NCBI RefSeq assembly: GCF_021049285.1
Contig: NZ_CP088017.1
Span: 2,119,380-2,183,379 of the forward strand
Origin: Ruania halotolerans
Lineage (GTDB): Bacteria > Actinomycetota > Actinomycetes > Actinomycetales > Beutenbergiaceae
Reading direction: 5' to 3'
Length of the DNA: 64,000 nt
Positions 1-64,000 of the stretch are shown piece after piece (the stretch's first letter is position 1; the number at the start of each line of letters is the position of its first letter). Below the pieces are notes generated by a model. That model ran no database searches and had not been told where the DNA came from. It was given only the letters and a program-made list of their open reading frames with translations. The translations under genes and the position numbers were made by a program.

Positions 1-575
1 CGGGAGATCCCGCCGTCCACCTGCACCCAGATGTCCCCGCCGCGGGCGGTGATTGCGCTGCGGGTGCGGCGGATCTTCGGCAGTGTGCCTGTGATGAACG
101 ACTGGCCGCCGAAGCCTGGCTCGACGGTCATCACGAGCACCATGTCGAACTCGTCGAGAAGGTCGAGGTATCCCTCGATCGGCGTGGCGGGACGAAGTGC
201 GAGTCCTGCTCGTGCGCCCTTGGCGCGAAGCTCGCGAGCGAGGCGCACGGGCGCGTTCGAGGCTTCGGCGTGGAACGTCACCGATGCTGCTCCGGCCTCG
301 GCGTAGCCGGGCGCCCACACGTCGGGTGCCTCGATCATCAGGTGGACGTCGGCAGGTACCGAGGTGGTAGCGAGCACGCGTTCGACCACGGGCAGCCCGA
401 AGGTGATGTTCGGAACGAAGTGGTTATCCATGACGTCCAGGTGCACGAAGTCAGCGGCGCCGATCCGCCCGATCTCGTCGGTCAGGTTGGCCAGGTCTGC
501 GTTCAGCACGCTCGGGGAGATCAGGATCGGCACGGCCGGATCGTCCGGTGTGGCAGGGGCTGGCTCTGTCGTCAT
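1..575 (-). CDS. rpe: Ribulose-phosphate 3-epimerase (partial, 3' end outside window)
   Basis: Interconverts ribulose 5-phosphate and xylulose 5-phosphate in the cytosolic pentose phosphate pathway. The minus-strand frame opens at ATG 575 and is still open at base 1, so about 191 residues are visible. The TIM-barrel landmarks are clear: [13 protein letters not shown] near the N-terminus, [16 protein letters not shown] (metal-binding His and Asp), DVHLMI, and [12 protein letters not shown] followed by VDGGI at the window edge. The gene lies 50 bp downstream of rsmB in the same direction, the usual actinobacterial order fmt-rsmB-rpe. The missing part is only the end of the barrel. The family assignment is secure. 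Confidence 0.95.
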
Positions 576-625
576 GGGCGCCAGCCTAGCTTTCTCGCGG
601 TGCGGGCAGATCGGCGGGCGGGGCG

Positions 626-2206
626 TCAGCGCCGGATCAGGGCGAGGAACATCGCGTCGGTACCGTGCCGGTGCGGCCACAGCTGCAGGTATGGGCCGTC
701 CTGGTGATACTGGCCAGTCAGTGGCGTCGGGCTCACCTGAGAAGCCACCTCGACGGCGTCCAGCACCTGCGCATGTTCGGTGCGCTTAAGCACGTCCTCG
801 ACCACCATCCGGGTCTCGGCCACGTGTGGCGAGCAGGTCACGTAGGCCACCACTCCCCCGGGCCGGGTCGCCGCCAGGGCCGCGGTGAGCAGCTCCCGCT
901 GCAGCGGGCCCAGGGTGGCCAGATCCGTGGGGGTGCGGCGCCAGCGGGCCTCGGGGCGGCGGCGCAGCGCCCCCAGACCGGTACACGGGACGTCGACGAG
1001 GACCCGATCGAAGCCGCCAGCGGGTCCGGCGCGGCCGGCGTGTTCGGGTCCGACCTCGCGTCCGTCACCGGTGCGGACCTCGAGTCCGGGGAGCACCTCG
1101 CGCAGTGCTGCCGTTGATTGCTCGACCAGACGCGCGCGGTGCGCGGAGATCTCGTTCGCCAGCAGGCGGCCTCCGGGAGCCCGTTCGGCGAGCAGGGCGC
1201 CGAACAGGGCCGCCTTGCCGCCCGGTCCGGCGCACAGGTCGAGCCAGCTGGAGTCCGAGCCGTCCAGGGGTGCAGCGGCGGCTGCGAGGGTGACGAGTTG
1301 GCTGCCTTCGTCTTGTACCCCGGCGCGGGAGTTGCGGACTGCATCGAGCGCGGCGGGATCGCCGTGGGCCAGGAGGCGTGCAGTGCGCGTCCATTGGCCA
1401 GGTGCCGCATCCGGGACATCCTCATCGGTGGACAGCCCGGGGCGGAGCACCACGGTGACGGCGGGCGCGGTGTTGTCCGCCTCGAGGAGTGCCGGAAGGT
1501 CCTCGGCGCCCTGGGATGTCTCGGTCAGCGCATGGCGCAGTGCTCGCACGATCCAGGCGGGGTGAGAGGAGGTGAGCGCGAGTCGCTCGGTCTCATCCGT
1601 GATCTCGCTGCCGATGATCTCGAGCCACTCCTCGAGCGGGCGCTGGGTGACTTGGCGCAGGATCGCATTCACGAACTGGGCGGCGCCGGCTCCGACAGTG
1701 GAACGGGCGAGACCGACCGTGGCGGAGACGGCTGCGTGATCCGGCACGCGCATCGCAAGCACCTGATGTGCCCCGAGCCGGAGCACGTCCAGGACCGGCG
1801 GATCGAGCTGCGCGAGCGGACGGGAGGAGACAGTCGCGATCACAGCGTCGTATCGGTCGCGATAGCGCAGGGTGCCGTAGGCGAGCTCGGTGGCGAATGC
1901 GGCGTCCCGGCCACGGACACCACGCTGGCGGAGCATCGGCGGCAACGTCAGGTTGGCGTAGGCATCCGAGTCGGCCACGGTGCGCAGCGTGTCGAACGCC
2001 GCACGACGGGCGGGATCGGCGTCCCGGGCGCGTTCGGCAGGGCGCTGTGCGGTGCGCTGGCGAGGTGAGCGGTCACGGTCGCCGTCGGGCCTGTTCGGGC
2101 TAGAGCCACGGCGGCCGCTGTTGGGTCGGCCATGGCCACGACCGCCGGACGATCGTCGCTCTCCAGGGCCGGAACCTTCCCCGGCGGAGCTTTTGCCCTG
2201 ACTCAT
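626..2206 (-). CDS. rsmB: 16S rRNA (cytosine-967-C5)-methyltransferase RsmB
   Basis: Methylates C967 of 16S rRNA using SAM. The protein is 526 aa. It has a Gly/Arg/Ser-rich, probably disordered extension (residues 1-65), a NusB-like RNA-binding domain (about 66-200) and a Rossmann methyltransferase domain. The SAM-binding motif [11 protein letters not shown] is at 323-333. The two family cysteines are present: Cys408 in VDVPCTG and Cys458 in VTCSPH. The start ATG overlaps the stop of upstream fmt by 4 bp (2203-2206), so the pair is probably translationally coupled. E. coli RsmB lacks so long a basic N-terminal tail; such tails are common in actinobacteria and may add RNA affinity (inference). 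Confidence 0.95.
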
Positions 2207-3183
2207 GTGTTCGGCCCCTCCACGTCGAAGGTGGCAGCAGAGTCCAGGCGCGCGCCGCGGGCCCAGTCGGTCGCTGCCATCCAGCTCTTCCCGGGTGGGG
2301 CGATCTGTCCGAGTAGAACTGGCGCCGTTCCCGTGCCGACCATGACCCCGTCGTCGCTGATGGACAGGTGGCCCGGTGCCAGTGCTGATTCTGCGGCACT
2401 GGCAGTGCTGCTCGTGCCTGCTGCGCTGGTGTCAGCGAGACGAATCGGGCCGATCTTCACCCTGGCGCCGTCCCGCGTGGTCCACGCACCCGGTGCCGGG
2501 GTGCACCCGCGGATGCGCCGGTCAATGGCTGCAGCTGGGTGCCTCCAGTCGATCTGTCCATCGGCCGTCGTCAGACGCGGTGCGAGGCTGACCCCCTCGT
2601 CTGGTTGTGCCTGAGGGCTAGCGCTGCCGTCGGCAATCGCGTCCAGAGACGCGGTCAGGAGTGCAGAACCGGAGGTGGCGAGGCGCTCGAGGAGGTCACC
2701 GCTGGTGTCTGTGGGCCGGATCGCCTCCGTCATGGTGCCCAAGACCGGGCCGGTGTCCAGGCCCGTCTCGATCTGGAACGTGCTGGCTCCGGTGATCTCG
2801 TCGCCGGCGATGATCGCGTGCTGAACGGGAGCGGCACCGCGCCAGGCCGGCAGCAGCGAGAAGTGCAGGTTGATCCAGCCGTGTTCGGGGAGTGAGAGAG
2901 CCGGCTCACGCAGCAGCGCACCGTAGGCCACGACGGCGCACACCTCTGGCGCCAGCTCGCGAAGCCCCGCGAGAGTCACGCCCTCGTGCGGCCGGTCCGA
3001 GGTGAGGACCGGGATTCCTGCGTCGTCGGCGGCTGTGTGCACGGGACTGGGCGTGAGAACGCGCTTCCGGCCGACGGGAGCCGGTGGCCGGGTGAGCACG
3101 CCGACGACCTCATGATCGGAGGCGAGCAGCGCGAGGAGGGATGGGACGGCCACGGCGGGCGTCCCCGCGAACACAACACGCAT
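2203..3183 (-). CDS. fmt: Methionyl-tRNA formyltransferase
   Basis: Formylates Met-tRNA(fMet) with 10-formyl-tetrahydrofolate for translation initiation. The 326-aa protein starts at ATG 3183 (MRVVFAGTPAVAVPSL); the frame stays open upstream, but that sequence is not family-like. The catalytic Asn-His pair sits in INLHFSLLPAWRGAAPVQ and the catalytic Asp in ETGLDTGPVL. The C-terminal tRNA-binding domain is present (RIRGCTPAPGAW). It overlaps rsmB by 4 bp. In most actinobacteria priA lies directly upstream. Here priA is about 9.2 kb away, with an accessory block between. Confidence 0.96.
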   Translation of the reverse strand: MRVVFAGTPAVAVPSLLALLASDHEVVGVLTRPPAPVGRKRVLTPSPVHTAADDAGIPVLTSDRPHEGVTLAGLRELAPEVCAVVAYGALLREPALSLPEHGWINLHFSLLPAWRGAAPVQHAIIAGDEITGASTFQIETGLDTGPVLGTMTEAIRPTDTSGDLLERLATSGSALLTASLDAIADGSASPQAQPDEGVSLAPRLTTADGQIDWRHPAAAIDRRIRGCTPAPGAWTTRDGARVKIGPIRLADTSAAGTSSTASAAESALAPGHLSISDDGVMVGTGTAPVLLGQIAPPGKSWMAATDWARGARLDSAATFDVEGPNT

Positions 3184-3353
3184 GCGAGCCAGTCTAGATG
3201 CGCGGCAGTAGCGGCCCTGCCGGCCTCCAGTACGCAACGCCATGTCCGTTGTGCGAACATCGTCGTCCGGGTGGAGCCTGGTGCCAGGACGGCTGGAGAT
3301 CAACGATTGACAGGTCCGATCAACTGACGCGACCGAAGGAAGAGGACCTACCG

Positions 3354-4109
3354 ATGACTGCTCTCGACACCGATCTGGACCAGCTCGCGACCGACTATCG
3401 CGAGCAGGGCTTCGTGCTCGTGAAAGGGCTGATCAGCAAGCAGGAGGCAGCGGAGTACCGGGAGATCAGCCATCGCCTGGTGGCGAACCAGGCGGAGAAC
3501 CCGACCTGGGGCTCAGCTACTGAGGTGGCGATGGGCAAGCAGACCAGCTTGCAGCATCTGCACGACACACAGTTCTACGATGCCGCGTTCGCCAGGTTGC
3601 TCGTGGACGCGCGGTTCACGCGGGTGGCAGCGGCCGTGATGGGCGGACCGAATGTGCAGTTGCACCACACGAAGCTGTTCGTGAAGCCGCCGGAGAACGG
3701 CTCACCTTTCCCCCCGCACCAGGACCACCCGTTCTTCCCGCATGAGCGGCACACCGTGGGTGCGGCGATCTTCCACTTCGATGACGCTCCGGAGGAGAAG
3801 GGGTGCGTGCGGGTGATCCCCGGCAGCCACCGCGCAGGTCCCCTCGAGCATGACCCGGAGGGAAGCTTCCACCTGCCGCAGATCCCCTTCGAAGACACCA
3901 TCGCGCAGCCAGCTGAGGCGGGCGACGTGCTGTTCTTCACCTATCTGACCGTGCACAGCTCAGGTGTGAACGTCAGTGACGAGGCCCGCACCACCTGGTT
4001 GGTGCAGTACCGCGACCCAGCAGACCGGGTGATCGACCACGCGCACACCCACTCCCTCGGCCAGGGCATGATGCTCGCCGGGTCTGATCCGACGATGCGC
4101 CAGGACTGA
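3354..4109 (+). CDS. Phytanoyl-CoA dioxygenase (PhyH) family oxygenase
   Basis: A 251-aa non-haem Fe(II)/2-oxoglutarate dioxygenase of the PhyH family. The substrate cannot be deduced; the family acts on fatty acyl-CoAs, amino acid derivatives and many secondary metabolites. The iron facial triad is visible: His122-x-Asp124 in PPHQDHPFF and distal His201 in TVHSSG. Arg212 probably binds 2-oxoglutarate. The family signature VIPGSHRAGPLEHD is present. ATG 3354 is preceded by the Shine-Dalgarno-like GGAAGAGG (3338-3345). It is the first plus-strand gene of the accessory block, divergent from fmt. It is followed after 18 bp by an AraC-type regulator that probably controls it (inference). Confidence 0.85.
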   Translation: MTALDTDLDQLATDYREQGFVLVKGLISKQEAAEYREISHRLVANQAENPTWGSATEVAMGKQTSLQHLHDTQFYDAAFARLLVDARFTRVAAAVMGGPNVQLHHTKLFVKPPENGSPFPPHQDHPFFPHERHTVGAAIFHFDDAPEEKGCVRVIPGSHRAGPLEHDPEGSFHLPQIPFEDTIAQPAEAGDVLFFTYLTVHSSGVNVSDEARTTWLVQYRDPADRVIDHAHTHSLGQGMMLAGSDPTMRQD

Positions 4110-4127
4110 CCGAGCGACGAGGAGTCC

Positions 4128-5036
4128 GTGACACCTGTGGAACTCAGCCACCTCGCCCGGTCGGGCGGCATCGAGCGCTTGCGCGGGCTGCTCGACCGGG
4201 GCGTGGCCGATGGATTCGAACTCGACTTCGTCGAATGGGGCCACTACTCGCCGGAGTACTGGCGAAACTACCTGCACACCCACTCCTACTACGAGGTGTG
4301 CCTGGCCTACTCCGGGGCGGGGACGTTCACCGTGGACGGCGTGGACCACGCGGTACGAACGGGTGACCTGTTCCTGGCCCGCCCGGGGGACGTGCACGAG
4401 ATTGTCTCCGACCTGGCTATGCCGCTCGGGATCGTGTTCTGGGGGTTCACGCTGGAGGCCGGGTCCGGGGCAGAGCCGTCGCGCGCAGGGTGGTGGCGTG
4501 GCTTGCTCGATCGGGAGGCTCCGGTGATCTCGCGGCGCCTGGGTGCGCTGCCCGGGGTGCTTACAGCACTTGCGGCCGAAGGCGAAACACCGCAGTCGGG
4601 CCATCGCGCGACGGCGACCTCGCTGGCCACGGCTTTGGCCGTGGCCACGGCACGTGCCTATGCCTGCGAGAGCGATCGCGACCCGGGCGAACCGTTGGAC
4701 CGAGGACCGGTGCTGGTCGCACTGATCGAGCGGTACCTCTACGACAATCTCGACCGCCCGATTTCGGTGCGGGACATCGCGAATGTGGTGCACCTGTCCG
4801 AGCGGCACACTGAGCGGCTATTCACGGGGGCGACCGGTGAGTCACTGATCGCCGGGTTGCGCCGTCGCAGGATGGAGCGGGCGGGGAATTTGCTGCTGGA
4901 GTCCGAGCTCACGGTGACGGCGGTCGCACGCCAGTGCGGCTACTCCGAGGTGCGGCCGTTCAGTACCGCTTTCCGCCGACACTTCGGCCAGACGCCCAGT
5001 GAGTTCCGGCGGCTGGGGGGCACCCGGCACCTGTAG
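4128..5036 (+). CDS. AraC family transcriptional regulator
   Basis: A 302-aa DNA-binding regulator. The N-terminal half is a cupin-type sensory domain (residues about 40-110, including HTHSYYEVCLAYSG and the FLARPGDVHEI turn). The C-terminal ~100 residues form the two-helix-turn-helix AraC domain: ISVRDIANVVHLSERHTERLF, then VTAVARQCGYSEVRPFSTAFRRHFGQTPSEFR. Translation starts at GTG 4128, preceded by ACGAGGAG (4117-4124). It lies 18 bp after the PhyH-type gene on the same strand, so the two probably form an operon. The cupin suggests a small-molecule effector, possibly the oxygenase substrate; this is inference. It converges with the phosphotransferase gene at 5082. Confidence 0.9.
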   Translation: MTPVELSHLARSGGIERLRGLLDRGVADGFELDFVEWGHYSPEYWRNYLHTHSYYEVCLAYSGAGTFTVDGVDHAVRTGDLFLARPGDVHEIVSDLAMPLGIVFWGFTLEAGSGAEPSRAGWWRGLLDREAPVISRRLGALPGVLTALAAEGETPQSGHRATATSLATALAVATARAYACESDRDPGEPLDRGPVLVALIERYLYDNLDRPISVRDIANVVHLSERHTERLFTGATGESLIAGLRRRRMERAGNLLLESELTVTAVARQCGYSEVRPFSTAFRRHFGQTPSEFRRLGGTRHL

Positions 5037-5081
5037 GCGCCGATACCCGTTCGGCCCGGCTTGCATCGGTGCGGGGCTTGG

Positions 5082-5996
5082 TCAGTGGGCTGTTGCGATG
5101 AGGCGTTGAAGGCAGGCTTGTGCGGGTGGTCCCCAGGTGGCCTTGCCGCCGGGGCGGCCGTGGACGCCGGCGTCTGCGATCATCAGGCAAGCGATGGCGC
5201 GGGCGACTGCGCAGCCGCGGGCACGGCGCAGGGTTGCCGCATCCGGGGTCGGTCGGTAGGTGTGATTGAAGCGCTCGGCTGCGCCGTCGGGCAGCAGGAT
5301 CCAGGCCGCGGCGAGGTCGTAGGCAGGATCACCGGCGCACAGGTCACCGAAGTCGATCACACCGCAGATGGTGCCGTCCGCGGTCAGCACGTTGGCCGGA
5401 TGCAGGTCGCCGTGGAGCCACACCGGCGCTCCTTCCCACTCAGGCGCTGCTGCGGCGTCGTGCCAGATTGCGCGGACAGCGTCGGGATCTGGGACGAGCC
5501 CCAGTTCCGTGGCCGCCGCGATGCCTGCCAGGACCTGCTCGGTGCTTGCGGCCAGAGGGCCTCCGCGATCGCGACCGGCAGGGGCATCGGTGGGCGCTGG
5601 TCTGTGTAGTGCGTGCAGAAAAGTGGCCAAGGTCTCAGCCGCCTCTGCACCGCGCGTGACGGGTGAATGGTCCGCGGGCTCACCCGGGACCCAGGTGGTC
5701 ACGATCCACGGTCGCGGAAATTGCTCGGAGGGTTGACCGAGCCGCTGCGGGATGGGCACCGGCAGTGGAAGGTGCGGCGCGAGAGTGGGCAGCCAGGTGT
5801 GCTCCTTGCGCAGAAGCGCATCTGCCGACTGCGTCGCCCACGGCAATCGGACGGCGAGGTCGTCGCCGAGGCGCCACAGTTGGTTGTCCCAGCCACGCGC
5901 ACCGAGCGTCACAGGGCGATCGGCTAGATCGGGATGCTGTTCGCGCAGCAGATCGTGGACGAGCTCAGCAGTGATCTCGATCTCGGTGTGTGCCAT
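5082..5996 (-). CDS. Aminoglycoside phosphotransferase (APH) family kinase
   Basis: A protein-kinase-fold small-molecule phosphotransferase of about 304 aa. The catalytic loop VWLHGDLHPANVL and the metal-binding VIDFGDLCAGDPAYDL are intact. The N-terminal lobe has GWDNQLWRLGDDLAVRLPW, typical of the macrolide/aminoglycoside phosphotransferase-like proteins common in soil actinobacteria. ATG 5996 is my preferred start; a GTG at 6035 would add 13 residues. Neither has a strong ribosome binding site. The family includes true resistance enzymes, but most chromosomal members have unknown substrates, so resistance should not be assumed. It converges with the AraC gene 45 bp away. Confidence 0.85.
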   Translation of the reverse strand: MAHTEIEITAELVHDLLREQHPDLADRPVTLGARGWDNQLWRLGDDLAVRLPWATQSADALLRKEHTWLPTLAPHLPLPVPIPQRLGQPSEQFPRPWIVTTWVPGEPADHSPVTRGAEAAETLATFLHALHRPAPTDAPAGRDRGGPLAASTEQVLAGIAAATELGLVPDPDAVRAIWHDAAAAPEWEGAPVWLHGDLHPANVLTADGTICGVIDFGDLCAGDPAYDLAAAWILLPDGAAERFNHTYRPTPDAATLRRARGCAVARAIACLMIADAGVHGRPGGKATWGPPAQACLQRLIATAH

Positions 5997-6192
5997 CTGG
6001 AGCAACGCTAGTTCGGTCAGCCCGTCCGTGTGCACTCCCTGGGTGAGTCGCTCGCTCGATCCTGCAGGTCCTCAGCCATCGATTCGGTACGCGGTCATAC
6101 ACCGGCAACGCCGCCTCGTGCCTGGAATCCATTCTCGACATACCAGCGGCCCCGTCGACTAGTGGGTGTCGGCGGGGTGCGGGGCGGGGCGT

Positions 6193-8067
6193 TCAGAAGG
6201 GTGGGTCGGCGCCACGCGGTGCGTGGGTGCTCGCGGGGGAGCGAGGGCTCGCAGCTGGATCGGTGCTCGTGGACCAGTGGGAGCTCGTGGCTGGACCGGT
6301 GCTCGCGGGTGAGTGGGCATCGGGGGCTGGGTGGTGCTCGTGTGGCGGTGTAGTACCGGTGCGGGGCGAACGGGTATCTCGGTCCGGGTGTGGGTCGGTG
6401 CGGAATCGTGGCGGTGGTGGTGTGGCTGCTGCTGTCTTCTTCATGGCGGTGATGGCGCGTTCGCGCACTCTGGCCACGTGCGGGTCGAGCGCGCCGAATG
6501 GGCTGCCCGGGCGCTGGCCGGGCGGTCGATCTGTCTTTCCCTCAGAGGAGTCCTTCGCGCGGCCTGGTCCGGGGATCAGGTAGGTGCCGGTGGTGGTGAC
6601 CAAGTACTGAACCCCGTCGGGGTCTGTCCAGAGGTAGGTGCCGGGGGTGATCATCAGGTAGGACCAGCCCGCATGGGTTTTCGCTCGATGGTGACGGCGG
6701 CACAGCGCGGTCAGGTTGGCGGTACTGGTGGGCCCACCCTGGTCATAGGGGATGGTGTGGTCCTTATCAGCTGCGCGGGCGGTGCGCTGGCAGTACGGGA
6801 AGCGGCAGTGCCCATCACGCAACAGGATCTGCTCACGCAGTCGTGGGTTGGCTTCATAGGTGCTGGCGCTGTAGTGGGCGTTCAGATCGATCACTGGTCG
6901 CACGATCACCCGCCCCGCCGCCTGGCACCAGGAGCGGACCTGCTCGGTGGTGACCGGGGACTTGGTGTTCTCACACCGCCCGATGGTCCCGGCACCGAAC
7001 ACACTGCCCGCGGCGTAATCTCGCCTCTCACCATTGCCGGGGTTGAGAGCGTCTGCGGGCAGGTGGAGGTAGAGCATCACCGTGCGACCAATCGCACCGT
7101 GGCCTGCACCTGAGTCTGTGCCGGCTACGTCGGGGGTGAGGGTTTTGGTCCCAGCGCCAGTACCTGCCCCAGCACCGGTGTCGGTCTCGGCGTCGGCACC
7201 GGTGTCAGTGTTGGTGTCGGTCTCTGCCAGGGGGAGGGTGCTTTGCCCTCTCGCGAGGTCACCCACAGCGATGGAGCGGCGCACGTCCTCACTCGTGCCG
7301 GGCAAGAGTGTTGCGAGAGCCCGGGCACGACCACGCACGGCGGCGTCCAGATCGAGAGCATCAGCAACCTCCAAGGCCCCGTCAACCTGCACGATCGCCC
7401 CCGAGCCCGCCACACCCGAGGTGGCGACCTCGTCAAGGCGGACATCGAACCGGCGCCCCTCCAACGCTGCCAGGCGATCGGCTTCTGCCTGTGCGGGGTC
7501 GAAAGACTCCATCGCAGCGCTCACGGTGCGTTCAATCTGAGAGATCGAGCAGGTCCCGATGGTCCAGGCCACCTGAGCATCCACCCACCCAGCACCGGCG
7601 AAGGGGAGCTTCTTCGTCAACCGGGCCACTGCCCGGGCGCGGTGGATGCTGATCTGCCCGGCCCGCACCCGGCCCCACAACACCGGCAACCGGTACGCCA
7701 ACTCCACAATCGAGCCGACGTAGTACAACGCGGCTTCGTTGGATTGCCCGAGCGCGGCCGCTAACCGGGTGAACCCCAGATCCGAGACCAACGGCACCCC
7801 CGGACCGGCCAGCCGCATCGGCACCGCCGTGCCCGGCAAACCAGCCTCCGGAAGCCCCGGCTCCTCCTCCGGATCGAACACCCCTGTCGCGCCAGCTCCA
7901 CCGTCGAAGCCATCAGCATCAATGGCGTGCTCACGCACCCACTCCACGACCAACTCAGCACACTCGACATCCACCGCCCGAGCCGCCATCCGGTTCTGCC
8001 GCACAGCAGCCAACACCGCACTCCCGGCCGAAGCCGAGAACACCGAACCGCTGGCTGTCGAAGTCAT
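6193..8067 (-). CDS. DUF222 (13E12 repeat family) protein with C-terminal HNH endonuclease domain
   Basis: A 624-aa protein of the actinobacterial 13E12/DUF222 family. The DUF222 helical region covers roughly residues 20-330. The C-terminal HNH nuclease domain contains CRFPYC, DHTIPYDQGGPTSTANL and LCRRHHRAKT, so the zinc cysteines and the HNH His/Asn residues are all present. Between them is a low-complexity Thr/Asp/Gly linker (DNA about 7145-7235), and the C-terminal ~120 residues are Pro/Ser/Thr-rich. Members are often multicopy in actinobacterial genomes and are suspected to be mobile, but their role is unknown. ATG 8067 was chosen because upstream codons (to 8232) do not look coding. Confidence 0.88.
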   Translation of the reverse strand: MTSTASGSVFSASAGSAVLAAVRQNRMAARAVDVECAELVVEWVREHAIDADGFDGGAGATGVFDPEEEPGLPEAGLPGTAVPMRLAGPGVPLVSDLGFTRLAAALGQSNEAALYYVGSIVELAYRLPVLWGRVRAGQISIHRARAVARLTKKLPFAGAGWVDAQVAWTIGTCSISQIERTVSAAMESFDPAQAEADRLAALEGRRFDVRLDEVATSGVAGSGAIVQVDGALEVADALDLDAAVRGRARALATLLPGTSEDVRRSIAVGDLARGQSTLPLAETDTNTDTGADAETDTGAGAGTGAGTKTLTPDVAGTDSGAGHGAIGRTVMLYLHLPADALNPGNGERRDYAAGSVFGAGTIGRCENTKSPVTTEQVRSWCQAAGRVIVRPVIDLNAHYSASTYEANPRLREQILLRDGHCRFPYCQRTARAADKDHTIPYDQGGPTSTANLTALCRRHHRAKTHAGWSYLMITPGTYLWTDPDGVQYLVTTTGTYLIPGPGRAKDSSEGKTDRPPGQRPGSPFGALDPHVARVRERAITAMKKTAAATPPPPRFRTDPHPDRDTRSPRTGTTPPHEHHPAPDAHSPASTGPATSSHWSTSTDPAASPRSPASTHAPRGADPPF

Positions 8068-8459
8068 ACCCAGATCATCCCAGCGACCACCGACATTGCC
8101 CCGTTTGCCCAGGTCAGGGGGCCACATGGTTATACGCGCCCTTCTCTTGGCGCGCCGAATCTCACTTCTCCCCGCAGACCGACTCTTCCTGTTTCCTTGC
8201 ACGCTATGGTGGCGACAGCACCGTGAATTCACGGTTTGTGTACCAGCGGCTCAGCCGGACGGTCACCAACAGCCAGGGGGTGACGCCCTTGAGTGCGCCG
8301 CTGGGAGTGGGACTGGGACTGCGCTCGTGCCGAGCGCCAGACGCGCCCGTTTCCAAGACGCTCACGTGCGCAGCTGGCACCGCAAAGTCCCGTCGACGCC
8401 ATCGAGGCTGAGCCGCAGACTCATCGTGCTGTCTCCGGTGAGCGTTCACGCATTGGGAA
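8068..8459. other. Non-coding gap between HNH gene start and Mak_N_cap-like gene end
   Basis: This 392-bp stretch has no convincing gene on either strand. Open frames run through it, but they are arginine-rich out-of-frame translations without family features. It must contain the promoter of the minus-strand HNH gene. The only notable structure is a perfect 16-bp palindrome at 8220-8235. I see no tRNA, terminator hairpin or insertion-sequence end. Confidence 0.6.
8220..8235. repeat. Perfect 16-bp palindrome
   Basis: The sequence ACCGTGAATTCACGGT is its own reverse complement. It stands alone in the 392-bp gap about 150 bp upstream of the HNH gene start, so it could be a dimeric regulator's operator. 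No cognate regulator is evident. Confidence 0.6.
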
Positions 8460-9086
8460 CTAGCGCAGCACGGCGAGGGTGACCGCCTCCTGCTGCCCCT
8501 CCCATTGGCCGCGCAAAGCTGCTCGAACACCGTCCGACGCCGACGCCACAAGCGGACGCCGGTACGTCACGAGCGCACCGTCGGCGGCAGTGGTGGAAAT
8601 CGTCTCGGCAGGCCGCTGGTCCGGGTTGTAGCGATCAGGAGCGACGGGCTCAGACCGCAACTCTCCCGTCCCATGCACTTCGGCCTGAGTGGACCGGACG
8701 ATCCGCTGGCCCGCCTCGTCGAAGAGCTCCGCACCACTGCCTGCGGTGAGCATCACTGAATGGAGCACTGCAACGTACACAGGATCACCAGGGGCGTCGT
8801 ACACCCAGCGGGTACCGAGCACGGAGTGCTCCATCGTCCCGATCAGCGAGTCCTCGGCACCGGGCAACGCAGCATCGCGGTATGTCAGCGGTACCTGGAC
8901 GAGGTCCCCGTTCTTCGTACGGGTGAGCAGTGTCTCGATGCCGACCTGACCGTCTGGATCGTCGAAGCGAAATGTCGCCACCACCTCGACCGGTTCATCC
9001 CCGGATGCCCACGCCTGCTGCGGAACCCAGCGCGCTACCAGTTCCAGCTTCGTCGGGTGCAGGTGTGCCCTGTGCAGGAGTGCCAT
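8460..9086 (-). CDS. Stand-alone maltokinase N-terminal cap-like (CG0192-related) protein
   Basis: A 208-aa protein beginning MALLHRAHLHPTKLELVARWVP. This resembles the N-terminal cap domain otherwise fused to actinobacterial maltokinases (Mak_N_cap-type, also seen in CG0192-like proteins). No kinase catalytic motif follows, so the cap-like domain occurs alone. Its biochemical role is unknown; a part in alpha-glucan or trehalose-linked metabolism would be guesswork. ATG 9086 is preferred over GTG 9092, two codons earlier, because related proteins begin with MALxHRA. It lies 106 bp downstream of the MFS gene on the same strand, but coupling is not evident. Confidence 0.7.
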   Translation of the reverse strand: MALLHRAHLHPTKLELVARWVPQQAWASGDEPVEVVATFRFDDPDGQVGIETLLTRTKNGDLVQVPLTYRDAALPGAEDSLIGTMEHSVLGTRWVYDAPGDPVYVAVLHSVMLTAGSGAELFDEAGQRIVRSTQAEVHGTGELRSEPVAPDRYNPDQRPAETISTTAADGALVTYRRPLVASASDGVRAALRGQWEGQQEAVTLAVLR

Positions 9087-9192
9087 GGACACATGCTATG
9101 CCGGAGCGGCTTCAGCCTCCTGGCGTCGGAGCAACACCGATCTCGCGACAGCAGGCCGGATGATCGCAGGATGATCCGCGGCGCGGCGCCAC

Positions 9193-10719
9193 TCATCGCA
9201 TCCTCGCCGACCTGGCCGAGCCGGCCGGGTCGACCACCCCTGTCTCAGGAGGGCCAGCCTTGTGCACCGACCGAGGCAGCCAGCGCAGGGCAACAAACCC
9301 GAGGATGAGATGCAATGCGCTGGCCGCAGCGACGGCGACGTGCATGCCGGTGAGGAAGGCCGTCTTGGCCGCAGCGATCGAGGTGGTCGCAAGGCCAGGG
9401 AGTTGAAGCGTCTCATCCAGCGTAGGCGCCAACTCGGGTCCTTCGAGGCGGAACACCAACGCCGCCACCGACCCGAGCACCGCTATCCCCAGCGCATTGC
9501 CGATCTCGTTGCTGGTCTCAGCAATCGCACCTGCTGAACCCGCTCGCTCAGGGGGGACCGCGCCGACGGCGGTGTCAGCGACCACCGCGAAGGAGATCCC
9601 ATAGCCGACGCCGGCAATCATCGTGGATGCGACGAACCACCCGACTCCACCCGTGACAGTGGTGAGCAACAGCGCTAGGAGGCCGACGGCGATGGAGGTG
9701 TGGCACACAAGGAGCGCTGTCCGCTTCCCCACGCGATCCACGACGAGCGGTGTGATGATGCAGGTGATCGTGAGCACCACAGCTCCCGGTAGCGTGATGA
9801 GGGCCGCATTCAGGATCGGGATGTTGAGGACCGATTGCAGGTAGATCCCGGATAGGTAGGCGGCCGCCGACCACGCGGCAAGCGGGAGCAGGCCGGTGAT
9901 CACCGCGACAGTGAAGACGCGGTCGCGGAACAGCGAGAAGTCGACGAGCGGACGTTCCAATCGCCGTTGCCGGATCGCGAACCATGTCAGCAGGGCGACG
10001 CCCGCGATCACAGCACCCGCGGCGATGATGGAGATCCCATCGGCCGCAGCATGTTTGAGGCCATAGATCGCCACAAGCAGACCGACGGCGGAGGTCACCA
10101 CGCTCATGGCGTCCACTCGTCCTGGACGAGTGCCGCGCACCTCGCCGAGCAACACCGGTGCTAAGCAGACGAACAGGACGAGGACCGGGACATTGATTAA
10201 GAACACAGACCCCCACCAGAACCGTTCCAGCAGGGCGCCACCGATGACAGGGCCGATCGCGAAACCAGCGGCGAACGCTGCCGCGAAGATGCCAATGGCC
10301 TGAGCTCGACGCTTCGGATCGGTGAACAACTCACTGAGTACCGCCAGGGCGGAGGGGAGCAACGTGGCACCGGCGATCCCCATCAGCGCGCGCGCAGCGA
10401 TCAGCAGCTCCGGTGTGGTGGCGAATGCGGCAGCGGCCGAGCCGATGCCGAACACGGTCGCGCCGATCATGAGCAATCGGAGCCGCCCGTAACGGTCGCC
10501 GATACTCCCGAAGGCGATGAGCAGCGAGCCCACGGCGAATCCGTAGATGTCCAGGATCCACAGCGCTTGATCGGCATCGGGATTGAGGGCCTGGCTGACC
10601 CGGGGCATCGCGAGGAACAACACGGACCCGTCCATGGAGACCAGGAGCACCGGCCCGAGAACCACGAGCAGACCGAGCCAGGATCGGGTGTGTGAGCTGG
10701 GTGAGGCGTGTGCTGTCAT
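9193..10719 (-). CDS. MFS transporter, DHA2 (14-TM drug:H+ antiporter) family
   Basis: A 508-aa integral membrane protein with about 14 hydrophobic segments. The first segments carry the family marks MDGSVLFLAMPRVSQAL (TM1/loop, an acidic residue in the membrane) and GSIGDRYGRLRLLMIG (motif A, loop 2-3). Further on, IGPVIGGALLERFWWGSVFLINVP is the motif C region. Such pumps export drugs, dyes or toxic metabolites using the proton gradient; the substrate here is unknown. ATG 10719 is chosen because upstream codons are not family-like. It is divergent from the XRE/MmyB regulator, and a 12-bp palindrome in the shared 103-bp spacer is the likely operator. Confidence 0.9.
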   Translation of the reverse strand: MTAHASPSSHTRSWLGLLVVLGPVLLVSMDGSVLFLAMPRVSQALNPDADQALWILDIYGFAVGSLLIAFGSIGDRYGRLRLLMIGATVFGIGSAAAAFATTPELLIAARALMGIAGATLLPSALAVLSELFTDPKRRAQAIGIFAAAFAAGFAIGPVIGGALLERFWWGSVFLINVPVLVLFVCLAPVLLGEVRGTRPGRVDAMSVVTSAVGLLVAIYGLKHAAADGISIIAAGAVIAGVALLTWFAIRQRRLERPLVDFSLFRDRVFTVAVITGLLPLAAWSAAAYLSGIYLQSVLNIPILNAALITLPGAVVLTITCIITPLVVDRVGKRTALLVCHTSIAVGLLALLLTTVTGGVGWFVASTMIAGVGYGISFAVVADTAVGAVPPERAGSAGAIAETSNEIGNALGIAVLGSVAALVFRLEGPELAPTLDETLQLPGLATTSIAAAKTAFLTGMHVAVAAASALHLILGFVALRWLPRSVHKAGPPETGVVDPAGSARSARMR

Positions 10720-10766
10720 ACCGGCAACGCTCCAGTCCAGAACCGGCGCGAACCAGACACCTGGTG

Positions 10767-10778
10767 TGGGTATACCCA
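10767..10778. promoter_or_regulatory. 12-bp palindrome, candidate operator between MFS pump and XRE regulator
   Basis: TGGGTATACCCA is a perfect palindrome midway in the 103-bp spacer between the divergently transcribed pump (start 10719) and regulator (start 10823). The position suits a site from which the XRE-family protein controls both promoters. The binding itself is inference. Confidence 0.5.
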
Positions 10779-10822
10779 GCAGATGCAGGCAGGCGCGGGC
10801 ATGTACGCCTAGGCTCCATCGT

Positions 10823-11770
10823 GTGGAGTCCTTGGGAACCTTCTTGAAAAGCCGACGCGATCGGGTCACCCCGGACTCGATCGGGCTACGCACCTATGGG
10901 TCCGCACGACGAGTTCCTGGCCTCCGGCGTGAAGAGGTGGCCCACTTGGCCGGGGTCAGCGCCGGCTACTACACGCGGTTGGAGCAGGGCCAAGCGGAGA
11001 CAGCCTCCAGGCAAGTCCTCGACGCCCTCGCACGAGTGCTCGCTCTGGACGCGGTGGAGATCGCCCACCTGCACAACCTCTCCCGCCAGCCGGCGCGCCT
11101 TGCCCTCGCCGAACCACCTGCGGAGCAGCCGCACCCGCGCGTCCTCGCGCTGCTGGATTCACTGGCCGAGTCAACTCCGGCCGTGGTACTGGGCAGACGC
11201 GGTGACGTACTCGCCTGGAACCGCACCGGACATGCACTGTTCGCCGAGCACGTGAACTTTGATGCGCCTGGGGACCCGGATCGCCGTCCTTCGATCCCAC
11301 GGATGTTCTTCCTCGACGCACTCACCGGTGATCTGCACCGCAACTGGGACGAACTCGCTCGAATCCACGTCGCCTATCTGCGCCTCACTGCCGGGCGATT
11401 CCCCACCGACGCACGGCTGGCAAACCTCATCGGTGAACTCACTATGCGTAGCGACCGGTTTGCGAGGTTGTGGGCAACCGGCGATGTTGCCGACTGCACC
11501 ACTGGGGACATGTACCTCCACCACCCGACCGTCGGTGCCGTGAGCATCGCCTACCAGGTCTGGTTGCAGCCGGACAGCCCCGACCACCGCCTGGAGATCT
11601 ACACCCCGAACGATGCGGCCACGGCGGATGCACTCCATCTCCTTGGCCGACGCTTGCCCGGCGACCAGGACCGCAACGTCCAGGAATCCGCAACCTTCGT
11701 TGCTGGCCGTCGCCCTACACCGCCACGCCCCAGCCACGCAGTGCCATGCGCCACTGCTCCGCCGAACTGA
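10823..11770 (+). CDS. XRE-family helix-turn-helix regulator with MmyB-like ligand-binding domain
   Basis: A 315-aa regulator. The N-terminal HTH (residues about 5-75) contains LGTFLKSRRDRV, RVPGLRREEVAHLAGVSAGYYTRLEQG and QVLDALARVLAL. The C-terminal part (about 95-270) matches the MmyB-like PAS-type ligand-binding domain: VVLGRRGDVLAWNRTGHALF, then a DPRRPSIPRMFFLD-like stretch and YLRLTAGRFPTDARLANLIGEL. GTG 10823 is the likely start because the HTH begins there; no strong ribosome binding site is visible. Family members typically control a divergent transporter or oxidoreductase, here the DHA2 pump. Its last 56 bp overlap the convergent HAD gene. Confidence 0.87.
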   Translation: MESLGTFLKSRRDRVTPDSIGLRTYGSARRVPGLRREEVAHLAGVSAGYYTRLEQGQAETASRQVLDALARVLALDAVEIAHLHNLSRQPARLALAEPPAEQPHPRVLALLDSLAESTPAVVLGRRGDVLAWNRTGHALFAEHVNFDAPGDPDRRPSIPRMFFLDALTGDLHRNWDELARIHVAYLRLTAGRFPTDARLANLIGELTMRSDRFARLWATGDVADCTTGDMYLHHPTVGAVSIAYQVWLQPDSPDHRLEIYTPNDAATADALHLLGRRLPGDQDRNVQESATFVAGRRPTPPRPSHAVPCATAPPN

Positions 11771-12344
11771 AGACCTCCGCGCGTATTCCAGCCGCCCGGG
11801 CTGCCGTCACGTTCGCCGGGCTGTCGTCAGTGAATGCCGTCTGCCCCGGAGTCAGACCAAACCTCTCGATCAGGAGCTGGTAGATCGCTGGATCCGGCTT
11901 CACCAGACCCACCTCGCCCGAAACCAGCACGTCCTCCATCTGCCCGATCGCGGGTGCGGCAGCCACACCGTGGTGGAACGTCTCGGCCGACCAGTTCGTC
12001 AGGCCAAGGACCCGAACTCCGGCCGTCAGCAGATCCTGGACGAGTTCGGCCATCCCCGGGATCGGGCCTGTCAAGGCCGCGTCGAAGCGGTCGACGTAAC
12101 TGTCCATCTGGCGCACGCGATCACCGACCCTCGCGGCGACCTCGGGCCTGATGTCTGCCCACCGCTCCCCCGCATCGAGTCGGCGGTTCAGCACGAAGAA
12201 GTCCAGTTCGTCCAGCAGGTCCTGCGTGCCCTGCTCCCCCAGTTCATCGATCCACACCCGCCGCGGATCCCAGCCCACGATCACCTGCCCCAGATCGAAG
12301 ACCACCGTCTCCACCGAGCCTTCTCGATCAGGATGTACCGTCAC
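11715..12344 (-). CDS. HAD-superfamily hydrolase (IA, YihX-like)
   Basis: A 209-aa cytosolic phosphatase-type protein. Motif I is VVFDLGQVIVGWDPRR, where nucleophile Asp17 is followed by Gly in place of the second Asp (DxG rather than DxD), a variant also seen in YihX-type members. Motif II is LGLTNWS, motif III has Lys in VGLVKPDPAIY, and motif IV is FTDDSPANV. The substrate is unknown; YihX dephosphorylates glucose 1-phosphate, but that cannot be transferred safely. Its 3' end overlaps the convergent XRE gene by 56 bp, so both C-termini come from the same DNA. Confidence 0.85.
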   Translation of the reverse strand: MTVHPDREGSVETVVFDLGQVIVGWDPRRVWIDELGEQGTQDLLDELDFFVLNRRLDAGERWADIRPEVAARVGDRVRQMDSYVDRFDAALTGPIPGMAELVQDLLTAGVRVLGLTNWSAETFHHGVAAAPAIGQMEDVLVSGEVGLVKPDPAIYQLLIERFGLTPGQTAFTDDSPANVTAARAAGIRAEVFSSAEQWRMALRGWGVAV

Positions 12345-12358
12345 GCTCGCCTCCTCTC

Positions 12359-12395
12359 GCTCACCACTGCGCTGCCACGTGGCTCACCACTGCGC
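12359..12395. repeat. Direct repeat of 14 bp upstream of the HAD gene
   Basis: GCTCACCACTGCGC occurs at 12359-12372 and again at 12382-12395, a centre-to-centre distance of 23 bp (about two helical turns). Both copies lie in the 80-bp spacer just upstream of the HAD start at 12344 and downstream of priA in transcription terms. They may be a binding site or a simple duplication. Confidence 0.5.
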
Positions 12396-12424
12396 CAGCC
12401 TCTCTCGATCACGCGTCCGCACAA

Positions 12425-14611
12425 TCAGAGCCGGTCCGGATCAACACGCACCCGCACAGTGCCGGGATCCTTGCGCGCACTGCGCACGGCCGCCGCCTGC
12501 GCGAGGGAACGCCCGAGCACGTCCGCCTGCGCCCGCGGCGCACGCACCAGCAGCCGCACCCACTCACCACCGTCGGGACCGACCTCGTCCACCGGCACCG
12601 GCCCCAAGGTGACCGCGCCGTCGGGAAGGGTGAGCATCGATTCGAAACGTCGAATCGCCGCCGGGTCACCTGTTGCCGCAGCCAACTGCGCCACCGGCGG
12701 GAAGTCGAGTTCGGCCCGCTCATCGAGTTCCCGCTCCGCATGCCCCACCGGATCCCATCGCACCAGGGCCTGCACCGGAACCGGACCGCCGTGGCCGAGC
12801 ACCATCACCTCACCGGAACATCGCACGAGTGCGGCCGCCCGCATCCACCGCCGCAGCGCCTCCACTGACGCACCGAGTTCGGGACGCCCGGTCAGTACCG
12901 CCGCGTCCAGCAACAACCCCGCACGGTAGCCACCGTCCGCCACTGGCTCGGCGCCCGGTGTCGCCACCACCAGGCGGGGCCGATCGTCCACTCGGTCGGT
13001 CACGCCCGTCTCACCACCGGAGACCAGCACCGGCACCCCAGGGAACGCGCGCCCGAGCTCCTCAGCCGTGCGGTCCGAGCCCACTCGCACCGCACGCACC
13101 GTCGTGCCCTCACACACACGGCACTGCCATTGGGTCTGCAGGCGGCCACACCATCGGCAGGTGGGCGTGGCATCGGCACGCGAGACCGCCAACGGACCAT
13201 GGCACTCGCGGCACTGGGCTGGTGTTCGACACGTCTGGCACGCGACCACCGGCAAGTACCCCGACCGTGGCACCTGCACCAGCACGGGACCGTCATGGAG
13301 GCCCGCTCGTACCGTCCGCACCGCCATCCCCGGGATCCGCGCACGGCCTGCAGCACCCTCCCGGTCCAGGTCCACATCACCGGGCGCGACCACCCGCGGC
13401 GTGCGATCTCGGACCACGCTGCGCGGCGCGTGGACCGACCGTGCCCACCCCTCATGAACGAGCACCTGCGCGTGTGGGGTCCGATTGAACCCACCGATCA
13501 ACGCCCCCGCACTCTCCGCGGTGGCTCGCATGGTGAGCACCTCCCGGATGTGTGGATACGGCGCCCGCTGCTCGGTGTGCAAGTCGTCGCCGTCGTCCCA
13601 GCACACCACCAGGCCCAGGTGACGAACGGGGGCGAACGCGGCTGAGCGAGTCCCCACCACCACGTGCGCCTGCCCCGTCAGTGTCAGCAGGTACCGGCGG
13701 TAGCGCGCGGACGCACCCTGATCCGCGGTGAGCACCACGTGTTCGACCTCAGCGGCGTCCAGCGCGTGAGCGAGCAACGCCACATCACGCTGATCCGGGA
13801 GGCACACGACGGCGTCCCGTCCGCTGGACCGGACCGCCCGGATAGCAGCGGTGATGGCCTGCGCCCAGTGCATCCCGCCGGACCGGCCCGGCTCGCCAGT
13901 CACACGCTCAGGATCGGGCGAGCCTGCACCGTCGGGCGATAGCACCGGTGCATCCCATGGCAGAGCAGACCACACCGCCCGCGGGGAGTCCCCGATGGCC
14001 AACCGCCGCAGGAACGCGTCGCCGCCGACGTAGCCGGCCCACGGCATGCGGGCACCGTCCTCCAACTCCGCGATGGGTTCGACTTGTGGATCCGGCAACG
14101 GGTCCGAGCGATGACCGTCAAGCACCGCACCGCTATCAGCCACTGACCACGGAATCCGGCTGTCCCGTTCGGAGTCCAGAGCCGAGAGCACGGCCTTCTC
14201 CGCGGTCGCATGCCGTGGTGGGATGGCCAGCCGCAGCACATCGGTGACTGTGCCCGCGTACCGGCGCGCCACCTGCCGGGCCAGTTCGAGGATCCCGGGA
14301 GTGAGCACCGCCACCGGTGAGACCACCTTGCGTAGCGGTGCCAAGGTGCCGTGATGGGTGGAGGCTGCGGTGCGCCCCACCACGTACCCGTCCCGTTCAG
14401 TGCCCGCGAAGCGCACTTTCACCCGCACCCCCGGGTGGACATCGGTATCCATCGATTCCGGGATGCCGTAGTCGAAGGTGTGATCAAGGTGTGGCAGCGG
14501 CACGTCCACGTAGACCTGGGCGACTGCGCCGAATGCAGGCCGAGCGGTCGTGGGCATACTGCCCGGATCAAGCAGGCTCGGCTGTTCGACGTTCACAGCA
14601 ACAGATCCCAT
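12425..14611 (-). CDS. priA: Primosomal protein PriA, actinobacterial helicase-deficient type
   Basis: Replication-restart protein of 728 aa. The N-terminal 3'-DNA-binding domain is recognisable (VAQVYVDVPLPHLDHTFDYGIP, VHPGVRVKVRFAG). The zinc-binding segment keeps its cysteine pairs: VACQTCRTPAQCRECHGPL, then TCRWCGRLQTQWQCRVCEG. No Walker A GKT and no DEAH box is present in the central region. This matches the known actinobacterial form annotated as probable PriA without helicase motifs, so it may act as a loader rather than a helicase. ATG 14611 is the first good start; ATG 14557 (MPTTARP) is possible. It is followed on the minus strand by accessory genes instead of the usual fmt. Confidence 0.9.
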   Translation of the reverse strand: MGSVAVNVEQPSLLDPGSMPTTARPAFGAVAQVYVDVPLPHLDHTFDYGIPESMDTDVHPGVRVKVRFAGTERDGYVVGRTAASTHHGTLAPLRKVVSPVAVLTPGILELARQVARRYAGTVTDVLRLAIPPRHATAEKAVLSALDSERDSRIPWSVADSGAVLDGHRSDPLPDPQVEPIAELEDGARMPWAGYVGGDAFLRRLAIGDSPRAVWSALPWDAPVLSPDGAGSPDPERVTGEPGRSGGMHWAQAITAAIRAVRSSGRDAVVCLPDQRDVALLAHALDAAEVEHVVLTADQGASARYRRYLLTLTGQAHVVVGTRSAAFAPVRHLGLVVCWDDGDDLHTEQRAPYPHIREVLTMRATAESAGALIGGFNRTPHAQVLVHEGWARSVHAPRSVVRDRTPRVVAPGDVDLDREGAAGRARIPGMAVRTVRAGLHDGPVLVQVPRSGYLPVVACQTCRTPAQCRECHGPLAVSRADATPTCRWCGRLQTQWQCRVCEGTTVRAVRVGSDRTAEELGRAFPGVPVLVSGGETGVTDRVDDRPRLVVATPGAEPVADGGYRAGLLLDAAVLTGRPELGASVEALRRWMRAAALVRCSGEVMVLGHGGPVPVQALVRWDPVGHAERELDERAELDFPPVAQLAAATGDPAAIRRFESMLTLPDGAVTLGPVPVDEVGPDGGEWVRLLVRAPRAQADVLGRSLAQAAAVRSARKDPGTVRVRVDPDRL

Positions 14612-14683
14612 CACGAACAGGTGACATCGTGCAGACTCGCCGAGAGCAGCGCCGTCCCACCTGCCGTCGGCATCGCAGGCGAC

Positions 14684-15907
14684 TCAGGAAAGGCCGGCGA
14701 GTGCCGAACGCAACGCCTCGACCCGGTCCGTGCGCTCCCAGGTGAACTCCGGCAGCTCGCGGCCGAAGTGGCCGTACGTGGACGTGAGCGCGTAGATCGG
14801 GCGCAGCAGGTCGAGTTCCGCAACGATCGCACCCGGGCGGAGGTCGAACACCTCGCTGATCGCACGCGAGATCTGCTCGTTCGGAACGGTCTCAGTACCG
14901 AAGGTCTCCACGTACACGGCAATCGGGTGTGCCCTGCCGATCGCATAGGAGACCTGCACTTCGCACCGGCGAGCCAGACCCGCCGCCACCACATTCTTCG
15001 CCACCCACCGCATCGCATAACTCGCGGAGCGGTCGACTTTCGAGGGGTCCTTCCCGCTGAACGCCCCGCCACCGTGCCGGGACATGCCACCGTAGGTGTC
15101 CACGATGATCTTGCGCCCGGTCAGGCCCGCATCACCCATCGGCCCCCCGATCACGAAGGTGCCGGTGGGGTTCACGAGCAGGGTGTAGCCGGAGACGTCG
15201 ATGCTCAGCTCCTCGGCCACGCGCGCCAACTCGTGCGCCACCACGTGCTCACGGATCGCCGGCTCAAGATCCTCCGCCAACCGCACGTCCGCTTCATGCT
15301 GGGTGGAGACCACCACCGTGTCCACGGCCACCGGCCGATCGCCGTCGTAGGCGATGGTGACCTGGGTCTTACCGTCCGGGCGCAGCCCTTGCACGATCCC
15401 CTGCTTGCGCACGTCGGCGAGGCGGGCGCTGAGCCGGTGTGCGAGCAGGATAGGCAACGGCATCAGCTCACGCGTCTCATCGGTGGCGTATCCGAACATC
15501 AGCCCCTGGTCGCCCGCGCCCTGCTCGTCGTATGTCTGCGCCACGCCGGCTTCGCCACCCTGGTGCCGCAGTTCCCACGACTTGTCGACGCCCTGGGCAA
15601 TATCCGGGGACTGCTGCCCGATCGACAGGGAGATTCCGCAGGAGTGGCCGTCGAAGCCCACCTCGGAGGAGGTGTACCCGATCGCGCTGACCACATCGCG
15701 TACCAACCGCGGGATCTCCACGTAGCTCTCCGTGGTCACCTCACCGGCCACATGCACCAACCCGGTGGTGACGAGGGTCTCCACGGCTACCCGAGACTGC
15801 GGGTCCGCAGCGATCATCGCGTCGAGGATCGAATCGGAGATCCGGTCGGCCACCTTGTCGGGGTGCCCTTCGGTGACGGACTCGGAGGTGAACAGACGGA
15901 TACTCAC
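14684..15907 (-). CDS. metK: S-adenosylmethionine synthetase
   Basis: Makes S-adenosylmethionine from methionine and ATP. The 407-aa protein starts [24 protein letters not shown]. All signature motifs are intact: GHPDK (ATP and Mg), [12 protein letters not shown], and the glycine-rich [16 protein letters not shown]. It starts only 9 bp after the coaBC stop, so it is co-transcribed with coaBC and rpoZ. There is no room for a SAM riboswitch directly upstream. The metK-coaBC-rpoZ-gmk-mihF order is a conserved actinobacterial block. Confidence 0.97.
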
Positions 15908-15916
15908 CCGGGGAGC

Positions 15917-17239
15917 CTACCGCTGCGCGGACCCGTCTCCCCCACCGGCGCCCGCACGGTCCCGGTCCCGGTCCCTGAGAAGATTCACGACGGCGTCCCA
16001 CACCACGGCCGCCACGTCGTCCTTGGAGCCGCTGCCCTGGACCACCTCGGTTCCGTCGGCGTCCAGCAGGTGCACCGCGTTGGGGACGTCCCCAAAGCCT
16101 TGATCCGTGCCGACGGCGTTCACGGCAAGCAGGTCTGCGCCCTTGCGCAGTGCCTTCGCGCGCCCATGCTCGAGCACACTGCCGTGGGCGTCGCCGGTCT
16201 CGGCCGCAAACCCCACCACCACCTGCCCGGGCCTGCGGTCCTGCACGAGAGAGGCGAGGATGTCGGGATTCTGAACCAGTTCAAGGGGCGGGACCACGCC
16301 GTCGTCAGTCTTCTTCGTTTTGGTGGCGTTCGCCGTGGCCGGCCGGAAGTCCGCTACAGCCGCTGCCATCACCAGCACGTGCGCATCCGGTGCGCTGCGG
16401 TGCATCGCCTCGGCCAACTCGGCCGTGGTCTCCACCGCGCTCACGTGCACGCCATCGGGGAGCAGGGATGCGTCGATATTCGCGGCCACCAGCTCCACAT
16501 CGGCTCCGCGACGCGCGGCGGCACGTGCCAGCGCGATCCCCTGCCTGCCGCTCGAGCGGTTGCCGAGGAAGCGGACCGGATCCAGGTATTCGCGGGTGCC
16601 CCCGGCGCTGATCGTGACGCGCAGACCCGTCAGGTCCTGCTCTGTCTCTGAGTTCTGCTGGGTGGCTGAGTCGTGCTGACCTGGGCCGTCCGCGCTGTCG
16701 TCCCGCAGCGTCCCTTCCGCCAGCAACGTCGTGACGGCACGCATCAGATCCTCCGGCTCGGGCATCCGCCCAGGACCGGTGTCGGCTCCGGTGAGCCGGC
16801 CCACCGCCGGATCGAGTACATGCACGCCCCGTTCCCGCAGAAGCGCCACATTGGCGCGCGTGGCGGGGTGCTGCCACATCTCCGTATGCATGGCCGGTGC
16901 CATCAACACCGGGCAGGTCACCGTGAGCAGGGTCGCCGTCAGCAGATCGTCGGCGATCCCGGCAGCGGCTCGAGCCAGCAGATCGGCGGTGGCCGGAGCC
17001 ACGATCACCAGCTCCGCCGCACGGCCCAACCGCACGTGATCGACGGTGTCTGCGCCGTCGAAGACGGAGGTGGTCACGGGTTCGGCGCTGAGCGCCTCCC
17101 AGGTGGGCGCGCCCACGAACTGCAACGCCGCCCGGGTGGGAATCACCCGGACGGCGTGACCGTCCTCCCGCAAGGAGCGCAGCAGGACGGGAACCTTGTA
17201 CGCAGCGATCCCGCCGCTCACACCGAGCAGGATGCGCAT
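15917..17239 (-). CDS. coaBC: Bifunctional phosphopantothenoylcysteine synthetase/decarboxylase CoaBC (Dfp)
   Basis: Catalyses two coenzyme A steps: CTP-dependent ligation of cysteine to 4'-phosphopantothenate, then FMN-dependent decarboxylation. In the 440-aa protein the N-terminal CoaC flavoprotein domain (about 1-185) shows LLGVSGGIAAYK and LMAPAMHTEMW. The C-terminal CoaB domain (from about 215) begins VTISAGGTREYLDPVRFLGNRSSGRQG and includes ELVQNPDIL. The linker (about 185-212) is acidic and Gln/Ser-rich. ATG 17239 (MRILLGVSGG) is the family start; the open frame extends upstream to 17731 across rpoZ, but that part is spurious. It starts 8 bp after the rpoZ stop. Confidence 0.95.
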   Translation of the reverse strand: MRILLGVSGGIAAYKVPVLLRSLREDGHAVRVIPTRAALQFVGAPTWEALSAEPVTTSVFDGADTVDHVRLGRAAELVIVAPATADLLARAAAGIADDLLTATLLTVTCPVLMAPAMHTEMWQHPATRANVALLRERGVHVLDPAVGRLTGADTGPGRMPEPEDLMRAVTTLLAEGTLRDDSADGPGQHDSATQQNSETEQDLTGLRVTISAGGTREYLDPVRFLGNRSSGRQGIALARAAARRGADVELVAANIDASLLPDGVHVSAVETTAELAEAMHRSAPDAHVLVMAAAVADFRPATANATKTKKTDDGVVPPLELVQNPDILASLVQDRRPGQVVVGFAAETGDAHGSVLEHGRAKALRKGADLLAVNAVGTDQGFGDVPNAVHLLDADGTEVVQGSGSKDDVAAVVWDAVVNLLRDRDRDRAGAGGGDGSAQR

Positions 17240-17247
17240 CGGGCGGC

Positions 17248-17511
17248 TCAGTCCTCGGTCTTCTCGCTCGTCAGCAGGCCCTCGTTGATCTCGCGCATCG
17301 CGATCGAGAGGGGCTTCTCCTGCGGCTTGGTTTCCACCAGTGGGCCCACGTACTCCAGCAGGCCCTCGTTCAGCTGCGCGTAGTAGGCGTTGATCTGACG
17401 GGCACGCTTGGCTGAGAAGATCACCAAGGAGTACTTGGAGTCGACGGCCTCGAGCAGGTCGTCGATCGGGGGGTCGGTGATGCCCTCGGGCGCGGCAACG
17501 ATTCCTGACAT
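17248..17511 (-). CDS. rpoZ: RNA polymerase omega subunit
   Basis: Small assembly subunit of RNA polymerase, 87 aa. The core [31 protein letters not shown] is the actinobacterial omega signature, and [20 protein letters not shown] is the conserved C-terminal helix. ATG 17511 is the family start. It lies 80 bp downstream of gmk and 8 bp upstream of coaBC. Confidence 0.95.
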
Positions 17512-17591
17512 TGTGGTCCTTCGCATTCGTCGGTGTGGCGCAGGTGAGCAGGCGCGATGATTCGCGCGGTGCGCACTGCCAGCCCTCCATG

Positions 17592-18245
17592 TTACCTGGT
17601 TTGCCGGGGGCTCCGGCCGAGCGGCGCGCGGGGGCGCCGGGACGACTCGGCCCCGGATCCTCCGAATCGGCCGTCCGGGCCGCATCCCATGAGTGCCACG
17701 AGTTCGTCGGTGGCGCGTGACACGTCGTCATTGACGATCGTGTGATCGAACTCCGCGGCGGCGGCCAACTCCACCTGCGCCGTCACCAGTCGTCGCTCCC
17801 GCTCCTCGGCATCCTCGGTCCCGCGGCCCTCAAGACGCCGGACCAGTTCTTCCCAGCTCGGTGGGGCGAGGAAGACGAACTGTGCCTCGGGCATCGTCTG
17901 CCGTACCTGGCGTGCACCCTGCAGATCGATCTCCAGCAGCGCTGGCCTCCCGGCAGCCAGCCGATCCTCCACCGGACCCCTCGGGGTGCCGTAGGAGTGG
18001 CGTCCGTGGACCACGGCCCACTCGAGGAAGTCCCCGTCACTGACCATCTGCGCAAACTGTTCGGGTGGGAGGAAGTGATAGTGAACTCCATCCACCTCCC
18101 CCGGCCGCGGCGGGCGGGTGGTTGCCGAGATGGAGAGCCAGACCTGCGGATACCGGTGGCGGACGTCGGCCGAAACGGTGCCCTTCCCGACAGCTGTGGG
18201 GCCCGCCAGCACGGTCAGACGTGCACGGTCAGAGCGCTCAGCCAA
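17592..18245 (-). CDS. gmk: Guanylate kinase
   Basis: Phosphorylates GMP to GDP. The 217-aa protein has a P-loop GPTAVGKGT (15-23), the GMP-binding [21 protein letters not shown] and [18 protein letters not shown], and [13 protein letters not shown]. The last ~25 residues are a basic Ser/Arg-rich tail beyond the usual fold. The 5' end overlaps mihF by 8 bp, the typical mihF-gmk pairing in this phylum. Confidence 0.96.
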
Positions 18246-18549
18246 ACCGCTCGACCAGCTTGGCGATCTGCTGCGGACCCAGGCCGCGAATCCGTCGTGA
18301 CTCCGAGATGCCCACCTCAGTCATCACCGTACGAGCGGTCACCTTTCCCACGCCGGGAAGTGATTCGAGCAGGGAAAGTACCTTGAGTTTGCCGATGGCG
18401 TCGTTCTCGTGACCCTCGGCGATGACCTCGGAGAGCTTGCCCCCGGAGTATTTCAGGCGGTTCTTCACCTCCGCGCGGGTCGCACGAGCCTGCGCGGCCT
18501 TCTCGAGCGCTCTCGTACGCTGCTCGGGCGTGAGTGGAGGAAGGGCCAC
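18238..18549 (-). CDS. mihF: Actinobacterial integration host factor (mIHF)
   Basis: Nucleoid-associated DNA-binding protein specific to actinobacteria (first described as mycobacterial IHF), 103 aa. The sequence [20 protein letters not shown] matches the family N-terminus. [18 protein letters not shown] and [19 protein letters not shown] form the helix-two-turn-helix DNA-binding part. GTG 18549 is chosen: it gives the conserved MALPxLT start and has GGCGAGG eight bases upstream; an earlier GTG at 18558 is possible. Its 3' end overlaps gmk by 8 bp. It is one of the best phylum markers in this window. Confidence 0.93.
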
Positions 18550-18620
18550 AGTCGTCACCTCGCCGATCGGGATGTCATGAGAAAGTATGCCTGGCAACGT
18601 AGCGAGCCGCCGGGCGCAAA

Positions 18621-19514
18621 TCAATCGCCAGTAGTGGTCGGAACCGGCTCGCGCAGGCCACGAAGGTCCGCTTGGACGGTCCGTGCCGCAGCAGCCAGGC
18701 TCTCACGATCGGGGCCCGCGGTGAGAACTTCACGCGAACTGGAGGGGAGTACGGCACGCTCAGCACCGGCGAAGACCGCCTGGAGCTCGGCCGCTCCGGC
18801 GCCCTGCGCACCCAGCCCGGGCGCGAGCAGTGGGCCGTCCACCGCACCAAGATTCATCCCGAGCTCGCGGGGTGCCGATCCCACGGTGGCGCCCACGACG
18901 AGCCCCACGCTGCCGAGCGGCTCCCCGGCGGCGATCTCATCGGCGTTGCTTCGTGCGGCCTCGGCCGCGATCCGCGCGGCCACGGTGATCCCATCGTCGC
19001 CCCGCGCGTGCTGCACCTGCGCACCCTCGGGATTGGATGTCAGGGCCAGCACAAAGACGCCACGGCCCGTGGCCCGCGCCTGTGCAATCAGCGGCTCCAG
19101 CGTCCCGAAACCCAGATAGGGCGTCACCGTGACCGCGTCGCCGGCCAGCGTGGAATGCTCACCCACGAAGGCCGCGGCGTAGCCGGCCATCGTGCTGCCG
19201 ATATCGCCACGTTTGGCGTCCACCACGCACAACATCCCGGCCGCCCGGCAGGCGGCAACGGTGTCTTCCAGGGCCGCGATCCCGGCGCTGCCGAACCGTT
19301 CGAAGAACGCCGCCTGCGGTTTGACCACTCCCACTACGCCGGTCAACGCCTCGACCGTGCGCAGAGCGAACTCGCGAACCCCGGCCGCGTCATCGGTCAG
19401 GTCCCACTGTGCCAGCAGGTGCGCATGCGGATCGATACCCACGCAGAGCGGACCGAAGGTGTCCAGGGCCTGGGTGAGGCGGCGTCCGAACGGCATCGGC
19501 GATGCCTCGCTCAT
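18621..19514 (-). CDS. pyrF: Orotidine 5'-phosphate decarboxylase
   Basis: Last step of UMP synthesis: decarboxylation of OMP. The 297-aa protein carries the catalytic CVVDAKRGDIGSTM of the longer (type 2/group III) OMP decarboxylases, with GVVGVVKPQAAFFERFG before it and VTPYLGFGTLEPL after it. The start ATG 19514 shares its A with the last base of the carB stop (TGATG), which argues for coupled translation. It ends the pyrR-B-C-carA-carB-pyrF operon; mihF follows after 71 bp. Confidence 0.96.
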   Translation of the reverse strand: MSEASPMPFGRRLTQALDTFGPLCVGIDPHAHLLAQWDLTDDAAGVREFALRTVEALTGVVGVVKPQAAFFERFGSAGIAALEDTVAACRAAGMLCVVDAKRGDIGSTMAGYAAAFVGEHSTLAGDAVTVTPYLGFGTLEPLIAQARATGRGVFVLALTSNPEGAQVQHARGDDGITVAARIAAEAARSNADEIAAGEPLGSVGLVVGATVGSAPRELGMNLGAVDGPLLAPGLGAQGAGAAELQAVFAGAERAVLPSSSREVLTAGPDRESLAAAARTVQADLRGLREPVPTTTGD

Positions 19515-22500
19515 CACCGGTGCCCCTGCACTCCGGCCACAGATGCGCGCCGGGTCCGGTCGGCTCGGGCCTGATCGTGATCCTGGAGTGATCGCACGGC
19601 GAACGGGCCGCGCCGGAGTGCCTCGATGGCCTGCACGGCGGCTGTGAACTGCTGCATGGTGGTCACGATGGCGCGGTCGGCCGCGGTGGTGGCGGCACGG
19701 ATGTCGTAGCCGTCGGCACGCGCCCCCTTACTACCCGGCGTGTTCAGCACCATGTCCACACCGCCGCTGTTGATCAGGTCGATGATGGTGCCCTCTCCGT
19801 CCGGTCCGGTGCCCTCGGATGCCTTGCGCACCACCTCGGCGTCAATTCCGTTGCGGCGCAACACACTCGCGGTCCCCGCGGTGGCCAGGATGCGAAAGCC
19901 GAGCTCGACCAGCCGGCTGACCGGCATGGTCAGGGACCGCTTGTCCCGGTCGGCCACAGAGACGAACACGGTGCCGCCTGTGGGCAGGCCACCGAAGGCC
20001 GCCGCCTGGGACTTCGCGAACGCGAGCGGGAAGTCCACGTCGTACCCCATCACCTCACCGGTGGAGCGCATTTCCGGGCCGAGGACCGTGTCGACCACTT
20101 GACCGGTGGCCGTCCGGAACCGCTTGAACGGCAGGACCGCCTCCTTCACCGCCAGTGGCGCATCGAGGTCGGTCACAGAGGCATCGGTCGCGGGCAGAAC
20201 GCCGGCCGCGCGTAGGTCCGCGATCGACTGCCCGCTCATCAGCAAGGCCGCGGCGCGCGCGAGCGGCACCCCGGTGGCCTTGGCCACGAACGGCACCGTG
20301 CGTGAAGCGCGCGGATTCGCCTCGAGGACGTACAGCACATCTGAGGCGAGGGCGAACTGAATGTTCAGCAACCCGCGCACGCCCACGCCGTCGGCGATGG
20401 CCTCGGTGGAGGCGCGGATCCGCTCGATCATCGAATCCGAGAGCGTCACCGGCGGCAGCACACACGCGGAGTCACCGGAGTGGATGCCGGCTTCCTCGAT
20501 ATGCTCCATGACCCCGCCGAGGTACAGCTCGGTCCCGTCGTAGAGCGCGTCCACATCGATCTCGATGGCCTGGTCCAGGAACCGGTCCACCAGCACGGGT
20601 GCGGGGAGCCGGCCTTCCTCGGTACTGGTTCCGGTGGCCCGGGAGACGTAATCGACCAGCTGGGACTCGTCGTAGACGATCTCCATCCCGCGCCCGCCCA
20701 GCACGTAGGAGGGACGGACCAACACGGGGTAGCCGATCCGGTCGGCGATCTCCTTCGCTTCCACGAGCGTGATGGCAGTTCCGAACGCGGGTGCGGGGAG
20801 TCCCGCCCGCATCAGGACCTGGCCGAACAGGCCGCGGTCTTCCGCTGCGTCGATCGCCGACGGCGGTGTGCCCCAGATGGGCAGGCCCGCCTCGGCGAGG
20901 CGGTCGGCCAGGCCCAACGGGGTTTGTCCGCCGAGCTGCACGATCACCCCGGCCACTGGCCCCACCGCGAGCTCGGCGTGATAGATCTCGAGCACATCCT
21001 CGAAGGTGAGAGGTTCGAAGTAGAGGCGGTCGGCGGTGTCGTAGTCGGTGGAGACGGTCTCCGGGTTGCAATTGATCATCACCGTCTCGTACTGGCCGGA
21101 AAGGGCCAGCGCCGCGTGCACGCAGGAGTAGTCGAACTCGATCCCCTGCCCGATCCGGTTCGGTCCGGAACCGAGAATGATGACTGCTTCCCGCTCGCGC
21201 GGTTCCACCTCCGTCTCAGCGTCGTAACTGGAGTAGTGGTACGGCGTGCGGGCCGCGAACTCGGCTGCACAGGTGTCCACCGTCTTGTACACCGGGCGCA
21301 GGTCGTAGGCATGGCGCATCTCCCGCACGGTGTCCTCCCCCAGCCCACGGATTCCGGCGACCTGCTCGTCCGAGAAGCCATGCCGCTTCGCGGCCCGCAG
21401 CACGTCCGGCGTCAGATGCGGGGCGGACCGGACCTGCTCGGCCACCTCGTGCAGCAGCAGGAACTGATCGAGGAACCATGGATCGATCCAGGTGGCATCG
21501 AAGAGCTCGCTCAGTTCGGCGCCGCCCCGGATCGCGCGCATCACATCGAGCATGCGGTGATCGGTGGGGGTACGGATGGACTCCAGCAGCGATGCGGTCT
21601 CCTCGGCATCCGGTGCCGGGGAGGTGAAGTCGAAGCTGGAGCCGGCGTAGTCGATCGATCGCATCGCCTTCTGGAGCGCCTCGGTGAAATTCCGGCCCAG
21701 GGCCATCGCCTCCCCCACACTCTTCATCGTGGTGGTCAGCGTGGGATCGGCGGCGGGGAACTTCTCGAACGCGAACCGCGGGACCTTCACCACCACATAG
21801 TCCAGGGTCGGCTCGAAGGAGGCCGGGGTGGAGCCGGTGATGTCGTTCGGGATCTCGTCCAGGGTGTACCCCACCGCGAGGCGTGCGGCGATCTTCGCGA
21901 TCGGGAAGCCAGTGGCCTTCGATGCCAGTGCCGAGGAGCGAGAGACCCGCGGGTTCATCTCGATGACCACCACGCGACCGGTCTCGGGATGCACGGCGTA
22001 CTGGATATTGCAACCCCCGGTGTCAACGCCCACTTCGCGGATCACCGCGATGCCGACGTCGCGGAGCTTCTGGTACTCCCGGTCGGTGAGAGTCAGTGCT
22101 GGCGCCACCGTGATCGAGTCACCGGTGTGCACTCCGACCGGGTCCACGTTCTCGATGGAACAGACAACCACCACGTTGTCCGCCTTGTCCCGCATCAGTT
22201 CGAGCTCGTACTCCTTCCACCCGAGGATCGACTCCTCCAGGAGCACCTCGGTGGTCGGCGAGTAGTGCAGCCCGGCACCGGCGATCTGGCGCAGCTGATC
22301 CTCGTCGAACGCGATCCCAGAGCCGAGTCCGCCCATTGTGAAGGAGGGGCGCACCACCACGGGGTACCCGAGGTTCTCGACCGCGCCGAGTACCTCCTCC
22401 ATCGAGTGACAGATCGAGCTGCGGGCTGATTCGGCCCCGCACCGCTCCACGACACCCTTGAATTGCTCACGGTCCTCGGCGAGGTGGATGGCCTCGATGT

Positions 22501-22855
22501 TCGCGCCGATCAACTCGACCCCGTACTTCTCCAGCACACCGGCCTCGTGCAACGCGATCGCGGCATTCAACGCGGTCTGGCCGCCCAATGTAGGCAGCAG
22601 CGCGTCGGGCCTTTCCCGCTCAATGATGCTGGCGACGACCTCGGCAGTGATGGGCTCCACGTAGGTGGCGTCGGCGAACTCAGGGTCGGTCATGATCGTG
22701 GCCGGGTTGGAGTTGACCAGGATCACTCGCAGACCCTCCTCGCGGAGCACGCGGCAGGCCTGCGTGCCGGAGTAGTCGAACTCGGCGGCCTGTCCGATGA
22801 CGATCGGGCCGGACCCGATCACGAGGACGCTGGAGATATCGGTGCGGCGGGGCAT
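19514..22855 (-). CDS. carB: Carbamoyl-phosphate synthase large subunit
   Basis: Makes carbamoyl phosphate from bicarbonate, ATP and ammonia delivered by CarA. It is 1113 aa, slightly longer than the E. coli protein. The two homologous halves each have a pre-ATP-grasp element ([23 protein letters not shown] and [21 protein letters not shown]) and ATP-grasp sequences ([13 protein letters not shown] and [12 protein letters not shown], with [17 protein letters not shown] and [17 protein letters not shown]). The C-terminal MGS-like allosteric domain starts near residue 965. The last ~30 residues form a basic tail. Both ends overlap their neighbours by a TGATG junction. Large opposite-strand open frames here are shadows. 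Confidence 0.98.
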
Positions 22856-24111
22856 CAGGCGTGGTCCTTCGTGGTGGAAGTGAGCAGGTCGACGAACCGG
22901 TCGAACAGGTAGGCGGCATCATGTGGGCCGGCGGCGGCCTCGGGGTGATACTGCACCGAGAACGCGGGGAGGTCGAGGCACTGCAGGCCTTCGACGACGT
23001 TGTCGTTCAGGCCCACATGGGAGACGATCACCCGCCCGTACCTACCGCCATCGTGGGGAGCCGTGGTCTCGGCACCGATCGGGGCGTCGACGGCGAAGCC
23101 GTGGTTGTGCGCGGTGACCTCCACCTTGCCAGTGGTCACGTCTTGGACGGGCTGGTTGATCCCGCGATGGCCGTAGCCGAGTTTGTAGGTGCCGAAGCCC
23201 AGTGCTCGCCCGAGGAGCTGGTTGCCGAAGCAGATCCCGAAGAAGGGGATCCGTTGATCCAGCACGGAGCGCAACAGCTCAATCGCGTGCGCCGCCGTCT
23301 TCGGATCCCCGGGGCCGTTGGAGAAGAACACTCCGTTCGCACCGGTAGCTCGGATGTCGTCGAGCGTGGAGGTAGCCGGCAAGACGTGGACGCGCAAGCC
23401 GCGTTCGGCCATCCGTTGCGGTGTCATCGCCTTGATGCCTAAATCGATCGCGGCGACCACTGCCATCGGATCCCGGCCGGCGAACTCGCCCGTGGGCTCC
23501 ACCACGTACGGCTCGTCCGTGGTGACGGCGTCGGACAGATCCGCCCCGTCCATCGGTGGCGAAGCGAGCACCTGATCGAGAAGCTCCTGCTCGGCCCGAG
23601 CGCCAGGGGTGTCCGGCAGTGCCGAGCCGGAGAAGATCCCGGCTCGCAGCACACCCCCTTCACGCAGGTGCCGGGTCAGGGCGCGGGTGTCCACGTCACA
23701 GATGGAGACCACGCCCTGCGCGTGGAGTTCGTCACCGAGGCTGCGTTGGGAGCGCCAATTCGACGGGCGACGCGCGGGGTCGCGCACCACATACCCGGAC
23801 ACCCAGATGCGGTGGGATTCCTGGTCCTCGTCGTTGACCCCCGTGTTCCCGATGTGCGGAGCCGTCATCACCACGATCTGTTGGTGATAAGACGGATCGG
23901 TGAGGGTCTCCTGGTAGCCGGTCATCCCGGTGGAGAAGACGATCTCGCCGAACGTGGCCCCGCGTGCCCCGTAGGCCCGTCCGCGCATCACGGTGCCGTC
24001 CTCCAGCACCAGCAGGGCCACGTCCGTGGCGTCGTCGCGAAGCGAGGTGGTGGGCGATGCTGAAGTCGCTGCGGACACGGTGTCATCCTTCTCGAACGGC
24101 GGGGTCGTCAT
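22855..24111 (-). CDS. carA: Carbamoyl-phosphate synthase small (glutaminase) subunit
   Basis: Hydrolyses glutamine and passes ammonia to CarB. The 418-aa protein has an N-terminal CPSase domain (about 30-170: [25 protein letters not shown]) and a class I glutamine amidotransferase domain. The nucleophilic Cys is in [16 protein letters not shown] and the His-Glu pair is in [23 protein letters not shown] Ser/Thr-rich stretch at 1-28 precedes the first domain. It overlaps pyrC by 4 bp (24108-24111) and carB by 1 bp. Confidence 0.97.
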
Positions 24112-25439
24112 GTGGTGGGGTTCCGATCCTCGGGGAGATCATGGGGCTGGCCGTCCAGTACGGTCGCCACCCCGCGGTAGAACGTGGCGCGCACGCTCCC
24201 CGGGAGATTCCGGGCCGCGAACGGTGTGTTCTCACTGGCAGTGCGCAGCCCGGCCGGGTCAACCGTCCAGCGGGCGTTCGCGTCCACCAGCGTCAGGTGG
24301 GCCGGCTCCCCGACGGCGATCGGCCGCCCTTGGCCGGCCACCCGCCCGATCTGTGCCGGAGCGGCGGACATGGTGCGGGCGACATCCGCCCAGCCGAAGT
24401 CACGGGCGTCGTCGTTGACCATGGCCTCGATCACCACCGAGAGTGCGGTCTCCAGCCCGGTCATCCCCATGGCGGCTGCCGCGAACTCGCAGTCCTTGTC
24501 CTCGCTGGGATGTGGGGCGTGGTCGGTGGCGACAATGTCGATGGTGCCATCGGCCAGGCCGGCGCGGACGGCCTCGACGTCCTCGGCCGTGCGCAACGGC
24601 GGGTTCACCTTGAACTGCGGGTCGTACTCGCGGATCTTCTCGTCCGTGAGGATCAGGTGGTGCGGGGTCACCTCGGCCGTGACGTTGATGCCACGGGCCT
24701 TCGCCCAGCGCACGATGTCCACAGAGCCCGCGGTGGAGAGATGGCAGATGTGCACCCGTGATCCGACGTGTTCGGCGAGCAGGACGTCGCGCGCCACGAT
24801 TGCCTCTTCGGCCACGGCCGGCCACCCGGTCAGGCCCAGCTCAGCAGAGACGATGCCCTCATGCATCAACGCGCCCTCGGTCAGGCGAGGTTCCTGGGCA
24901 TGCTGGGCGACAACGCCGTCGAAGGACTTCACGTACTCAAGGGCGCGGCGCATCAGAACCGGATCGTGGACGCAGAGGCCGTCATCGGAGAACACGCGCA
25001 CACGCGCTGCCGAATCGGCCATCGCGCCGAGCTCGGCGAGCTGGGTTCCGCCAAGGCCCACGGTGACCGCTCCGACGGGCCGCACTTCGGCCCATCCGGC
25101 GTCGTGGCCCAGGCGCCACACCTGCTCCACCACGCCAGCGGTGTCCGCCACGGGAGTGGTGTTCGCCATCGCATGCACGCAGGTGTATCCCCCGACGGCG
25201 GCCGCCCGGGTCCCCGAGGCGACCGTTTCGGCGTCCTCCCGGCCGGGTTCCCGCAGGTGCGTGTGCAGGTCGACGAGGCCGGGGAGGGCGATCAGCCCGT
25301 CGGCATCGATCAGATGCGCATCCGTGGGTGCCTCGGCACCAGCATCGGCGCCGAGCGCAGCAATGACACCGTCGGCGAGAAGCAGATCGCTCGTCGTCCC
25401 GTCCGGCAAGGCGGCTCCGCGCAGGAGATAGGCGGTCAC
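24108..25439 (-). CDS. pyrC: Dihydroorotase
   Basis: Cyclises N-carbamoyl-aspartate to dihydroorotate. This 443-aa class I (PyrC/AllB-like) zinc amidohydrolase has the metal-binding LHTHLREPG (His59, His61). [22 protein letters not shown] and [14 protein letters not shown] follow. GTG 25439 is the start, chosen for GGGAGG eight to thirteen bases upstream and the MTAYLLRG beginning; the open frame further upstream overlaps pyrB and is not used. It overlaps pyrB (GTGA) and carA (ATGA). Confidence 0.96.
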
Positions 25440-26416
25440 GGGTGGTTCCTCCCTGTGGGTGAGCTGTCGGCACCGGCCAGCAGCAGGTAGAGCACGGCCA
25501 TCCGGACGGCCACGCCGTTGGAGACCTGTTCCACCACGGTCGAATTGGCCGAGTCGGCCGCCTGAGCGGAGATCTCGAGGCCGCGGTTCATCGGACCCGG
25601 GTGCATGATCAGGCAATGTCCGGCCAGCATGGCCAATCGCCGCACGTCCAGGCCGTACCGGCGGGAGTACTCAGCAACGGACGGGAAGAACCCACCACCG
25701 GCGGCGGACATCCGTTCGCGCTGGACGCGGAGCATCATCACGGCATCGGGTTCGATCTGCGCCAACGTCGCATCGAGGTCATAGGAGAGAGCACATGGCC
25801 ACGTGTGGGCGCCGACGGGCAGCAGGGTCGGTGGCGCCACCAGCGTGACGTGCGCGCCAAGGGTGTGCAGCAGGTCGACGTTCGAACGCGCGACCCGGGA
25901 ATGCAGCACGTCCCCGACGATCACGACCCGTTTGCCCTCGAGGCCGGTGCCGGTGCCCTCCTCCGGCATCAGGTGCCGGCGCATGGTGAAGGCGTCCAGC
26001 AGCGCCTGGGTGGGGTGTTGGTGCATCCCGTCCCCAGCGTTCACCACGGGAGCGTCGATCCAGCCCGAGGTGGCCAGCCGTAGCGGTGCACCGGACGCCT
26101 GATGCCGGATCACCACCGCGTCGGCCCCCATCGCCTGCAGCGTCTGCGCGGTGTCCTTCAGCGACTCCCCCTTGGAGACCGAGGAACCCTTCGCGGAGAA
26201 GTTGATCACGTCAGCGGAGAGTCGTTTGGCGGCGGCCTCGAAGGAGATCCGAGTCCGCGTGGAGTCCTCGAAGAACAGGTTCACCACGGTCAGCCCGCGC
26301 AATGCCGGGAGCTTCTTGATCTCCCGGGACTGCGTGGCGGACATCGTGGCCGCCGTGTCGAGGATGTGGATGGCCTCGTCCTTGCTGAGGTCGCCGGCGG
26401 AGAGGAGGTGCTTCAT
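25436..26416 (-). CDS. pyrB: Aspartate carbamoyltransferase catalytic subunit
   Basis: Transfers the carbamoyl group to aspartate. The 326-aa protein contains the carbamoyl-phosphate site [12 protein letters not shown] (STRTR 52-56), the mobile lysine loop SSVSKGES, and [10 protein letters not shown] (134-140). No pyrI regulatory chain gene is nearby, which fits the PyrR-controlled Gram-positive arrangement. It overlaps pyrR by 4 bp and pyrC by 4 bp. Confidence 0.97.
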
Positions 26417-26976
26417 GAGAGCACCACCTCGTCGGCATCGTCGAGTTCGCTCACGTGCACGCTGACTCGCTCATTGCGGGACGTGGGCAGGTTCTTGCCG
26501 ATGTAGTCGGCGCGGATCGGGAGTTCGCGGTGCCCACGGTCCACCAGTACGGCCAGCTGAACTGCCCGAGGACGGCCGACGTCGGAGACGGCATCCAGCG
26601 CGGCGCGAACGGTGCGCCCGGAGTAGAGGACGTCGTCGACGAGGACGACGACCTTGTCCTCGAGCCCGTCAGGTGGGATCCGCGTCGGCTCCAGGCCTCG
26701 GGTGGGCTGGCGGCGCAGGTCATCGCGGTACATCGTCGGGTCGATCGTGCCGACGAGGTCGCTGAGGGCTCGTTCCGGGCCGGCAGGCGAACCTTCGGCG
26801 GCGAGGATCCGGGTGCCGATCCGTTCGGCCAGCGGTGCGCCGCGCGTGGGGATACCGAGGAGGACGACGTGCTCTGCGCCCTTGTTCCGCTCCACGATCT
26901 CGTGCGCGATCCGAGTCAGAGCCCGGGCGATATCGCTCTCGGTGAGGACAACCGTCCTCGGGGCGCCAGAAGTCAT
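26413..26976 (-). CDS. pyrR: PyrR bifunctional regulator/uracil phosphoribosyltransferase
   Basis: UMP-responsive RNA-binding regulator of the pyr operon with weak uracil phosphoribosyltransferase activity, 187 aa. The PRPP-binding loop is [21 protein letters not shown]. The N-terminal segment [20 protein letters not shown] and [13 protein letters not shown] are typical. ATG 26976 is set by AAGGAGG at 26986-26992. It is the first gene of the operon, and a PyrR-type RNA hairpin lies immediately before its ribosome binding site, so autoregulation is expected. Confidence 0.96.
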
Positions 26977-26985
26977 CGGCTGATG

Positions 26986-26992
26986 CCTCCTT
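26986..26992 (-). promoter_or_regulatory. Strong ribosome binding site of pyrR
   Basis: AAGGAGG reads toward ATG 26976 with a 9-base spacer. It fixes the pyrR start. It begins 2 bases after the PyrR-type hairpin (26995-27010), so protein bound to the hairpin would be expected to hinder ribosome access. Confidence 0.85.
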
Positions 26993-26994
26993 CT

Positions 26995-27010
26995 CCGCCT
27001 CACGGGACGG
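26995..27010 (-). promoter_or_regulatory. PyrR-binding RNA hairpin in pyr operon leader
   Basis: On the transcript the sequence CCGUC-CCGUGA-GGCGG folds into a 5-bp stem (one U-G pair) closed by a hexaloop. It fits the PyrR target consensus ARUC-CNGNGA-GGYU. The hexaloop CNGNGA, UC/GG and R/Y pairs all match, and the outer A-U pair of the consensus is replaced by C-G. It lies 2 bases upstream of the pyrR Shine-Dalgarno. No terminator/antiterminator pair is obvious, so translational repression, as described for Mycobacterium smegmatis pyr mRNA, is the likely mechanism. Confidence 0.8.
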
Positions 27011-27040
27011 GATTAAAGGGTTGCGTGCCGAGAGCCCACT

Positions 27041-28507
27041 CTAGCGCTCCCCGGAGTGCATCGACGTCCCGTCCCGCCCTGGTGTGCCCAACGCCACGTC
27101 CGGGTCGATCACCGAGGCCAGGAGCCCAGTGAGCGCTGCGGCCGCATCGCCGGGATCCATCGCTTCCAGCGTGGCCAGCACCGGCGCCATCTCTTCCGGC
27201 AATCCCTCAGTCGCCACTTGCGCGACCAGATCGGGATCCGGTGCCCGCGGAGAAAGCCCGCGCACCTCGTCCGCGCCGGCCCGCAGCGCCGCCACGAGGT
27301 CACGGGTGACGCGGTCTGTCACCGGCGTCAGCGTCAGGTGGGCCGTTCGTGGAAGCGCCGTGTGGTCAGGCTGGGTGAAGGCGGGTTGCGCCTGGAGCAG
27401 GAACCCATGCCGGCGGACCGCGTCCACCAGAGCGAACGGGTCCACCTGGTGCGCCGGTGCACGTGCGGGGTCGGCCGCGACCGCGAGCAGGGCCGCGGCC
27501 GGGCGACCCACCACCGTCAGGCCGCTGATCCCGCTGAGCGCCTTCCGCACGGCGCTCGTCGCGTGTGCCGTCTGCTGCACAAGCTCGGCATACCCGGTCG
27601 TCCCGAGCGCCCGCGTCACCGCCCAGGAGGCAGCCAGCGAGGTCGCCGACCGGGAACCGAGCATGGTCGGGTTCACCACGGGATAGCCGGGCCACTCGGT
27701 GGTGGCGTAGTACTGCGCCCGATGCCGCTCGCGCCCGCGGTACAGGACCACCGAGGCCCCCTTCGGGGCGTAGCCGTACTTGTGCAGGTCGGTGGACATC
27801 GAGGTGACGCCGGGAACGGCGAAGTCCCACTCGTCCTCGTGGCCGGGCCACCAGGGCAGCAGCCAGCCACCGATGCATGCGTCCACGTGCAAGGGCACGT
27901 CGCGAGCAGCCAGTGCCGGCGCGACCTGCGCGATCGGGTCCATGGTGCCGAACGGGTAGTTCGGTGCGCTCAGGACCACCAAGGCAGTTGAGTCGTCGAC
28001 GGCGGCGAGCATGGCCTGGGCGTCCACCGCACCGGTGTGGGGGTCGACGGGCACTTCGGTGCGTGCGAGGCCGAGATAGTGCGCCGCCTTACGGAAGGCA
28101 GGGTGCGCCGTCGTGGGCAACACGAGCCTCGGCGTTTCGGCATGAGGCGCGGTAGTGCTGTCCGAGTGCGCAGCCAGCCAGCGCTCACGCGCGGACTTCA
28201 CGGCCAACAGGCAGGACTCGGTGCCCCCCGAGGTGACCGAACCCACCACGGACTCGTCCCCGTGTAGCACCTCGCGGGTGAATGCGACCAGGTCGCGCTC
28301 GAGTACGGCCACCGAGGCGAACGTGGTGGGGTCCAGGCCGTTCACCGGGAGGAACATCGTCGCGGCGCGTGCGGCGAGCTCGTCGAGCTCGGGGCGACCG
28401 TGGTCGTAGACGTAGGAGAGCACCCGGCCGCCGTGCGTCGGCGGGTCGGCGGCCCGGACCTGGGTGAGGGCGTCCAGCACGGACGCCGGTGACTGCGGTT
28501 CGATCAT
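27041..28507 (-). CDS. PLP-dependent group II decarboxylase / sphingosine-1-phosphate lyase-like protein
   Basis: A 488-aa fold type I pyridoxal-phosphate enzyme. SVTSGGTESCLLAVK (PLP phosphate region, 91-104), LHVDACIGGWLLPWW (Asp209 pairs with the pyridine nitrogen) and STDLHKYGYAPKGASVVLYR (Schiff-base Lys243) are visible. The HKYGYAPKGxSVVLYR stretch is closest to sphingosine-1-phosphate lyases, but bacterial members also include amino acid decarboxylases, so the substrate is open. ATG 28507 has GGAG seven bases upstream and overlaps the MFS stop by 4 bp. It sits between nusB and pyrR, which are usually closer neighbours. Confidence 0.82.
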   Translation of the reverse strand: MIEPQSPASVLDALTQVRAADPPTHGGRVLSYVYDHGRPELDELAARAATMFLPVNGLDPTTFASVAVLERDLVAFTREVLHGDESVVGSVTSGGTESCLLAVKSARERWLAAHSDSTTAPHAETPRLVLPTTAHPAFRKAAHYLGLARTEVPVDPHTGAVDAQAMLAAVDDSTALVVLSAPNYPFGTMDPIAQVAPALAARDVPLHVDACIGGWLLPWWPGHEDEWDFAVPGVTSMSTDLHKYGYAPKGASVVLYRGRERHRAQYYATTEWPGYPVVNPTMLGSRSATSLAASWAVTRALGTTGYAELVQQTAHATSAVRKALSGISGLTVVGRPAAALLAVAADPARAPAHQVDPFALVDAVRRHGFLLQAQPAFTQPDHTALPRTAHLTLTPVTDRVTRDLVAALRAGADEVRGLSPRAPDPDLVAQVATEGLPEEMAPVLATLEAMDPGDAAAALTGLLASVIDPDVALGTPGRDGTSMHSGER

Positions 28508-29976
28508 GGGGCATCTCCGGCAGTGGATCGGTAGCGGGACAGGGGGATCAGCGAGGTCAGGGCAAGGAGTGCCGGGAGCACGCTGAAGATCAGCACCACG
28601 CCCAGCAGGGCACTGTCTGGCTGTGCGGCGGGATCGCCGCCGGTGCGCGAGACGAAGCCGCACACGGCGAGCACAGTGAGTGCCAGAGTGGGTCCGAGCG
28701 CCAGACCACCCGTCTCCCCCGCTGTCCAGATCCCGGCGATCACGCCGGCCCGCTCGACAGGCTCGTCGTCGTCGCGGCTGCCAGTGCTCTCAGTGCTGTT
28801 CGTGCTGTCGGTGCTGTTCGTGCTGTCGGTGCGGGTGACATTCGCCGAATGCCGTCGACGGGCGGCACGGTCGGCCGCGATCACGTCCGGCAACATGGCG
28901 AGCGGGTACAGCTGCATCCCCGCGTACGCGATACCGGCGAGGCCGACGGCGGCATAGACCCACCAGCCGACGCCCACCGTCATCAGGGCCAGCGCCGCGG
29001 TGGCGGCGGTGAACAGCAGGGTGCTGGCGACGAAGGCCGCGCGTTTACCGATCCGGTCCGCTAACTTCCGCGCGGGCACCATCACCAGGAGCGCCGGCGC
29101 CACCAGGGCTACGAACAGGAATGTGACGGCCGACTCATCCCCGAGTACGTACGTGGCCACGTACTGCGCGGCAGCGAGCATGGCGCCGGTGGCCAAGGCC
29201 TGCAGCACAAAGGTGGCCAGCAGGGCACGCAGCGGCGGGGATTCCCGCAGCGCAGCGATCCCGGTTCGGATGGCACCTGCGCCGGGCGCAGGCCCGGCGG
29301 GTGCGGGAGCCTGGTCCAGTCCGGTGCGCGCCAGAGTGCGCCTGCCCGCCCGGCCCGCGCCAAGGGCAGCCACGAGCATCCCGGCACCCATCACGAGGCC
29401 GCATACGAGCGCCATCACCAGGTATCCCGTGCGTCCAGAGCCGGCCGCATCACGGACCATCGGGCCACCCGCGCCGAATGCGAGGATCGCCAGGGCCAGC
29501 ACCGCGATCCGTGGAGCAAGGAGGTGCGTACGCGCCCGCGGGGTGTGCGCGAGCTCGGCCGGAAGGGCGATATAGGGCACCTGGAAGAGGGAGAACGCCG
29601 TGGTCGCGAGCAGGAAGGCGGCCACCACCCAGGCGGCAGCGGGCACCCCGGTGCCCGGTGCTGCGAAGAGCAGCACGAAGGTGGGTGGGACCAGTACAGC
29701 CCCGGCGAGCATGAACGCCGTCCGGGAGCCCCGCCGTCGGGCGCTGGCATCACTGAGACGTCCCACGAACGGGTCCACGAGGACGTCCCAGATCTTCGGG
29801 ACGGTCACCACCAGAGAGGCGATACCGGCAGCGATACTGAGCGTGTCGGTCAGGTAGTAGCTGAGCACCAGTCCCGGCAGGGTGCCGAACCCGCCCGTGC
29901 CCACCGAGCCGATCGCGTAGCTCCCGCGCACCCCGCGCGGCAACATGCCGACGGCGGAGGCGGGAGCGGAGGGCAC
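28504..29976 (-). CDS. MFS transporter, GPH (glycoside-pentoside-hexuronide)-like
   Basis: A 490-aa membrane protein with about 12 hydrophobic segments. The N-terminal GFGTLPGLVLSYYLTDTLSI and VPKIWDVLVDPFVGRLSDASARRRGSR are typical of the GPH/MFS_2 branch, which imports sugars and other solutes by cation symport. The substrate is unknown. A cytoplasmic loop near residues 385-399 contains a Ser/Thr/Asn/Asp repeat from a 9-bp DNA tandem array. GTG 29976 lies 1 bp after the nusB stop and the 3' end overlaps the PLP enzyme by 4 bp, so transporter and enzyme are almost certainly co-translated. Confidence 0.85.
   Translation of the reverse strand: MPSAPASAVGMLPRGVRGSYAIGSVGTGGFGTLPGLVLSYYLTDTLSIAAGIASLVVTVPKIWDVLVDPFVGRLSDASARRRGSRTAFMLAGAVLVPPTFVLLFAAPGTGVPAAAWVVAAFLLATTAFSLFQVPYIALPAELAHTPRARTHLLAPRIAVLALAILAFGAGGPMVRDAAGSGRTGYLVMALVCGLVMGAGMLVAALGAGRAGRRTLARTGLDQAPAPAGPAPGAGAIRTGIAALRESPPLRALLATFVLQALATGAMLAAAQYVATYVLGDESAVTFLFVALVAPALLVMVPARKLADRIGKRAAFVASTLLFTAATAALALMTVGVGWWVYAAVGLAGIAYAGMQLYPLAMLPDVIAADRAARRRHSANVTRTDSTNSTDSTNSTESTGSRDDDEPVERAGVIAGIWTAGETGGLALGPTLALTVLAVCGFVSRTGGDPAAQPDSALLGVVLIFSVLPALLALTSLIPLSRYRSTAGDAP
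28783..28827. repeat. 9-bp tandem repeat (5 units) inside the GPH-like transporter gene
   Basis: Five consecutive 9-bp units of the form NGTGCTGTY/C encode five tripeptides of the type (D/N/E)-S-T on the minus strand. The array lies in a predicted cytoplasmic loop and stays in frame. It probably arose by replication slippage and may vary in copy number between strains (inference). Confidence 0.8.
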
Positions 29977-29977
29977 G

Positions 29978-30421
29978 TCAGTCCACCAGGCTCGGTCCCA
30001 GTTCGGAGATCCGGCCGAGCAGACCGTTCACGAACCCCGGTGACTCGTCCGTGCTGAGGCTGCGGGCCAGGCCCACCGCTTCGTCGATCGCGACGGCGTC
30101 CGGAACGTCGTCGTTGTAGAGCACCTCCCAGGCGCCCACTCGTAAGATCGCGCGATCGACCGTAGGCATCCGCTCCAGGGTCCACCCCTGGGAGAAGCTG
30201 GAGAGAACCTCGTCGATCCGTTCGGCGTGCGCCGCGAAACCCTCCACGATCTCGACGGCGTACTCAGGCAGCGCCGCCTGCGTCCCGGGCTCGGTGATGC
30301 GTTCGGCGAGTACCGAGACCGGGGTCGGCCGGCCAGGGTCGGTCCCTGCCGCGACCGCGCGCTGATCGGCCTCGTACAGAACGTCGACCGCGCGTTTACG
30401 CGCCTTCGTGCGTGCGGGCAT
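29978..30421 (-). CDS. nusB: Transcription antitermination factor NusB
   Basis: Component of the rRNA antitermination complex, binding boxA RNA with NusE (S10). The 147-aa all-helical protein starts MPARTKARKRAVDVLYEADQR (basic first helix) and contains TVDRAILRVGAWEVLY and VAIDEAVGLARSLSTDESPGFVNGLLGRI, both diagnostic. It starts 11 bp after efp, and the following transporter starts 1 bp beyond its stop. Confidence 0.96.
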   Translation of the reverse strand: MPARTKARKRAVDVLYEADQRAVAAGTDPGRPTPVSVLAERITEPGTQAALPEYAVEIVEGFAAHAERIDEVLSSFSQGWTLERMPTVDRAILRVGAWEVLYNDDVPDAVAIDEAVGLARSLSTDESPGFVNGLLGRISELGPSLVD

Positions 30422-30432
30422 CGGGTGTGCTC

Positions 30433-30996
30433 TCAGTCGTTCACGCGGCCGAGGTAGTCACCCGAGCGGGTGTCCACCTTCACCTTGGTGCCGGCCTCGA
30501 GGAAGAGGGGCACCTGGATCTGGTATCCAGTCTCGATGGTGGCAGGCTTGGTCCCTGCGGAGGAACGGTCGCCCTGAAGGCCCGGCTCGGTATAGGTGAT
30601 CTCCATGACCACAGACGTGGGCAACTCGACGTACAGAGGCGTCTCCTCGTGCAGCGCCACGATGGCCTCGGCACCCTCGAGGAGGAAGTTCGCCGCAGTG
30701 CCCACCGCGGCCTCGGGCACGGTGAGCTGTTCGTAGTTGCTCGTGTCCATGAACACGTAGCCGGTTCCGTCGGCGTACAGGTACTGCATGTCGCGACGAT
30801 CCACGTTCGCCGTCTCGACCTTGACACCGGCGTTGAATGTCTTGGCGACCACCTTGCCGGACAACACGCCCTTGAGCTTGGTCCGGACGAACGCCGGGCC
30901 CTTGCCAGGCTTGACGTGCTGGAACTCGACGACGGACCAGAGCTGTCCGTCGATGTTGAGTACCGTGCCGTTCTTCAGGTCATTGGTCGTTGCCAC
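30433..30996 (-). CDS. efp: Elongation factor P
   Basis: Relieves ribosome stalling at proline stretches. The 187-aa protein has three beta-barrel domains. The loop that reaches the peptidyl transferase centre reads [10 protein letters not shown], with Lys32 at the usual modified position. The C-terminal [29 protein letters not shown] is the EF-P signature. GAGG lies eight bases before ATG 30996. Its position upstream of nusB is the conserved aro-efp-nusB-pyr order. Confidence 0.97.
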
Positions 30997-31087
30997 GCGG
31001 CTATCCTCACTGCTGTTCTCGGGTGGTCGGGGTCGCAGGCACGCGTGCGACTCCTCATGTGCGCCCGCTCAGGGTAACGTGCCGATT

Positions 31088-31115
31088 CGCCGCGCGGCAC
31101 CAAGGCCTCGCGGCG
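31088..31115 (-). terminator. Weak hairpin after the DUF3307-like gene
   Basis: CGCCGCG (31088-31094) and CGCGGCG (31109-31115) can pair across a 14-nt loop, starting 9 nt beyond the stop at 31125. There is no U-run, as is common in high-GC bacteria, so termination is only a possibility. Confidence 0.35.
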
Positions 31116-31124
31116 GAGCACGCC

Positions 31125-31577
31125 TCACGTCAGAAGTCTGAGGAGGCCGAGCGCGCCGGCGCCGATAGCGCACGCCCACAGATACGAGGTCAGCGTACCG
31201 ACGAGGAAGCGTTCGGAGACGCCCGCCTCTCCGTCCAGGGTGCGGAAACGCCCGAGGCCCTTGACCGCCACCACGACGGCGATCCCGGCCGGGTAGCCCA
31301 CCAGGATGGTGCCGGTGAGGGCGAGGCGCTCCAGGATGCCGATCCACAAGCCACCGCGCAGGACCTCCTCGGGGGCTCGAGGCTCGGTCGCCTCCTCCTC
31401 GCCGGTCCCAGCATTAGCGGCGCCGGCGGACTTGGTGTTGCCAGCGGCGGGCGCCTTGCGCGTCACACGGGCGAGCACCCAGCCGGTCAGGGGCGCTCCA
31501 AGCGCGGAGGAGAGCCCGAGTGCGGCGAGGACCACGCCGACCGTGAGAAGCACCTGCGGAACGGACATGGTGATCAT
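31125..31577 (-). CDS. Small membrane protein resembling the C-terminal half of DUF3307 proteins
   Basis: A 150-aa protein with a first TM helix at about 7-27, a charged low-complexity linker (40-72), and two TM helices at about 85-105 and 125-148. The segment GGLWIGILERLALTGTILVG, then VKGLGRFR and SERFLVGTLTSYLWA, resembles the conserved end of DUF3307 membrane proteins (WIGxLER, KxxxRF, ERFLIGTLxS), though the N-terminal DUF3307 part is absent. This similarity is from memory and needs a profile search. ATG 31577 overlaps the SatD-like stop by 4 bp; ATG 31568 is an alternative. The function is unknown. Confidence 0.65.
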   Translation of the reverse strand: MITMSVPQVLLTVGVVLAALGLSSALGAPLTGWVLARVTRKAPAAGNTKSAGAANAGTGEEEATEPRAPEEVLRGGLWIGILERLALTGTILVGYPAGIAVVVAVKGLGRFRTLDGEAGVSERFLVGTLTSYLWACAIGAGALGLLRLLT

Positions 31578-32191
31578 CCTGCCGTGGCAGCGTCGAGATC
31601 GGCGAGGAGGCGCACCGCGAGCGGGTGCACTGCGCGTTCCTCCTCCCACATCGCCGCGCGGAGACGGTCGCTGACGGCCTGGGGGCTGATTCCGAGTTGC
31701 TCGGCCACGTCCTTCGCCGTGCGATCGCCCGCTGAGAGCAGATCGATAGCCTCCCAGCCGGCGTCGGAGCGGCGGCGCACGATCACGGTGAGCAACTGCA
31801 GGAGCGCTTCGCACTCTTCCGCGGCCGCGGCATCGGATGCTTCCAGTGCGAGCGGCACCGGGACAGTTCGGCCGCGTGCCCGCTCCACGGCATCACGCGC
31901 GTGCAGGAACGCGGGCCCGGTGGACGCACGTGCCGTTTCCGCCAATGGCAGGCTCGCGGCGCCGACACCGATCCCCACGCTCCATTCCTGGCGACGCTGC
32001 AGGGCGAGGGCGATCACCAACGTGGTGCGCGCATCGGTGAGGACGCCCTGGACCTCGTCCCCGACAGTGCGTTCGAACCCGAGCGCGACGCCGTCGGCGT
32101 CGCTGGTGAACTCAGCGAGAGCCGCGAGCAGTGCGGGTACCTGATCGCTGCTGTGACGGGAGTTGTCCTGGTCAGCGGTAATGACGAACAT
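31574..32191 (-). CDS. SatD-like protein with C-terminal helix-turn-helix
   Basis: A 205-aa protein. RTVGDEVQGV (41-50), SVGIGVG (71-77) and STGPAFLHARDAVERAR (90-106) match my memory of the SatD family, named for the Streptococcus mutans secretion and acid tolerance locus. Residues about 157-180 (TAKDVAEQLGISPQAVSDRLRAA) form a clear DNA-binding HTH. The start codon ATG 32191 lies inside a 12-bp-arm inverted repeat, with no Shine-Dalgarno at usable distance, so the mRNA is probably leaderless. The HTH plus the repeats suggest autoregulation (inference). It is coupled to the DUF3307-like gene by ATGA. Confidence 0.7.
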   Translation of the reverse strand: MFVITADQDNSRHSSDQVPALLAALAEFTSDADGVALGFERTVGDEVQGVLTDARTTLVIALALQRRQEWSVGIGVGAASLPLAETARASTGPAFLHARDAVERARGRTVPVPLALEASDAAAAEECEALLQLLTVIVRRRSDAGWEAIDLLSAGDRTAKDVAEQLGISPQAVSDRLRAAMWEEERAVHPLAVRLLADLDAATAG

Positions 32192-32218
32192 AGATCAAGG
32201 GTAAAACCTTGATCTATG
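32189..32218. promoter_or_regulatory. Inverted repeat 1 over the satD-like start (12-bp arms)
   Basis: CATAGATCAAGG, a 6-base spacer, then CCTTGATCTATG: the 12-bp arms are perfectly complementary. The repeat covers the -10 element and the start codon of the SatD-like gene. It shares its core ATCAAGG-N6-CCTTGAT with the second repeat, so the two look like tandem sites for one dimeric regulator. Confidence 0.8.
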
Positions 32219-32226
32219 AATATCAA
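32191..32226 (-). promoter_or_regulatory. Candidate leaderless promoter of the satD-like operon
   Basis: Reading on the minus strand, TTGATA (plus 32221-32226) is followed by a 17-bp spacer and TACCCT (plus 32198-32203). Seven bases further is the A of the start ATG (32191). Thus -35, -10 and transcription start fit sigma-70-type spacing, with the first transcribed base being the start codon. The -10 matches the consensus only at its key T, A and final T. Confidence 0.55.
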
Positions 32227-32241
32227 GGCCCTTGCCTTGAT
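32222..32241. promoter_or_regulatory. Inverted repeat 2 over the -35 region (7-bp arms)
   Basis: ATCAAGG, six bases, CCTTGAT: same core and same spacer length as inverted repeat 1, centred 28 bp from it. It covers most of the putative -35 element and runs to the first base of the aroQ stop codon. Confidence 0.75.
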
Positions 32242-32699
32242 CATCCGCGATCAGGCCTCTCCCCCTCGGCAGTCAAAGCCTGCAGCGCCAACCGATAGGA
32301 ATCCACGCCGAATCCCGCGATGGTCCCCGTGGCGATACCCGCGATCACACTCGTATGACGAAACCGCTCCCGCGCCGCGGGATTACTCAGATGCACCTCC
32401 ACCAGCCGCAGCCCACCCGTGGTGACCTGCGCGGCCGCGTCCCGGAGGGCGTAGGAGTAGTGGGTGAACGCCGCAGGATTGAGTACCACATCGCTGCGGG
32501 AATCGACCGCCTCGTGCAGCCAGTGCACGAGTTCAGCCTCGTCATCACTCTGGCGCACCTCGGCGTGCAGGCCGAGCTCCGACGCCCAGGAGTGCACGCG
32601 GGCGGTGAGCCCCTCGTGATCGAGGTGGCCGTACACATCCGGCTCACGGCTGCCCAGGCGGCCCAGGTTCGGACCGTTCAGCACCAACACCTCAGTCAT
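32241..32699 (-). CDS. aroQ: 3-dehydroquinate dehydratase, type II
   Basis: Third step of the shikimate pathway, dehydrating 3-dehydroquinate. The 152-aa type II enzyme begins MTEVLVLNGPNLGRLGSREPDVYG, which includes the flexible lid with catalytic Arg and Tyr. It continues with VLNPAAFTHYSYALRDA (substrate Asn and His) and VEVHLSNPAARERFRHTSV. ATG 32699 is chosen for GAGGGGAG five bases upstream; GTG 32705 is an alternative. It overlaps aroB by 8 bp. Its stop codon abuts the second inverted repeat before the SatD-like gene. Confidence 0.95.
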   Translation of the reverse strand: MTEVLVLNGPNLGRLGSREPDVYGHLDHEGLTARVHSWASELGLHAEVRQSDDEAELVHWLHEAVDSRSDVVLNPAAFTHYSYALRDAAAQVTTGGLRLVEVHLSNPAARERFRHTSVIAGIATGTIAGFGVDSYRLALQALTAEGERPDRG

Positions 32700-33795
32700 C
32701 ACCACTCCCCTCGCTGATCGCAGTGTAGGTGGCCTCCAGCAGCGCCGGGTCGGGGCCGGTCAACCGGGTCGGCCGGGCCAAACCCTCCAACACCACGAAC
32801 CGCAGCGTGGCGCCCCGGGTCTTCTTGTCCCGGCCCATCGCGGTGCGCAGCGCCTCCCACGCACCGGGCCGATAGGTGGTCGGCAGCCCGACCATGCTGA
32901 GCACGTCGCGGTGTCGGCGGGTCAGCGCGGCATCGATGAGTCCGGCCCGATGCGCGAGTTCGGCCACGAAGACCATACCCACGGACACTGCCTCACCATG
33001 ACGCCAGCGGAACTCCTCGTTCAACTCCACCGCGTGAGCGAAGGTGTGCCCGTAATTGAGCACCTCACGCAATGAGGACTCTTTCAGGTCGGCGGAGACC
33101 ACCTCCGCCTTCACCCGCACGGCCCGCTCCACCAACTCGGCGAGCACCGGACCATCGGGCACCAGTGCTGCGAGGGCATCGGCCTCGACGAGCTCGAGAA
33201 TGCGTGGATCAGCGATGAAGCCGCATTTGATCACCTCGGCCATCCCGGCACGCAGATCTGCGTCACCGAGCGTGCGCAACCAGGCCAGGTCACAGACCAC
33301 AGCGGTGGGCGAGTGGAAGGAGCCGACGAGGTTCTTGCCTTCGCCGGTGTTGATCCCGGTCTTGCCACCCACGGCCGCATCGACCATCGCGAGCAACGTC
33401 GTGGGCACCTGGATCACCCGGACGCCCCGCAGCCAGGTGGCGGCCACGAAGCCGGCCAGATCGGTGGTGGCGCCGCCACCGAGCCCGATCACCACATCGG
33501 TGCGGGTGAACGCCGCCTGCCCGAGAGCAGCCCAGCACCGGGCGGCCGTCTGCGCCGTCTTGGCCTGCTCGCCGTCCGGCAGCTCCTCGGCGAGCACCTG
33601 GTAGCCGGCATCGGTGAGGCGGGTCGCCACCTGCATGGCGGACTCGGCGAGGGACGGCGGATGCATGAGAAAGACTCGGGTGGCATCGGCCACCAGGGCC
33701 GGCAACTCGGCCAGCAGGTCGGTCCCGATCACCACGTCATAATCGTGCTCGGCGCGCACTGGAACCCGTGCGTGCACCTGCCCGCCCGTCGTCAT
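32692..33795 (-). CDS. aroB: 3-dehydroquinate synthase
   Basis: Second shikimate-pathway step: NAD- and metal-dependent cyclisation of DAHP. In the 367-aa protein, IGLGGGATTDLAGFVAA and QVPTTLLAMVDAAVGGKTGIN form the NAD and phosphate sites. MAEVIKCGFI and NYGHTFAHAVE supply the metal ligands, with HGEAVSVGM after them. ATG 33795 overlaps the aroK stop by 4 bp. Confidence 0.97.
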   Translation of the reverse strand: MTTGGQVHARVPVRAEHDYDVVIGTDLLAELPALVADATRVFLMHPPSLAESAMQVATRLTDAGYQVLAEELPDGEQAKTAQTAARCWAALGQAAFTRTDVVIGLGGGATTDLAGFVAATWLRGVRVIQVPTTLLAMVDAAVGGKTGINTGEGKNLVGSFHSPTAVVCDLAWLRTLGDADLRAGMAEVIKCGFIADPRILELVEADALAALVPDGPVLAELVERAVRVKAEVVSADLKESSLREVLNYGHTFAHAVELNEEFRWRHGEAVSVGMVFVAELAHRAGLIDAALTRRHRDVLSMVGLPTTYRPGAWEALRTAMGRDKKTRGATLRFVVLEGLARPTRLTGPDPALLEATYTAISEGSGDD

Positions 33796-34313
33796 TTCGT
33801 CATCTCCGCCAGTACGGCATCGCGGACCTGCTCGGGATTGAGCCCGTCGGTAGGCACGACGGCGGTCGCGAGCCGCTCGTAGATCCCTCGCCTGGCGTCC
33901 ATCAACAGCTGCCACTGGCGGCGCGGGCTGCCGAGCAGCAACGGGCGGGAGGTGGTCAGCCCCACCCGACCGGCGGCGTCGGCCAGTCCCACGGAGAGGA
34001 AGACGACCGTGTGACCGGCCAGCTCGGCCTGAGTATCGGAGTTCAGGACCGCTCCCCCGCCCAGGGCGAGAACGCCGTCGTGCTCCCGCAGCGCCGTGGC
34101 CACGGCCGTGCGCTCGGCCCGCCGGAAATAGTCCTCACCATCATCGACGAAGATGTCGGGGATGCTGCGCCCCTCGGCCACCTCGACGTCACTGTCGGTA
34201 TCGCGGAACGTGACGTCCCACTCCTGCGCCAGCAACCGGCCGACAGTGGACTTCCCCGCACCGGGCGGGCCGATCAGGACGAGACGGGGACCTGGGGCGA
34301 CCGGCGTGGTCAT
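33792..34313 (-). CDS. aroK: Shikimate kinase
   Basis: Phosphorylates shikimate at the 3-OH. The 173-aa protein has the P-loop [13 protein letters not shown] (15-23), the substrate-binding [20 protein letters not shown] and a lid region TSRPLL. It overlaps aroC and aroB by 4 bp each, so the aro genes are translated in a chain. Confidence 0.96.
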
Positions 34314-35527
34314 CGGATGGTCTCCGGGATCGCGTCGAGGTAACCGCCGATGTTGCGGGCTGTCTCGGAGACGGAGTCTCCCCCGAACTTCTCCAGCAAG
34401 GTCTCGGCCACGACGAGGGCGACCATGGCTTCAGCCACCACGGCAGCGGGCGCGATCGCGCACACATCGGAGCGTTGGTGCAGTGCGGTGGTGGCCTCGC
34501 CCGTGGCCACGTCCACGGTGGCCAGGGCCCGGGGCACTGTGGAGATGGGCTTGAGCGCAGCGCGCACGCGCAGCACCTGCCCGTTGGTCATCCCACCCTC
34601 TACCCCGCCGGCGCGGTTGGTCTGCCGGGTGAGGTGACCGTCGTCATCGCGCACGATCTCGTCGTGCGCCACAGAGCCTCGGCGAGCCGCGGTGCGGAAC
34701 CCGTCGCCGACCTCGACCCCCTTGATGGCCTGGATGCTCATCAACGCACCGGCGAGCCGGGCGTCCAGGCGCCGGTCGGCGTGCACATAGCTGCCCACGC
34801 CTGGCGGGATCCCATAGGCGAGCACCTCCACGACGCCGCCAAGGGTGTCGCCCGACTTCTTCGCATCGTCGATCTCGGCGACCATCTGCTCTGAGGTTGC
34901 CGGGTGGAAGCAGCGGACCGGGTCGGCATCGAGGGCGGCGACGTCCTCGGGGCGGGGCGCCGGGGCATCCTCGGGCACGCTGATGGGGCCGGTCTGGACC
35001 ACGTGGGAGACGAGCCGGATCCCGGCGGCCTGCTCGATCAGCGCGGCAGCGACGCGTCCCAGCGCCACCCGGGTGGCGGTTTCCCTGGCGGAGGCCCGCT
35101 CCAGGACGGGGCGCGCGTCATCGAGGTGGTACTTCGCCATCCCGATCAGGTCCGCATGCCCGGGCCGCGGGCGGGTGAGCGGCTTGTTCCGGGCCTGCTC
35201 GCGGACGTCACCGGTGCCGGCGTCCACGTCGAGGATGCTCGGATCGATCGGGTCGGCGGACATCACCTGTTCCCATTTGGGCCACTCGGTGTTGCCGATC
35301 TCGATCGCGACCGGGCCGCCCATCGTGGATCCGTGCCGCACGCCTCCGAGGAGGCGGACCGCATCCTGTTCGAACTTCATCCGGGAGCCGCGGCCATAGC
35401 CGAGCCGGCGCCGAGCGAGAGCGTCGGCGATGTCGTCTGTGGTGATCTCCACCCCGGCCGGGACGCCCTCCAGGATTCCCAGCACCGCTGGTCCGTGCGA
35501 CTCTCCTGCCGTCAACCATCTGAGCAT
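34310..35527 (-). CDS. aroC: Chorismate synthase
   Basis: Final common step of aromatic biosynthesis: FMN-dependent elimination of phosphate from EPSP. In the 405-aa protein the three family signatures are present: [30 protein letters not shown] with [16 protein letters not shown], and [13 protein letters not shown]. The C-terminal [17 protein letters not shown] is typical. It is the first gene of the aroC-aroK-aroB-aroQ chain; a 63-bp gap separates it from the prepilin peptidase gene. Confidence 0.97.
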
Positions 35528-35590
35528 GGCGTCATCCTCCCACGCCTTCGGCGGCCCCCGTTTGAGGCGTCCGTGCTGCGAGCAACGACG

Positions 35591-36292
35591 TCAGGCGCCG
35601 CCCGCAATCCGGTCACCGAGGGCGAGCGCAAGCGCCGCCCCTGCCGCCAGCCATGGGCCGAAAGCCACAGCAGTGCGACGAGTGGCCCTACGCGCGAGGA
35701 GCAGGCCAACCGCGAACAGTCCACCAAGGAGGAACGCGAGCACCACCGATCCGACCACGGGCGTCCACCCGAACCAGCCGAGCGCCAAAGCGAGCACGGC
35801 ACCGAGCTTGACGTCCCCGAGGCCGAGGCCCGATGGGGTGAGCAGGCACAGCATCAGGAGCGCGCCGCCCACCGCGAGCGAGGCAAGCAGGGCGCGCGCG
35901 AGATCGGGCCAGTCACCGGCACCGACCAGGGCGCCGACGAGCCATCCGAGCAGGATCACGCCGCCGGTGGGAAAGACGAGGGCGTTCGGAAGCCGGTGGA
36001 TGGCGAGGTCCACGGTCACCAGGAGGGCGAACATCACGGCCACGACGACGAGGGTGACCAGTTCGACGGCGTGCAGGCCGAGCCAGGGCAGTCCTGCACC
36101 AGCCGCAGCGGCAAGCAGCACGTGGAAGCGACGGCGAACCCACGCCGAACTCGCACCGTCCCGGGCGAGCGTGCGCACCTGCGGGCTCGCTGCCCAGGCG
36201 ACCGCGCCCAGCACTGTCGCACCCACGACGGTCACCACGAGGGCAATCGCCACGTTCTGCGACCACAGGGTGCTCAGCTGCATCGTCCCCAT
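35591..36292 (-). CDS. Prepilin peptidase (A24 family), short form
   Basis: Membrane aspartic protease that would cleave type IV prepilin or pseudopilin leader peptides. The 233-aa protein is mostly hydrophobic, with about 7-8 TM segments. The two catalytic aspartates are in LVTVDLAIHRLPN (Asp95) and GLGLGDVKLGAVL (Asp160). The N-terminal zinc-cysteine methylase domain of Gram-negative PilD is missing, as in many actinobacterial Tad/Flp systems. ATG 36292 or ATG 36283 could be the start. No pilin or Tad genes are in the window. Confidence 0.85.
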   Translation of the reverse strand: MGTMQLSTLWSQNVAIALVVTVVGATVLGAVAWAASPQVRTLARDGASSAWVRRRFHVLLAAAAGAGLPWLGLHAVELVTLVVVAVMFALLVTVDLAIHRLPNALVFPTGGVILLGWLVGALVGAGDWPDLARALLASLAVGGALLMLCLLTPSGLGLGDVKLGAVLALALGWFGWTPVVGSVVLAFLLGGLFAVGLLLARRATRRTAVAFGPWLAAGAALALALGDRIAGGA

Positions 36293-36348
36293 GATTCCAG
36301 GGCGCCCGCGGCTGTGCCGGACCCCTGTGGATAACGCACGGTGTCAGT

Positions 36349-37203
36349 TCAGCTGCGGGCGGCGAGAGCCTGCGTGAGGGCGGCGCGCATCGCCTCGACC
36401 GGAGCCTCCCGCCCGGTCATCAGGCGGACCTGTTCGCAGGCTTGGTGCAGGAGCATCAGATACCCCGGCGCGATAGCGCCACCGGCACGCGCCCAAGCGG
36501 AAGCGGCCGCGGTCGGCCAGCCCGCGTACACGGCATCGAGCAACACCTGCCCTGGTCGCAACGAGGCGTCCGCGACCCATTCCGTGAGCGGATCTGCCGC
36601 GTACTGCGGCAGGGTGAGCACCACCACGTCGGCGGCGGCGAACAGCCCTGGAGCCTCCGGGGCGTCGAGGGCGACATACTCGGGCGACACACCCATTCGG
36701 GAGGCGGCGCGGCGCACCGCCCCCACCCGGGCCAAGGACCGTGCGAGCACCGTGGGGTGGGTGATCCCGAGTTCCCCGACGGCGGCCACGGCAGACGACG
36801 CGGTTGCCCCACCTCCGACAATCACCGCCCGCGCCGGTCTCCAGCCCTCGGGTGCCACCTCCCGCAGAGCCGCGGTGAGGCCATGCACGTCGGTATTCGC
36901 CGCCACGAGCAATCCGCCAGGTTGGCGCAGCAGGGTGTTCGCCGCCCCCACTACCTTGGCGAGCCCGTCCACATGGTCGGCCAGGCGGAGAGATTCGTGC
37001 TTGAGCGGCATGGTCAACGAGAGCCCGGCCCAGGAGTCATCCAGTCCGCCGACGAAGCCGGCCAGCTCATGCTCGTCGACATCGTGGAGCTGGTACTCCC
37101 AGTCGGTCAGCCCGAGTGCCATGTAGGCGGCCTGGTGCAGGACCGGGGAGAGGGAGTGTGCGACCGGGTGGCCGAGGACTGCTGCGCGGCGACCGGTCTT
37201 CAC
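36349..37203 (-). CDS. aroE: Shikimate dehydrogenase
   Basis: NADP-dependent reduction of 3-dehydroshikimate. The 284-aa protein starts near AAVLGHPVAHSLSPVLHQ (shikimate site). The catalytic Lys is in LTMPLKHE and the Asp in ANTDVHG. A Rossmann stretch VIVGGGATASSAVAAVGELG follows, and the C-terminus has LHQACEQVRLMTG. GTG 37203 is preferred (ACGAGG just upstream, normal family length); GTG 37254 would add 17 residues and overlap mltG. It is part of the alaS-ruvX-mltG-aroE series found across actinobacteria. Confidence 0.92.
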   Translation of the reverse strand: MKTGRRAAVLGHPVAHSLSPVLHQAAYMALGLTDWEYQLHDVDEHELAGFVGGLDDSWAGLSLTMPLKHESLRLADHVDGLAKVVGAANTLLRQPGGLLVAANTDVHGLTAALREVAPEGWRPARAVIVGGGATASSAVAAVGELGITHPTVLARSLARVGAVRRAASRMGVSPEYVALDAPEAPGLFAAADVVVLTLPQYAADPLTEWVADASLRPGQVLLDAVYAGWPTAAASAWARAGGAIAPGYLMLLHQACEQVRLMTGREAPVEAMRAALTQALAARS

Positions 37204-37232
37204 GGGCCCTCGTTGATGATGTGGCGTCTCAC

Positions 37233-38372
37233 TCAACTGTTCTCGGCCTGCCACTCCCGAAGGAGCAGGACGTTCTCGTTGTGCTCTGTCAAGGTCTCGG
37301 AGAAGCGTGTTTCACCGGTGTCCAGGTCGATCGTGACGAAGTAGCAGAGATCGCCTTCGGCCGGATTGAGGGTTGCCTCGATCGATTCACGACTCGGCGA
37401 GTTGATCGGGCCAGGTGGAAGACCCGGGTTCTCGTGAGTGTTGTATGGCGTGTCCTCGCCCGATTGGCCCTGAGAGACCACGTCCGTCAGTGATATGCCC
37501 AGGCCATAGGCGACAGTGGAGTCCATCCCGAGCGTTCCACTCTCGTTACAGAAGTCGAGTCTGTTTTCAATCACCAGGGCAGCGCGGGCACGGTCCTCCG
37601 GAAGGATGACCTCCGCCTCGACGATGGACGCTTTGATGAGAACGTCTTGGCGTTCTTCTGCTGCTACGTCCATTGAGTCCAGAAGATCGATGGTCTGATC
37701 GACCATACGCTCCAGTACATCAGTCGCCGTATCGTCTGGATGGACGTTGTAGGTCGACGCCGCAAGCCAGCCCTCCATGTTGCCCTCTGCAACGTCGGGG
37801 AGATAGTCGGTCGCGACACTCGCCGCAGCCTCCTCGACTTCGGCCACATCGACTTCGAGTCGCTCGGCCACGCGCGCATAGATCTGATCCGCACGCCAGC
37901 CTTCAGGGATGGTGATACGCGAGTCCGCGAGTGTCGATCCGTCCGCCATCGCGGCCACCACATCCTCTGCGCGCATCTGCTCCATCAGCACGTGGGTGCC
38001 CGGTTGAATACCCGCAGCGTCCGGATTGGCATTGAACGCATTGACGAAGGCCGTGCGGCTGGCCACCACATCTGCCTCGACCAACACCGTGGCCATCTCA
38101 CCGCCACTCGCGCCCTCCTCGATCACCACCTCGACCTCGCCGTTACCCGGGCCCGGATAGTCGGTGGGTGCCTCGGAGGCCTGCTCATTGCCATCCAGAA
38201 GCGGACGCACGAGCACCCAGCCGCCACCCACGAGCAACGCCAGCGCCACGAGCATCACGAGGAAGGAGACCACGTTGCGGCGCCGTTGGGCACGGCGTTT
38301 CGCCTGCCGCAGACGCGCCGATGCTCGACGCGCCCGAGTCGACTCGGGTGCGTCATTGAACAGGTCCGTCAC
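37233..38372 (-). CDS. mltG: Endolytic murein transglycosylase MltG
   Basis: Cuts nascent peptidoglycan strands and so sets their length. The 379-aa protein has a basic cytoplasmic N-terminus and one TM anchor at about 34-57. The LysM-like/YceG domain follows outside. The catalytic glutamate is Glu252 in IKASIVEAEV. NTHENPGLPPGPINSPS and YFVTIDLDTGETRFSETLTEHN are conserved. It starts at GTG 38372, overlapping ruvX by 4 bp (GTGA). Confidence 0.95.
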   Translation of the reverse strand: MTDLFNDAPESTRARRASARLRQAKRRAQRRRNVVSFLVMLVALALLVGGGWVLVRPLLDGNEQASEAPTDYPGPGNGEVEVVIEEGASGGEMATVLVEADVVASRTAFVNAFNANPDAAGIQPGTHVLMEQMRAEDVVAAMADGSTLADSRITIPEGWRADQIYARVAERLEVDVAEVEEAAASVATDYLPDVAEGNMEGWLAASTYNVHPDDTATDVLERMVDQTIDLLDSMDVAAEERQDVLIKASIVEAEVILPEDRARAALVIENRLDFCNESGTLGMDSTVAYGLGISLTDVVSQGQSGEDTPYNTHENPGLPPGPINSPSRESIEATLNPAEGDLCYFVTIDLDTGETRFSETLTEHNENVLLLREWQAENS

Positions 38373-38878
38373 GTGCCCTCCTGGTTCGAATGGTCTACGC
38401 CCGCCACCTCGATCAGCTCCCCTGGGGGCCTACCCTGCTGACGCTCTGCGTCCAAAGCAGCCTCCAGGATCGTTACTGCGGCCACCTGATCCACGACCTC
38501 CCGGTGGCGGCGGCTGCTCCGACCGGCCGCGTGCAGCACCTGGTGCGCCGTGACGGTGGTGAGTCGCTCGTCCACCAAGCGGATCGGAACAGGCCTGATG
38601 GTATGGAGTAGCTCCCCAGAATACGCCCGCACCGCACGTGCTGCGGGCCCCTCAGTTCCGTCGAGGCTTCGAGGCAGTCCGACGAGTACCTCAATCGGGT
38701 CGTGTTCGGCCACGAGCTCACCAAGTTCGCGCAGTCCGTGCCGCTCGCCCTTGCGGGAGACCGTGCGCACCGGGGTGGAGAGGATTCCGTGCAGATCGCA
38801 GCGCGCGACACCGATGCGAACTGCGCCGACATCGATCGCGAGCCGGACGCCGGTGCGGAATCCTTCAGGCACGCACAC
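38369..38878 (-). CDS. ruvX: Holliday junction resolvase-like / pre-16S rRNA nuclease RuvX (YqgF)
   Basis: RNase H-fold nuclease involved in 16S rRNA 5'-end maturation or junction processing. The 169-aa protein has RLAIDVGAVRIGVARCD (catalytic Asp), VLVGLPRSLDGTEG, PIRLVDERLTTVTA and VDQVAAVTILEAAL (terminal catalytic Asp). GTG 38878 overlaps the alaS stop by 14 bp, and the 3' end overlaps mltG by 4 bp. Confidence 0.93.
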   Translation of the reverse strand: MCVPEGFRTGVRLAIDVGAVRIGVARCDLHGILSTPVRTVSRKGERHGLRELGELVAEHDPIEVLVGLPRSLDGTEGPAARAVRAYSGELLHTIRPVPIRLVDERLTTVTAHQVLHAAGRSSRRHREVVDQVAAVTILEAALDAERQQGRPPGELIEVAGVDHSNQEGT

Positions 38879-41564
38879 CGTCCAAGTCGGCTGCTACGGC
38901 GCGGAGCGCCTCCTCGAGCGATCCGGCATCCGTGCCACCGCCTTGGGCGATATCGTCCTTCCCCCCGCCGCCACCGCCGAGACGGGTGGCAGCCACCCGG
39001 ACCAACGCACCGGCCTTCGCCCCTGCGGACCGGGCGGCGTCGTTGGTCGCCACCACCACGACGGGACGCTCCTTGACCACGGCACCCAAGGCGACCACGG
39101 ACGGCGAGGACGAGCCCAAGCGGTCCCGGATGTCCAGGACCAGCGAGCGGACGTCGTCGGCGGAGGTGAGTTCACCCAGGGTGGCGGTGACTGTCCGGAT
39201 TCCGCCACGATCGGCGGCCGATGCGGCCAACTCGCCTGCACGAGCGAGCAACTGCCCCTGCCGGAGCGAGGCCAGTTCGCGCTCAGCGTCCTTCAGGCGT
39301 CCTAGGATGCCGGAGATCCGATCGGGGAGTTCCTCGCCGCGGGCGCCAACCAGTTGCGAGATCTGGCCGACCAGCGCATGCGCTTTCGCCTGGTTGTCAT
39401 AGGCACCTTGGCCCACCAGAGCATCGATTCGACGCACGCCCGATCCGATCGAGGACTCCCCCAACACCGTCACGAGGCCGAGTTCGCCCGAACGAGCCAC
39501 GTGCGTGCCGGCGCACAGTTCCTTCGACCAGTCGCCTCCGATGGAGACCACCCGGACGCGGTCGCCGTACTTCTCCCCGAAGAGTGCCATCGCACCCTGG
39601 GCCTTGGCTTCGTCCAGGCTCATCGTTTGATCTGTCACGTCCAGATCGTCGGCCAGGCGTTCGTTCACCCGCTGATCGATCTCGGAGATCACCGAGGCGG
39701 GCACTGAGGATCCGTGCCGGAAGTCGAACCGCAGGCGGGAGGGAGCGTTCTCCGATCCTGCCTGAGTGGCCTGCTCCCCGAGAAACTCATGCAGGGCCTT
39801 GTGCACCATGTGGGTGGCCGTGTGTGCACGGGCGATGGACCGACGGCGGTGGGTGTCGATGGTCGCGACCGCCGTCTCGTCCAGGGCGATGGATCCCTCG
39901 GTGAGCGTGCCGCGATGGACGTGCAGCCCCTTCACCGGGGATTGCACGTCGGCCACGTCCACCACGCCGCCGCCGGCCAGCGCAATCGTCCCCTGGTCGG
40001 CGAGCTGACCTCCGGCCTCGGCGTAGAACGGCGTCTGGTCGAGGATGACCTCCACCTCCGCGGGGGCCTGGGCCACCGGAGCAGAGGTTCCATCGACCAC
40101 CAGGCCGACCACGCGTGCCTGCGCGGCATCGTCGGTGTAGCCCAGGAACGTGTCCGGTCCGCCGAGGCGGCTCAGGAAACCCTGGTAGACCGCTGGGTCC
40201 ACGTGCCCGGTTTTCTTCGCGAGAGCGTCGGCGCGGGCACGGGAACGCTGCTCGGCCATCAGGCTGCGGAAACCGGCCTCATCGACGTCGACGCCCTGCT
40301 CGGCGGCCATCTCCAGCGTCAGGTCGATCGGGAAGCCGTAGGTGTCGTGCAGGGCGAACGCGTCCGTGCCGGGCAGGACAGCGCGGCTCCCTCCGGCCGA
40401 ACGTGCCTTGGCCACGGCTGTGTCGAGAATCGTCGTGCCGGAGACGAGGGTACGGCGGAAAGCGTCCTCCTCCTCATAGGCCACTTGGCTGATCGACCCG
40501 AACGCCTGGGCCAATTCCGGGTAGGACTCGGCCATCGCATCCTTGGCCACGGGCATCAGATGTGGCATGGCACGCTCAGTCACGCCAAGCAGACGCATCG
40601 ACCGGACCGCACGCCGGATCAGGCGGCGCAGCACGTAACCGCGACCGTCATTGCCGGGGCGGACGCCGTCGCCGATCAGCATCAGGGCCGATCGCACGTG
40701 GTCGGCCACCACTCGCATGCGTACCTGATCCGGGTCGGCAGAGTTCCTGCCGAGCTGATACTGGGCACCAGAGAGCTCTTCCACGGTCTGGATGAGCGGG
40801 TACGTCTGGTCGATCTCGTACAGGTTCTCTCGGTCCTGCAGAATCGTGGCGAGGCGCTCGAGCCCGAGGCCGGTGTCGATCGACTTCCGCTCCAGTTCGC
40901 CGAGCAGCGGGTAGTCCTTGCCCGCGCCAGGTCCACGAAGGAACTGGTCGAAGACGTTGTTGTAGATCTCCAGGTAGCGGTCGCCGCCGGGATCGACAGT
41001 TCCGCCCTCGGCGTCTGGCCCGTACGCGGGCCCGCGGTCATAGTGGAACTCCGCACACGGGCCCGCGGGACCGGGCTGGCCGGTGTCCCAGAAATTTTCC
41101 TCGCGCGTGAGCTTGACGATATGCCGCGGGTCTACACCGATCTCCAGGAGGGCACGCTCAGCCTCAGCGTCCTCGTTCCAAATCGTCACCCAGAGCCGAT
41201 CGCCATCGAGACCGAACCCACCGTCTCTGGTGGACCCGGTGAGCAGCTCCCAGGAGAAGCCGATCGACTCGGACTTGAAGTAGTCGCCGAACGAGAAGTT
41301 CCCGCACATCTGGAAGAACGTGCCGTGCCGGGTGGTCACCCCGACGTTCTCGATGTCGTTGGTGCGGATGCACTTCTGCACACTCACCGCGCGCGAGTAG
41401 GGCGCCTCCTCGGTGCCGACGATGTAGGGGATGAAGGGGACCATCCCGGCGATCGTGAACAGCACTGACGGATCTGGCGAGATCAGCGGCGCGCTCGGCA
41501 CCACGGTGTGACCGCGCTCGGAGAAGTAGGTCAGCCATCGGTTGCGAATCTCGGCGGTGCGCAT
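38865..41564 (-). CDS. alaS: Alanyl-tRNA synthetase
   Basis: Charges tRNA(Ala) and deacylates mischarged Ser/Gly-tRNA(Ala). The 899-aa class II enzyme begins RNRWLTYFSERGHTVVPSAPL. The catalytic core continues with HGTFFQMCGNFSFGDYFKSE. The editing domain has the zinc-binding HTATHMVHKAL and CAGTHVARSGELG. The C-terminal oligomerisation/C-Ala region includes the glycine-rich LGGGGGGKDDIAQGGG. It is followed by ruvX with a 14-bp overlap and preceded by the DUF6167 gene. Confidence 0.98.
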   Translation of the reverse strand: MRTAEIRNRWLTYFSERGHTVVPSAPLISPDPSVLFTIAGMVPFIPYIVGTEEAPYSRAVSVQKCIRTNDIENVGVTTRHGTFFQMCGNFSFGDYFKSESIGFSWELLTGSTRDGGFGLDGDRLWVTIWNEDAEAERALLEIGVDPRHIVKLTREENFWDTGQPGPAGPCAEFHYDRGPAYGPDAEGGTVDPGGDRYLEIYNNVFDQFLRGPGAGKDYPLLGELERKSIDTGLGLERLATILQDRENLYEIDQTYPLIQTVEELSGAQYQLGRNSADPDQVRMRVVADHVRSALMLIGDGVRPGNDGRGYVLRRLIRRAVRSMRLLGVTERAMPHLMPVAKDAMAESYPELAQAFGSISQVAYEEEDAFRRTLVSGTTILDTAVAKARSAGGSRAVLPGTDAFALHDTYGFPIDLTLEMAAEQGVDVDEAGFRSLMAEQRSRARADALAKKTGHVDPAVYQGFLSRLGGPDTFLGYTDDAAQARVVGLVVDGTSAPVAQAPAEVEVILDQTPFYAEAGGQLADQGTIALAGGGVVDVADVQSPVKGLHVHRGTLTEGSIALDETAVATIDTHRRRSIARAHTATHMVHKALHEFLGEQATQAGSENAPSRLRFDFRHGSSVPASVISEIDQRVNERLADDLDVTDQTMSLDEAKAQGAMALFGEKYGDRVRVVSIGGDWSKELCAGTHVARSGELGLVTVLGESSIGSGVRRIDALVGQGAYDNQAKAHALVGQISQLVGARGEELPDRISGILGRLKDAERELASLRQGQLLARAGELAASAADRGGIRTVTATLGELTSADDVRSLVLDIRDRLGSSSPSVVALGAVVKERPVVVVATNDAARSAGAKAGALVRVAATRLGGGGGGKDDIAQGGGTDAGSLEEALRAVAADLDGVRA

Positions 41565-41631
41565 GGGTTCTCGTTCGTTTCAGTTCAGCGGGGACTCGGA
41601 TGAAGGGTCAAGGTGCCAGGCCGGTGTGGGC

Positions 41632-41955
41632 TCAGAGATCGTCGACAGAGAAGTCGTCGGGCCACGTCTCGGCGACACGTCGCTCGCGTGCGGCACGGGT
41701 GTGACGCGCCCGTGTCGCTTCCTCTTCGCTGGGCAACAGGGCCGCCGTCAGCGAGGCTTCGTGCTCGGCCATCGATGACCGCAGCTGTTCGGTGAGTTCC
41801 TTCGCTGCACCGGCCAAGGTGGTGACCGATTCCGCGAGCCCCGCGGGGCTCACCGCGTGGGTGATCGCACCCACACGTTCGTTCGCCCTACCCAGCTGAC
41901 GCAGCACGACCACGGTGATCCCGACTCCGACGCCAATCCACAGCAATCGCTTCAC
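41632..41955 (-). CDS. DUF6167-like small protein
   Basis: A 107-aa protein with one N-terminal hydrophobic segment (about 3-20, RLLWIGVGVGITVVVLRQL). A predominantly helical, charged region follows, with an acidic end. This size, topology and location between a DUF948 gene and alaS match the actinobacterial DUF6167 family. The role is unknown; an accessory envelope function with its neighbour is plausible. It overlaps the DUF948 gene by 4 bp. Confidence 0.7.
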   Translation of the reverse strand: MKRLLWIGVGVGITVVVLRQLGRANERVGAITHAVSPAGLAESVTTLAGAAKELTEQLRSSMAEHEASLTAALLPSEEEATRARHTRAARERRVAETWPDDFSVDDL

Positions 41956-42308
41956 GTGCTCTTCTCCCCCTTGCCGAAGAGGCCGCGCACAGCCAGTGAG
42001 AACGCTGCGATCTTGATCAGGGGGGCGCCCACGGTGGCTGCCACGAGCGAGGTGAGCGCTGAGACGTTGGTGGACACCTCGGCAGCGGCGGTGGTGACCG
42101 TGTCCACCTTGCTGATCTGAGCGTTGGTCGAGCTGATCGTCACGGCCGCTTCGTCGATCACGGGCAGGGTGTGCTCGGTCACGTCAGAGAGACTCTTGCG
42201 CGCTTCGTCCATCACCCGCCCAAGCTTGAGCAGCGGCACGGCCAGTGCGCCCACGAGTAATACGAACGCGATCGCCGCGATGAGTCCGGCGATGTCACCG
42301 AGAGACAT
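41952..42308 (-). CDS. DUF948 domain protein
   Basis: A 118-aa protein with an N-terminal TM helix (about 5-28, IAGLIAAIAFVLLVGALAVPLLKLG). A long amphipathic helical region follows (MDEARKSLSDVTEHTLPVIDEAA), typical of the methyl-accepting-like DUF948 family, and a hydrophobic stretch near the end. AGGAG lies about 11 bases before ATG 42308. Function is unknown. It is the first gene of a two-gene unit leading into alaS. Confidence 0.8.
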   Translation of the reverse strand: MSLGDIAGLIAAIAFVLLVGALAVPLLKLGRVMDEARKSLSDVTEHTLPVIDEAAVTISSTNAQISKVDTVTTAAAEVSTNVSALTSLVAATVGAPLIKIAAFSLAVRGLFGKGEKST

Positions 42309-42407
42309 GGCTGAAAGTTCTCCTACGTCTTGAGGGCAAGCACTCCAGGGGCGAGACTACCCCGCGGCACCCACCGTAGCGGCGGCCCCACTGGGTGGAT
42401 ATGACAA

Positions 42408-42444
42408 CGCCCCAGGGACGGCGAGAGTGCCGTCGCCCGGGGCG
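42408..42444 (-). terminator. Hairpin terminator after rpsD
   Basis: Arms CGCCCC-A-GGG-A-CGGC and GCCG-T-C-G-CCC-G-GGGCG pair around a GAGAGT loop, with two small internal mismatches. It begins 16 bases past the rpsD stop on the minus strand and ends in a short U-containing stretch. It separates rpsD from the DUF948-alaS unit. Confidence 0.75.
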
Positions 42445-42459
42445 CGTCAAACAGGTGAG

Positions 42460-43086
42460 TCAGCGTGAGTAGTGCTCAACGACCAGCTGCACGTCGCAGG
42501 TGATCGGCACTTCAGCCCGCTTCGGGCGGCGGGTCAGCTCGAAGCGGAGCTTCTCAATCTGCACGTCGAGGTACTCCGGCACTGTGGGCAGCACGTCCCG
42601 GTGCGCACCAGCGGCCGCGACCTGGAAGGGCACCATGGTCTGGCTGCGGGGCTTGACCTGGATGACCTGTCCGGGCTTGACCCGGAAGGAGGGGCGGTCC
42701 ACGAGCTTGCCGTCGACGAGGATGTGGCGGTGCACCACGGCCTGACGAGCCTGGGCCATCGTGCGGCCGAAGCCGGCGCGCAGCACGAGTGCGTCCAAGC
42801 GCATCTCGAGCAGCTCGACCAAGGACTCACCGGTCAGGCCCTGCTCGTGACGAGCCTCAGCGAACGCCCGGCGCATCTGCGCCTCGCGGAGACCGTACTG
42901 CGCGCGCAGCCGCTGCTTCTCCTTCAGACGCACGGCGTAGTCGGACTCGGTCCGGCGACGAGCGCGGCCGTGCTCACCCGGCGGGTAGGGCCGCTTCTCG
43001 AAGTACTTGACGGCCTTCGGGGTCAGGGCCAACCCGAGTGAACGGGAGAGCCGGACCTGCCGGCGCGTGCGGTTCTGCGATGCCAT
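42460..43086 (-). CDS. rpsD: Ribosomal protein S4
   Basis: Primary 16S-binding protein of the small subunit, 208 aa. Basic N-terminus SQNRTRRQVRLSRSLGLAL; S4 domain at about 95-160 (MRLDALVLRAGFGRTMAQARQAVVHRHILVDGKLVDRPSF). The zinc-binding cysteines of the C+ type are absent, so this is a C- form. It is monocistronic: a long upstream gap and a terminator at 42408-42444 flank it. AGGA precedes ATG 43086 by 8 bases. S4 often regulates its own mRNA; no clear leader structure was identified here. Confidence 0.96.
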   Translation of the reverse strand: MASQNRTRRQVRLSRSLGLALTPKAVKYFEKRPYPPGEHGRARRRTESDYAVRLKEKQRLRAQYGLREAQMRRAFAEARHEQGLTGESLVELLEMRLDALVLRAGFGRTMAQARQAVVHRHILVDGKLVDRPSFRVKPGQVIQVKPRSQTMVPFQVAAAGAHRDVLPTVPEYLDVQIEKLRFELTRRPKRAEVPITCDVQLVVEHYSR

Positions 43087-43747
43087 AGATTGTTCCTGTC
43101 GTGTTGAGGATGACGTCACACCCGTCCCAGCACTGTGCAGGCCGAGGACGTGGGTGTGGGGCCAACTCCAGGTCGATTCCCATGATGTGGGCGGAGACCA
43201 TCGGCTAAGACCCCAGGTGTGCCCGACTGGGCAACCCCACTACTCTACCGCACCCACCACGTCCTGCTCCCCACCCGCACACCAGCCCACCATCACACCC
43301 CGGCCCGAACCCACCACCCCATCGCGAGTGCGGCCGATGAGGCGGTTGGACTGAAGTCATGGCATGTCTCGACGGCCGACCCCATTGCCCGATGTGCTGA
43401 CGGCAGGCACCTTCAGTGTCGCTGACGCTCTTGAAGCCGGCGCGACGCGGGGACAGTGACAACGGTCCACCCTCGATGCGCCACTCTGGGGAGTTCGCAG
43501 CATTCCCACGCCAGCGGCCGGCACGCCGGAATTGTGGTCACGCTGTGCGTCCTACGTCCCCGCTCTGCATGCGCACTATGCATTCAGCCACGTGACCGCG
43601 CTGATCGTCCGGGTGCGCCGGCAATCGCCCAGCGATCGCGCGGCTCTGCCGTATGAGACCGCACTCATTGCTCACCGAGTGCGGGAGATCTCGCGAATAT
43701 CTCCGCAGGTGAGCGAGATCGGCCGCACTCGCGCAAGGGGGCGAGGG
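43087..43747. other. Intergenic region between rarA and rpsD
   Basis: This 661-bp stretch has no supported gene. It must carry the rpsD promoter and 5' leader on the minus strand and the 3' end of the rarA transcript. The only strong structure is the hairpin at 43670-43714, close to the rarA stop. No tRNA-like cloverleaf was seen. Composition is less regular than the neighbouring genes. Confidence 0.6.
43670..43714 (-). terminator. Large hairpin downstream of rarA, probable terminator
   Basis: Outer arms GCTCACC and GGTGAGC enclose inner arms GCGGGAGAT and ATCTCCGC (one bulged base), giving a two-part stem of about 15 bp. It starts 33 bases past the rarA stop. No U-run follows. It could instead be part of a small RNA. 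Confidence 0.5.
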
Positions 43748-45100
43748 TCAGGTGGTGCGGCCGAGGAGGTCGCGCACGCGGTCGAGACGCTCGGTCAGAG
43801 TGCGTTCGAAGCCGCGGTCAGTGGGTGTGTAGTACCGCGACCCGGCCAGCACCTCCGGCAGGTACTCCTGCCGGGCCACACCGTGCGGCTCGTCATGGGA
43901 GTACACGTACCCGGCGCCATGGCCGATCCGCTGAGCACCCGCATAGTGGGAATCACGCAGGTGCGCGGGCACCACCCCGATTCGCCCCGCCTGCACATCG
44001 GCGATGGCGGCATTGATCCCCGCATAGGACGCATTCGACTTCGGCGCGCTGGCCACGTGCACCACCGCCTGGGCGAGGATGATCCGCCCCTCGGGCATTC
44101 CGATCAGCGCCACCGCCTGAGCCGCCGCCACGGCCGTCTGCAGCGCGGTCGGATCGGCCATTCCCACATCCTCGGACGCGGCGATCACGATACGGCGGGC
44201 GATGAACCGCGGGTCCTCCCCCGCCACCACCATCCGCGCCAGGTAATGCAGTGCAGCATCGACATCGCTTCCGCGCATCGACTTGATGAACGCACTGATC
44301 ACGTCGTAGTGCTGATCACCGTCCCGGTCATAGCGCACGGCAGCCACGTCAATGGCACGCTCCATCGCCTCCAACGTGATGCTCTCCGCCTGGGCACTCG
44401 CGGCCGTACCTGCCGCCGCCTCCAGAATGGTCAACGCCTTGCGCGCATCGCCCCCGGCGAGCCGGAGCAGGTACTCACGAGCATCGTCCTCAAGCGAGAT
44501 GCGGCCGCCCAGACCACGCTCATCGCTCAACGCACGAGTGATCAAGGCGTCCAGATCCGCAGTCTCCAAGGACCGCAAGGTGAGCATGATCGAGCGGGAC
44601 AGCAGCGGCGAGATCACCGCGAAGGAGGGGTTCTCGGTGGTGGCTGCCATCAACGTGACCCACCGGTTCTCCACGGCCGGCAGCAGCGCGTCCTGCTGCG
44701 TCTTGGAGAAACGGTGCACCTCGTCGATGAACAGCACCGTCTCCTCCCCCGAGCCCGCCAACCGCCGTCGGGCATCGGAGATCACCGTCCGCACGTCCTT
44801 CACCCCGGCGGTCACCGCGGACAGTTCCACGAACCGGCGCCCGGAGACGTGCGCGACCAGGTACGCCAGGGTCGTCTTCCCCGTTCCCGGCGGGCCCCAC
44901 AGGATCACCGACGATGGCGGAAGTGCGCCCGCCTCGGGCGGGTCGATCAGCCGGCGCAGCGGCGATCCGGCTTCCAGCAGATGCGACTGCCCGAGCACCT
45001 CCGCGGGCTGGGACGGTCGCATCCGGACCGCGAGCGGTGCCCCGGCAGAGGGCTGCGGGACACCCGCATCATCGGTGCCGGCTGACTCAAACAGGTCCAC
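43748..45100 (-). CDS. rarA: Replication-associated recombination protein RarA (MgsA)
   Basis: AAA+ ATPase acting at stalled replication forks, 450 aa. Walker A is GPPGTGKTT (69-77), Walker B FIDEVHR (124-130), sensor 1 [10 protein letters not shown]. The C-terminal tetramerisation region is present ([35 protein letters not shown]). The N-terminal [15 protein letters not shown] is family-typical. It starts at GTG 45100, divergent from the MMPL gene across a 52-bp spacer. Confidence 0.95.
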
Positions 45101-45152
45101 CCGTGAAGCCTACGCGCCACCGGTGACATCCTGAGCCTGCCATGATGGCGTC

Positions 45153-47438
45153 GTGTTCGACCGTCTCGGGCGCACGGCCGCCCATCATCCCCGTCGCCTC
45201 GTTATCGCATGGCTGCTTCTGGTGGCCGTTGCCGGCACTCTCGCGCTCACCGGGTTCGGCTCCCAGGGTCTGTTCGATCGCCTGCACTCGGGTGAGCCGC
45301 GGGTCCCGGGTTCGGAAAGCCAGGAGGCGCGCACCCTCATCGAGGAAGCCTCCGACGACGGCCCGAGCGTGACCGCCGTGCTCACCGAGGTCGATCTCAC
45401 CGATCCGGAGACGGTGACCACCGTCGGGCGAGCAGCCGCCGCGATGCACTCCAGACTCCTGGCCACCGACGGGGTCGAGGCCGTGACGGACGCCTTCGCC
45501 TTCCCCGGCGGACTGGAGTCCGAACAGGCCGCACCATTCGTCGCAGCCGACGGCGACGGTCTCATCGTCACGGTGAACCTCACGCCCGATCTCGACTCTG
45601 CTGACGAGGAGGGCGTGCACGCGCTGGTGGTCGATGAACTCACCGCCTTCGGCACCGAGATCGGTGCCACCACGCAGATCTCCAGTCCCACGCTGATCAC
45701 CGAGGCGATCGTCGGGCAGATGGAGGACGACCTCGTTACCGGGGAGATGGTCGCCTTGCCGATCTCCCTGCTCGTGATGGTGGTCGTCTTCGGTGGGTTC
45801 CTCGCCGCGGGGATGCCGCTCGCCGGTGCACTGGCCTCGATCGCGGGCGGATTGGGGGTGCTGTGGGGCTTCTCCGCCGTGGTTGACCTGGACTCGGTGG
45901 TGGTGAACGTCGTCACGGTCCTCGGCCTGGGCCTGTCGATCGACTACGGGCTGCTGATCGTGTCACGGTTCCGGGCCGAGATCCGTCGCGAGGTCGATGC
46001 CGAACTCGCGGACACGGCGCCGGGGCGCCGCCGACGGCATGCGCACCGCCGCGACGGTGCTGTGGTGCGGGCGATGCAGACCACGATGACCACGGCGGGA
46101 CGCACTGTGGCGTTCTCGGCTCTCATCGTGGCGATCGCCGTGGGTGGCCTGTTGCTGCTCCGCCCGGACATCCTCCGCTCGCTGGGTGCAGCGGGTCTGT
46201 CTGTGGTGGTCATTGCGCTGCTCTCGGCCCTCACCCTGGTGCCGGCGCTGCTGGCTTGGCGGGGGCGGCGAATGGTGCGCCCGTCCATCCTCATGCGGAT
46301 CCCGGGCCTGCGTCTCCTGCTTGGCCGATTCGGTGAGACGGCACCGGCGCGCGGGGTGTTCTCCGCCCTCGCCGAGCGGGTGCAGCGGCATCCGTGGCTG
46401 GTTCTGCTCGGCACCGGCCTCGTGCTGGTCTTCCTCGCCTCACCGCTTCTGGGCCTGCAGATGCGCAACTCCACCATTGACCTGCTGCCGCCCGGCACAG
46501 AGCAACGCGACGTGATCGAGACCATTGAGCGTCAGTACCCGATGCTGGGCCAGCCTCCGGTCCAGGTGCTCGTCGAGACCGGCGACGAGGATGCTCTTGC
46601 CGACCAGATCGCCCGGATCGACGACGTGGCCGGTGTGGACCCGGCGCAGCCGGTGAGCGAGGAGCACATGCTGCTCGGCGTGCGCCTCGCCGACGGGATC
46701 GACCCGGGGGGTGCCGAGGCCGCCACCGTGGTCGAGTCCATCCGGGATATGCGCGAGGGCACCGGGGCAGGAGCGGATTCAACGTTCTGGGTGCTCGGCC
46801 AGGCCGCCAACCAGATCGACTTCACCGATGCCCTCGTGGACGGTCTACCGATAGCCGTCTCGGTGGTGGTGCTGGCCACCTTGGTGCTGCTGTTCCTGAT
46901 GACCGGCTCAATCCTGGTGCCGTTGAAGGCACTCGCCGTGAACACCCTCTCGTTGGCCGCGTCACTGGGCGTCACCACCTGGGTATTCCAGGAAGGTCAC
47001 CTCTCCGGCCTGCTCGGGTTCGAGCCGGTCGGTGGCCTGGAGTCCTACGTGGTGGCTGTGGTGGTGGCGTTCGGCTTCGGTCTGGCGATGGACTACGAAG
47101 TGTTCCTGATCGCACGGATCAAGGAGTTCTACGACGGCGGCGCGCACGGTTCCCTCGCCGGCGACAACGACGCGGCCGTGCGCGATGGACTGCAACAGTC
47201 CGGACGCATCATCACCTCCGCCGCGCTGGTGATCATCGTGGTCTTCGCCGGATTCATCAGCGGCGAGCTGGTGGTGATCAAGCAGGCCGGGTTCGCTCTC
47301 GCGGCCACCGTGCTGATCGACGCCACCTTGGTGCGGATGCTGCTCGTTCCCGCCACGATGACACTGCTGGGGCACCGCAACTGGTGGGCGCCCCGCCCGC
47401 TGCGCGCGCTACACGGCCGCTTCGGAATCGCGCACTGA
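45153..47438 (+). CDS. MMPL/RND family transporter
   Basis: A 761-aa membrane protein of the actinobacterial MMPL family, which exports lipids or hydrophobic compounds using the proton gradient. Topology: an N-terminal TM (about 15-35), a large extracytoplasmic domain, a bundle of TMs in the first half (about 190-370), a second extracytoplasmic loop (about 440-560), and a TM bundle to about 750. LGLGLSIDYGLLIVSRFR and VVVAFGFGLAMDYEVFLIARIKEF, each with the membrane Asp-Tyr pair, are the proton-relay signatures. GTG 45153 is the start. The substrate is unknown; no lipid synthase genes are nearby. Confidence 0.9.
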   Translation: MFDRLGRTAAHHPRRLVIAWLLLVAVAGTLALTGFGSQGLFDRLHSGEPRVPGSESQEARTLIEEASDDGPSVTAVLTEVDLTDPETVTTVGRAAAAMHSRLLATDGVEAVTDAFAFPGGLESEQAAPFVAADGDGLIVTVNLTPDLDSADEEGVHALVVDELTAFGTEIGATTQISSPTLITEAIVGQMEDDLVTGEMVALPISLLVMVVVFGGFLAAGMPLAGALASIAGGLGVLWGFSAVVDLDSVVVNVVTVLGLGLSIDYGLLIVSRFRAEIRREVDAELADTAPGRRRRHAHRRDGAVVRAMQTTMTTAGRTVAFSALIVAIAVGGLLLLRPDILRSLGAAGLSVVVIALLSALTLVPALLAWRGRRMVRPSILMRIPGLRLLLGRFGETAPARGVFSALAERVQRHPWLVLLGTGLVLVFLASPLLGLQMRNSTIDLLPPGTEQRDVIETIERQYPMLGQPPVQVLVETGDEDALADQIARIDDVAGVDPAQPVSEEHMLLGVRLADGIDPGGAEAATVVESIRDMREGTGAGADSTFWVLGQAANQIDFTDALVDGLPIAVSVVVLATLVLLFLMTGSILVPLKALAVNTLSLAASLGVTTWVFQEGHLSGLLGFEPVGGLESYVVAVVVAFGFGLAMDYEVFLIARIKEFYDGGAHGSLAGDNDAAVRDGLQQSGRIITSAALVIIVVFAGFISGELVVIKQAGFALAATVLIDATLVRMLLVPATMTLLGHRNWWAPRPLRALHGRFGIAH

Positions 47439-47468
47439 CTCGCCTCGGCGAGCGTGGATCACGAGCGC

Positions 47469-48260
47469 TCAGGCATCGGCCGGGCGCCGGCTCTCCCACT
47501 CCTGCACGAGGGTGAACCCGAGCCGTTCGTACACGCGGCGGGCGTCGTGATTGTCCGCGTACAGTGCCAGGCTCACCTGCCCCGTCGCCGCCAGGCCGAG
47601 GCGGGTCACCGCGGCAGTCACGGCAGAGCCCAGCCCCCGACGGCGAACGTCGGGATGCGTCGCGATCGAACCCAGGTGCACCTCGGCCTCCCAGTCGCTT
47701 GCAGCCGCCATACACCGCAGCGCCCCGCCGCCGTCCCGCCACCCGAACCAGCGCGTGGCCGGCTTGTCCAGGCTGGTGTAGGAGTGCGGGAGTGCCGTGC
47801 CTTGCAGGGCCGCCATCGCGACCCGATCGGTGACCGGATCGAGCTCGATCACCGAGTCCTCGTCCAGCTGGGGTGGTGGCGCGGCAGTGCAGAGCATCCA
47901 GTCCCAATGGCTCACTCGCGGCACGGCCAGCCGCTCCCGCACCCCATCAGGCAGCAGGTCCCAGGCCCCACGCGTGAGGCTCACCACCGCCGGTGCACCC
48001 GGGCCGAGCGCTGCCTGGCTCGCGCGGCCGGCCGTGGCCACGTCGCTCGCCACCAGGTCGGCCAACGCGTGAGGCTCACCGAGGCCGATCAGTGCCCGTC
48101 TGCCCGACTCGCCCGCCGCAACGGTCAGCGCCACGGCCTGCTCGGTGCTCCAGGCCACCGCGTCGCGATAGCGCGGGACGTCGGCACGCAGGACCGGGTG
48201 GTCGCTCCATGACTTCCCCAGGTCCGTGACGTCCCGGACCACGGCTCGTCGGACGGTCAC
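47469..48260 (-). CDS. GNAT family N-acetyltransferase
   Basis: A 263-aa protein. The N-terminal ~130 residues have no recognised signature. The C-terminal GNAT domain has [25 protein letters not shown] (acetyl-CoA pyrophosphate loop RRRGLG) and [20 protein letters not shown]. The substrate is unknown. Its start overlaps the aspS stop by 4 bp, so it is translated after aspS. It converges with the MMPL gene. Confidence 0.85.
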
Positions 48261-50128
48261 TGCGGGGGGTGCGTACCGCCGTCGGGGCCCTCTGCTGTGG
48301 CGGCCGCCTCGCGATCTCTGCTGTGCTTGCCCTGCTTGCCCTGCTTGCCCTGTTCGCCCAGTGTGGCCGATTCGGCCCTGGCGTCCACCCCGGCTTCCTT
48401 GCGCTGCTGCGCGGAGATCGGCGCGGGTGCACCGGTGAGCGCGTCGTATCCGCCGCCGGACTTCGGGAACGCGATCACATCGCGGATCGAGTCCGCCTTG
48501 GCCAGCAGGGTCACGATCCGGTCCCAGCCGAACGCGATCCCGCCGTGCGGCGGGGCGCCGTAGGCGAAGGCGTCGAGCAGGAAGCCGAACTTCTCCTGGG
48601 CTTCCTCGGCGCCGATACCCATCACCTCAAAGACTCGGCGCTGCACGTCCTGGCGGTGAATACGGATCGATCCGCCGCCGATCTCGTTGCCGTTGCAGAC
48701 GATGTCGTAGGCGTAGGCCAACGCGCTGCCCGGGTCCTCCTCGAACCGGTCGATCCACTCCGGGGTGGGCGAGGTGAAGGCGTGGTGCACGGCGGTCCAG
48801 GCACCGGCACCCACGGCCACGTCGTCGTCCTCGCCGGTCGGCTTGAACAGCGGCGCATCCACCACCCACAGGAACGCCCAGGCGTCGGGGTCGATGAGCT
48901 CGCACCGCTTGCCGATCTCCAGCCGGGCCGCACCCAGGAGTGCCCGGGCCTGCGCCGGCTTTCCGGCAGCGAAGAAGACACAGTCACCGGGCTTGGCGCC
49001 GACGGCCTCGACCAGGCCGGCACGCTCGGCCTCGGAGAGGTTCTTGGCGACTGGGCCGCCCAGTTCACCGTCCTCGGCGATCGTCACATACGCCAGTCCC
49101 TTGGCACCGCGCTGCTTCGCCCACTCCTGCCAGGCGTCGAACTGCCGGCGTGGCTGCGAACCGCCTCCTGGCATCACCACGGCGCCCACGTACGGTGCCT
49201 GGAACACCCGGAACGGGGTGTCGGAGAAGTAGTCGGTGAGCTCCGTCAGCTCCAGCTCGAAGCGCAGGTCCGGCTTGTCGGTGCCGTACCGGCGCATCGC
49301 CTCGGCATAGGTCATCCGCGGGATCGGGGTCTGGATCGAGTACCCGATGAGCTCCCACAGGGCCACCAGGATCCGCTCGGCCAGTTCGATCACATCGTCC
49401 TGCTCGACGAAGCTCATCTCCACGTCGAGCTGGGTGAACTCCGGCTGACGGTCGGCGCGGAAGTCCTCATCCCGGTAGCACCGGGCGATCTGGTAGTAGC
49501 GCTCCATCCCGGCCACCATGAGCAGCTGCTTGAACAGCTGCGGCGACTGTGGGAGGGCGTACCAGGAGCCGGGCGCCAGACGTGCGGGCACCACGAAGTC
49601 GCGGGCCCCCTCGGGCGTGGACCGGGTCAGCGTGGGCGTCTCGATCTCCACGAAGTCGCGCGAGTCGAGCACCTCACGTGCGGCACGGTTCACGGCCGAG
49701 CGCAGCCGAATCGCGTGCGCCGGTCCGGGGCGGCGCAGGTCCAGGTAGCGGTGCGCCAGGCGCACCTCCTCCCCCACGCTCACCTGCTCATCGAGGGCGG
49801 TGGAGACCTGGAACGGCAACGCGGCGCTCTCGTTGAGCACGACGACGGTGCTTGCGATCACCTCGATCTCGCCGGTGTTGAGGTTCGGGTTGGCATTGCC
49901 CTCGGGTCGCTGCGCGACCGTACCGCTCACCTGCAGGACGAACTCCGAGCGCAGCGGGTGCGCCACCTCCTCATCGCGCACGACCACCTGGACGATGCCG
50001 GAGGCATCGCGCAGGTCCAGGAACGCCACCCCGCCGTGATCGCGGCGACGGTCCACCCACCCGGTCAGGGTGACGGTGGTGCCGATGTCGGCGGCCCGCA
50101 GAGTGCCGGACTGGTGGGTGCGAAGCAC
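48257..50128 (-). CDS. aspS: Aspartyl-tRNA synthetase, probably non-discriminating (Asp/Asn)
   Basis: Charges tRNA(Asp) and, if relaxed, tRNA(Asn). The 623-aa bacterial-type class IIb enzyme has an OB-fold ([19 protein letters not shown]), catalytic core ([29 protein letters not shown]), GAD insertion and motif 3 ([13 protein letters not shown]). His31 in RRDHGG is the residue linked to non-discriminating AspRS (known from Pseudomonas); discriminating enzymes have Leu. The last ~45 residues form a charged tail with a GKQ repeat from a 9-bp DNA tandem array. GTG 50128 has AGGAGG nearby. Confidence 0.95.
48324..48359. repeat. 9-bp tandem repeat in the 3' end of aspS
   Basis: Three identical TGCTTGCCC units and one diverged copy (TGTTCGCCC). 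On the coding strand they give a Gly-Lys-Gln-rich tail, outside the catalytic fold. In-frame slippage is the simplest origin. Confidence 0.8.
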
Positions 50129-50213
50129 GAAGATCCTCCTGGACGTTTCAGGCGGCCGCCCGATCGGCGGCCCCTGCGAATCCTAATGGCCAGCCCAGGC
50201 CGGAGCCGCATGG

Positions 50214-51878
50214 TCAACCCTGGGCACGCTGCACCGAGCGGGTGTACAGCTGCGCGCGCTCCACCCGGTGCCGCACCTCGGCCAGCACCACCTTGTCAGC
50301 AACCTGCTCCACCGCACGGACGAGCTCAGCTCGTGCACGTCGGCGGCGGCGTGCGGCGCCCACCCGGGCGAGCACCGCCGTCAGGAGCGCGGTGAGGACG
50401 CCGAGCAGCGCCCCACCGAGGAACAGCGCGGTCGGCCACGGCAGACCCGGAAGTTCGGGCCAGGGCTGCTGTGCGGGTACGGGGCCCAGCTGCGGGGTCC
50501 ATGGTGCCGGGAGCCCCAGGTACCGGATCCCGGCGATCACGGCGAGCCAGAGTGCGCCGGCCACCGCCAGGGCGAACCACATCCACTGCACCGCCGAGAA
50601 TGCACCGAACCAGTGCGGATCGCGGGTCCGCACGACCCGGTGGGACACCACGGCCGCATCGAGGGCGTCCGCCAGCTCCTCGGCGCGGGCGAGCGCACCG
50701 GCGCGCAGATGATCCCGCCAGGGGCCCTGGGAAGCCTGAGCAGCGTCGTCCCCGAGTGCCCGCAACGCTGTGGTCACCTCCGCGCGCACGGACGGCGACG
50801 CGGGTGTGCCTGAGGAGGCCACCACCACCGGGGCGTCCGTTCCCTCGCCCGAACGCACCGGCCCTGCCCGGCCCAGATGGAGGCGGCGCAACGGATCGGG
50901 GCGGAATCGGCCGAGCCAGCGCGTCACGGGCCAGCCTGCGCGAGCCCGTGCATGATGGCGGTAGGACCCGGCGACCGCGCCGGCCACCCGATCCACACCG
51001 GCCGCTGCGGTGAGCCGATCGGTGAGGCGTCGGCGATGGGCGGCGGTGAGCGCGGCAGGCGCTCCCGGTGGGCAGGCGTCGGCGAGCAGGTCTGCAGCGG
51101 TGGCCACATCGGCGGCGAGACGTGCCCTGGCCGCACCGCGACGGGCTACCACGTCGGCGAGTGTCTCGCGTAGGTCGCTGAGCCCCTGTCCCGTGGTGGC
51201 CGAGACGCCCAGCACGGGGATCCCAGCGAGCCCGTCCTCGGCCATCCGCTCGCGCAGATCGGCCAGGACGGCCTTGGCGTCCGCCGGATTGAGCGTGTCC
51301 ACCTGGTTCAGGACGGCCACCGTCACCTCGGCATGGCGGGCCATCGGGCGAAGGTAGTGCTGGTGCACCACCGCGTCGGCGTACTTCTGCGGGTCCAGGA
51401 CCCACACGAGCATGTCGACCCGTTCCGCGAGCCGGGCGGCGCGCTCGTGGTGGTCGGTGCGGACTGAGTCGATATCCGGCAGGTCGACCAGCACGAGCCC
51501 GTCGAGTCCGGCACCCTCGCCGACGACCCGGCGTTCGATACCGAGCCAGTCCAGCAGCGCCCCTGCGGGCTCCATTCCCCAGGTGATCGCCACTGGGTGA
51601 GCGGTCGTCGGCCGGCGCGGGCCGACATCAGTGACCGTGTGCCCGGCAAGGGCATTGGTGAGCGAGGACTTCCCGCTTCCAGTGGCTCCGGCGAGGGCAA
51701 CCACCGTGTGTGCCGCGGACAGGCCGCCGCGTTCGTGTGCGTGGCGCAGCGCCGTACCGGCCGCGTCCTTCGCCCGGTCGAGGTGTGGATCCGCGGGAAC
51801 GTTGAGCTCGTCGACGGCGTCCAGCGCCTCAGCGAGCGCATCCAGCTGATCGGCGAACGGGATCGATCGTGCTCTCAT
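50214..51878 (-). CDS. Dynamin-like membrane GTPase (second of pair)
   Basis: A 554-aa protein with a complete N-terminal GTPase domain: G1 GATGSGKSS (64-72), a Thr-containing switch RRPTTAHP, G3 VDLPDIDS (131-138) and G4 NQVD (191-194). A helical middle domain follows, with two TM helices at about 427-450 and 478-500 and a basic helical C-terminus. This matches actinobacterial paired dynamin-like GTPases of the kind exemplified by Streptomyces DynA/DynB; orthology is not claimed. Its start overlaps the upstream partner's stop by 4 bp. Confidence 0.8.
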   Translation of the reverse strand: MRARSIPFADQLDALAEALDAVDELNVPADPHLDRAKDAAGTALRHAHERGGLSAAHTVVALAGATGSGKSSLTNALAGHTVTDVGPRRPTTAHPVAITWGMEPAGALLDWLGIERRVVGEGAGLDGLVLVDLPDIDSVRTDHHERAARLAERVDMLVWVLDPQKYADAVVHQHYLRPMARHAEVTVAVLNQVDTLNPADAKAVLADLRERMAEDGLAGIPVLGVSATTGQGLSDLRETLADVVARRGAARARLAADVATAADLLADACPPGAPAALTAAHRRRLTDRLTAAAGVDRVAGAVAGSYRHHARARAGWPVTRWLGRFRPDPLRRLHLGRAGPVRSGEGTDAPVVVASSGTPASPSVRAEVTTALRALGDDAAQASQGPWRDHLRAGALARAEELADALDAAVVSHRVVRTRDPHWFGAFSAVQWMWFALAVAGALWLAVIAGIRYLGLPAPWTPQLGPVPAQQPWPELPGLPWPTALFLGGALLGVLTALLTAVLARVGAARRRRRARAELVRAVEQVADKVVLAEVRHRVERAQLYTRSVQRAQG

Positions 51879-53587
51879 GACCGGCCCGTCGCATCGACGG
51901 CAGCGATCGCTCCCGCTGCGGCCGCGCGCAGCGCAGCGGCGGAATCGGCAACCGTGCCGGCTTCGGGCACCAGCGCTGAGAAGCGCTGCTGTTCCTGGAG
52001 GAACAGCGCCTGGACCCGGCTGTGCAGATCCTCGCGTGCCCGCTCGGCCAGCCGGCGGACCGCCTGATCTCCGAAGATCGCTTCGAGCAGCTTCTGCGCG
52101 ACCACTGCCGTGCCGCCGGCGATGGCCACCTCGGCGCCGATCAGGCCACCAGTGGACGCGAATGCCACCACCATGAGCACCACGGCCACCCCGTTCACGC
52201 CGAAGGCCATAATCCGGGCTGTCGTGCGCTTGTCCTGACCCTCATGCTGGACCAGCTCGAGCAGGAAGTGCTGCCAGGCTCGGATCTGCTCGGCGGCGCG
52301 GTCGGCAAATCCGGCGTCGGCGGCTTCGAGGGCGTGCCCGGGATGCTCGTTGAGCAGGGCTCGCCCTGCCGGTTCGGTGGAGAAGGCGCGGTAGGCCCGT
52401 TCGGCGGCTGTGTTCGCCTGGTCGACGAGCACCACATGCACGCCATGTCCGATGGCCTCCTCGACCTTCTGAGCGGGCTGGGGGCGGCCGGTGAGGAACG
52501 CCGTCACCCGGTCCCTCGCCCGGCCGACCTTCTGCTCCACCGAGCGGAAGAACTCCCCGGTGCCGACGAAGTCCTGCCACCGGGAGAGCACCTCACCGCG
52601 CAACAGTGCGCCGTCGGCAAGCGTGGCCAGCAGATCGGAGGTGTCGTACGCGGCCTCGATCCGTTGGTGCAGATCGCGCGCGAGGTGCTGCTGCGCGTCC
52701 ACGGCATCGGCCAACTGGGTGGCGCCGCCGGCCGCGCCGCGCACAGCACCGTGCAAGGTCTGGCGGGCCACATCGGCTCGCGCGGACGCATCGTCGGTGA
52801 GGTGGCGCAGCCACGCCGCGAGATCGTCGACAGCACCCTCCGGGAGCATCCCCCGAGCGTCCAGTTCGGTCTCGGTCAACAGGAACAGCGGCGCCTGCGC
52901 AAGCCCTTCGGCCCGGAGCATGCCGGCGAGGTCGTCGCTGACCTCCGCCAGCACAGCGGCGGGGATGCGGTCGAGTACCACGGCGACCACGGCGTCTCGC
53001 CGGGCGGCATCGCGCAGCAGGTCCCAGGGCACCGCATCGGCGTACCGGTGTGCCGTGGTCACGAAGATCCACAGATCGGCCGCCGCGAGTAGTTGGCCGG
53101 CCAGCGCGCGGTTCGCGTCCACCACAGAGTCGATGTCCGGGGCGTCCAGGAGAGCCAGCCCAGGGCCCACCCGCTCGGTCTCCAGGAGACGCACGACTGC
53201 TCCGGTGCCCTCGTCCGGGACGGTCGCGCCCTGGACGCGCGCAAGGTGCGGCAACACGCGAGGGCGAACGAACCACGTCGCATCGCTCGGATGGTGGATG
53301 AGCAGCGGGTCCCGTGTGGTGGGCCGCAGCGCCCCGGTCGTGGCCACCCGGTCACCGACCAGCGCGTTGACAAGGGTGGACTTTCCGGCGCCTGTGGAAC
53401 CACCCACGACGGCGAGCAGCGGCGCCTCCAGTGAGGACGCCCGGGGCATGACGTAGTCCTCGAGCTGGGCCTGCAACTGCGCGCGGTGGCGCCGGGCGAC
53501 CGGCGCGTCGGGGGTCTGCAGCGGAAGTTGCGCACCGGCGACGGCATCCCGGAGGGCCTGCAGCGCATCGTCCATGACAGCGATCAT
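51875..53587 (-). CDS. Dynamin-like GTPase (first of pair) with degenerate G4
   Basis: A 570-aa GTPase with G1 GGSTGAGKST (62-71), switch Thr in LRPTTRDP and G3 DAPDIDS (148-154). The expected G4 NKxD is replaced by LDRIP (205-209), so nucleotide specificity may be altered. A helical stalk region follows, with a hydrophobic hairpin at about 465-510 (FGVNGVAVVLMVVAFAST and onward) that could insert in or cross the membrane. ATG 53587 (MIAVMDD) is preferred over ATG 53575. It is translationally coupled to the second GTPase; the two probably act as a heteromer on membranes (inference from DynA/DynB-type pairs). Confidence 0.8.
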   Translation of the reverse strand: MIAVMDDALQALRDAVAGAQLPLQTPDAPVARRHRAQLQAQLEDYVMPRASSLEAPLLAVVGGSTGAGKSTLVNALVGDRVATTGALRPTTRDPLLIHHPSDATWFVRPRVLPHLARVQGATVPDEGTGAVVRLLETERVGPGLALLDAPDIDSVVDANRALAGQLLAAADLWIFVTTAHRYADAVPWDLLRDAARRDAVVAVVLDRIPAAVLAEVSDDLAGMLRAEGLAQAPLFLLTETELDARGMLPEGAVDDLAAWLRHLTDDASARADVARQTLHGAVRGAAGGATQLADAVDAQQHLARDLHQRIEAAYDTSDLLATLADGALLRGEVLSRWQDFVGTGEFFRSVEQKVGRARDRVTAFLTGRPQPAQKVEEAIGHGVHVVLVDQANTAAERAYRAFSTEPAGRALLNEHPGHALEAADAGFADRAAEQIRAWQHFLLELVQHEGQDKRTTARIMAFGVNGVAVVLMVVAFASTGGLIGAEVAIAGGTAVVAQKLLEAIFGDQAVRRLAERAREDLHSRVQALFLQEQQRFSALVPEAGTVADSAAALRAAAAGAIAAVDATGRS

Positions 53588-53869
53588 GCCAGCCCTGCCC
53601 TCGGGGCCACATCTGGTCGCCGGCCATGCTGGAGGCGTGCCGGCCCTGCTGATCCGGGCCGGCCAGTGGTGACGTTGCGCACAGCGGCACCATTGCGGGG
53701 GCCTTGGGCCGTAAGATGGTCGGCGTACCTGGAGCGCAGATCCCGCACAGGGCCCTGGCGGAAGCACCGCCTTTGGACGCCAGCACGTGGCGCATGGAGT
53801 GAGGGCCAACGCGGAGCAGGACCGACCGGTCCGTGGCCTCCGCATCGATTCACCCGCTGAAGGACCGCT

Positions 53870-55651
53870 ATGTCTGCTGCCCCCGTGCCCTCCTCATTCG
53901 ACGATCTCGGCCTCCCGAAGGCCTCCCTCGCGGCCATCGCCGCCCTCGGATTCACCACCCCCACTGACATCCAGTCCGCTGCTATCCCGGCTCTGCTCGA
54001 GGGGCGCGACCTGGTCGGTGTGGCCCAGACCGGAACCGGAAAGACCGCGGCCTTCGCCCTGCCGATGCTCGCCCGCGTGGACGCCGGCCAGGCACGTGTG
54101 CAGGGGCTGGTGCTGACCCCCACCCGCGAGCTAGCCATTCAGGTGGCCGACGCCATCACCACCTTCGCCAGTGGCTCCGGAGCGAATGTGCTGGCAATCT
54201 ACGGCGGTGCACCGTACGGGCCGCAGCTGCGCGGACTCTCCCGCGGAGCTCAGATCGTGGTCGGTACCCCGGGCCGTGTGATCGACATGCTGGAGAAGGG
54301 CGCCCTCGACCTCAGCGCCGTGCGCAGCCTCGTGCTCGATGAGGCCGACGAAATGCTCCGGATGGGCTTCGCCGAGGATGTGGACCGGATCCTCTCCTCG
54401 GCTGCCGAGGACCGCCAGACCGCGCTCTTCTCAGCCACCATGCCGCCGGCGATCCGGTCGGTGGCGCGCCGGCACATGAACAACCCGGTGGAGGTGGCGA
54501 CCTCTCGGCAGTCCTCGACCACCGACACCATCACCCAGACTTACGCCGTGGTGCCGTTCCGGCACAAGGTGGGCGCCCTCGCCCGCGTGCTGGCCACCAC
54601 CGACGCCGAGGCGGCCGTGGTCTTCGTGCGTACCCGTCAGGCTGCCGAAGAGGTCGGGGCCGCACTGCAGGAGCGCGGCGTGAGCGCCGCGACGATCAGC
54701 GGTGACGTGGCCCAGAAAGAACGCGAGCGAATCGTGGAACGACTGCGCTCGGGATCGGTCCAGGTGCTCGTTGCCACGGATGTGGCGGCTCGTGGCCTCG
54801 ACGTGGACAAGATCGGGCTGGTGGTCAACTTCGACGTGCCGCGCGAAGCAGAGGCGTATGTGCACCGCATCGGCCGCACCGGACGGGCCGGCCGCAGTGG
54901 TCAGGCACTGACCTTCTTCACCCCGAAGGAGCGCTCACGCCTCACGGCCATCGAACGCCTCACCCGCACCTCGCTCACCGAGGCCACCATTCCCACCCCG
55001 GCACAGGTGAGCGCACATCGCGCACAAGGCGTTCTCAATTCGCTGAGCGAGCGGATCTCAGCTGGACGCCTGGACATGTACCGCGAGCACCTGGCCAACC
55101 ACCTCGGTCCCGATGGTGACCCGATGGAGACCGCGGCGGCACTCCTTGCCCTGGCCGTGGGCGATTCCGGACCTCGCAGCGCCGACGAACTGCATGAGGC
55201 TCCGGCACCGCAAGACCGCTTCGACCGGGAGAGTGGACCCAGCCAGGGCGCGCGTGGCGGCGCAGGCAGCCGCGGGCGCCGAACCCCGAACGGCACGGTG
55301 TATCGCGTGGCCGTGGGCCACAGTCACGGCGCACGCCCGCAGGACATCGTGGGAGCGATCACCGGCGAAGGTGGCCTGCGCGGCTCCGACCTGGGCAAGA
55401 TCGACATCTTCTCCCGGTTCTCTCTCGTGGAGATCGGCGCCGAGCTCAGCTCCGACGCCAACCGGAAACTGTCCGTGGCACGCGTGGCCGGGCAGCCGCT
55501 GCGGATCCGACCCGACACCGGGCCCACGAGTCACCGGGGTGCTGATCGTCCGTCCTCGGCGCGACCGCGCCGCGACACCCGATTCGGCTCCAAGGACGGT
55601 GCACGGCGGGACAAGCCGCGCGCCGGTGCAGGGGCCGGCCGCAGCCACTGA
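53870..55651 (+). CDS. DEAD-box RNA helicase with DbpA-type RNA-binding domain
   Basis: A 593-aa ATP-dependent RNA helicase of the DeaD/CsdA type. Motifs: Q motif region GFTTPTDIQ, AQTGTGKT (52-59), PTREL (83-87), DEAD (156-159), SAT (187-189), ARGLD (306-310) and HRIGRTGR (331-338). A DbpA-like RNA-binding domain covers about 476-546 (YRVAVGHSHGARPQDIVGAI), and the tail is Arg/Gly-rich. Likely roles are ribosome assembly and RNA unwinding in the cold. The 282-bp upstream gap could hold a regulated leader. The stop codon lies inside a 22-bp tandem duplication. Confidence 0.93.
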   Translation: MSAAPVPSSFDDLGLPKASLAAIAALGFTTPTDIQSAAIPALLEGRDLVGVAQTGTGKTAAFALPMLARVDAGQARVQGLVLTPTRELAIQVADAITTFASGSGANVLAIYGGAPYGPQLRGLSRGAQIVVGTPGRVIDMLEKGALDLSAVRSLVLDEADEMLRMGFAEDVDRILSSAAEDRQTALFSATMPPAIRSVARRHMNNPVEVATSRQSSTTDTITQTYAVVPFRHKVGALARVLATTDAEAAVVFVRTRQAAEEVGAALQERGVSAATISGDVAQKERERIVERLRSGSVQVLVATDVAARGLDVDKIGLVVNFDVPREAEAYVHRIGRTGRAGRSGQALTFFTPKERSRLTAIERLTRTSLTEATIPTPAQVSAHRAQGVLNSLSERISAGRLDMYREHLANHLGPDGDPMETAAALLALAVGDSGPRSADELHEAPAPQDRFDRESGPSQGARGGAGSRGRRTPNGTVYRVAVGHSHGARPQDIVGAITGEGGLRGSDLGKIDIFSRFSLVEIGAELSSDANRKLSVARVAGQPLRIRPDTGPTSHRGADRPSSARPRRDTRFGSKDGARRDKPRAGAGAGRSH

Positions 55652-55678
55652 GCTGACCGGCCGCAGCCACTGAGCTGA
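55635..55678. repeat. Perfect 22-bp tandem duplication over the helicase stop codon
   Basis: Bases 55635-55656 are repeated exactly at 55657-55678. The first copy contains the last codons and the TGA (55649-55651) of the helicase gene; the second lies outside it. It looks like a recent duplication, with no divergence between copies. Confidence 0.85.
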
Positions 55679-55712
55679 ACCACTGCGTCGAACAACTCAA
55701 AGCACCACGAAG

Positions 55713-55744
55713 CGGCGGCGGTCCACACGAGTGGACCGCCGCCG
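55713..55744. terminator. Bidirectional terminator between the DEAD helicase and hisS
   Basis: Perfect 14-bp arms CGGCGGCGGTCCAC and GTGGACCGCCGCCG with a 4-base ACGA loop, followed by TCGTT on the plus strand. It lies between two convergent genes (helicase stop 55651, hisS stop 55759), so it probably ends both transcripts. Confidence 0.9.
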
Positions 55745-55758
55745 TCGTTGGTTCAGTC

Positions 55759-57105
55759 CTACGGTGTGGCCGCCGTCACCCGCGGCCATAGGTCCTCCGC
55801 CGGCGGAGCCCACACGGCTGGCTCAGCCGTGACCTGTTCGCCCGAGCGGATGTCCTTCACCTGGTGCTCCCCCACGCCCGGGAACCACACATACGGAATC
55901 TGGCGCCGGTCCGCGAACTTGATCTGCTTGCCGTACTTCGCCGCCGAGGGGGCAACGTCGGCCGGGATGCCCCGCGCGCGCAGTGTGGCCGCTACCGCGT
56001 CACTGGCATCGCGTGACTCCTCATCCGTGACTGCCACCAGCACTGCGGTGGGGACCGGGCGGCTGGCGCGCGCCAGGCCGGCGCCGAGGATGCGCGAGAG
56101 CAGGCGGGTAACGCCGATCGACATCCCCACACCGGGGTAGCTGGTGCGGCCATCGGAGGCGAGTGAGTCATATCGTCCGCCGGAGCAGATCGACCCCAGC
56201 TGTTCGTGCCCGACCAGGGTCGTCTCGTAGACGCTGCCTGTGTAGTAGTCCAGGCCGCGCGCGATCTTCAGATCCGCCACCACCACACCTGGTGTGCGCC
56301 GGCCTGCGGCTTCCACGAGGCGGACCAACTCGTCGAGGCCCTCATCCAGGAGCGGTGTGCGCACACCCAGGGCCAGTACGCGGTCCGCGACGCTCGCGTC
56401 GGTGCCGGTGATGGCAGCCAGCTCGAGGCAGGCACGCGCTTGCTCGGCCGAGGCATCGTTCTGCTCGTGCAGGAGCTGGGCCACACGATCCGGACCGATC
56501 TTGTCGAGCTTGTCGATCGTGCGCAGTACACCGTCCACATCGGTGAGCCCGAGGCCTTCGTAGAAGCCCTGGGCGACCTTACGGTTGTTCACCTGGATCC
56601 GCACCGGCGGTACACCGAGCTCGCGCAGGCGCGTGAACGCGTCGGCGATGACCAGCGGTACCTCCACCTCGGCGTGGAACGGCAACGTCCCCTCACCGAC
56701 CACGTCGATATCGGCCTGGGTGAACTCCCGGAACCGTCCCTCCTGCGGCCGCTCCCCGCGCCAGACCGACTGGATCTGGTAGCGCTTGAACGGGAAGGCC
56801 AGCTGGCCGGCGTGTTCGAGGACGTAGCGCGCAAACGGAACGGTCAGGTCGAAGTGCAGACCGAGCGATTTGTCGCTGGGGTTCTCTCCCTCGTTCTCCG
56901 CGTGCAGACGACGCAGCACATACACCTCTTTCGAGGTCTCGCCCTTGCTGAGCAACTGCTCCAACGGCTCGACGGCCCGCGTACTGATCCCGGCGAACCC
57001 ATGCAGCTCGAAGGTGTGCTGGATGGAATCCAGGACTGCGCGCTCGACGGCGCGGCCCTCGGGAAGCCATTCGGGAAAACCGGACAGGGGTGAGATTCGA
57101 GCCAT
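55759..57105 (-). CDS. hisS: Histidyl-tRNA synthetase
   Basis: Charges tRNA(His). The 448-aa class II enzyme has motif 1 around GFPEWLPEGRAVER, motif 2 QIQSVWRGERPQEGRFREFTQ, histidine-binding ARGLDYYTGSVYE and GSICSGGRYDSLASDG. The C-terminal anticodon-binding domain begins at about 350 (TAVLVAVTDEESRDASDAVAATL). ATG 57105 (MARISPLSGFPEW) is the family start; ATG 57114 is 3 codons upstream. It is divergent from the cyclophilin gene across a 198-bp spacer. Confidence 0.96.
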   Translation of the reverse strand: MARISPLSGFPEWLPEGRAVERAVLDSIQHTFELHGFAGISTRAVEPLEQLLSKGETSKEVYVLRRLHAENEGENPSDKSLGLHFDLTVPFARYVLEHAGQLAFPFKRYQIQSVWRGERPQEGRFREFTQADIDVVGEGTLPFHAEVEVPLVIADAFTRLRELGVPPVRIQVNNRKVAQGFYEGLGLTDVDGVLRTIDKLDKIGPDRVAQLLHEQNDASAEQARACLELAAITGTDASVADRVLALGVRTPLLDEGLDELVRLVEAAGRRTPGVVVADLKIARGLDYYTGSVYETTLVGHEQLGSICSGGRYDSLASDGRTSYPGVGMSIGVTRLLSRILGAGLARASRPVPTAVLVAVTDEESRDASDAVAATLRARGIPADVAPSAAKYGKQIKFADRRQIPYVWFPGVGEHQVKDIRSGEQVTAEPAVWAPPAEDLWPRVTAATP

Positions 57106-57303
57106 ACTGCCCATCTTCCCATCGCCACCGGGTATGGCGGACTCGCCGAGAGTTGTGACCATCCCGTGACCGCGGGTGTTGCGTGCAGGGAATCGGCGTG
57201 TGGCAGGCTCAACTAGTATCGGCAAGGTTGTGCCCGCTGGGCGCGACACCGGCGGTGGACATGTGCCCGCCGCAGGTATCACGGCCACGAGGAGGAGTCC
57301 GGA

Positions 57304-58104
57304 TTGTCCCCGAGCAAGCGGGAGAAGGAATACGCACGCCGTCGGTACGCCAAGCGTGCGGCCCGCCAGGAGCAGGCCGCGAAGGTGGCTCGGGAGCGAC
57401 GGATCGTCGGCGCCGTGGTGGTAGCAGTGCTGGCTGCGGTGGTCGTGCTGTTGATCGTGTTGAATCCCCGCGGTGATACCGATCCGGAGGCAACGCCTCC
57501 GGCCGAGTCGGAGACGACGGCCACGGCGGAACCGACCGGTGACGAGCTCGAGCCCCTGCCCACCACCCAGCCGCAGACCTACGACACACCTCCTCCGGCC
57601 AGCGACTCCCTGGACACGAGTTGGGACGCCGTCATCCACACCAGCGCCGGCGACATCGCGGTGACCCTGAACGGTGCGGACGCCCCTGCGGCCGTCGCCT
57701 CGTTCCTGATGCTCGCGGGCGACGGCTACTTCGACGGCACCGGGTGCCACCGACTGCTGCCGGACTCACTGCTGCAATGCGGAGATCCCACGGCCACCGG
57801 AACGGGCGGTCCTGGCTACTCCTTCGGTCCGGTCGAGAACGCTCCCGAGGACGACATCTATCCCGCCGGCACCCTGGCGATGGCGCGTCAGGGCAATGAC
57901 GGCGAGTCGATGGGCTCGCAGTTCTTCCTCGTCTTCGCCGACGTACCACTGCCCAGCGACTCCGCCGGCGGATACACCGTGTTCGGTGAGGTCACCGAGG
58001 GACTTGACATCCTCGAGCAGATCGGTGCCGCCGGGACCGTGGACGGCGGTCCGGACGGCCGACCAGCCCAGAACGTGATCATCGAGAGTGTGGACATCCA
58101 GTGA
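57304..58104 (+). CDS. Membrane-anchored cyclophilin-type peptidyl-prolyl isomerase
   Basis: A 266-aa protein. A basic N-terminus precedes one TM helix (about 34-53). A Pro/Thr/Glu-rich stalk (about 56-100) and an extracellular cyclophilin domain (about 105-266) follow. AVIHTSAGDIAVTL, GCHRLLPDSLLQCGDP, SMGSQFFLVF and YTVFGEVTEGLDILEQI align with the cyclophilin fold; the active-site Arg is in CHRL. Several aromatic positions differ from CypA, so activity may be low. The TTG start at 57304 is set by GAGGAG (57291-57296). It overlaps the DUF349 gene by 4 bp. Confidence 0.87.
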   Translation: MSPSKREKEYARRRYAKRAARQEQAAKVARERRIVGAVVVAVLAAVVVLLIVLNPRGDTDPEATPPAESETTATAEPTGDELEPLPTTQPQTYDTPPPASDSLDTSWDAVIHTSAGDIAVTLNGADAPAAVASFLMLAGDGYFDGTGCHRLLPDSLLQCGDPTATGTGGPGYSFGPVENAPEDDIYPAGTLAMARQGNDGESMGSQFFLVFADVPLPSDSAGGYTVFGEVTEGLDILEQIGAAGTVDGGPDGRPAQNVIIESVDIQ

Positions 58105-59918
58105 CCGAGCAGCAGCCCCAGCCCGACCACGACGAGGCGAGCGAGACCGTGAGTAGCGAGCAGCAGCCCCAGGTGCCGACCGAGGCGAACGGGCAGGAAT
58201 CACCCAACCAGGCCACAGCAGCGGAACCCGCGACGGCCCCCGAGGTGACGGCCACGGCTGAACCAGAGGGCGTCACCGATCCGGTGTCTGCTGCCGAGGC
58301 CGACGCCGCAGCCTCGGTTGAGGACGCCGCATCAACGGCAGACGAATCGGCCTCGGATGCGGTGCAGCAGCCGGCTGAGACTGAGGAACCCATGCCTGGC
58401 GTGGCGGAACCAACACCCGACGCGGCGCAACCAGCATCAGGCGCTGAGGAGCCAGCACCCAGCACGGAGGCGCCCCCGGCAACGCCGACTCCGGCCCAGG
58501 TGCCGAAGCCCTCAGCTATTCCGACGCCGGCGGCCATCGCGCCGAGGACGCGCCCCCGGGCCGCCGGGGCGACGCCGCCGAGTCCCGTCGCGTCACCGGC
58601 ACCCGAGCCCGGCGCCGTACCCACCTCCCCAGTGACCGACCCGGGGGCACCGCCGATGGATCCAGCGGAGGTGGCGGCCGCCAGCACATTCGGTCGAGTC
58701 GCCGATGACGGGACGGTGTATGTCCGCGAAGCTGGCGAGGAGCGCGTCGTCGGACAGTTCCCGGACGTCACCGAAGCCGAGGCGCTCTCCCTCTACATCC
58801 GCCGCTACCTTGATCTCAAGGCGCAGGTGGACCTGTTCGAGGCGCGGATCGCACAGCTGACGATCAAAGACCTGGACAGTACGCAGCACAGCCTGGCCGA
58901 GGCCCTCGAGGCACCGGCAGCGGTAGGCGACCTGGACGGCCTGCGCTCACGCTTCGATGAGCTCAAGGCGTTGGCGACCGAACGCCGTCGGCAGATCAAC
59001 GCTGAACGCGAGCAGGCACGTGCGCAGGCGCTCGCCGAGCGCACCACCCTGGTGGAGCAGGCGGAGGAGATTGCCGCCATGGATCCAGCACGGGTGCAGT
59101 GGAAGGCCCAGGGGCAGACGCTGCGCGATCTGCTCGATTCCTGGAAGGCCGCACAGAAGGCCGGGCCGAGGATCGACCGCGCCAGCGAAGATGCGCTCTG
59201 GAAGCGGTTTGCCGCTGCGCGTTCGACCTTTGACAAGAACCGGCGCCAGTTCTTCGCGGAGCTGGACAAGACCCACGCTGAGGTGAAGCAGGTCAAGGAG
59301 CGGCTCATCGAGAAGGCCGAGGCGCTCTCGAACTCCACCGAGTGGGGGCCCACCACGCTCGCCTACCGGGACCTGATGGCCGAGTGGAAGGCATCCGGGC
59401 GGGCGGCCCGCAAGGAGGACGACGCCCTGTGGGCGCGGTTCCGTGCAGCCCAGGATGTCTTCTTCGAAGCACGCAACGCCACGAACGCCCAGATCGACGC
59501 GGAGTACAGCGAGAACCTGACGGTCAAGCTCGCCATTCTCGACGAGGCCGAGGCGCTCCTACCCGTGGGTGATCTCCGGGAAGCGAAGGCCAAGCTCCGG
59601 GATATCCAGGACCGTTGGGAAGCAGCCGGCAAGGTACCGCGGGGTGACGTGCAGCGGATCGAAGGTCGCATGCGCACGGTAGAAGAGGCGATCCGCGATG
59701 CGGACCAGAACGAGTGGCGCAGGAAGAACCCGCGCGTGCGCGCTCGCGCTGAAGGCGCTGCCGCGCAGTTGGAGGACGCGATCGCCGGCCTCGAACAAGA
59801 TCTCGAGAAGGCGCAGGCATCGGGTGACGAACGTGCCATCGCCTCAGCCACTGAGGCCTTGGAGGCACGTCGGGCGTGGCTCGAGCAGGTGCTGCGCGCC
59901 GCTGACGACAGCCGCTGA
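58101..59918 (+). CDS. DUF349 domain protein with long disordered N-terminus
   Basis: A 605-aa protein. Residues 1-190 are very rich in Pro, Ala, Glu and Thr and look unstructured. From about 205 on it is helical with several DUF349 repeats: WKAQGQTLRDLLDSWKAAQKAGPRIDRASEDALWKRFAAARSTF is one (positions about 335-380). Later repeats contain YRDLMAEWKASGRAARKEDDALWARFRAAQDVFF. The C-terminus is coiled-coil-like. GTG 58101 overlaps the cyclophilin stop. Its function is unknown; members often neighbour relA/hisS in actinobacteria. Confidence 0.88.
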   Translation: MTEQQPQPDHDEASETVSSEQQPQVPTEANGQESPNQATAAEPATAPEVTATAEPEGVTDPVSAAEADAAASVEDAASTADESASDAVQQPAETEEPMPGVAEPTPDAAQPASGAEEPAPSTEAPPATPTPAQVPKPSAIPTPAAIAPRTRPRAAGATPPSPVASPAPEPGAVPTSPVTDPGAPPMDPAEVAAASTFGRVADDGTVYVREAGEERVVGQFPDVTEAEALSLYIRRYLDLKAQVDLFEARIAQLTIKDLDSTQHSLAEALEAPAAVGDLDGLRSRFDELKALATERRRQINAEREQARAQALAERTTLVEQAEEIAAMDPARVQWKAQGQTLRDLLDSWKAAQKAGPRIDRASEDALWKRFAAARSTFDKNRRQFFAELDKTHAEVKQVKERLIEKAEALSNSTEWGPTTLAYRDLMAEWKASGRAARKEDDALWARFRAAQDVFFEARNATNAQIDAEYSENLTVKLAILDEAEALLPVGDLREAKAKLRDIQDRWEAAGKVPRGDVQRIEGRMRTVEEAIRDADQNEWRRKNPRVRARAEGAAAQLEDAIAGLEQDLEKAQASGDERAIASATEALEARRAWLEQVLRAADDSR

Positions 59919-59950
59919 ACCCGCCGCCACACCGTGAGGCGGTGCGCACG

Positions 59951-60014
59951 GGTCAGTGCTCGAGCCGGTCAGTGCTCGAGCCGGTCAGTGTTCGAGACGG
60001 TCAGTGATCGAGGC
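59951..60014. repeat. 16-bp tandem repeat (4 units) crossing the end of relA
   Basis: Units GGTCAGTGCTCGAGCC at 59951-59966 and 59967-59982 are identical; 59983-59998 and 59999-60014 differ at two to three bases. The last unit contains the final codons and stop (60001-60003) of the (p)ppGpp enzyme; the other three lie in the spacer before the convergent DUF349 gene. Each intact unit contains the palindrome GCTCGAGC. Confidence 0.9.
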
Positions 60015-62310
60015 CGGCGGGCTTGTCCGAACGCGATCCGGTGGTCCGGAAGACATCGAACACGCCATCGATATTGCGCACGGCACGCAGCACGTGGCCC
60101 AGGTGAGATGGTTCGGCCATCTCGAACACGAACTTCGAGATGGCCACCCGATCGCGTGAGGTGGCGACATTGGCGGACAGGATGTTCACGTGGTTCTCCG
60201 AGAGCACCTTCGTGACGTCGGAGAGCAGCCCGTTGCGGTCGAGAGCTTCCACCTGGATCTGTACGAGGAACACACTCTGCACGCCGGGTGCCCACTCGAC
60301 GTCGATGATCCGCTCCGGCTCACGGCGCAGCGCCTCCACATTGGAGCAGTCCGCCAGGTGCACCGAGATCCCCGCGCCCCGGGTGACGAAGCCGACGATC
60401 GGATCGCCCGGCACGGGAGTGCAGCACTTCGCCAGCTTGGTCCACATGTCGCCGGCATCCATACCCCGCACGACGATGCCCGGGTCCCCCACTCTTGTCC
60501 TGCGCGTGGTGCCCGGGCGAGTGACCTCGGCCAGATCCTCGTCGTGGCCTTCTTCACCACCGAGCGAGGCAACCAGCTTCTTGACGACGGTGGCAGCTGA
60601 GATGTGCCCCTCACCGACGGCGGCATACAGCGCGGTGACATCCGCATAGTGCAGTTCATCGGCCACGGCGACGAAGGTGTTGTGGCTCAGCAGACGTTGC
60701 ATCGGCAGGTTCTGCTTGCGCATCGCCTTGGCCATCAACGTCTTCCCGGTATCGACCGCCTCCTCGCGACGTTCCTTGCTGAACCAGGAGCGGATCTTGT
60801 TCCGGGCCCTGGGACTGTTCACGAACCCGAGCCAGTCCTGACTCGGCCCGGCCCCTTCGGCACGGGAGGTGAACACTTCCACGGTGTCACCGTTGTCGAG
60901 TGTGGACTCCAGCGGAACGAGGCGGCCGTTCACCCGGGCGCCGACGGTGCGGTGCCCGACCTCGGTGTGCACCGCGTAGGCGAAGTCCACCGGCGTCGAA
61001 CCCGCGGGCAATGACAGGACGTCCCCCTTCGGGGTGAACACGTACACCTCCGCCCCGGACATCTCGAACCGCAAGGAGTCCAGGAACTCCCCCGGATCCG
61101 CCGTCTCCCGCTGCCAGTCGACCAACTGACGCAGCCAGGGCATATCGTCGGTCTCCGCGTTCGACCGAACGCGCGCGCTCTCCTTGTACTTCCAGTGCGC
61201 GGCCACCCCGTACTCGGCCCGGCGGTGCATGTCGTGGCTGCGGATCTGGATCTCCACAGGCTTCCCCGTGGGCCCGATCACGGTGGTGTGCAAGGACTGG
61301 TACATGTTGAACTTCGGCATGGCGATGTAGTCCTTGAACCGGCCAGGGACCGGGTTCCACCGCGCATGCAGCGCACCAAGCGCGGCGTAGCAGTCGCGCA
61401 CCGAATCCACCAGAACCCGCACGCCCACGAGATCGTAGATGTCGGCGAAGTCGCGGCCGCGCACAATCATCTTCTGGTAGATGGAGTAGTAATGCTTGGG
61501 TCGGCCCGTCACCGTGGCCTTGATCTTCGCGGCGCGTAAATCCTCGATCACCTGGGTGCGCACCACGGAGAGGAACTCCTCACGCGCGGGAGCACGCTCA
61601 GTCACCAGGTGCACGATCTCCTGATAGACCTTCGGGTAGAGCGTGGCGAAGGACAAGTCCTCGAGTTCCCATTTGATGGTGTTCATCCCCAGGCGGTGCG
61701 CCAATGGGGCGTAGATCTCGAGTGTCTCGCGGGCTTTGCGTTGCGCTGATCCCGGTGCGACGTAGCGCCACGTACGCGCGTTGTGCAGCCGGTCGGCCAG
61801 TTTGATCACCAGCACGCGGATGTCCCGGGCCATGGCGATCACCATCTTGCGGACGGTCTCGGCCTGTGCGGCCTCGCCATAGATGACGTTGTCCAGCTTG
61901 GTGACGCCGTCCACCAGCAGGGCGATCTCCTCGCCGAAGTCACGGCGCAGATCATCCAGCGAGTACTCGGTGTCCTCCACCGTGTCGTGCAAGAGGGCGG
62001 CCGCGAGTGTCGGTGGCGTCATGCCCAGCTCGGCCAGGATGGTTGCCACGGCCACCGGGTGGGTGATGTACGGGTCGCCGCTCTTGCGCATCTGCCCGGT
62101 ATGCGCGCGTTCGGCCACCCGGTAGGCACGCTCGATCAGCGAGAGATCGCCCTTCGGGTGGTTACTGCGGACCACCTGGATGAGCGGGTCGATCGCGGCC
62201 GGCGGCGTCGCCGCCCGGCCGCCGAAGCGGACCAGGCGGGATCGCATGCGCGCCGGAGGCGTGACCTGGTCAGCGCCCGCCCCGCGCTCGGCTGCGAGAT
62301 CCTCACTCAT
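60001..62310 (-). CDS. relA: Bifunctional (p)ppGpp synthetase/hydrolase RelA/SpoT (Rsh)
   Basis: Controls the stringent response by making and degrading (p)ppGpp. The 769-aa protein has an N-terminal HD hydrolase domain ([12 protein letters not shown], His108-Asp109) and a synthetase domain. [20 protein letters not shown] carries the RxKD motif (324-327) of bifunctional enzymes. A TGS domain (about 415-480) and a C-terminal ACT domain (about 690-769) follow. ATG 62310 ([10 protein letters not shown]) is chosen; the open frame reaches 62403. The 3' end lies inside the 16-bp tandem array. Neighbours secF-apt-relA are in the conserved order. Confidence 0.97.
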
Positions 62311-62419
62311 ACTGTGCCGTCCTGGTCTGAGCACTGCGGTGCCTCGCTTCGGTACACCTCGTACCTCGGCGTCCCTTCGCGGGGGCTCCTCATGCTCATC
62401 CAAATATCCTACGCGCCGA

Positions 62420-62438
62420 CGGCGGCCATCAGCCGCCG
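62420..62438 (-). terminator. Short hairpin after apt
   Basis: CGGCGGC (62420-62426) and GCCGCCG (62432-62438) pair with a 5-base loop directly behind the apt stop at 62440. It is compact and GC-rich, with AT-rich bases beyond, and probably terminates or attenuates transcription before relA. Confidence 0.55.
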
Positions 62439-62439
62439 C

Positions 62440-62982
62440 TCAGTAGGTCACCAGAGGATGCACGACCCGGCCAGGCAGCTGCTCTCGACCGTGTAGCGCG
62501 ACAAGCTCGATCAGGAAACCGAGACCAGTCACGGTGGCCCCGGCTCGTTCCAGCAGTCCACAGGTAGCTGCGGCCGTCCCGCCCGTGGCCAGCACGTCAT
62601 CGAGCACGGCAACACGCGCCCCGGGCCGCACGGCACCTTCGGACAGTTCGATGCTGGCGCTCGCGTACTCGAGCTCGTAGTCAGCGCGCAACACCGGAGG
62701 CGGAAGCTTCCCGGCCTTACGCACGGCCACCAACGAACATCCAAGCACCGCCGCCAACGGCGCCGCGAGCAAGAACCCGCGCGCCTCCACCCCGGCCACC
62801 GTGTCCACTTCGCCGCCGAACGTATCGGCGAGGTGACCGATCACCGCAGAGAACGCCGTACCATCGGCGAGTAACGGAGTGATATCGCGGAATACGATGC
62901 CTGCCTCGGGATAATCGGGCACCGATCGAACCCGCGCCCTGACCAACTCTTCCAGCCCGGGGGGCACGGGTAGAGGACTCAT
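62440..62982 (-). CDS. apt: Adenine phosphoribosyltransferase
   Basis: Salvages adenine to AMP. The 180-aa protein has FRDITPLLADGTAFSAVI, AGVEARGFLLAAPLA and the PRPP-binding VAVLDDVLATGGTAAATCGLL. YELEYASASIEL is the flexible loop. ATG 62982 is the family start. It lies between secF and relA, an arrangement conserved in Gram-positives and actinobacteria. Confidence 0.96.
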   Translation of the reverse strand: MSPLPVPPGLEELVRARVRSVPDYPEAGIVFRDITPLLADGTAFSAVIGHLADTFGGEVDTVAGVEARGFLLAAPLAAVLGCSLVAVRKAGKLPPPVLRADYELEYASASIELSEGAVRPGARVAVLDDVLATGGTAAATCGLLERAGATVTGLGFLIELVALHGREQLPGRVVHPLVTY

Positions 62983-63046
62983 GGTGGCGGCCTCCGGTCC
63001 ACACCGGGCCACGTGCGCTGAGCAGGAACCCGTGCGGAACCGGACC

Positions 63047-64000
63047 TCACTTGCGCGGCCTTCCCCGCTTCCGGCGCGGTTGAGCCTCGTGACCCTGGTG
63101 GCCTCCGGCCACCAGGCCGCCCGTACCGGCGAGCACTGGCTCGTCCTCGCCGCGTGCATGCGCCTCCTCGAGGGCAGCCTCGCGCCGTGCAAAGACCGTC
63201 TGCGTGTGCTCGGCGATCGGGGGACGGCGTGATTCCAGGAACGCGTGCAACGGGGTCGCGATGAAGATCGACGACGCCGTCGAGGCAATCATGCCGATGA
63301 ACAGTGCAAGTGCGATATCGCGCAGGGTTCCGGCACCCAGGAGGAACGCGCCGATGAAAAGGATGGCAGCGACCGGCAGCACGCCCACCACCGACGTATT
63401 GATCGAACGCACCAGCGTCTGATTCACCGCGAGATTGGCGCCCTCGCTGTACGTGTAGCGGGTCTGCTCGCCCAGCTCCGCGGTGTTCTCACGCACCTTG
63501 TCGAAGACCACCACCGTGTCGTACAGCGAGTACCCAAGGATCGTGAGGAAACCGATCACTGTGGCCGGTGTGACCTCGAAGCCGATGGCGGCGTAGATCC
63601 CGACCGTGAGCACCACATCGTGCAGGAGGGCCACGAGTGCCGCCACTGCCATGGTCCACCTGCGGAAGTACAGCGCCATCACCGCGCTGACCAGGATCAG
63701 GAAGATCACCAGCGCCTGCAAGGCTTTGGTGGTCACGTCCTGCCCCCATGCGGGGCCCACGAAGGAGGATGTCACGTCCTCGGGGGCCACGTCATAGGCC
63801 TGCGCGAGTAACCCGGCCAGTTCCGTGGTCTCGGTGTCGGTGAGTTCCTCTGTCTGCACTCGGACGCTGTCGCCGCCGACGATGCTCACGCGGGCTACCT
63901 GATCGGCGTCAACTCCGGTGAGGACCTCGTGGGCGATGTCCTCCTCAGGTGTGGACGTGCCAGAGACGGTGAACTCCGAACCGCCGCTGAACTCAATACC
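63047..64000 (-). CDS. secF: Protein translocase subunit SecF (partial, 5' end outside window)
   Basis: Integral membrane partner of SecD that assists Sec-dependent export. About 317 residues are visible. Near the edge lies GIEFSGGSEFTV, the SecF D/E-F-x-G-G signature of the first periplasmic domain. The TM block follows, with VIGFLTILGYSLYDTVVVFDKVREN and NTSVVGVLPVAAILF, then a basic cytoplasmic tail ending in GRPRK. The start codon is past base 64000. It lies 64 bp upstream of apt. Confidence 0.95.
   Translation of the reverse strand, partial: GIEFSGGSEFTVSGTSTPEEDIAHEVLTGVDADQVARVSIVGGDSVRVQTEELTDTETTELAGLLAQAYDVAPEDVTSSFVGPAWGQDVTTKALQALVIFLILVSAVMALYFRRWTMAVAALVALLHDVVLTVGIYAAIGFEVTPATVIGFLTILGYSLYDTVVVFDKVRENTAELGEQTRYTYSEGANLAVNQTLVRSINTSVVGVLPVAAILFIGAFLLGAGTLRDIALALFIGMIASTASSIFIATPLHAFLESRRPPIAEHTQTVFARREAALEEAHARGEDEPVLAGTGGLVAGGHQGHEAQPRRKRGRPRK

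What the first reader, a model, noticed from the sequence alone, without database searches (positions are those of the whole stretch)
32189..32241. Leaderless promoter buried in two tandem inverted repeats
Two inverted repeats with identical core ATCAAGG-N6-CCTTGAT, centred 28 bp apart, fill the 49-bp spacer between aroQ and the SatD-like gene. A TTGATA / 17-bp / TACCCT promoter is interlaced with them, and the start codon falls seven bases after the -10. So the mRNA would start at the ATG, and a bound regulator would cover -35, -10 and start site together. On RNA from aroQ readthrough, the first repeat would fold a hairpin hiding the ATG, giving a second layer of control.
Basis: partly seen in the sequence, partly recalled or inferred. 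Interest (0 to 1): 0.75.

Follow-up and report, generated by a model that had tools for sequence, protein, structure and literature searches.

The report
Self-regulating gene switch with matched operators
Two mirror-image DNA repeats in front of a bacterial regulator gene are very probably the docking sites of that same regulator, placed across its own start signal, and across many related bacteria the letters of the docking site change in step with the amino acids predicted to read them.

Summary
In detail: two exact ATCAAGG-N6-CCTTGAT palindromes, 28 bp apart, fill the aroQ-satD spacer and are the only exact copies in the 4.27-Mb genome. Homologous loci carry the same array: alternating [A/T/G]CAAG half-sites, -35 on a half-site, -10 (TAnnnT) inside the proximal palindrome, start codon six bases later; 130 of 201 upstream regions gave confident, register-assigned arrays. 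In 95 of these the start codon sits at exactly this phase; all 95 have A-11/T-7, none an SD-like motif. Operator letters track the recognition helix: residue 170 Q goes with A and P/E/A/T with T at base 1 (pre-stated; 28 of 29 held-out rows), R with G (22 of 23, mostly noticed afterwards), K/R/N175 with C at base 5 (9 of 10, noticed afterwards). So the SatD-like protein most likely represses its own leaderless operon (regulator plus membrane protein). The RNA-hairpin layer is not supported: pairing outside the half-sites towards the ATG is at chance in relatives. The N-terminal domain resembles class III cyclases, weakly; its signal is unknown. Independent evolutionary switches are few, and nothing was measured at the bench.

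The parts
32194..32213 (-). promoter-proximal palindrome ATCAAGG-N6-CCTTGAT (operator P2), holds the -10 in its spacer
   Evidence: conserved as WCAAG(-21)-N8-CTTGW(-8)
32222..32241 (-). promoter-distal palindrome (operator P1); its start-proximal half-site is the -35
   Evidence: conserved as WCAAG(-49)-N8-CTTGW(-36)
32250..32255 (-). degenerate fifth half-site CCTGAT inside the aroQ 3' end (weak consensus CTTGA at -64..-60)
32221..32226 (-). -35-like TTGATA
   Evidence: TTG at -35..-33 conserved
32198..32203 (-). -10 element TACCCT (TAnnnT), six bases before the start codon
   Evidence: A-11 and T-7 in 95 of 95 lattice-phased promoters, TAnnnT in 79 of 95
31574..32191 (-). SatD-like regulator, 205 aa: cyclase-like N-terminal domain plus C-terminal HTH; predicted leaderless ATG at 32191-32189
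31655..31684 (-). codons 170-179, HTH recognition helix; residues 170 and 175 (and, on few rows, 171 and 172) covary with operator bases
31125..31577 (-). membrane protein gene, overlaps the satD stop (ATGA), probable co-transcribed partner
   Evidence: same-strand downstream match in 76 of 80 loci; start at 31577 read by eye
32241..32705 (-). aroQ (type II dehydroquinase), upstream neighbour
   Evidence: PF01220, 1.7e-49

Best explanation
The repeats are an operator array bound by the SatD-like protein encoded immediately downstream. Dimers, probably joined through the cyclase-like N-terminal domain, place their HTH recognition helices on alternating half-sites [A/T/G]CAAG...CTTG[T/A/C] that cover the -35, the -10 and the start codon of a leaderless promoter. 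Binding therefore most likely represses transcription of the regulator and its downstream membrane-protein gene (negative autoregulation), relieved or tuned by an unknown ligand, possibly a nucleotide, of the cyclase-like domain. Shown by computation: array, phasing, leaderless geometry, conservation, covariation, near-exclusive location. Inferred: binding itself, sign of regulation, dimer geometry, ligand.
For: Array conserved (130 confident, register-assigned arrays of 201 upstream regions, with 3 more confident but unassigned and 68 below threshold). Start codon at exactly lattice phase 21 in 95 of 130; the next phases have 28 and 16 loci. A-11/T-7 in 95/95, TAnnnT in 79/95, SD-like GGAG/GAGG/AGGA 0/95 (AAGG in 1 and AGGT in 2 of 94). 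Residue 170 to base 1: the Q-with-A and P/E/A/T-with-T rule was written down before the later loci were fetched and holds in 28 of 29 held-out rows (23 of 24 at or below 70% identity to any discovery row); R with G holds in 20 of 20 held-out rows but was added to the rule after seeing them (two such rows in the discovery set); discovery rows 69 of 70. K/R/N175 with C at base 5: 9 of 10, post hoc. By normalised MI the top column is 170 for base 1, 171 for base 2, 172 for base 4, 175 for base 5. Independent tree pairs on well supported branches, means over 200 pairings: Q170/A1 1.9 same way, 0 opposite, 1.1 no difference; R170/G1 1.0 same; KRN175/C5 3.8 same, 0 opposite, 0.2 no difference. Of 39 matches to the operator-promoter pattern in 10 genomes, 32 lie at the satD-homologue promoter, which holds the best match of each genome; the reversed pattern gives 11 (positions). 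Direction of the code agrees with common contacts (Arg-G, Ala methyl-T; PMC5045206 passage).
Against: No binding or expression data. Independent switches are few; no single tree test reaches p 0.05 (medians 0.5, 1 and 0.125). MI for bases 2 and 4 rests on only a few rows with a changed residue, by raw excess MI base 2 is led by column 21 (171 is eighth), and variable base 6 shows no recognition-helix column at the top. Exceptions: L066 (Q170 but TGAAG, where 171 is E), L104 (P170 but ACAAG), L013 (K170 with A), L120 (S170 with G), L131 (R175 with T); A175 goes with G in 7, C in 3, undecided in 1 of 11. Only 3 held-out rows are Q. 68 of 201 upstream regions have no confident array. Near-matches to the palindrome outnumber the reversed control in the own genome (18 against 3), though the shorter TCAAG-N8-CTTGA with up to 1 mismatch does not (57 against 146, with a third exact copy at G000:C1:3474264), so further targets are not excluded. 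Half-site spacing of 13/15 bp is not the usual one-turn spacing of HTH dimers (recalled).
Confidence: 0.8

Rival explanations
1. The SatD-like protein binds the array but activates its own promoter (positive autoregulation), e.g. by recruiting RNA polymerase.
For: The -35 is only a half-site, and upstream half-sites (-64 weakly, -49) are conserved; M. tuberculosis promoters show no conserved -35 motif (PMC3898074 passage).
Against: The proximal palindrome straddles the -10 and reaches nearly to the start codon, where a bound dimer should block polymerase.
Confidence: 0.12
2. Another DNA-binding protein (a wider regulator) owns the repeats; satD is just a target.
For: Autoregulation is not directly shown; 18 places within 2 mismatches of the palindrome against 3 in the reversed control.
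Against: Exact palindromes occur only here; the two 1-mismatch places lie in open frames; the operator-promoter pattern up to 3 mismatches hits only this promoter in G000 (reversed pattern 2 hits); operator letters covary with the recognition helix of the adjacent gene.
Confidence: 0.05
3. The repeats act as RNA: a hairpin on aroQ read-through transcripts hides the satD ATG, or ends aroQ transcription.
For: The window sequence folds well as RNA (z -5.0 and -6.3).
Against: Pairing outside the half-sites towards the ATG is at chance (0.18-0.36); diverging pairs are as conserved as hairpin pairs (0.79-0.95); no terminator-like site; arrays are present in 28 of 34 loci with at least 1,800 nt upstream and no aroQ match there.
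Confidence: 0.03

Closest known systems
Lambdoid phage repressors/Cro (434, P22)
   Same: HTH recognition helix reading short half-sites in palindromes across their own promoters; the Q-type helices here (T-Q-Q-A-V-S-Q) with ACAAG half-sites resemble 434 repressor and its ACAA half-site, and the change from Q to a small residue with A to T resembles a classic 434 residue-28 specificity mutant (all recalled, not tested; searches returned no paper with their terms). Pfam P22_Cro matches 16 of 47 members at E<=0.01.
   Different: Chromosomal, cyclase-like N-terminal domain, C-terminal HTH, 28-bp lattice, leaderless; no family membership shown.
PucR/CdaR-type regulators (BAD_0249, 3onq; Rv2242, 9f80)
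   Same: 3onq is the top Foldseek row (E 4.9e-3, probability 0.90, TM 0.33) and 9f80 is rank 27 (E 0.18, probability 0.44); as recalled, they also join a GGDEF/cyclase-like domain to a C-terminal HTH.
   Different: rmsd about 15 A over the full length, so the domains are arranged differently; the PucR HTH family (HTH_30) matches 1 of 47 members.
SatD family (PF16264)
   Same: Profile covers residues 35-180 of the window protein; 28 of 47 aligned homologues match at E<=0.01.
   Different: Window protein scores 23.9 bits, below the 29-bit cut-off; among the listed results no title or abstract concerns regulation by SatD proteins (papers that mention satD were not read).
Class III nucleotidyl cyclases (Ma1120, Rv1264) and GTP cyclohydrolase III
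   Same: Predicted fold: Foldseek probability up to 0.99 for Ma1120, Rv1264 and MJ0145 chains, 0.84-0.91 for some other chains of the cyclases; profile comparison of residues 1-140 with cyclases aligns residues 39-80 (TVGDE and GIGxG) at 65% probability, P 6e-5 (C-terminal control 0.2%, reversed control 1.2%).
   Different: Foldseek E 0.008-0.11 for these rows, none <=0.001 in the search; fused to an HTH; activity unknown.
Leaderless genes of Actinobacteria
   Same: TAnnnT about 12 bp before the start codon, no SD (PMC3160421 and PMC3898074 passages).
   Different: Here the leaderless promoter is built into the operator and conserved with it.
TF/operator correlation studies (MerR, PMC5045206)
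   Same: Mutual information between protein columns and operator bases (abstract and passages).
   Different: Different family; my phylogenetic correction is cruder.

Membership tests
Autoregulatory HTH operator | palindromic or repeated sites overlap the gene's own promoter | tested here: met
Autoregulatory HTH operator | operator base covaries with recognition-helix residue, including held-out loci | tested here: met
   few independent switches
Autoregulatory HTH operator | the protein binds the site and changes expression | not testable with these tools
   needs EMSA and reporter
Leaderless gene | TAnnnT about 12 nt before the start codon and no Shine-Dalgarno | tested here: met
   window TACCCT; relatives: A-11/T-7 95/95, TAnnnT 79/95, SD-like 0/95
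Leaderless gene | transcript 5' end at the start codon | not testable with these tools
   needs 5'-end mapping
SatD (PF16264) | score over gathering threshold (29 bits) | tested here: not met
   window protein 23.9 bits, genome search 22.8 bits; 28 of 47 homologues match at E<=0.01 (whether each passes the cut-off is not shown)
Class III nucleotidyl cyclase | cyclase fold with TVGDE and GxGxG motifs | tested here: inconclusive
   D7 and D45 invariant in the 47-member alignment, but D7 lies outside the aligned stretch
Class III nucleotidyl cyclase | catalytic activity | not testable with these tools
   needs enzyme assay
PucR/CdaR regulators | PucR C-terminal HTH (HTH_30) | tested here: not met
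   not among the matches of the window protein at E<=1; 1 of 47 homologues at E<=0.01
434/P22 repressor family | sequence homology of the whole DNA-binding domain | tested here: inconclusive
   only short HTH matches

The most novel reading that the evidence does not exclude
A widespread, apparently uncharacterised actinobacterial family of one-component regulators (class III cyclase-like sensor plus HTH) controls essentially one promoter, its own, which is leaderless and embedded in a 28-bp lattice of half-sites; because each genome carries its own operator, the family is a natural, readable protein-DNA recognition code with at least two positions (170 to base 1, 175 to base 5) and repeats in nature a specificity switch known from phage 434 repressor (the last recalled).
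Probability: 0.5. Interest if true: 0.75.

Novelty: new variant of a known kind. Interest (0 to 1): 0.62.

Why it matters
It gives an unnamed regulator-membrane protein operon a concrete, testable mechanism, helps to fix the start codons of these genes, and supplies about 130 matched regulator/operator pairs from which a DNA-recognition code can be read and tested with single substitutions. It also raises the question why a cyclase-like sensor would guard its own leaderless promoter and a membrane protein.

Tried and rejected
RNA hairpin/attenuation (fold, rejected). Transcription terminator for aroQ (none). A genome-wide regulon: not supported but not excluded. The palindrome with up to 2 mismatches has 18 places against 3 reversed, whereas TCAAG-N8-CTTGA with up to 1 mismatch has 57 against 146 reversed (one further exact copy elsewhere, not looked at); the two 1-mismatch palindromes lie in open frames; the other weaker places were not examined. 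Seven of 39 operator-promoter pattern matches in ten genomes lie elsewhere; five stretches around them were fetched and read: by eye they lie in or near coding sequence, some phage-like, without the satD promoter phasing, and were set aside. PDB sequence search with the window protein found nothing at E<=1; with the alignment mostly short HTH matches and sigma-factor stretches. Literature: one paper on another subject; one search listed 15 of 1,137, three of which are bacterial papers that mention satD (not read), the rest satellite DNA; none; one phage paper; nothing on this family in the listed part. A tree test of the code is limited by few switches. One search used a wrong spacer (one N too many) and found nothing; one search used the right one.

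Full report
Observation. The spacer between aroQ (ORF end at 32241) and the SatD-like gene (ATG 32191-32189) is 49 bp and holds two exact ATCAAGG-N6-CCTTGAT palindromes at 32194-32213 and 32222-32241. In the whole 4,270,413-base genome the exact pattern occurs only at these two places; within 2 mismatches there are 18 places against 3 for the reversed pattern. The two 1-mismatch places lie in open frames. An E. coli-type consensus scan reports no promoter because TACCCT shares only T, A and the last T with TATAAT; that is the actinobacterial TANNNT form (PMC3898074, passages; PMC3160421, passages).

Conservation. A scan of genome contigs returned 80 homologous loci (the best 80 of 280 relatives). 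Anchored on the first codon of the match, 81 promoters (80 loci plus the window) show half-sites at -64 (CTTGA, weak), -49 (WCAAG), -36 (CTTGW), -21 (WCAAG) and -8 (CTTGW), and T-12, A-11, T-7. Whole-genome searches added homologues: 86 of 149 genomes of the order at E<=1e-10 and 57 of 296 of the class at E<=1e-20 (some genomes shared); loci came with those calls and stretches were fetched. Not every match was fetched. Of 219 sequences (218 loci and the window) 217 held a homologue (L083 and L084 did not). Five copies of the window locus, five rows without an anchor (L151-L155) and six duplicates were dropped, leaving 201 upstream regions. A sequence-agnostic scan for four half-sites on the 28-bp lattice, compared with 100 crude block shuffles per region, gave 133 arrays with p<=0.01 and score >=20; 3 could not be assigned a register (L107, L140, L216), leaving 130. 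The register rule uses bases 3-4, and TT at bases 1-2 for the diverging register, so base 2 and base 4 results lean slightly on it. The 68 others include several more distant homologue clades, so the operator is not universal.

Leaderless geometry. In 95 of 130 arrays an in-frame ATG/GTG/TTG lies exactly 21 nt past a forward half-site (modulo 28); the next phases hold 28 and 16 loci; a locus has 1.7 candidate starts on average. All 95 have A-11 and T-7 (T-7 is also a half-site base, A-11 is not), 79 have TAnnnT, none has GGAG/GAGG/AGGA in -16..-5. A stricter rerun with the start near residue 1 gives 94, again 94/94 for A-11 and T-7, with AAGG in 1 and AGGT in 2. T-12/A-11 are specific to the proximal palindrome: the equivalent spacer positions of the distal palindrome are T 16/94 and A 43/94, against T 79/94 and A 94/94. 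Of the 35 arrays off this phase some are shifted by one base and some (for example L013, L040, L095, L104, L193) sit further upstream of a start with an SD-like motif.

What reads it. The protein is 205 aa with a confident model (mean pLDDT 97.1): an alpha/beta N-terminal domain and a helical C-terminal part with the HTH. Over the 130 arrays residue 170 tracks half-site base 1: Q with A 36 of 37, R with G 22 of 23 (1 undecided), E with T 26 of 26, P with T 26 of 27, A 5 of 5, T 2 of 2, K mixed (6 T, 1 A, 2 undecided), S with G in 1. The Q-with-A and P/E/A/T-with-T rule was noted from the first 81 promoters before the later loci were fetched. In held-out rows (58, with identical proteins removed) it holds in 28 of 29; at or below 70% identity to any discovery row in 23 of 24. 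Only 3 of these rows are Q. R with G was added after seeing the later rows (20 of 20 held-out, 18 of 18 at or below 70% identity; 2 rows in the discovery set); with it the held-out total is 48 of 49, and 9 rows (K, S or undecided) were not testable. Discovery rows: 69 of 70. Base 5 tracks residue 175, also noticed afterwards: K/R/N with C in 9 of 10, others without C in 113 of 116. In a scan of all sufficiently variable protein columns the best normalised mutual information falls on 170 for base 1, 171 for base 2, 172 for base 4, 175 for base 5; bases 2 and 4 rest on a handful of rows, by raw excess base 2 is led by column 21 (171 is eighth), base 3 gave no result (too little variation), and base 6 varies without a recognition-helix column at the top. 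On a quick tree built from residues 1-150 (HTH left out), independent pairs on well supported branches go, as means over 200 pairings, 1.9, 1.0 and 3.8 the same way for Q/A, R/G and KRN175/C5, none the opposite way, with 1.1, 0 and 0.2 showing no difference: supportive, but too few for a single test to reach 0.05.

Target range. In G000 the operator-promoter pattern with up to 3 mismatches has four matches, all at this promoter (reversed pattern: 2). In ten genomes 39 matches were found, 32 at the satD-homologue promoter, which holds the best match of each genome; the reversed pattern gave 11 (positions). The shorter palindrome core with up to 1 mismatch is not enriched over its reversed control (57 against 146). 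Five of the stretches with matches elsewhere were read and lack the promoter phasing. A small further regulon is not excluded.

Neighbours. In the 80 loci the membrane protein of the window has a same-strand downstream homologue in 76, EF-P in 59, nusB in 57, and aroQ upstream in 45 (flanks are at most 2 kb and sometimes shorter, so these are lower bounds). Of 34 loci with at least 1,800 nt upstream and no aroQ match there, 28 have a confident array; of the 45 with aroQ, 43 do. In the window the membrane gene overlaps the satD stop codon (ATGA, read by eye), so the regulated unit is probably satD plus the membrane gene. The membrane protein has no Pfam or NCBIfam match over a cut-off (best E 0.17 and 0.19) and no second copy in the genome at E<=0.001.

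RNA reading. The window's 12-bp arms reaching the ATG fold well, but in 94 promoters pairing outside the half-sites towards the ATG is 0.18-0.36, while the 5-bp half-site pairs are 0.74-0.97 and the diverging register 0.79-0.95. This is a DNA lattice, not a conserved hairpin.

Sensor domain. Foldseek against the PDB has no hit at E<=0.001. The top row is 3onq, a Bifidobacterium regulator (E 4.9e-3, probability 0.90, TM 0.33, rmsd 15 A); then come class III adenylyl cyclases (Ma1120, Rv1264) and GTP cyclohydrolase III at probability 0.84-0.99 and E 0.008-0.11. Profile comparison of residues 1-140 with 27 cyclase domains from the order (30 loci fetched; L253 out of frame, L249 and L250 dropped) aligns residues 39-80 (TVGDE, GIGxG) at 65% probability (P 6e-5), against 0.2% for the C-terminal part and 1.2% for the reversed control. 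D7 and D45 are invariant in the 47-member alignment. Nucleotide sensing is therefore a lead, not a result. The Pfam SatD threshold is not met (23.9 against 29 bits).

Verdict. The repeats are most likely an autoregulatory operator array of the SatD-like protein on a leaderless promoter (0.8 including repression; higher for binding alone). Autoregulation as such is ordinary; I found no study of this regulator family in the listed results of the searches made (open-access papers only), and its operator code is unusually legible.

Noticed in passing
L013, L040, L095, L104, L193: Homologues whose operator array sits further upstream and whose gene has an SD-like motif: apparent switches between leaderless and leadered starts.
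   Followed up: partly
L151-L155: A clade of homologues whose N-terminal DQxxSR motif looks lost while the HTH is kept; their upstream regions could not be anchored.
   Followed up: no
L130/L132, L125/L140 (genomes G005, G024): Some genomes carry two paralogues with different recognition helices; one of each pair has an array (L132; L140, register not assigned), the other none.
   Followed up: partly
L219:3297-3342: A second array-like place in a relative of the same genus, just before a small ORF, not at the satD lattice phase.
   Followed up: partly
window 31125-31577: Conserved small membrane protein with no Pfam or NCBIfam name, downstream of the regulator in 76 of 80 loci.
   Followed up: partly
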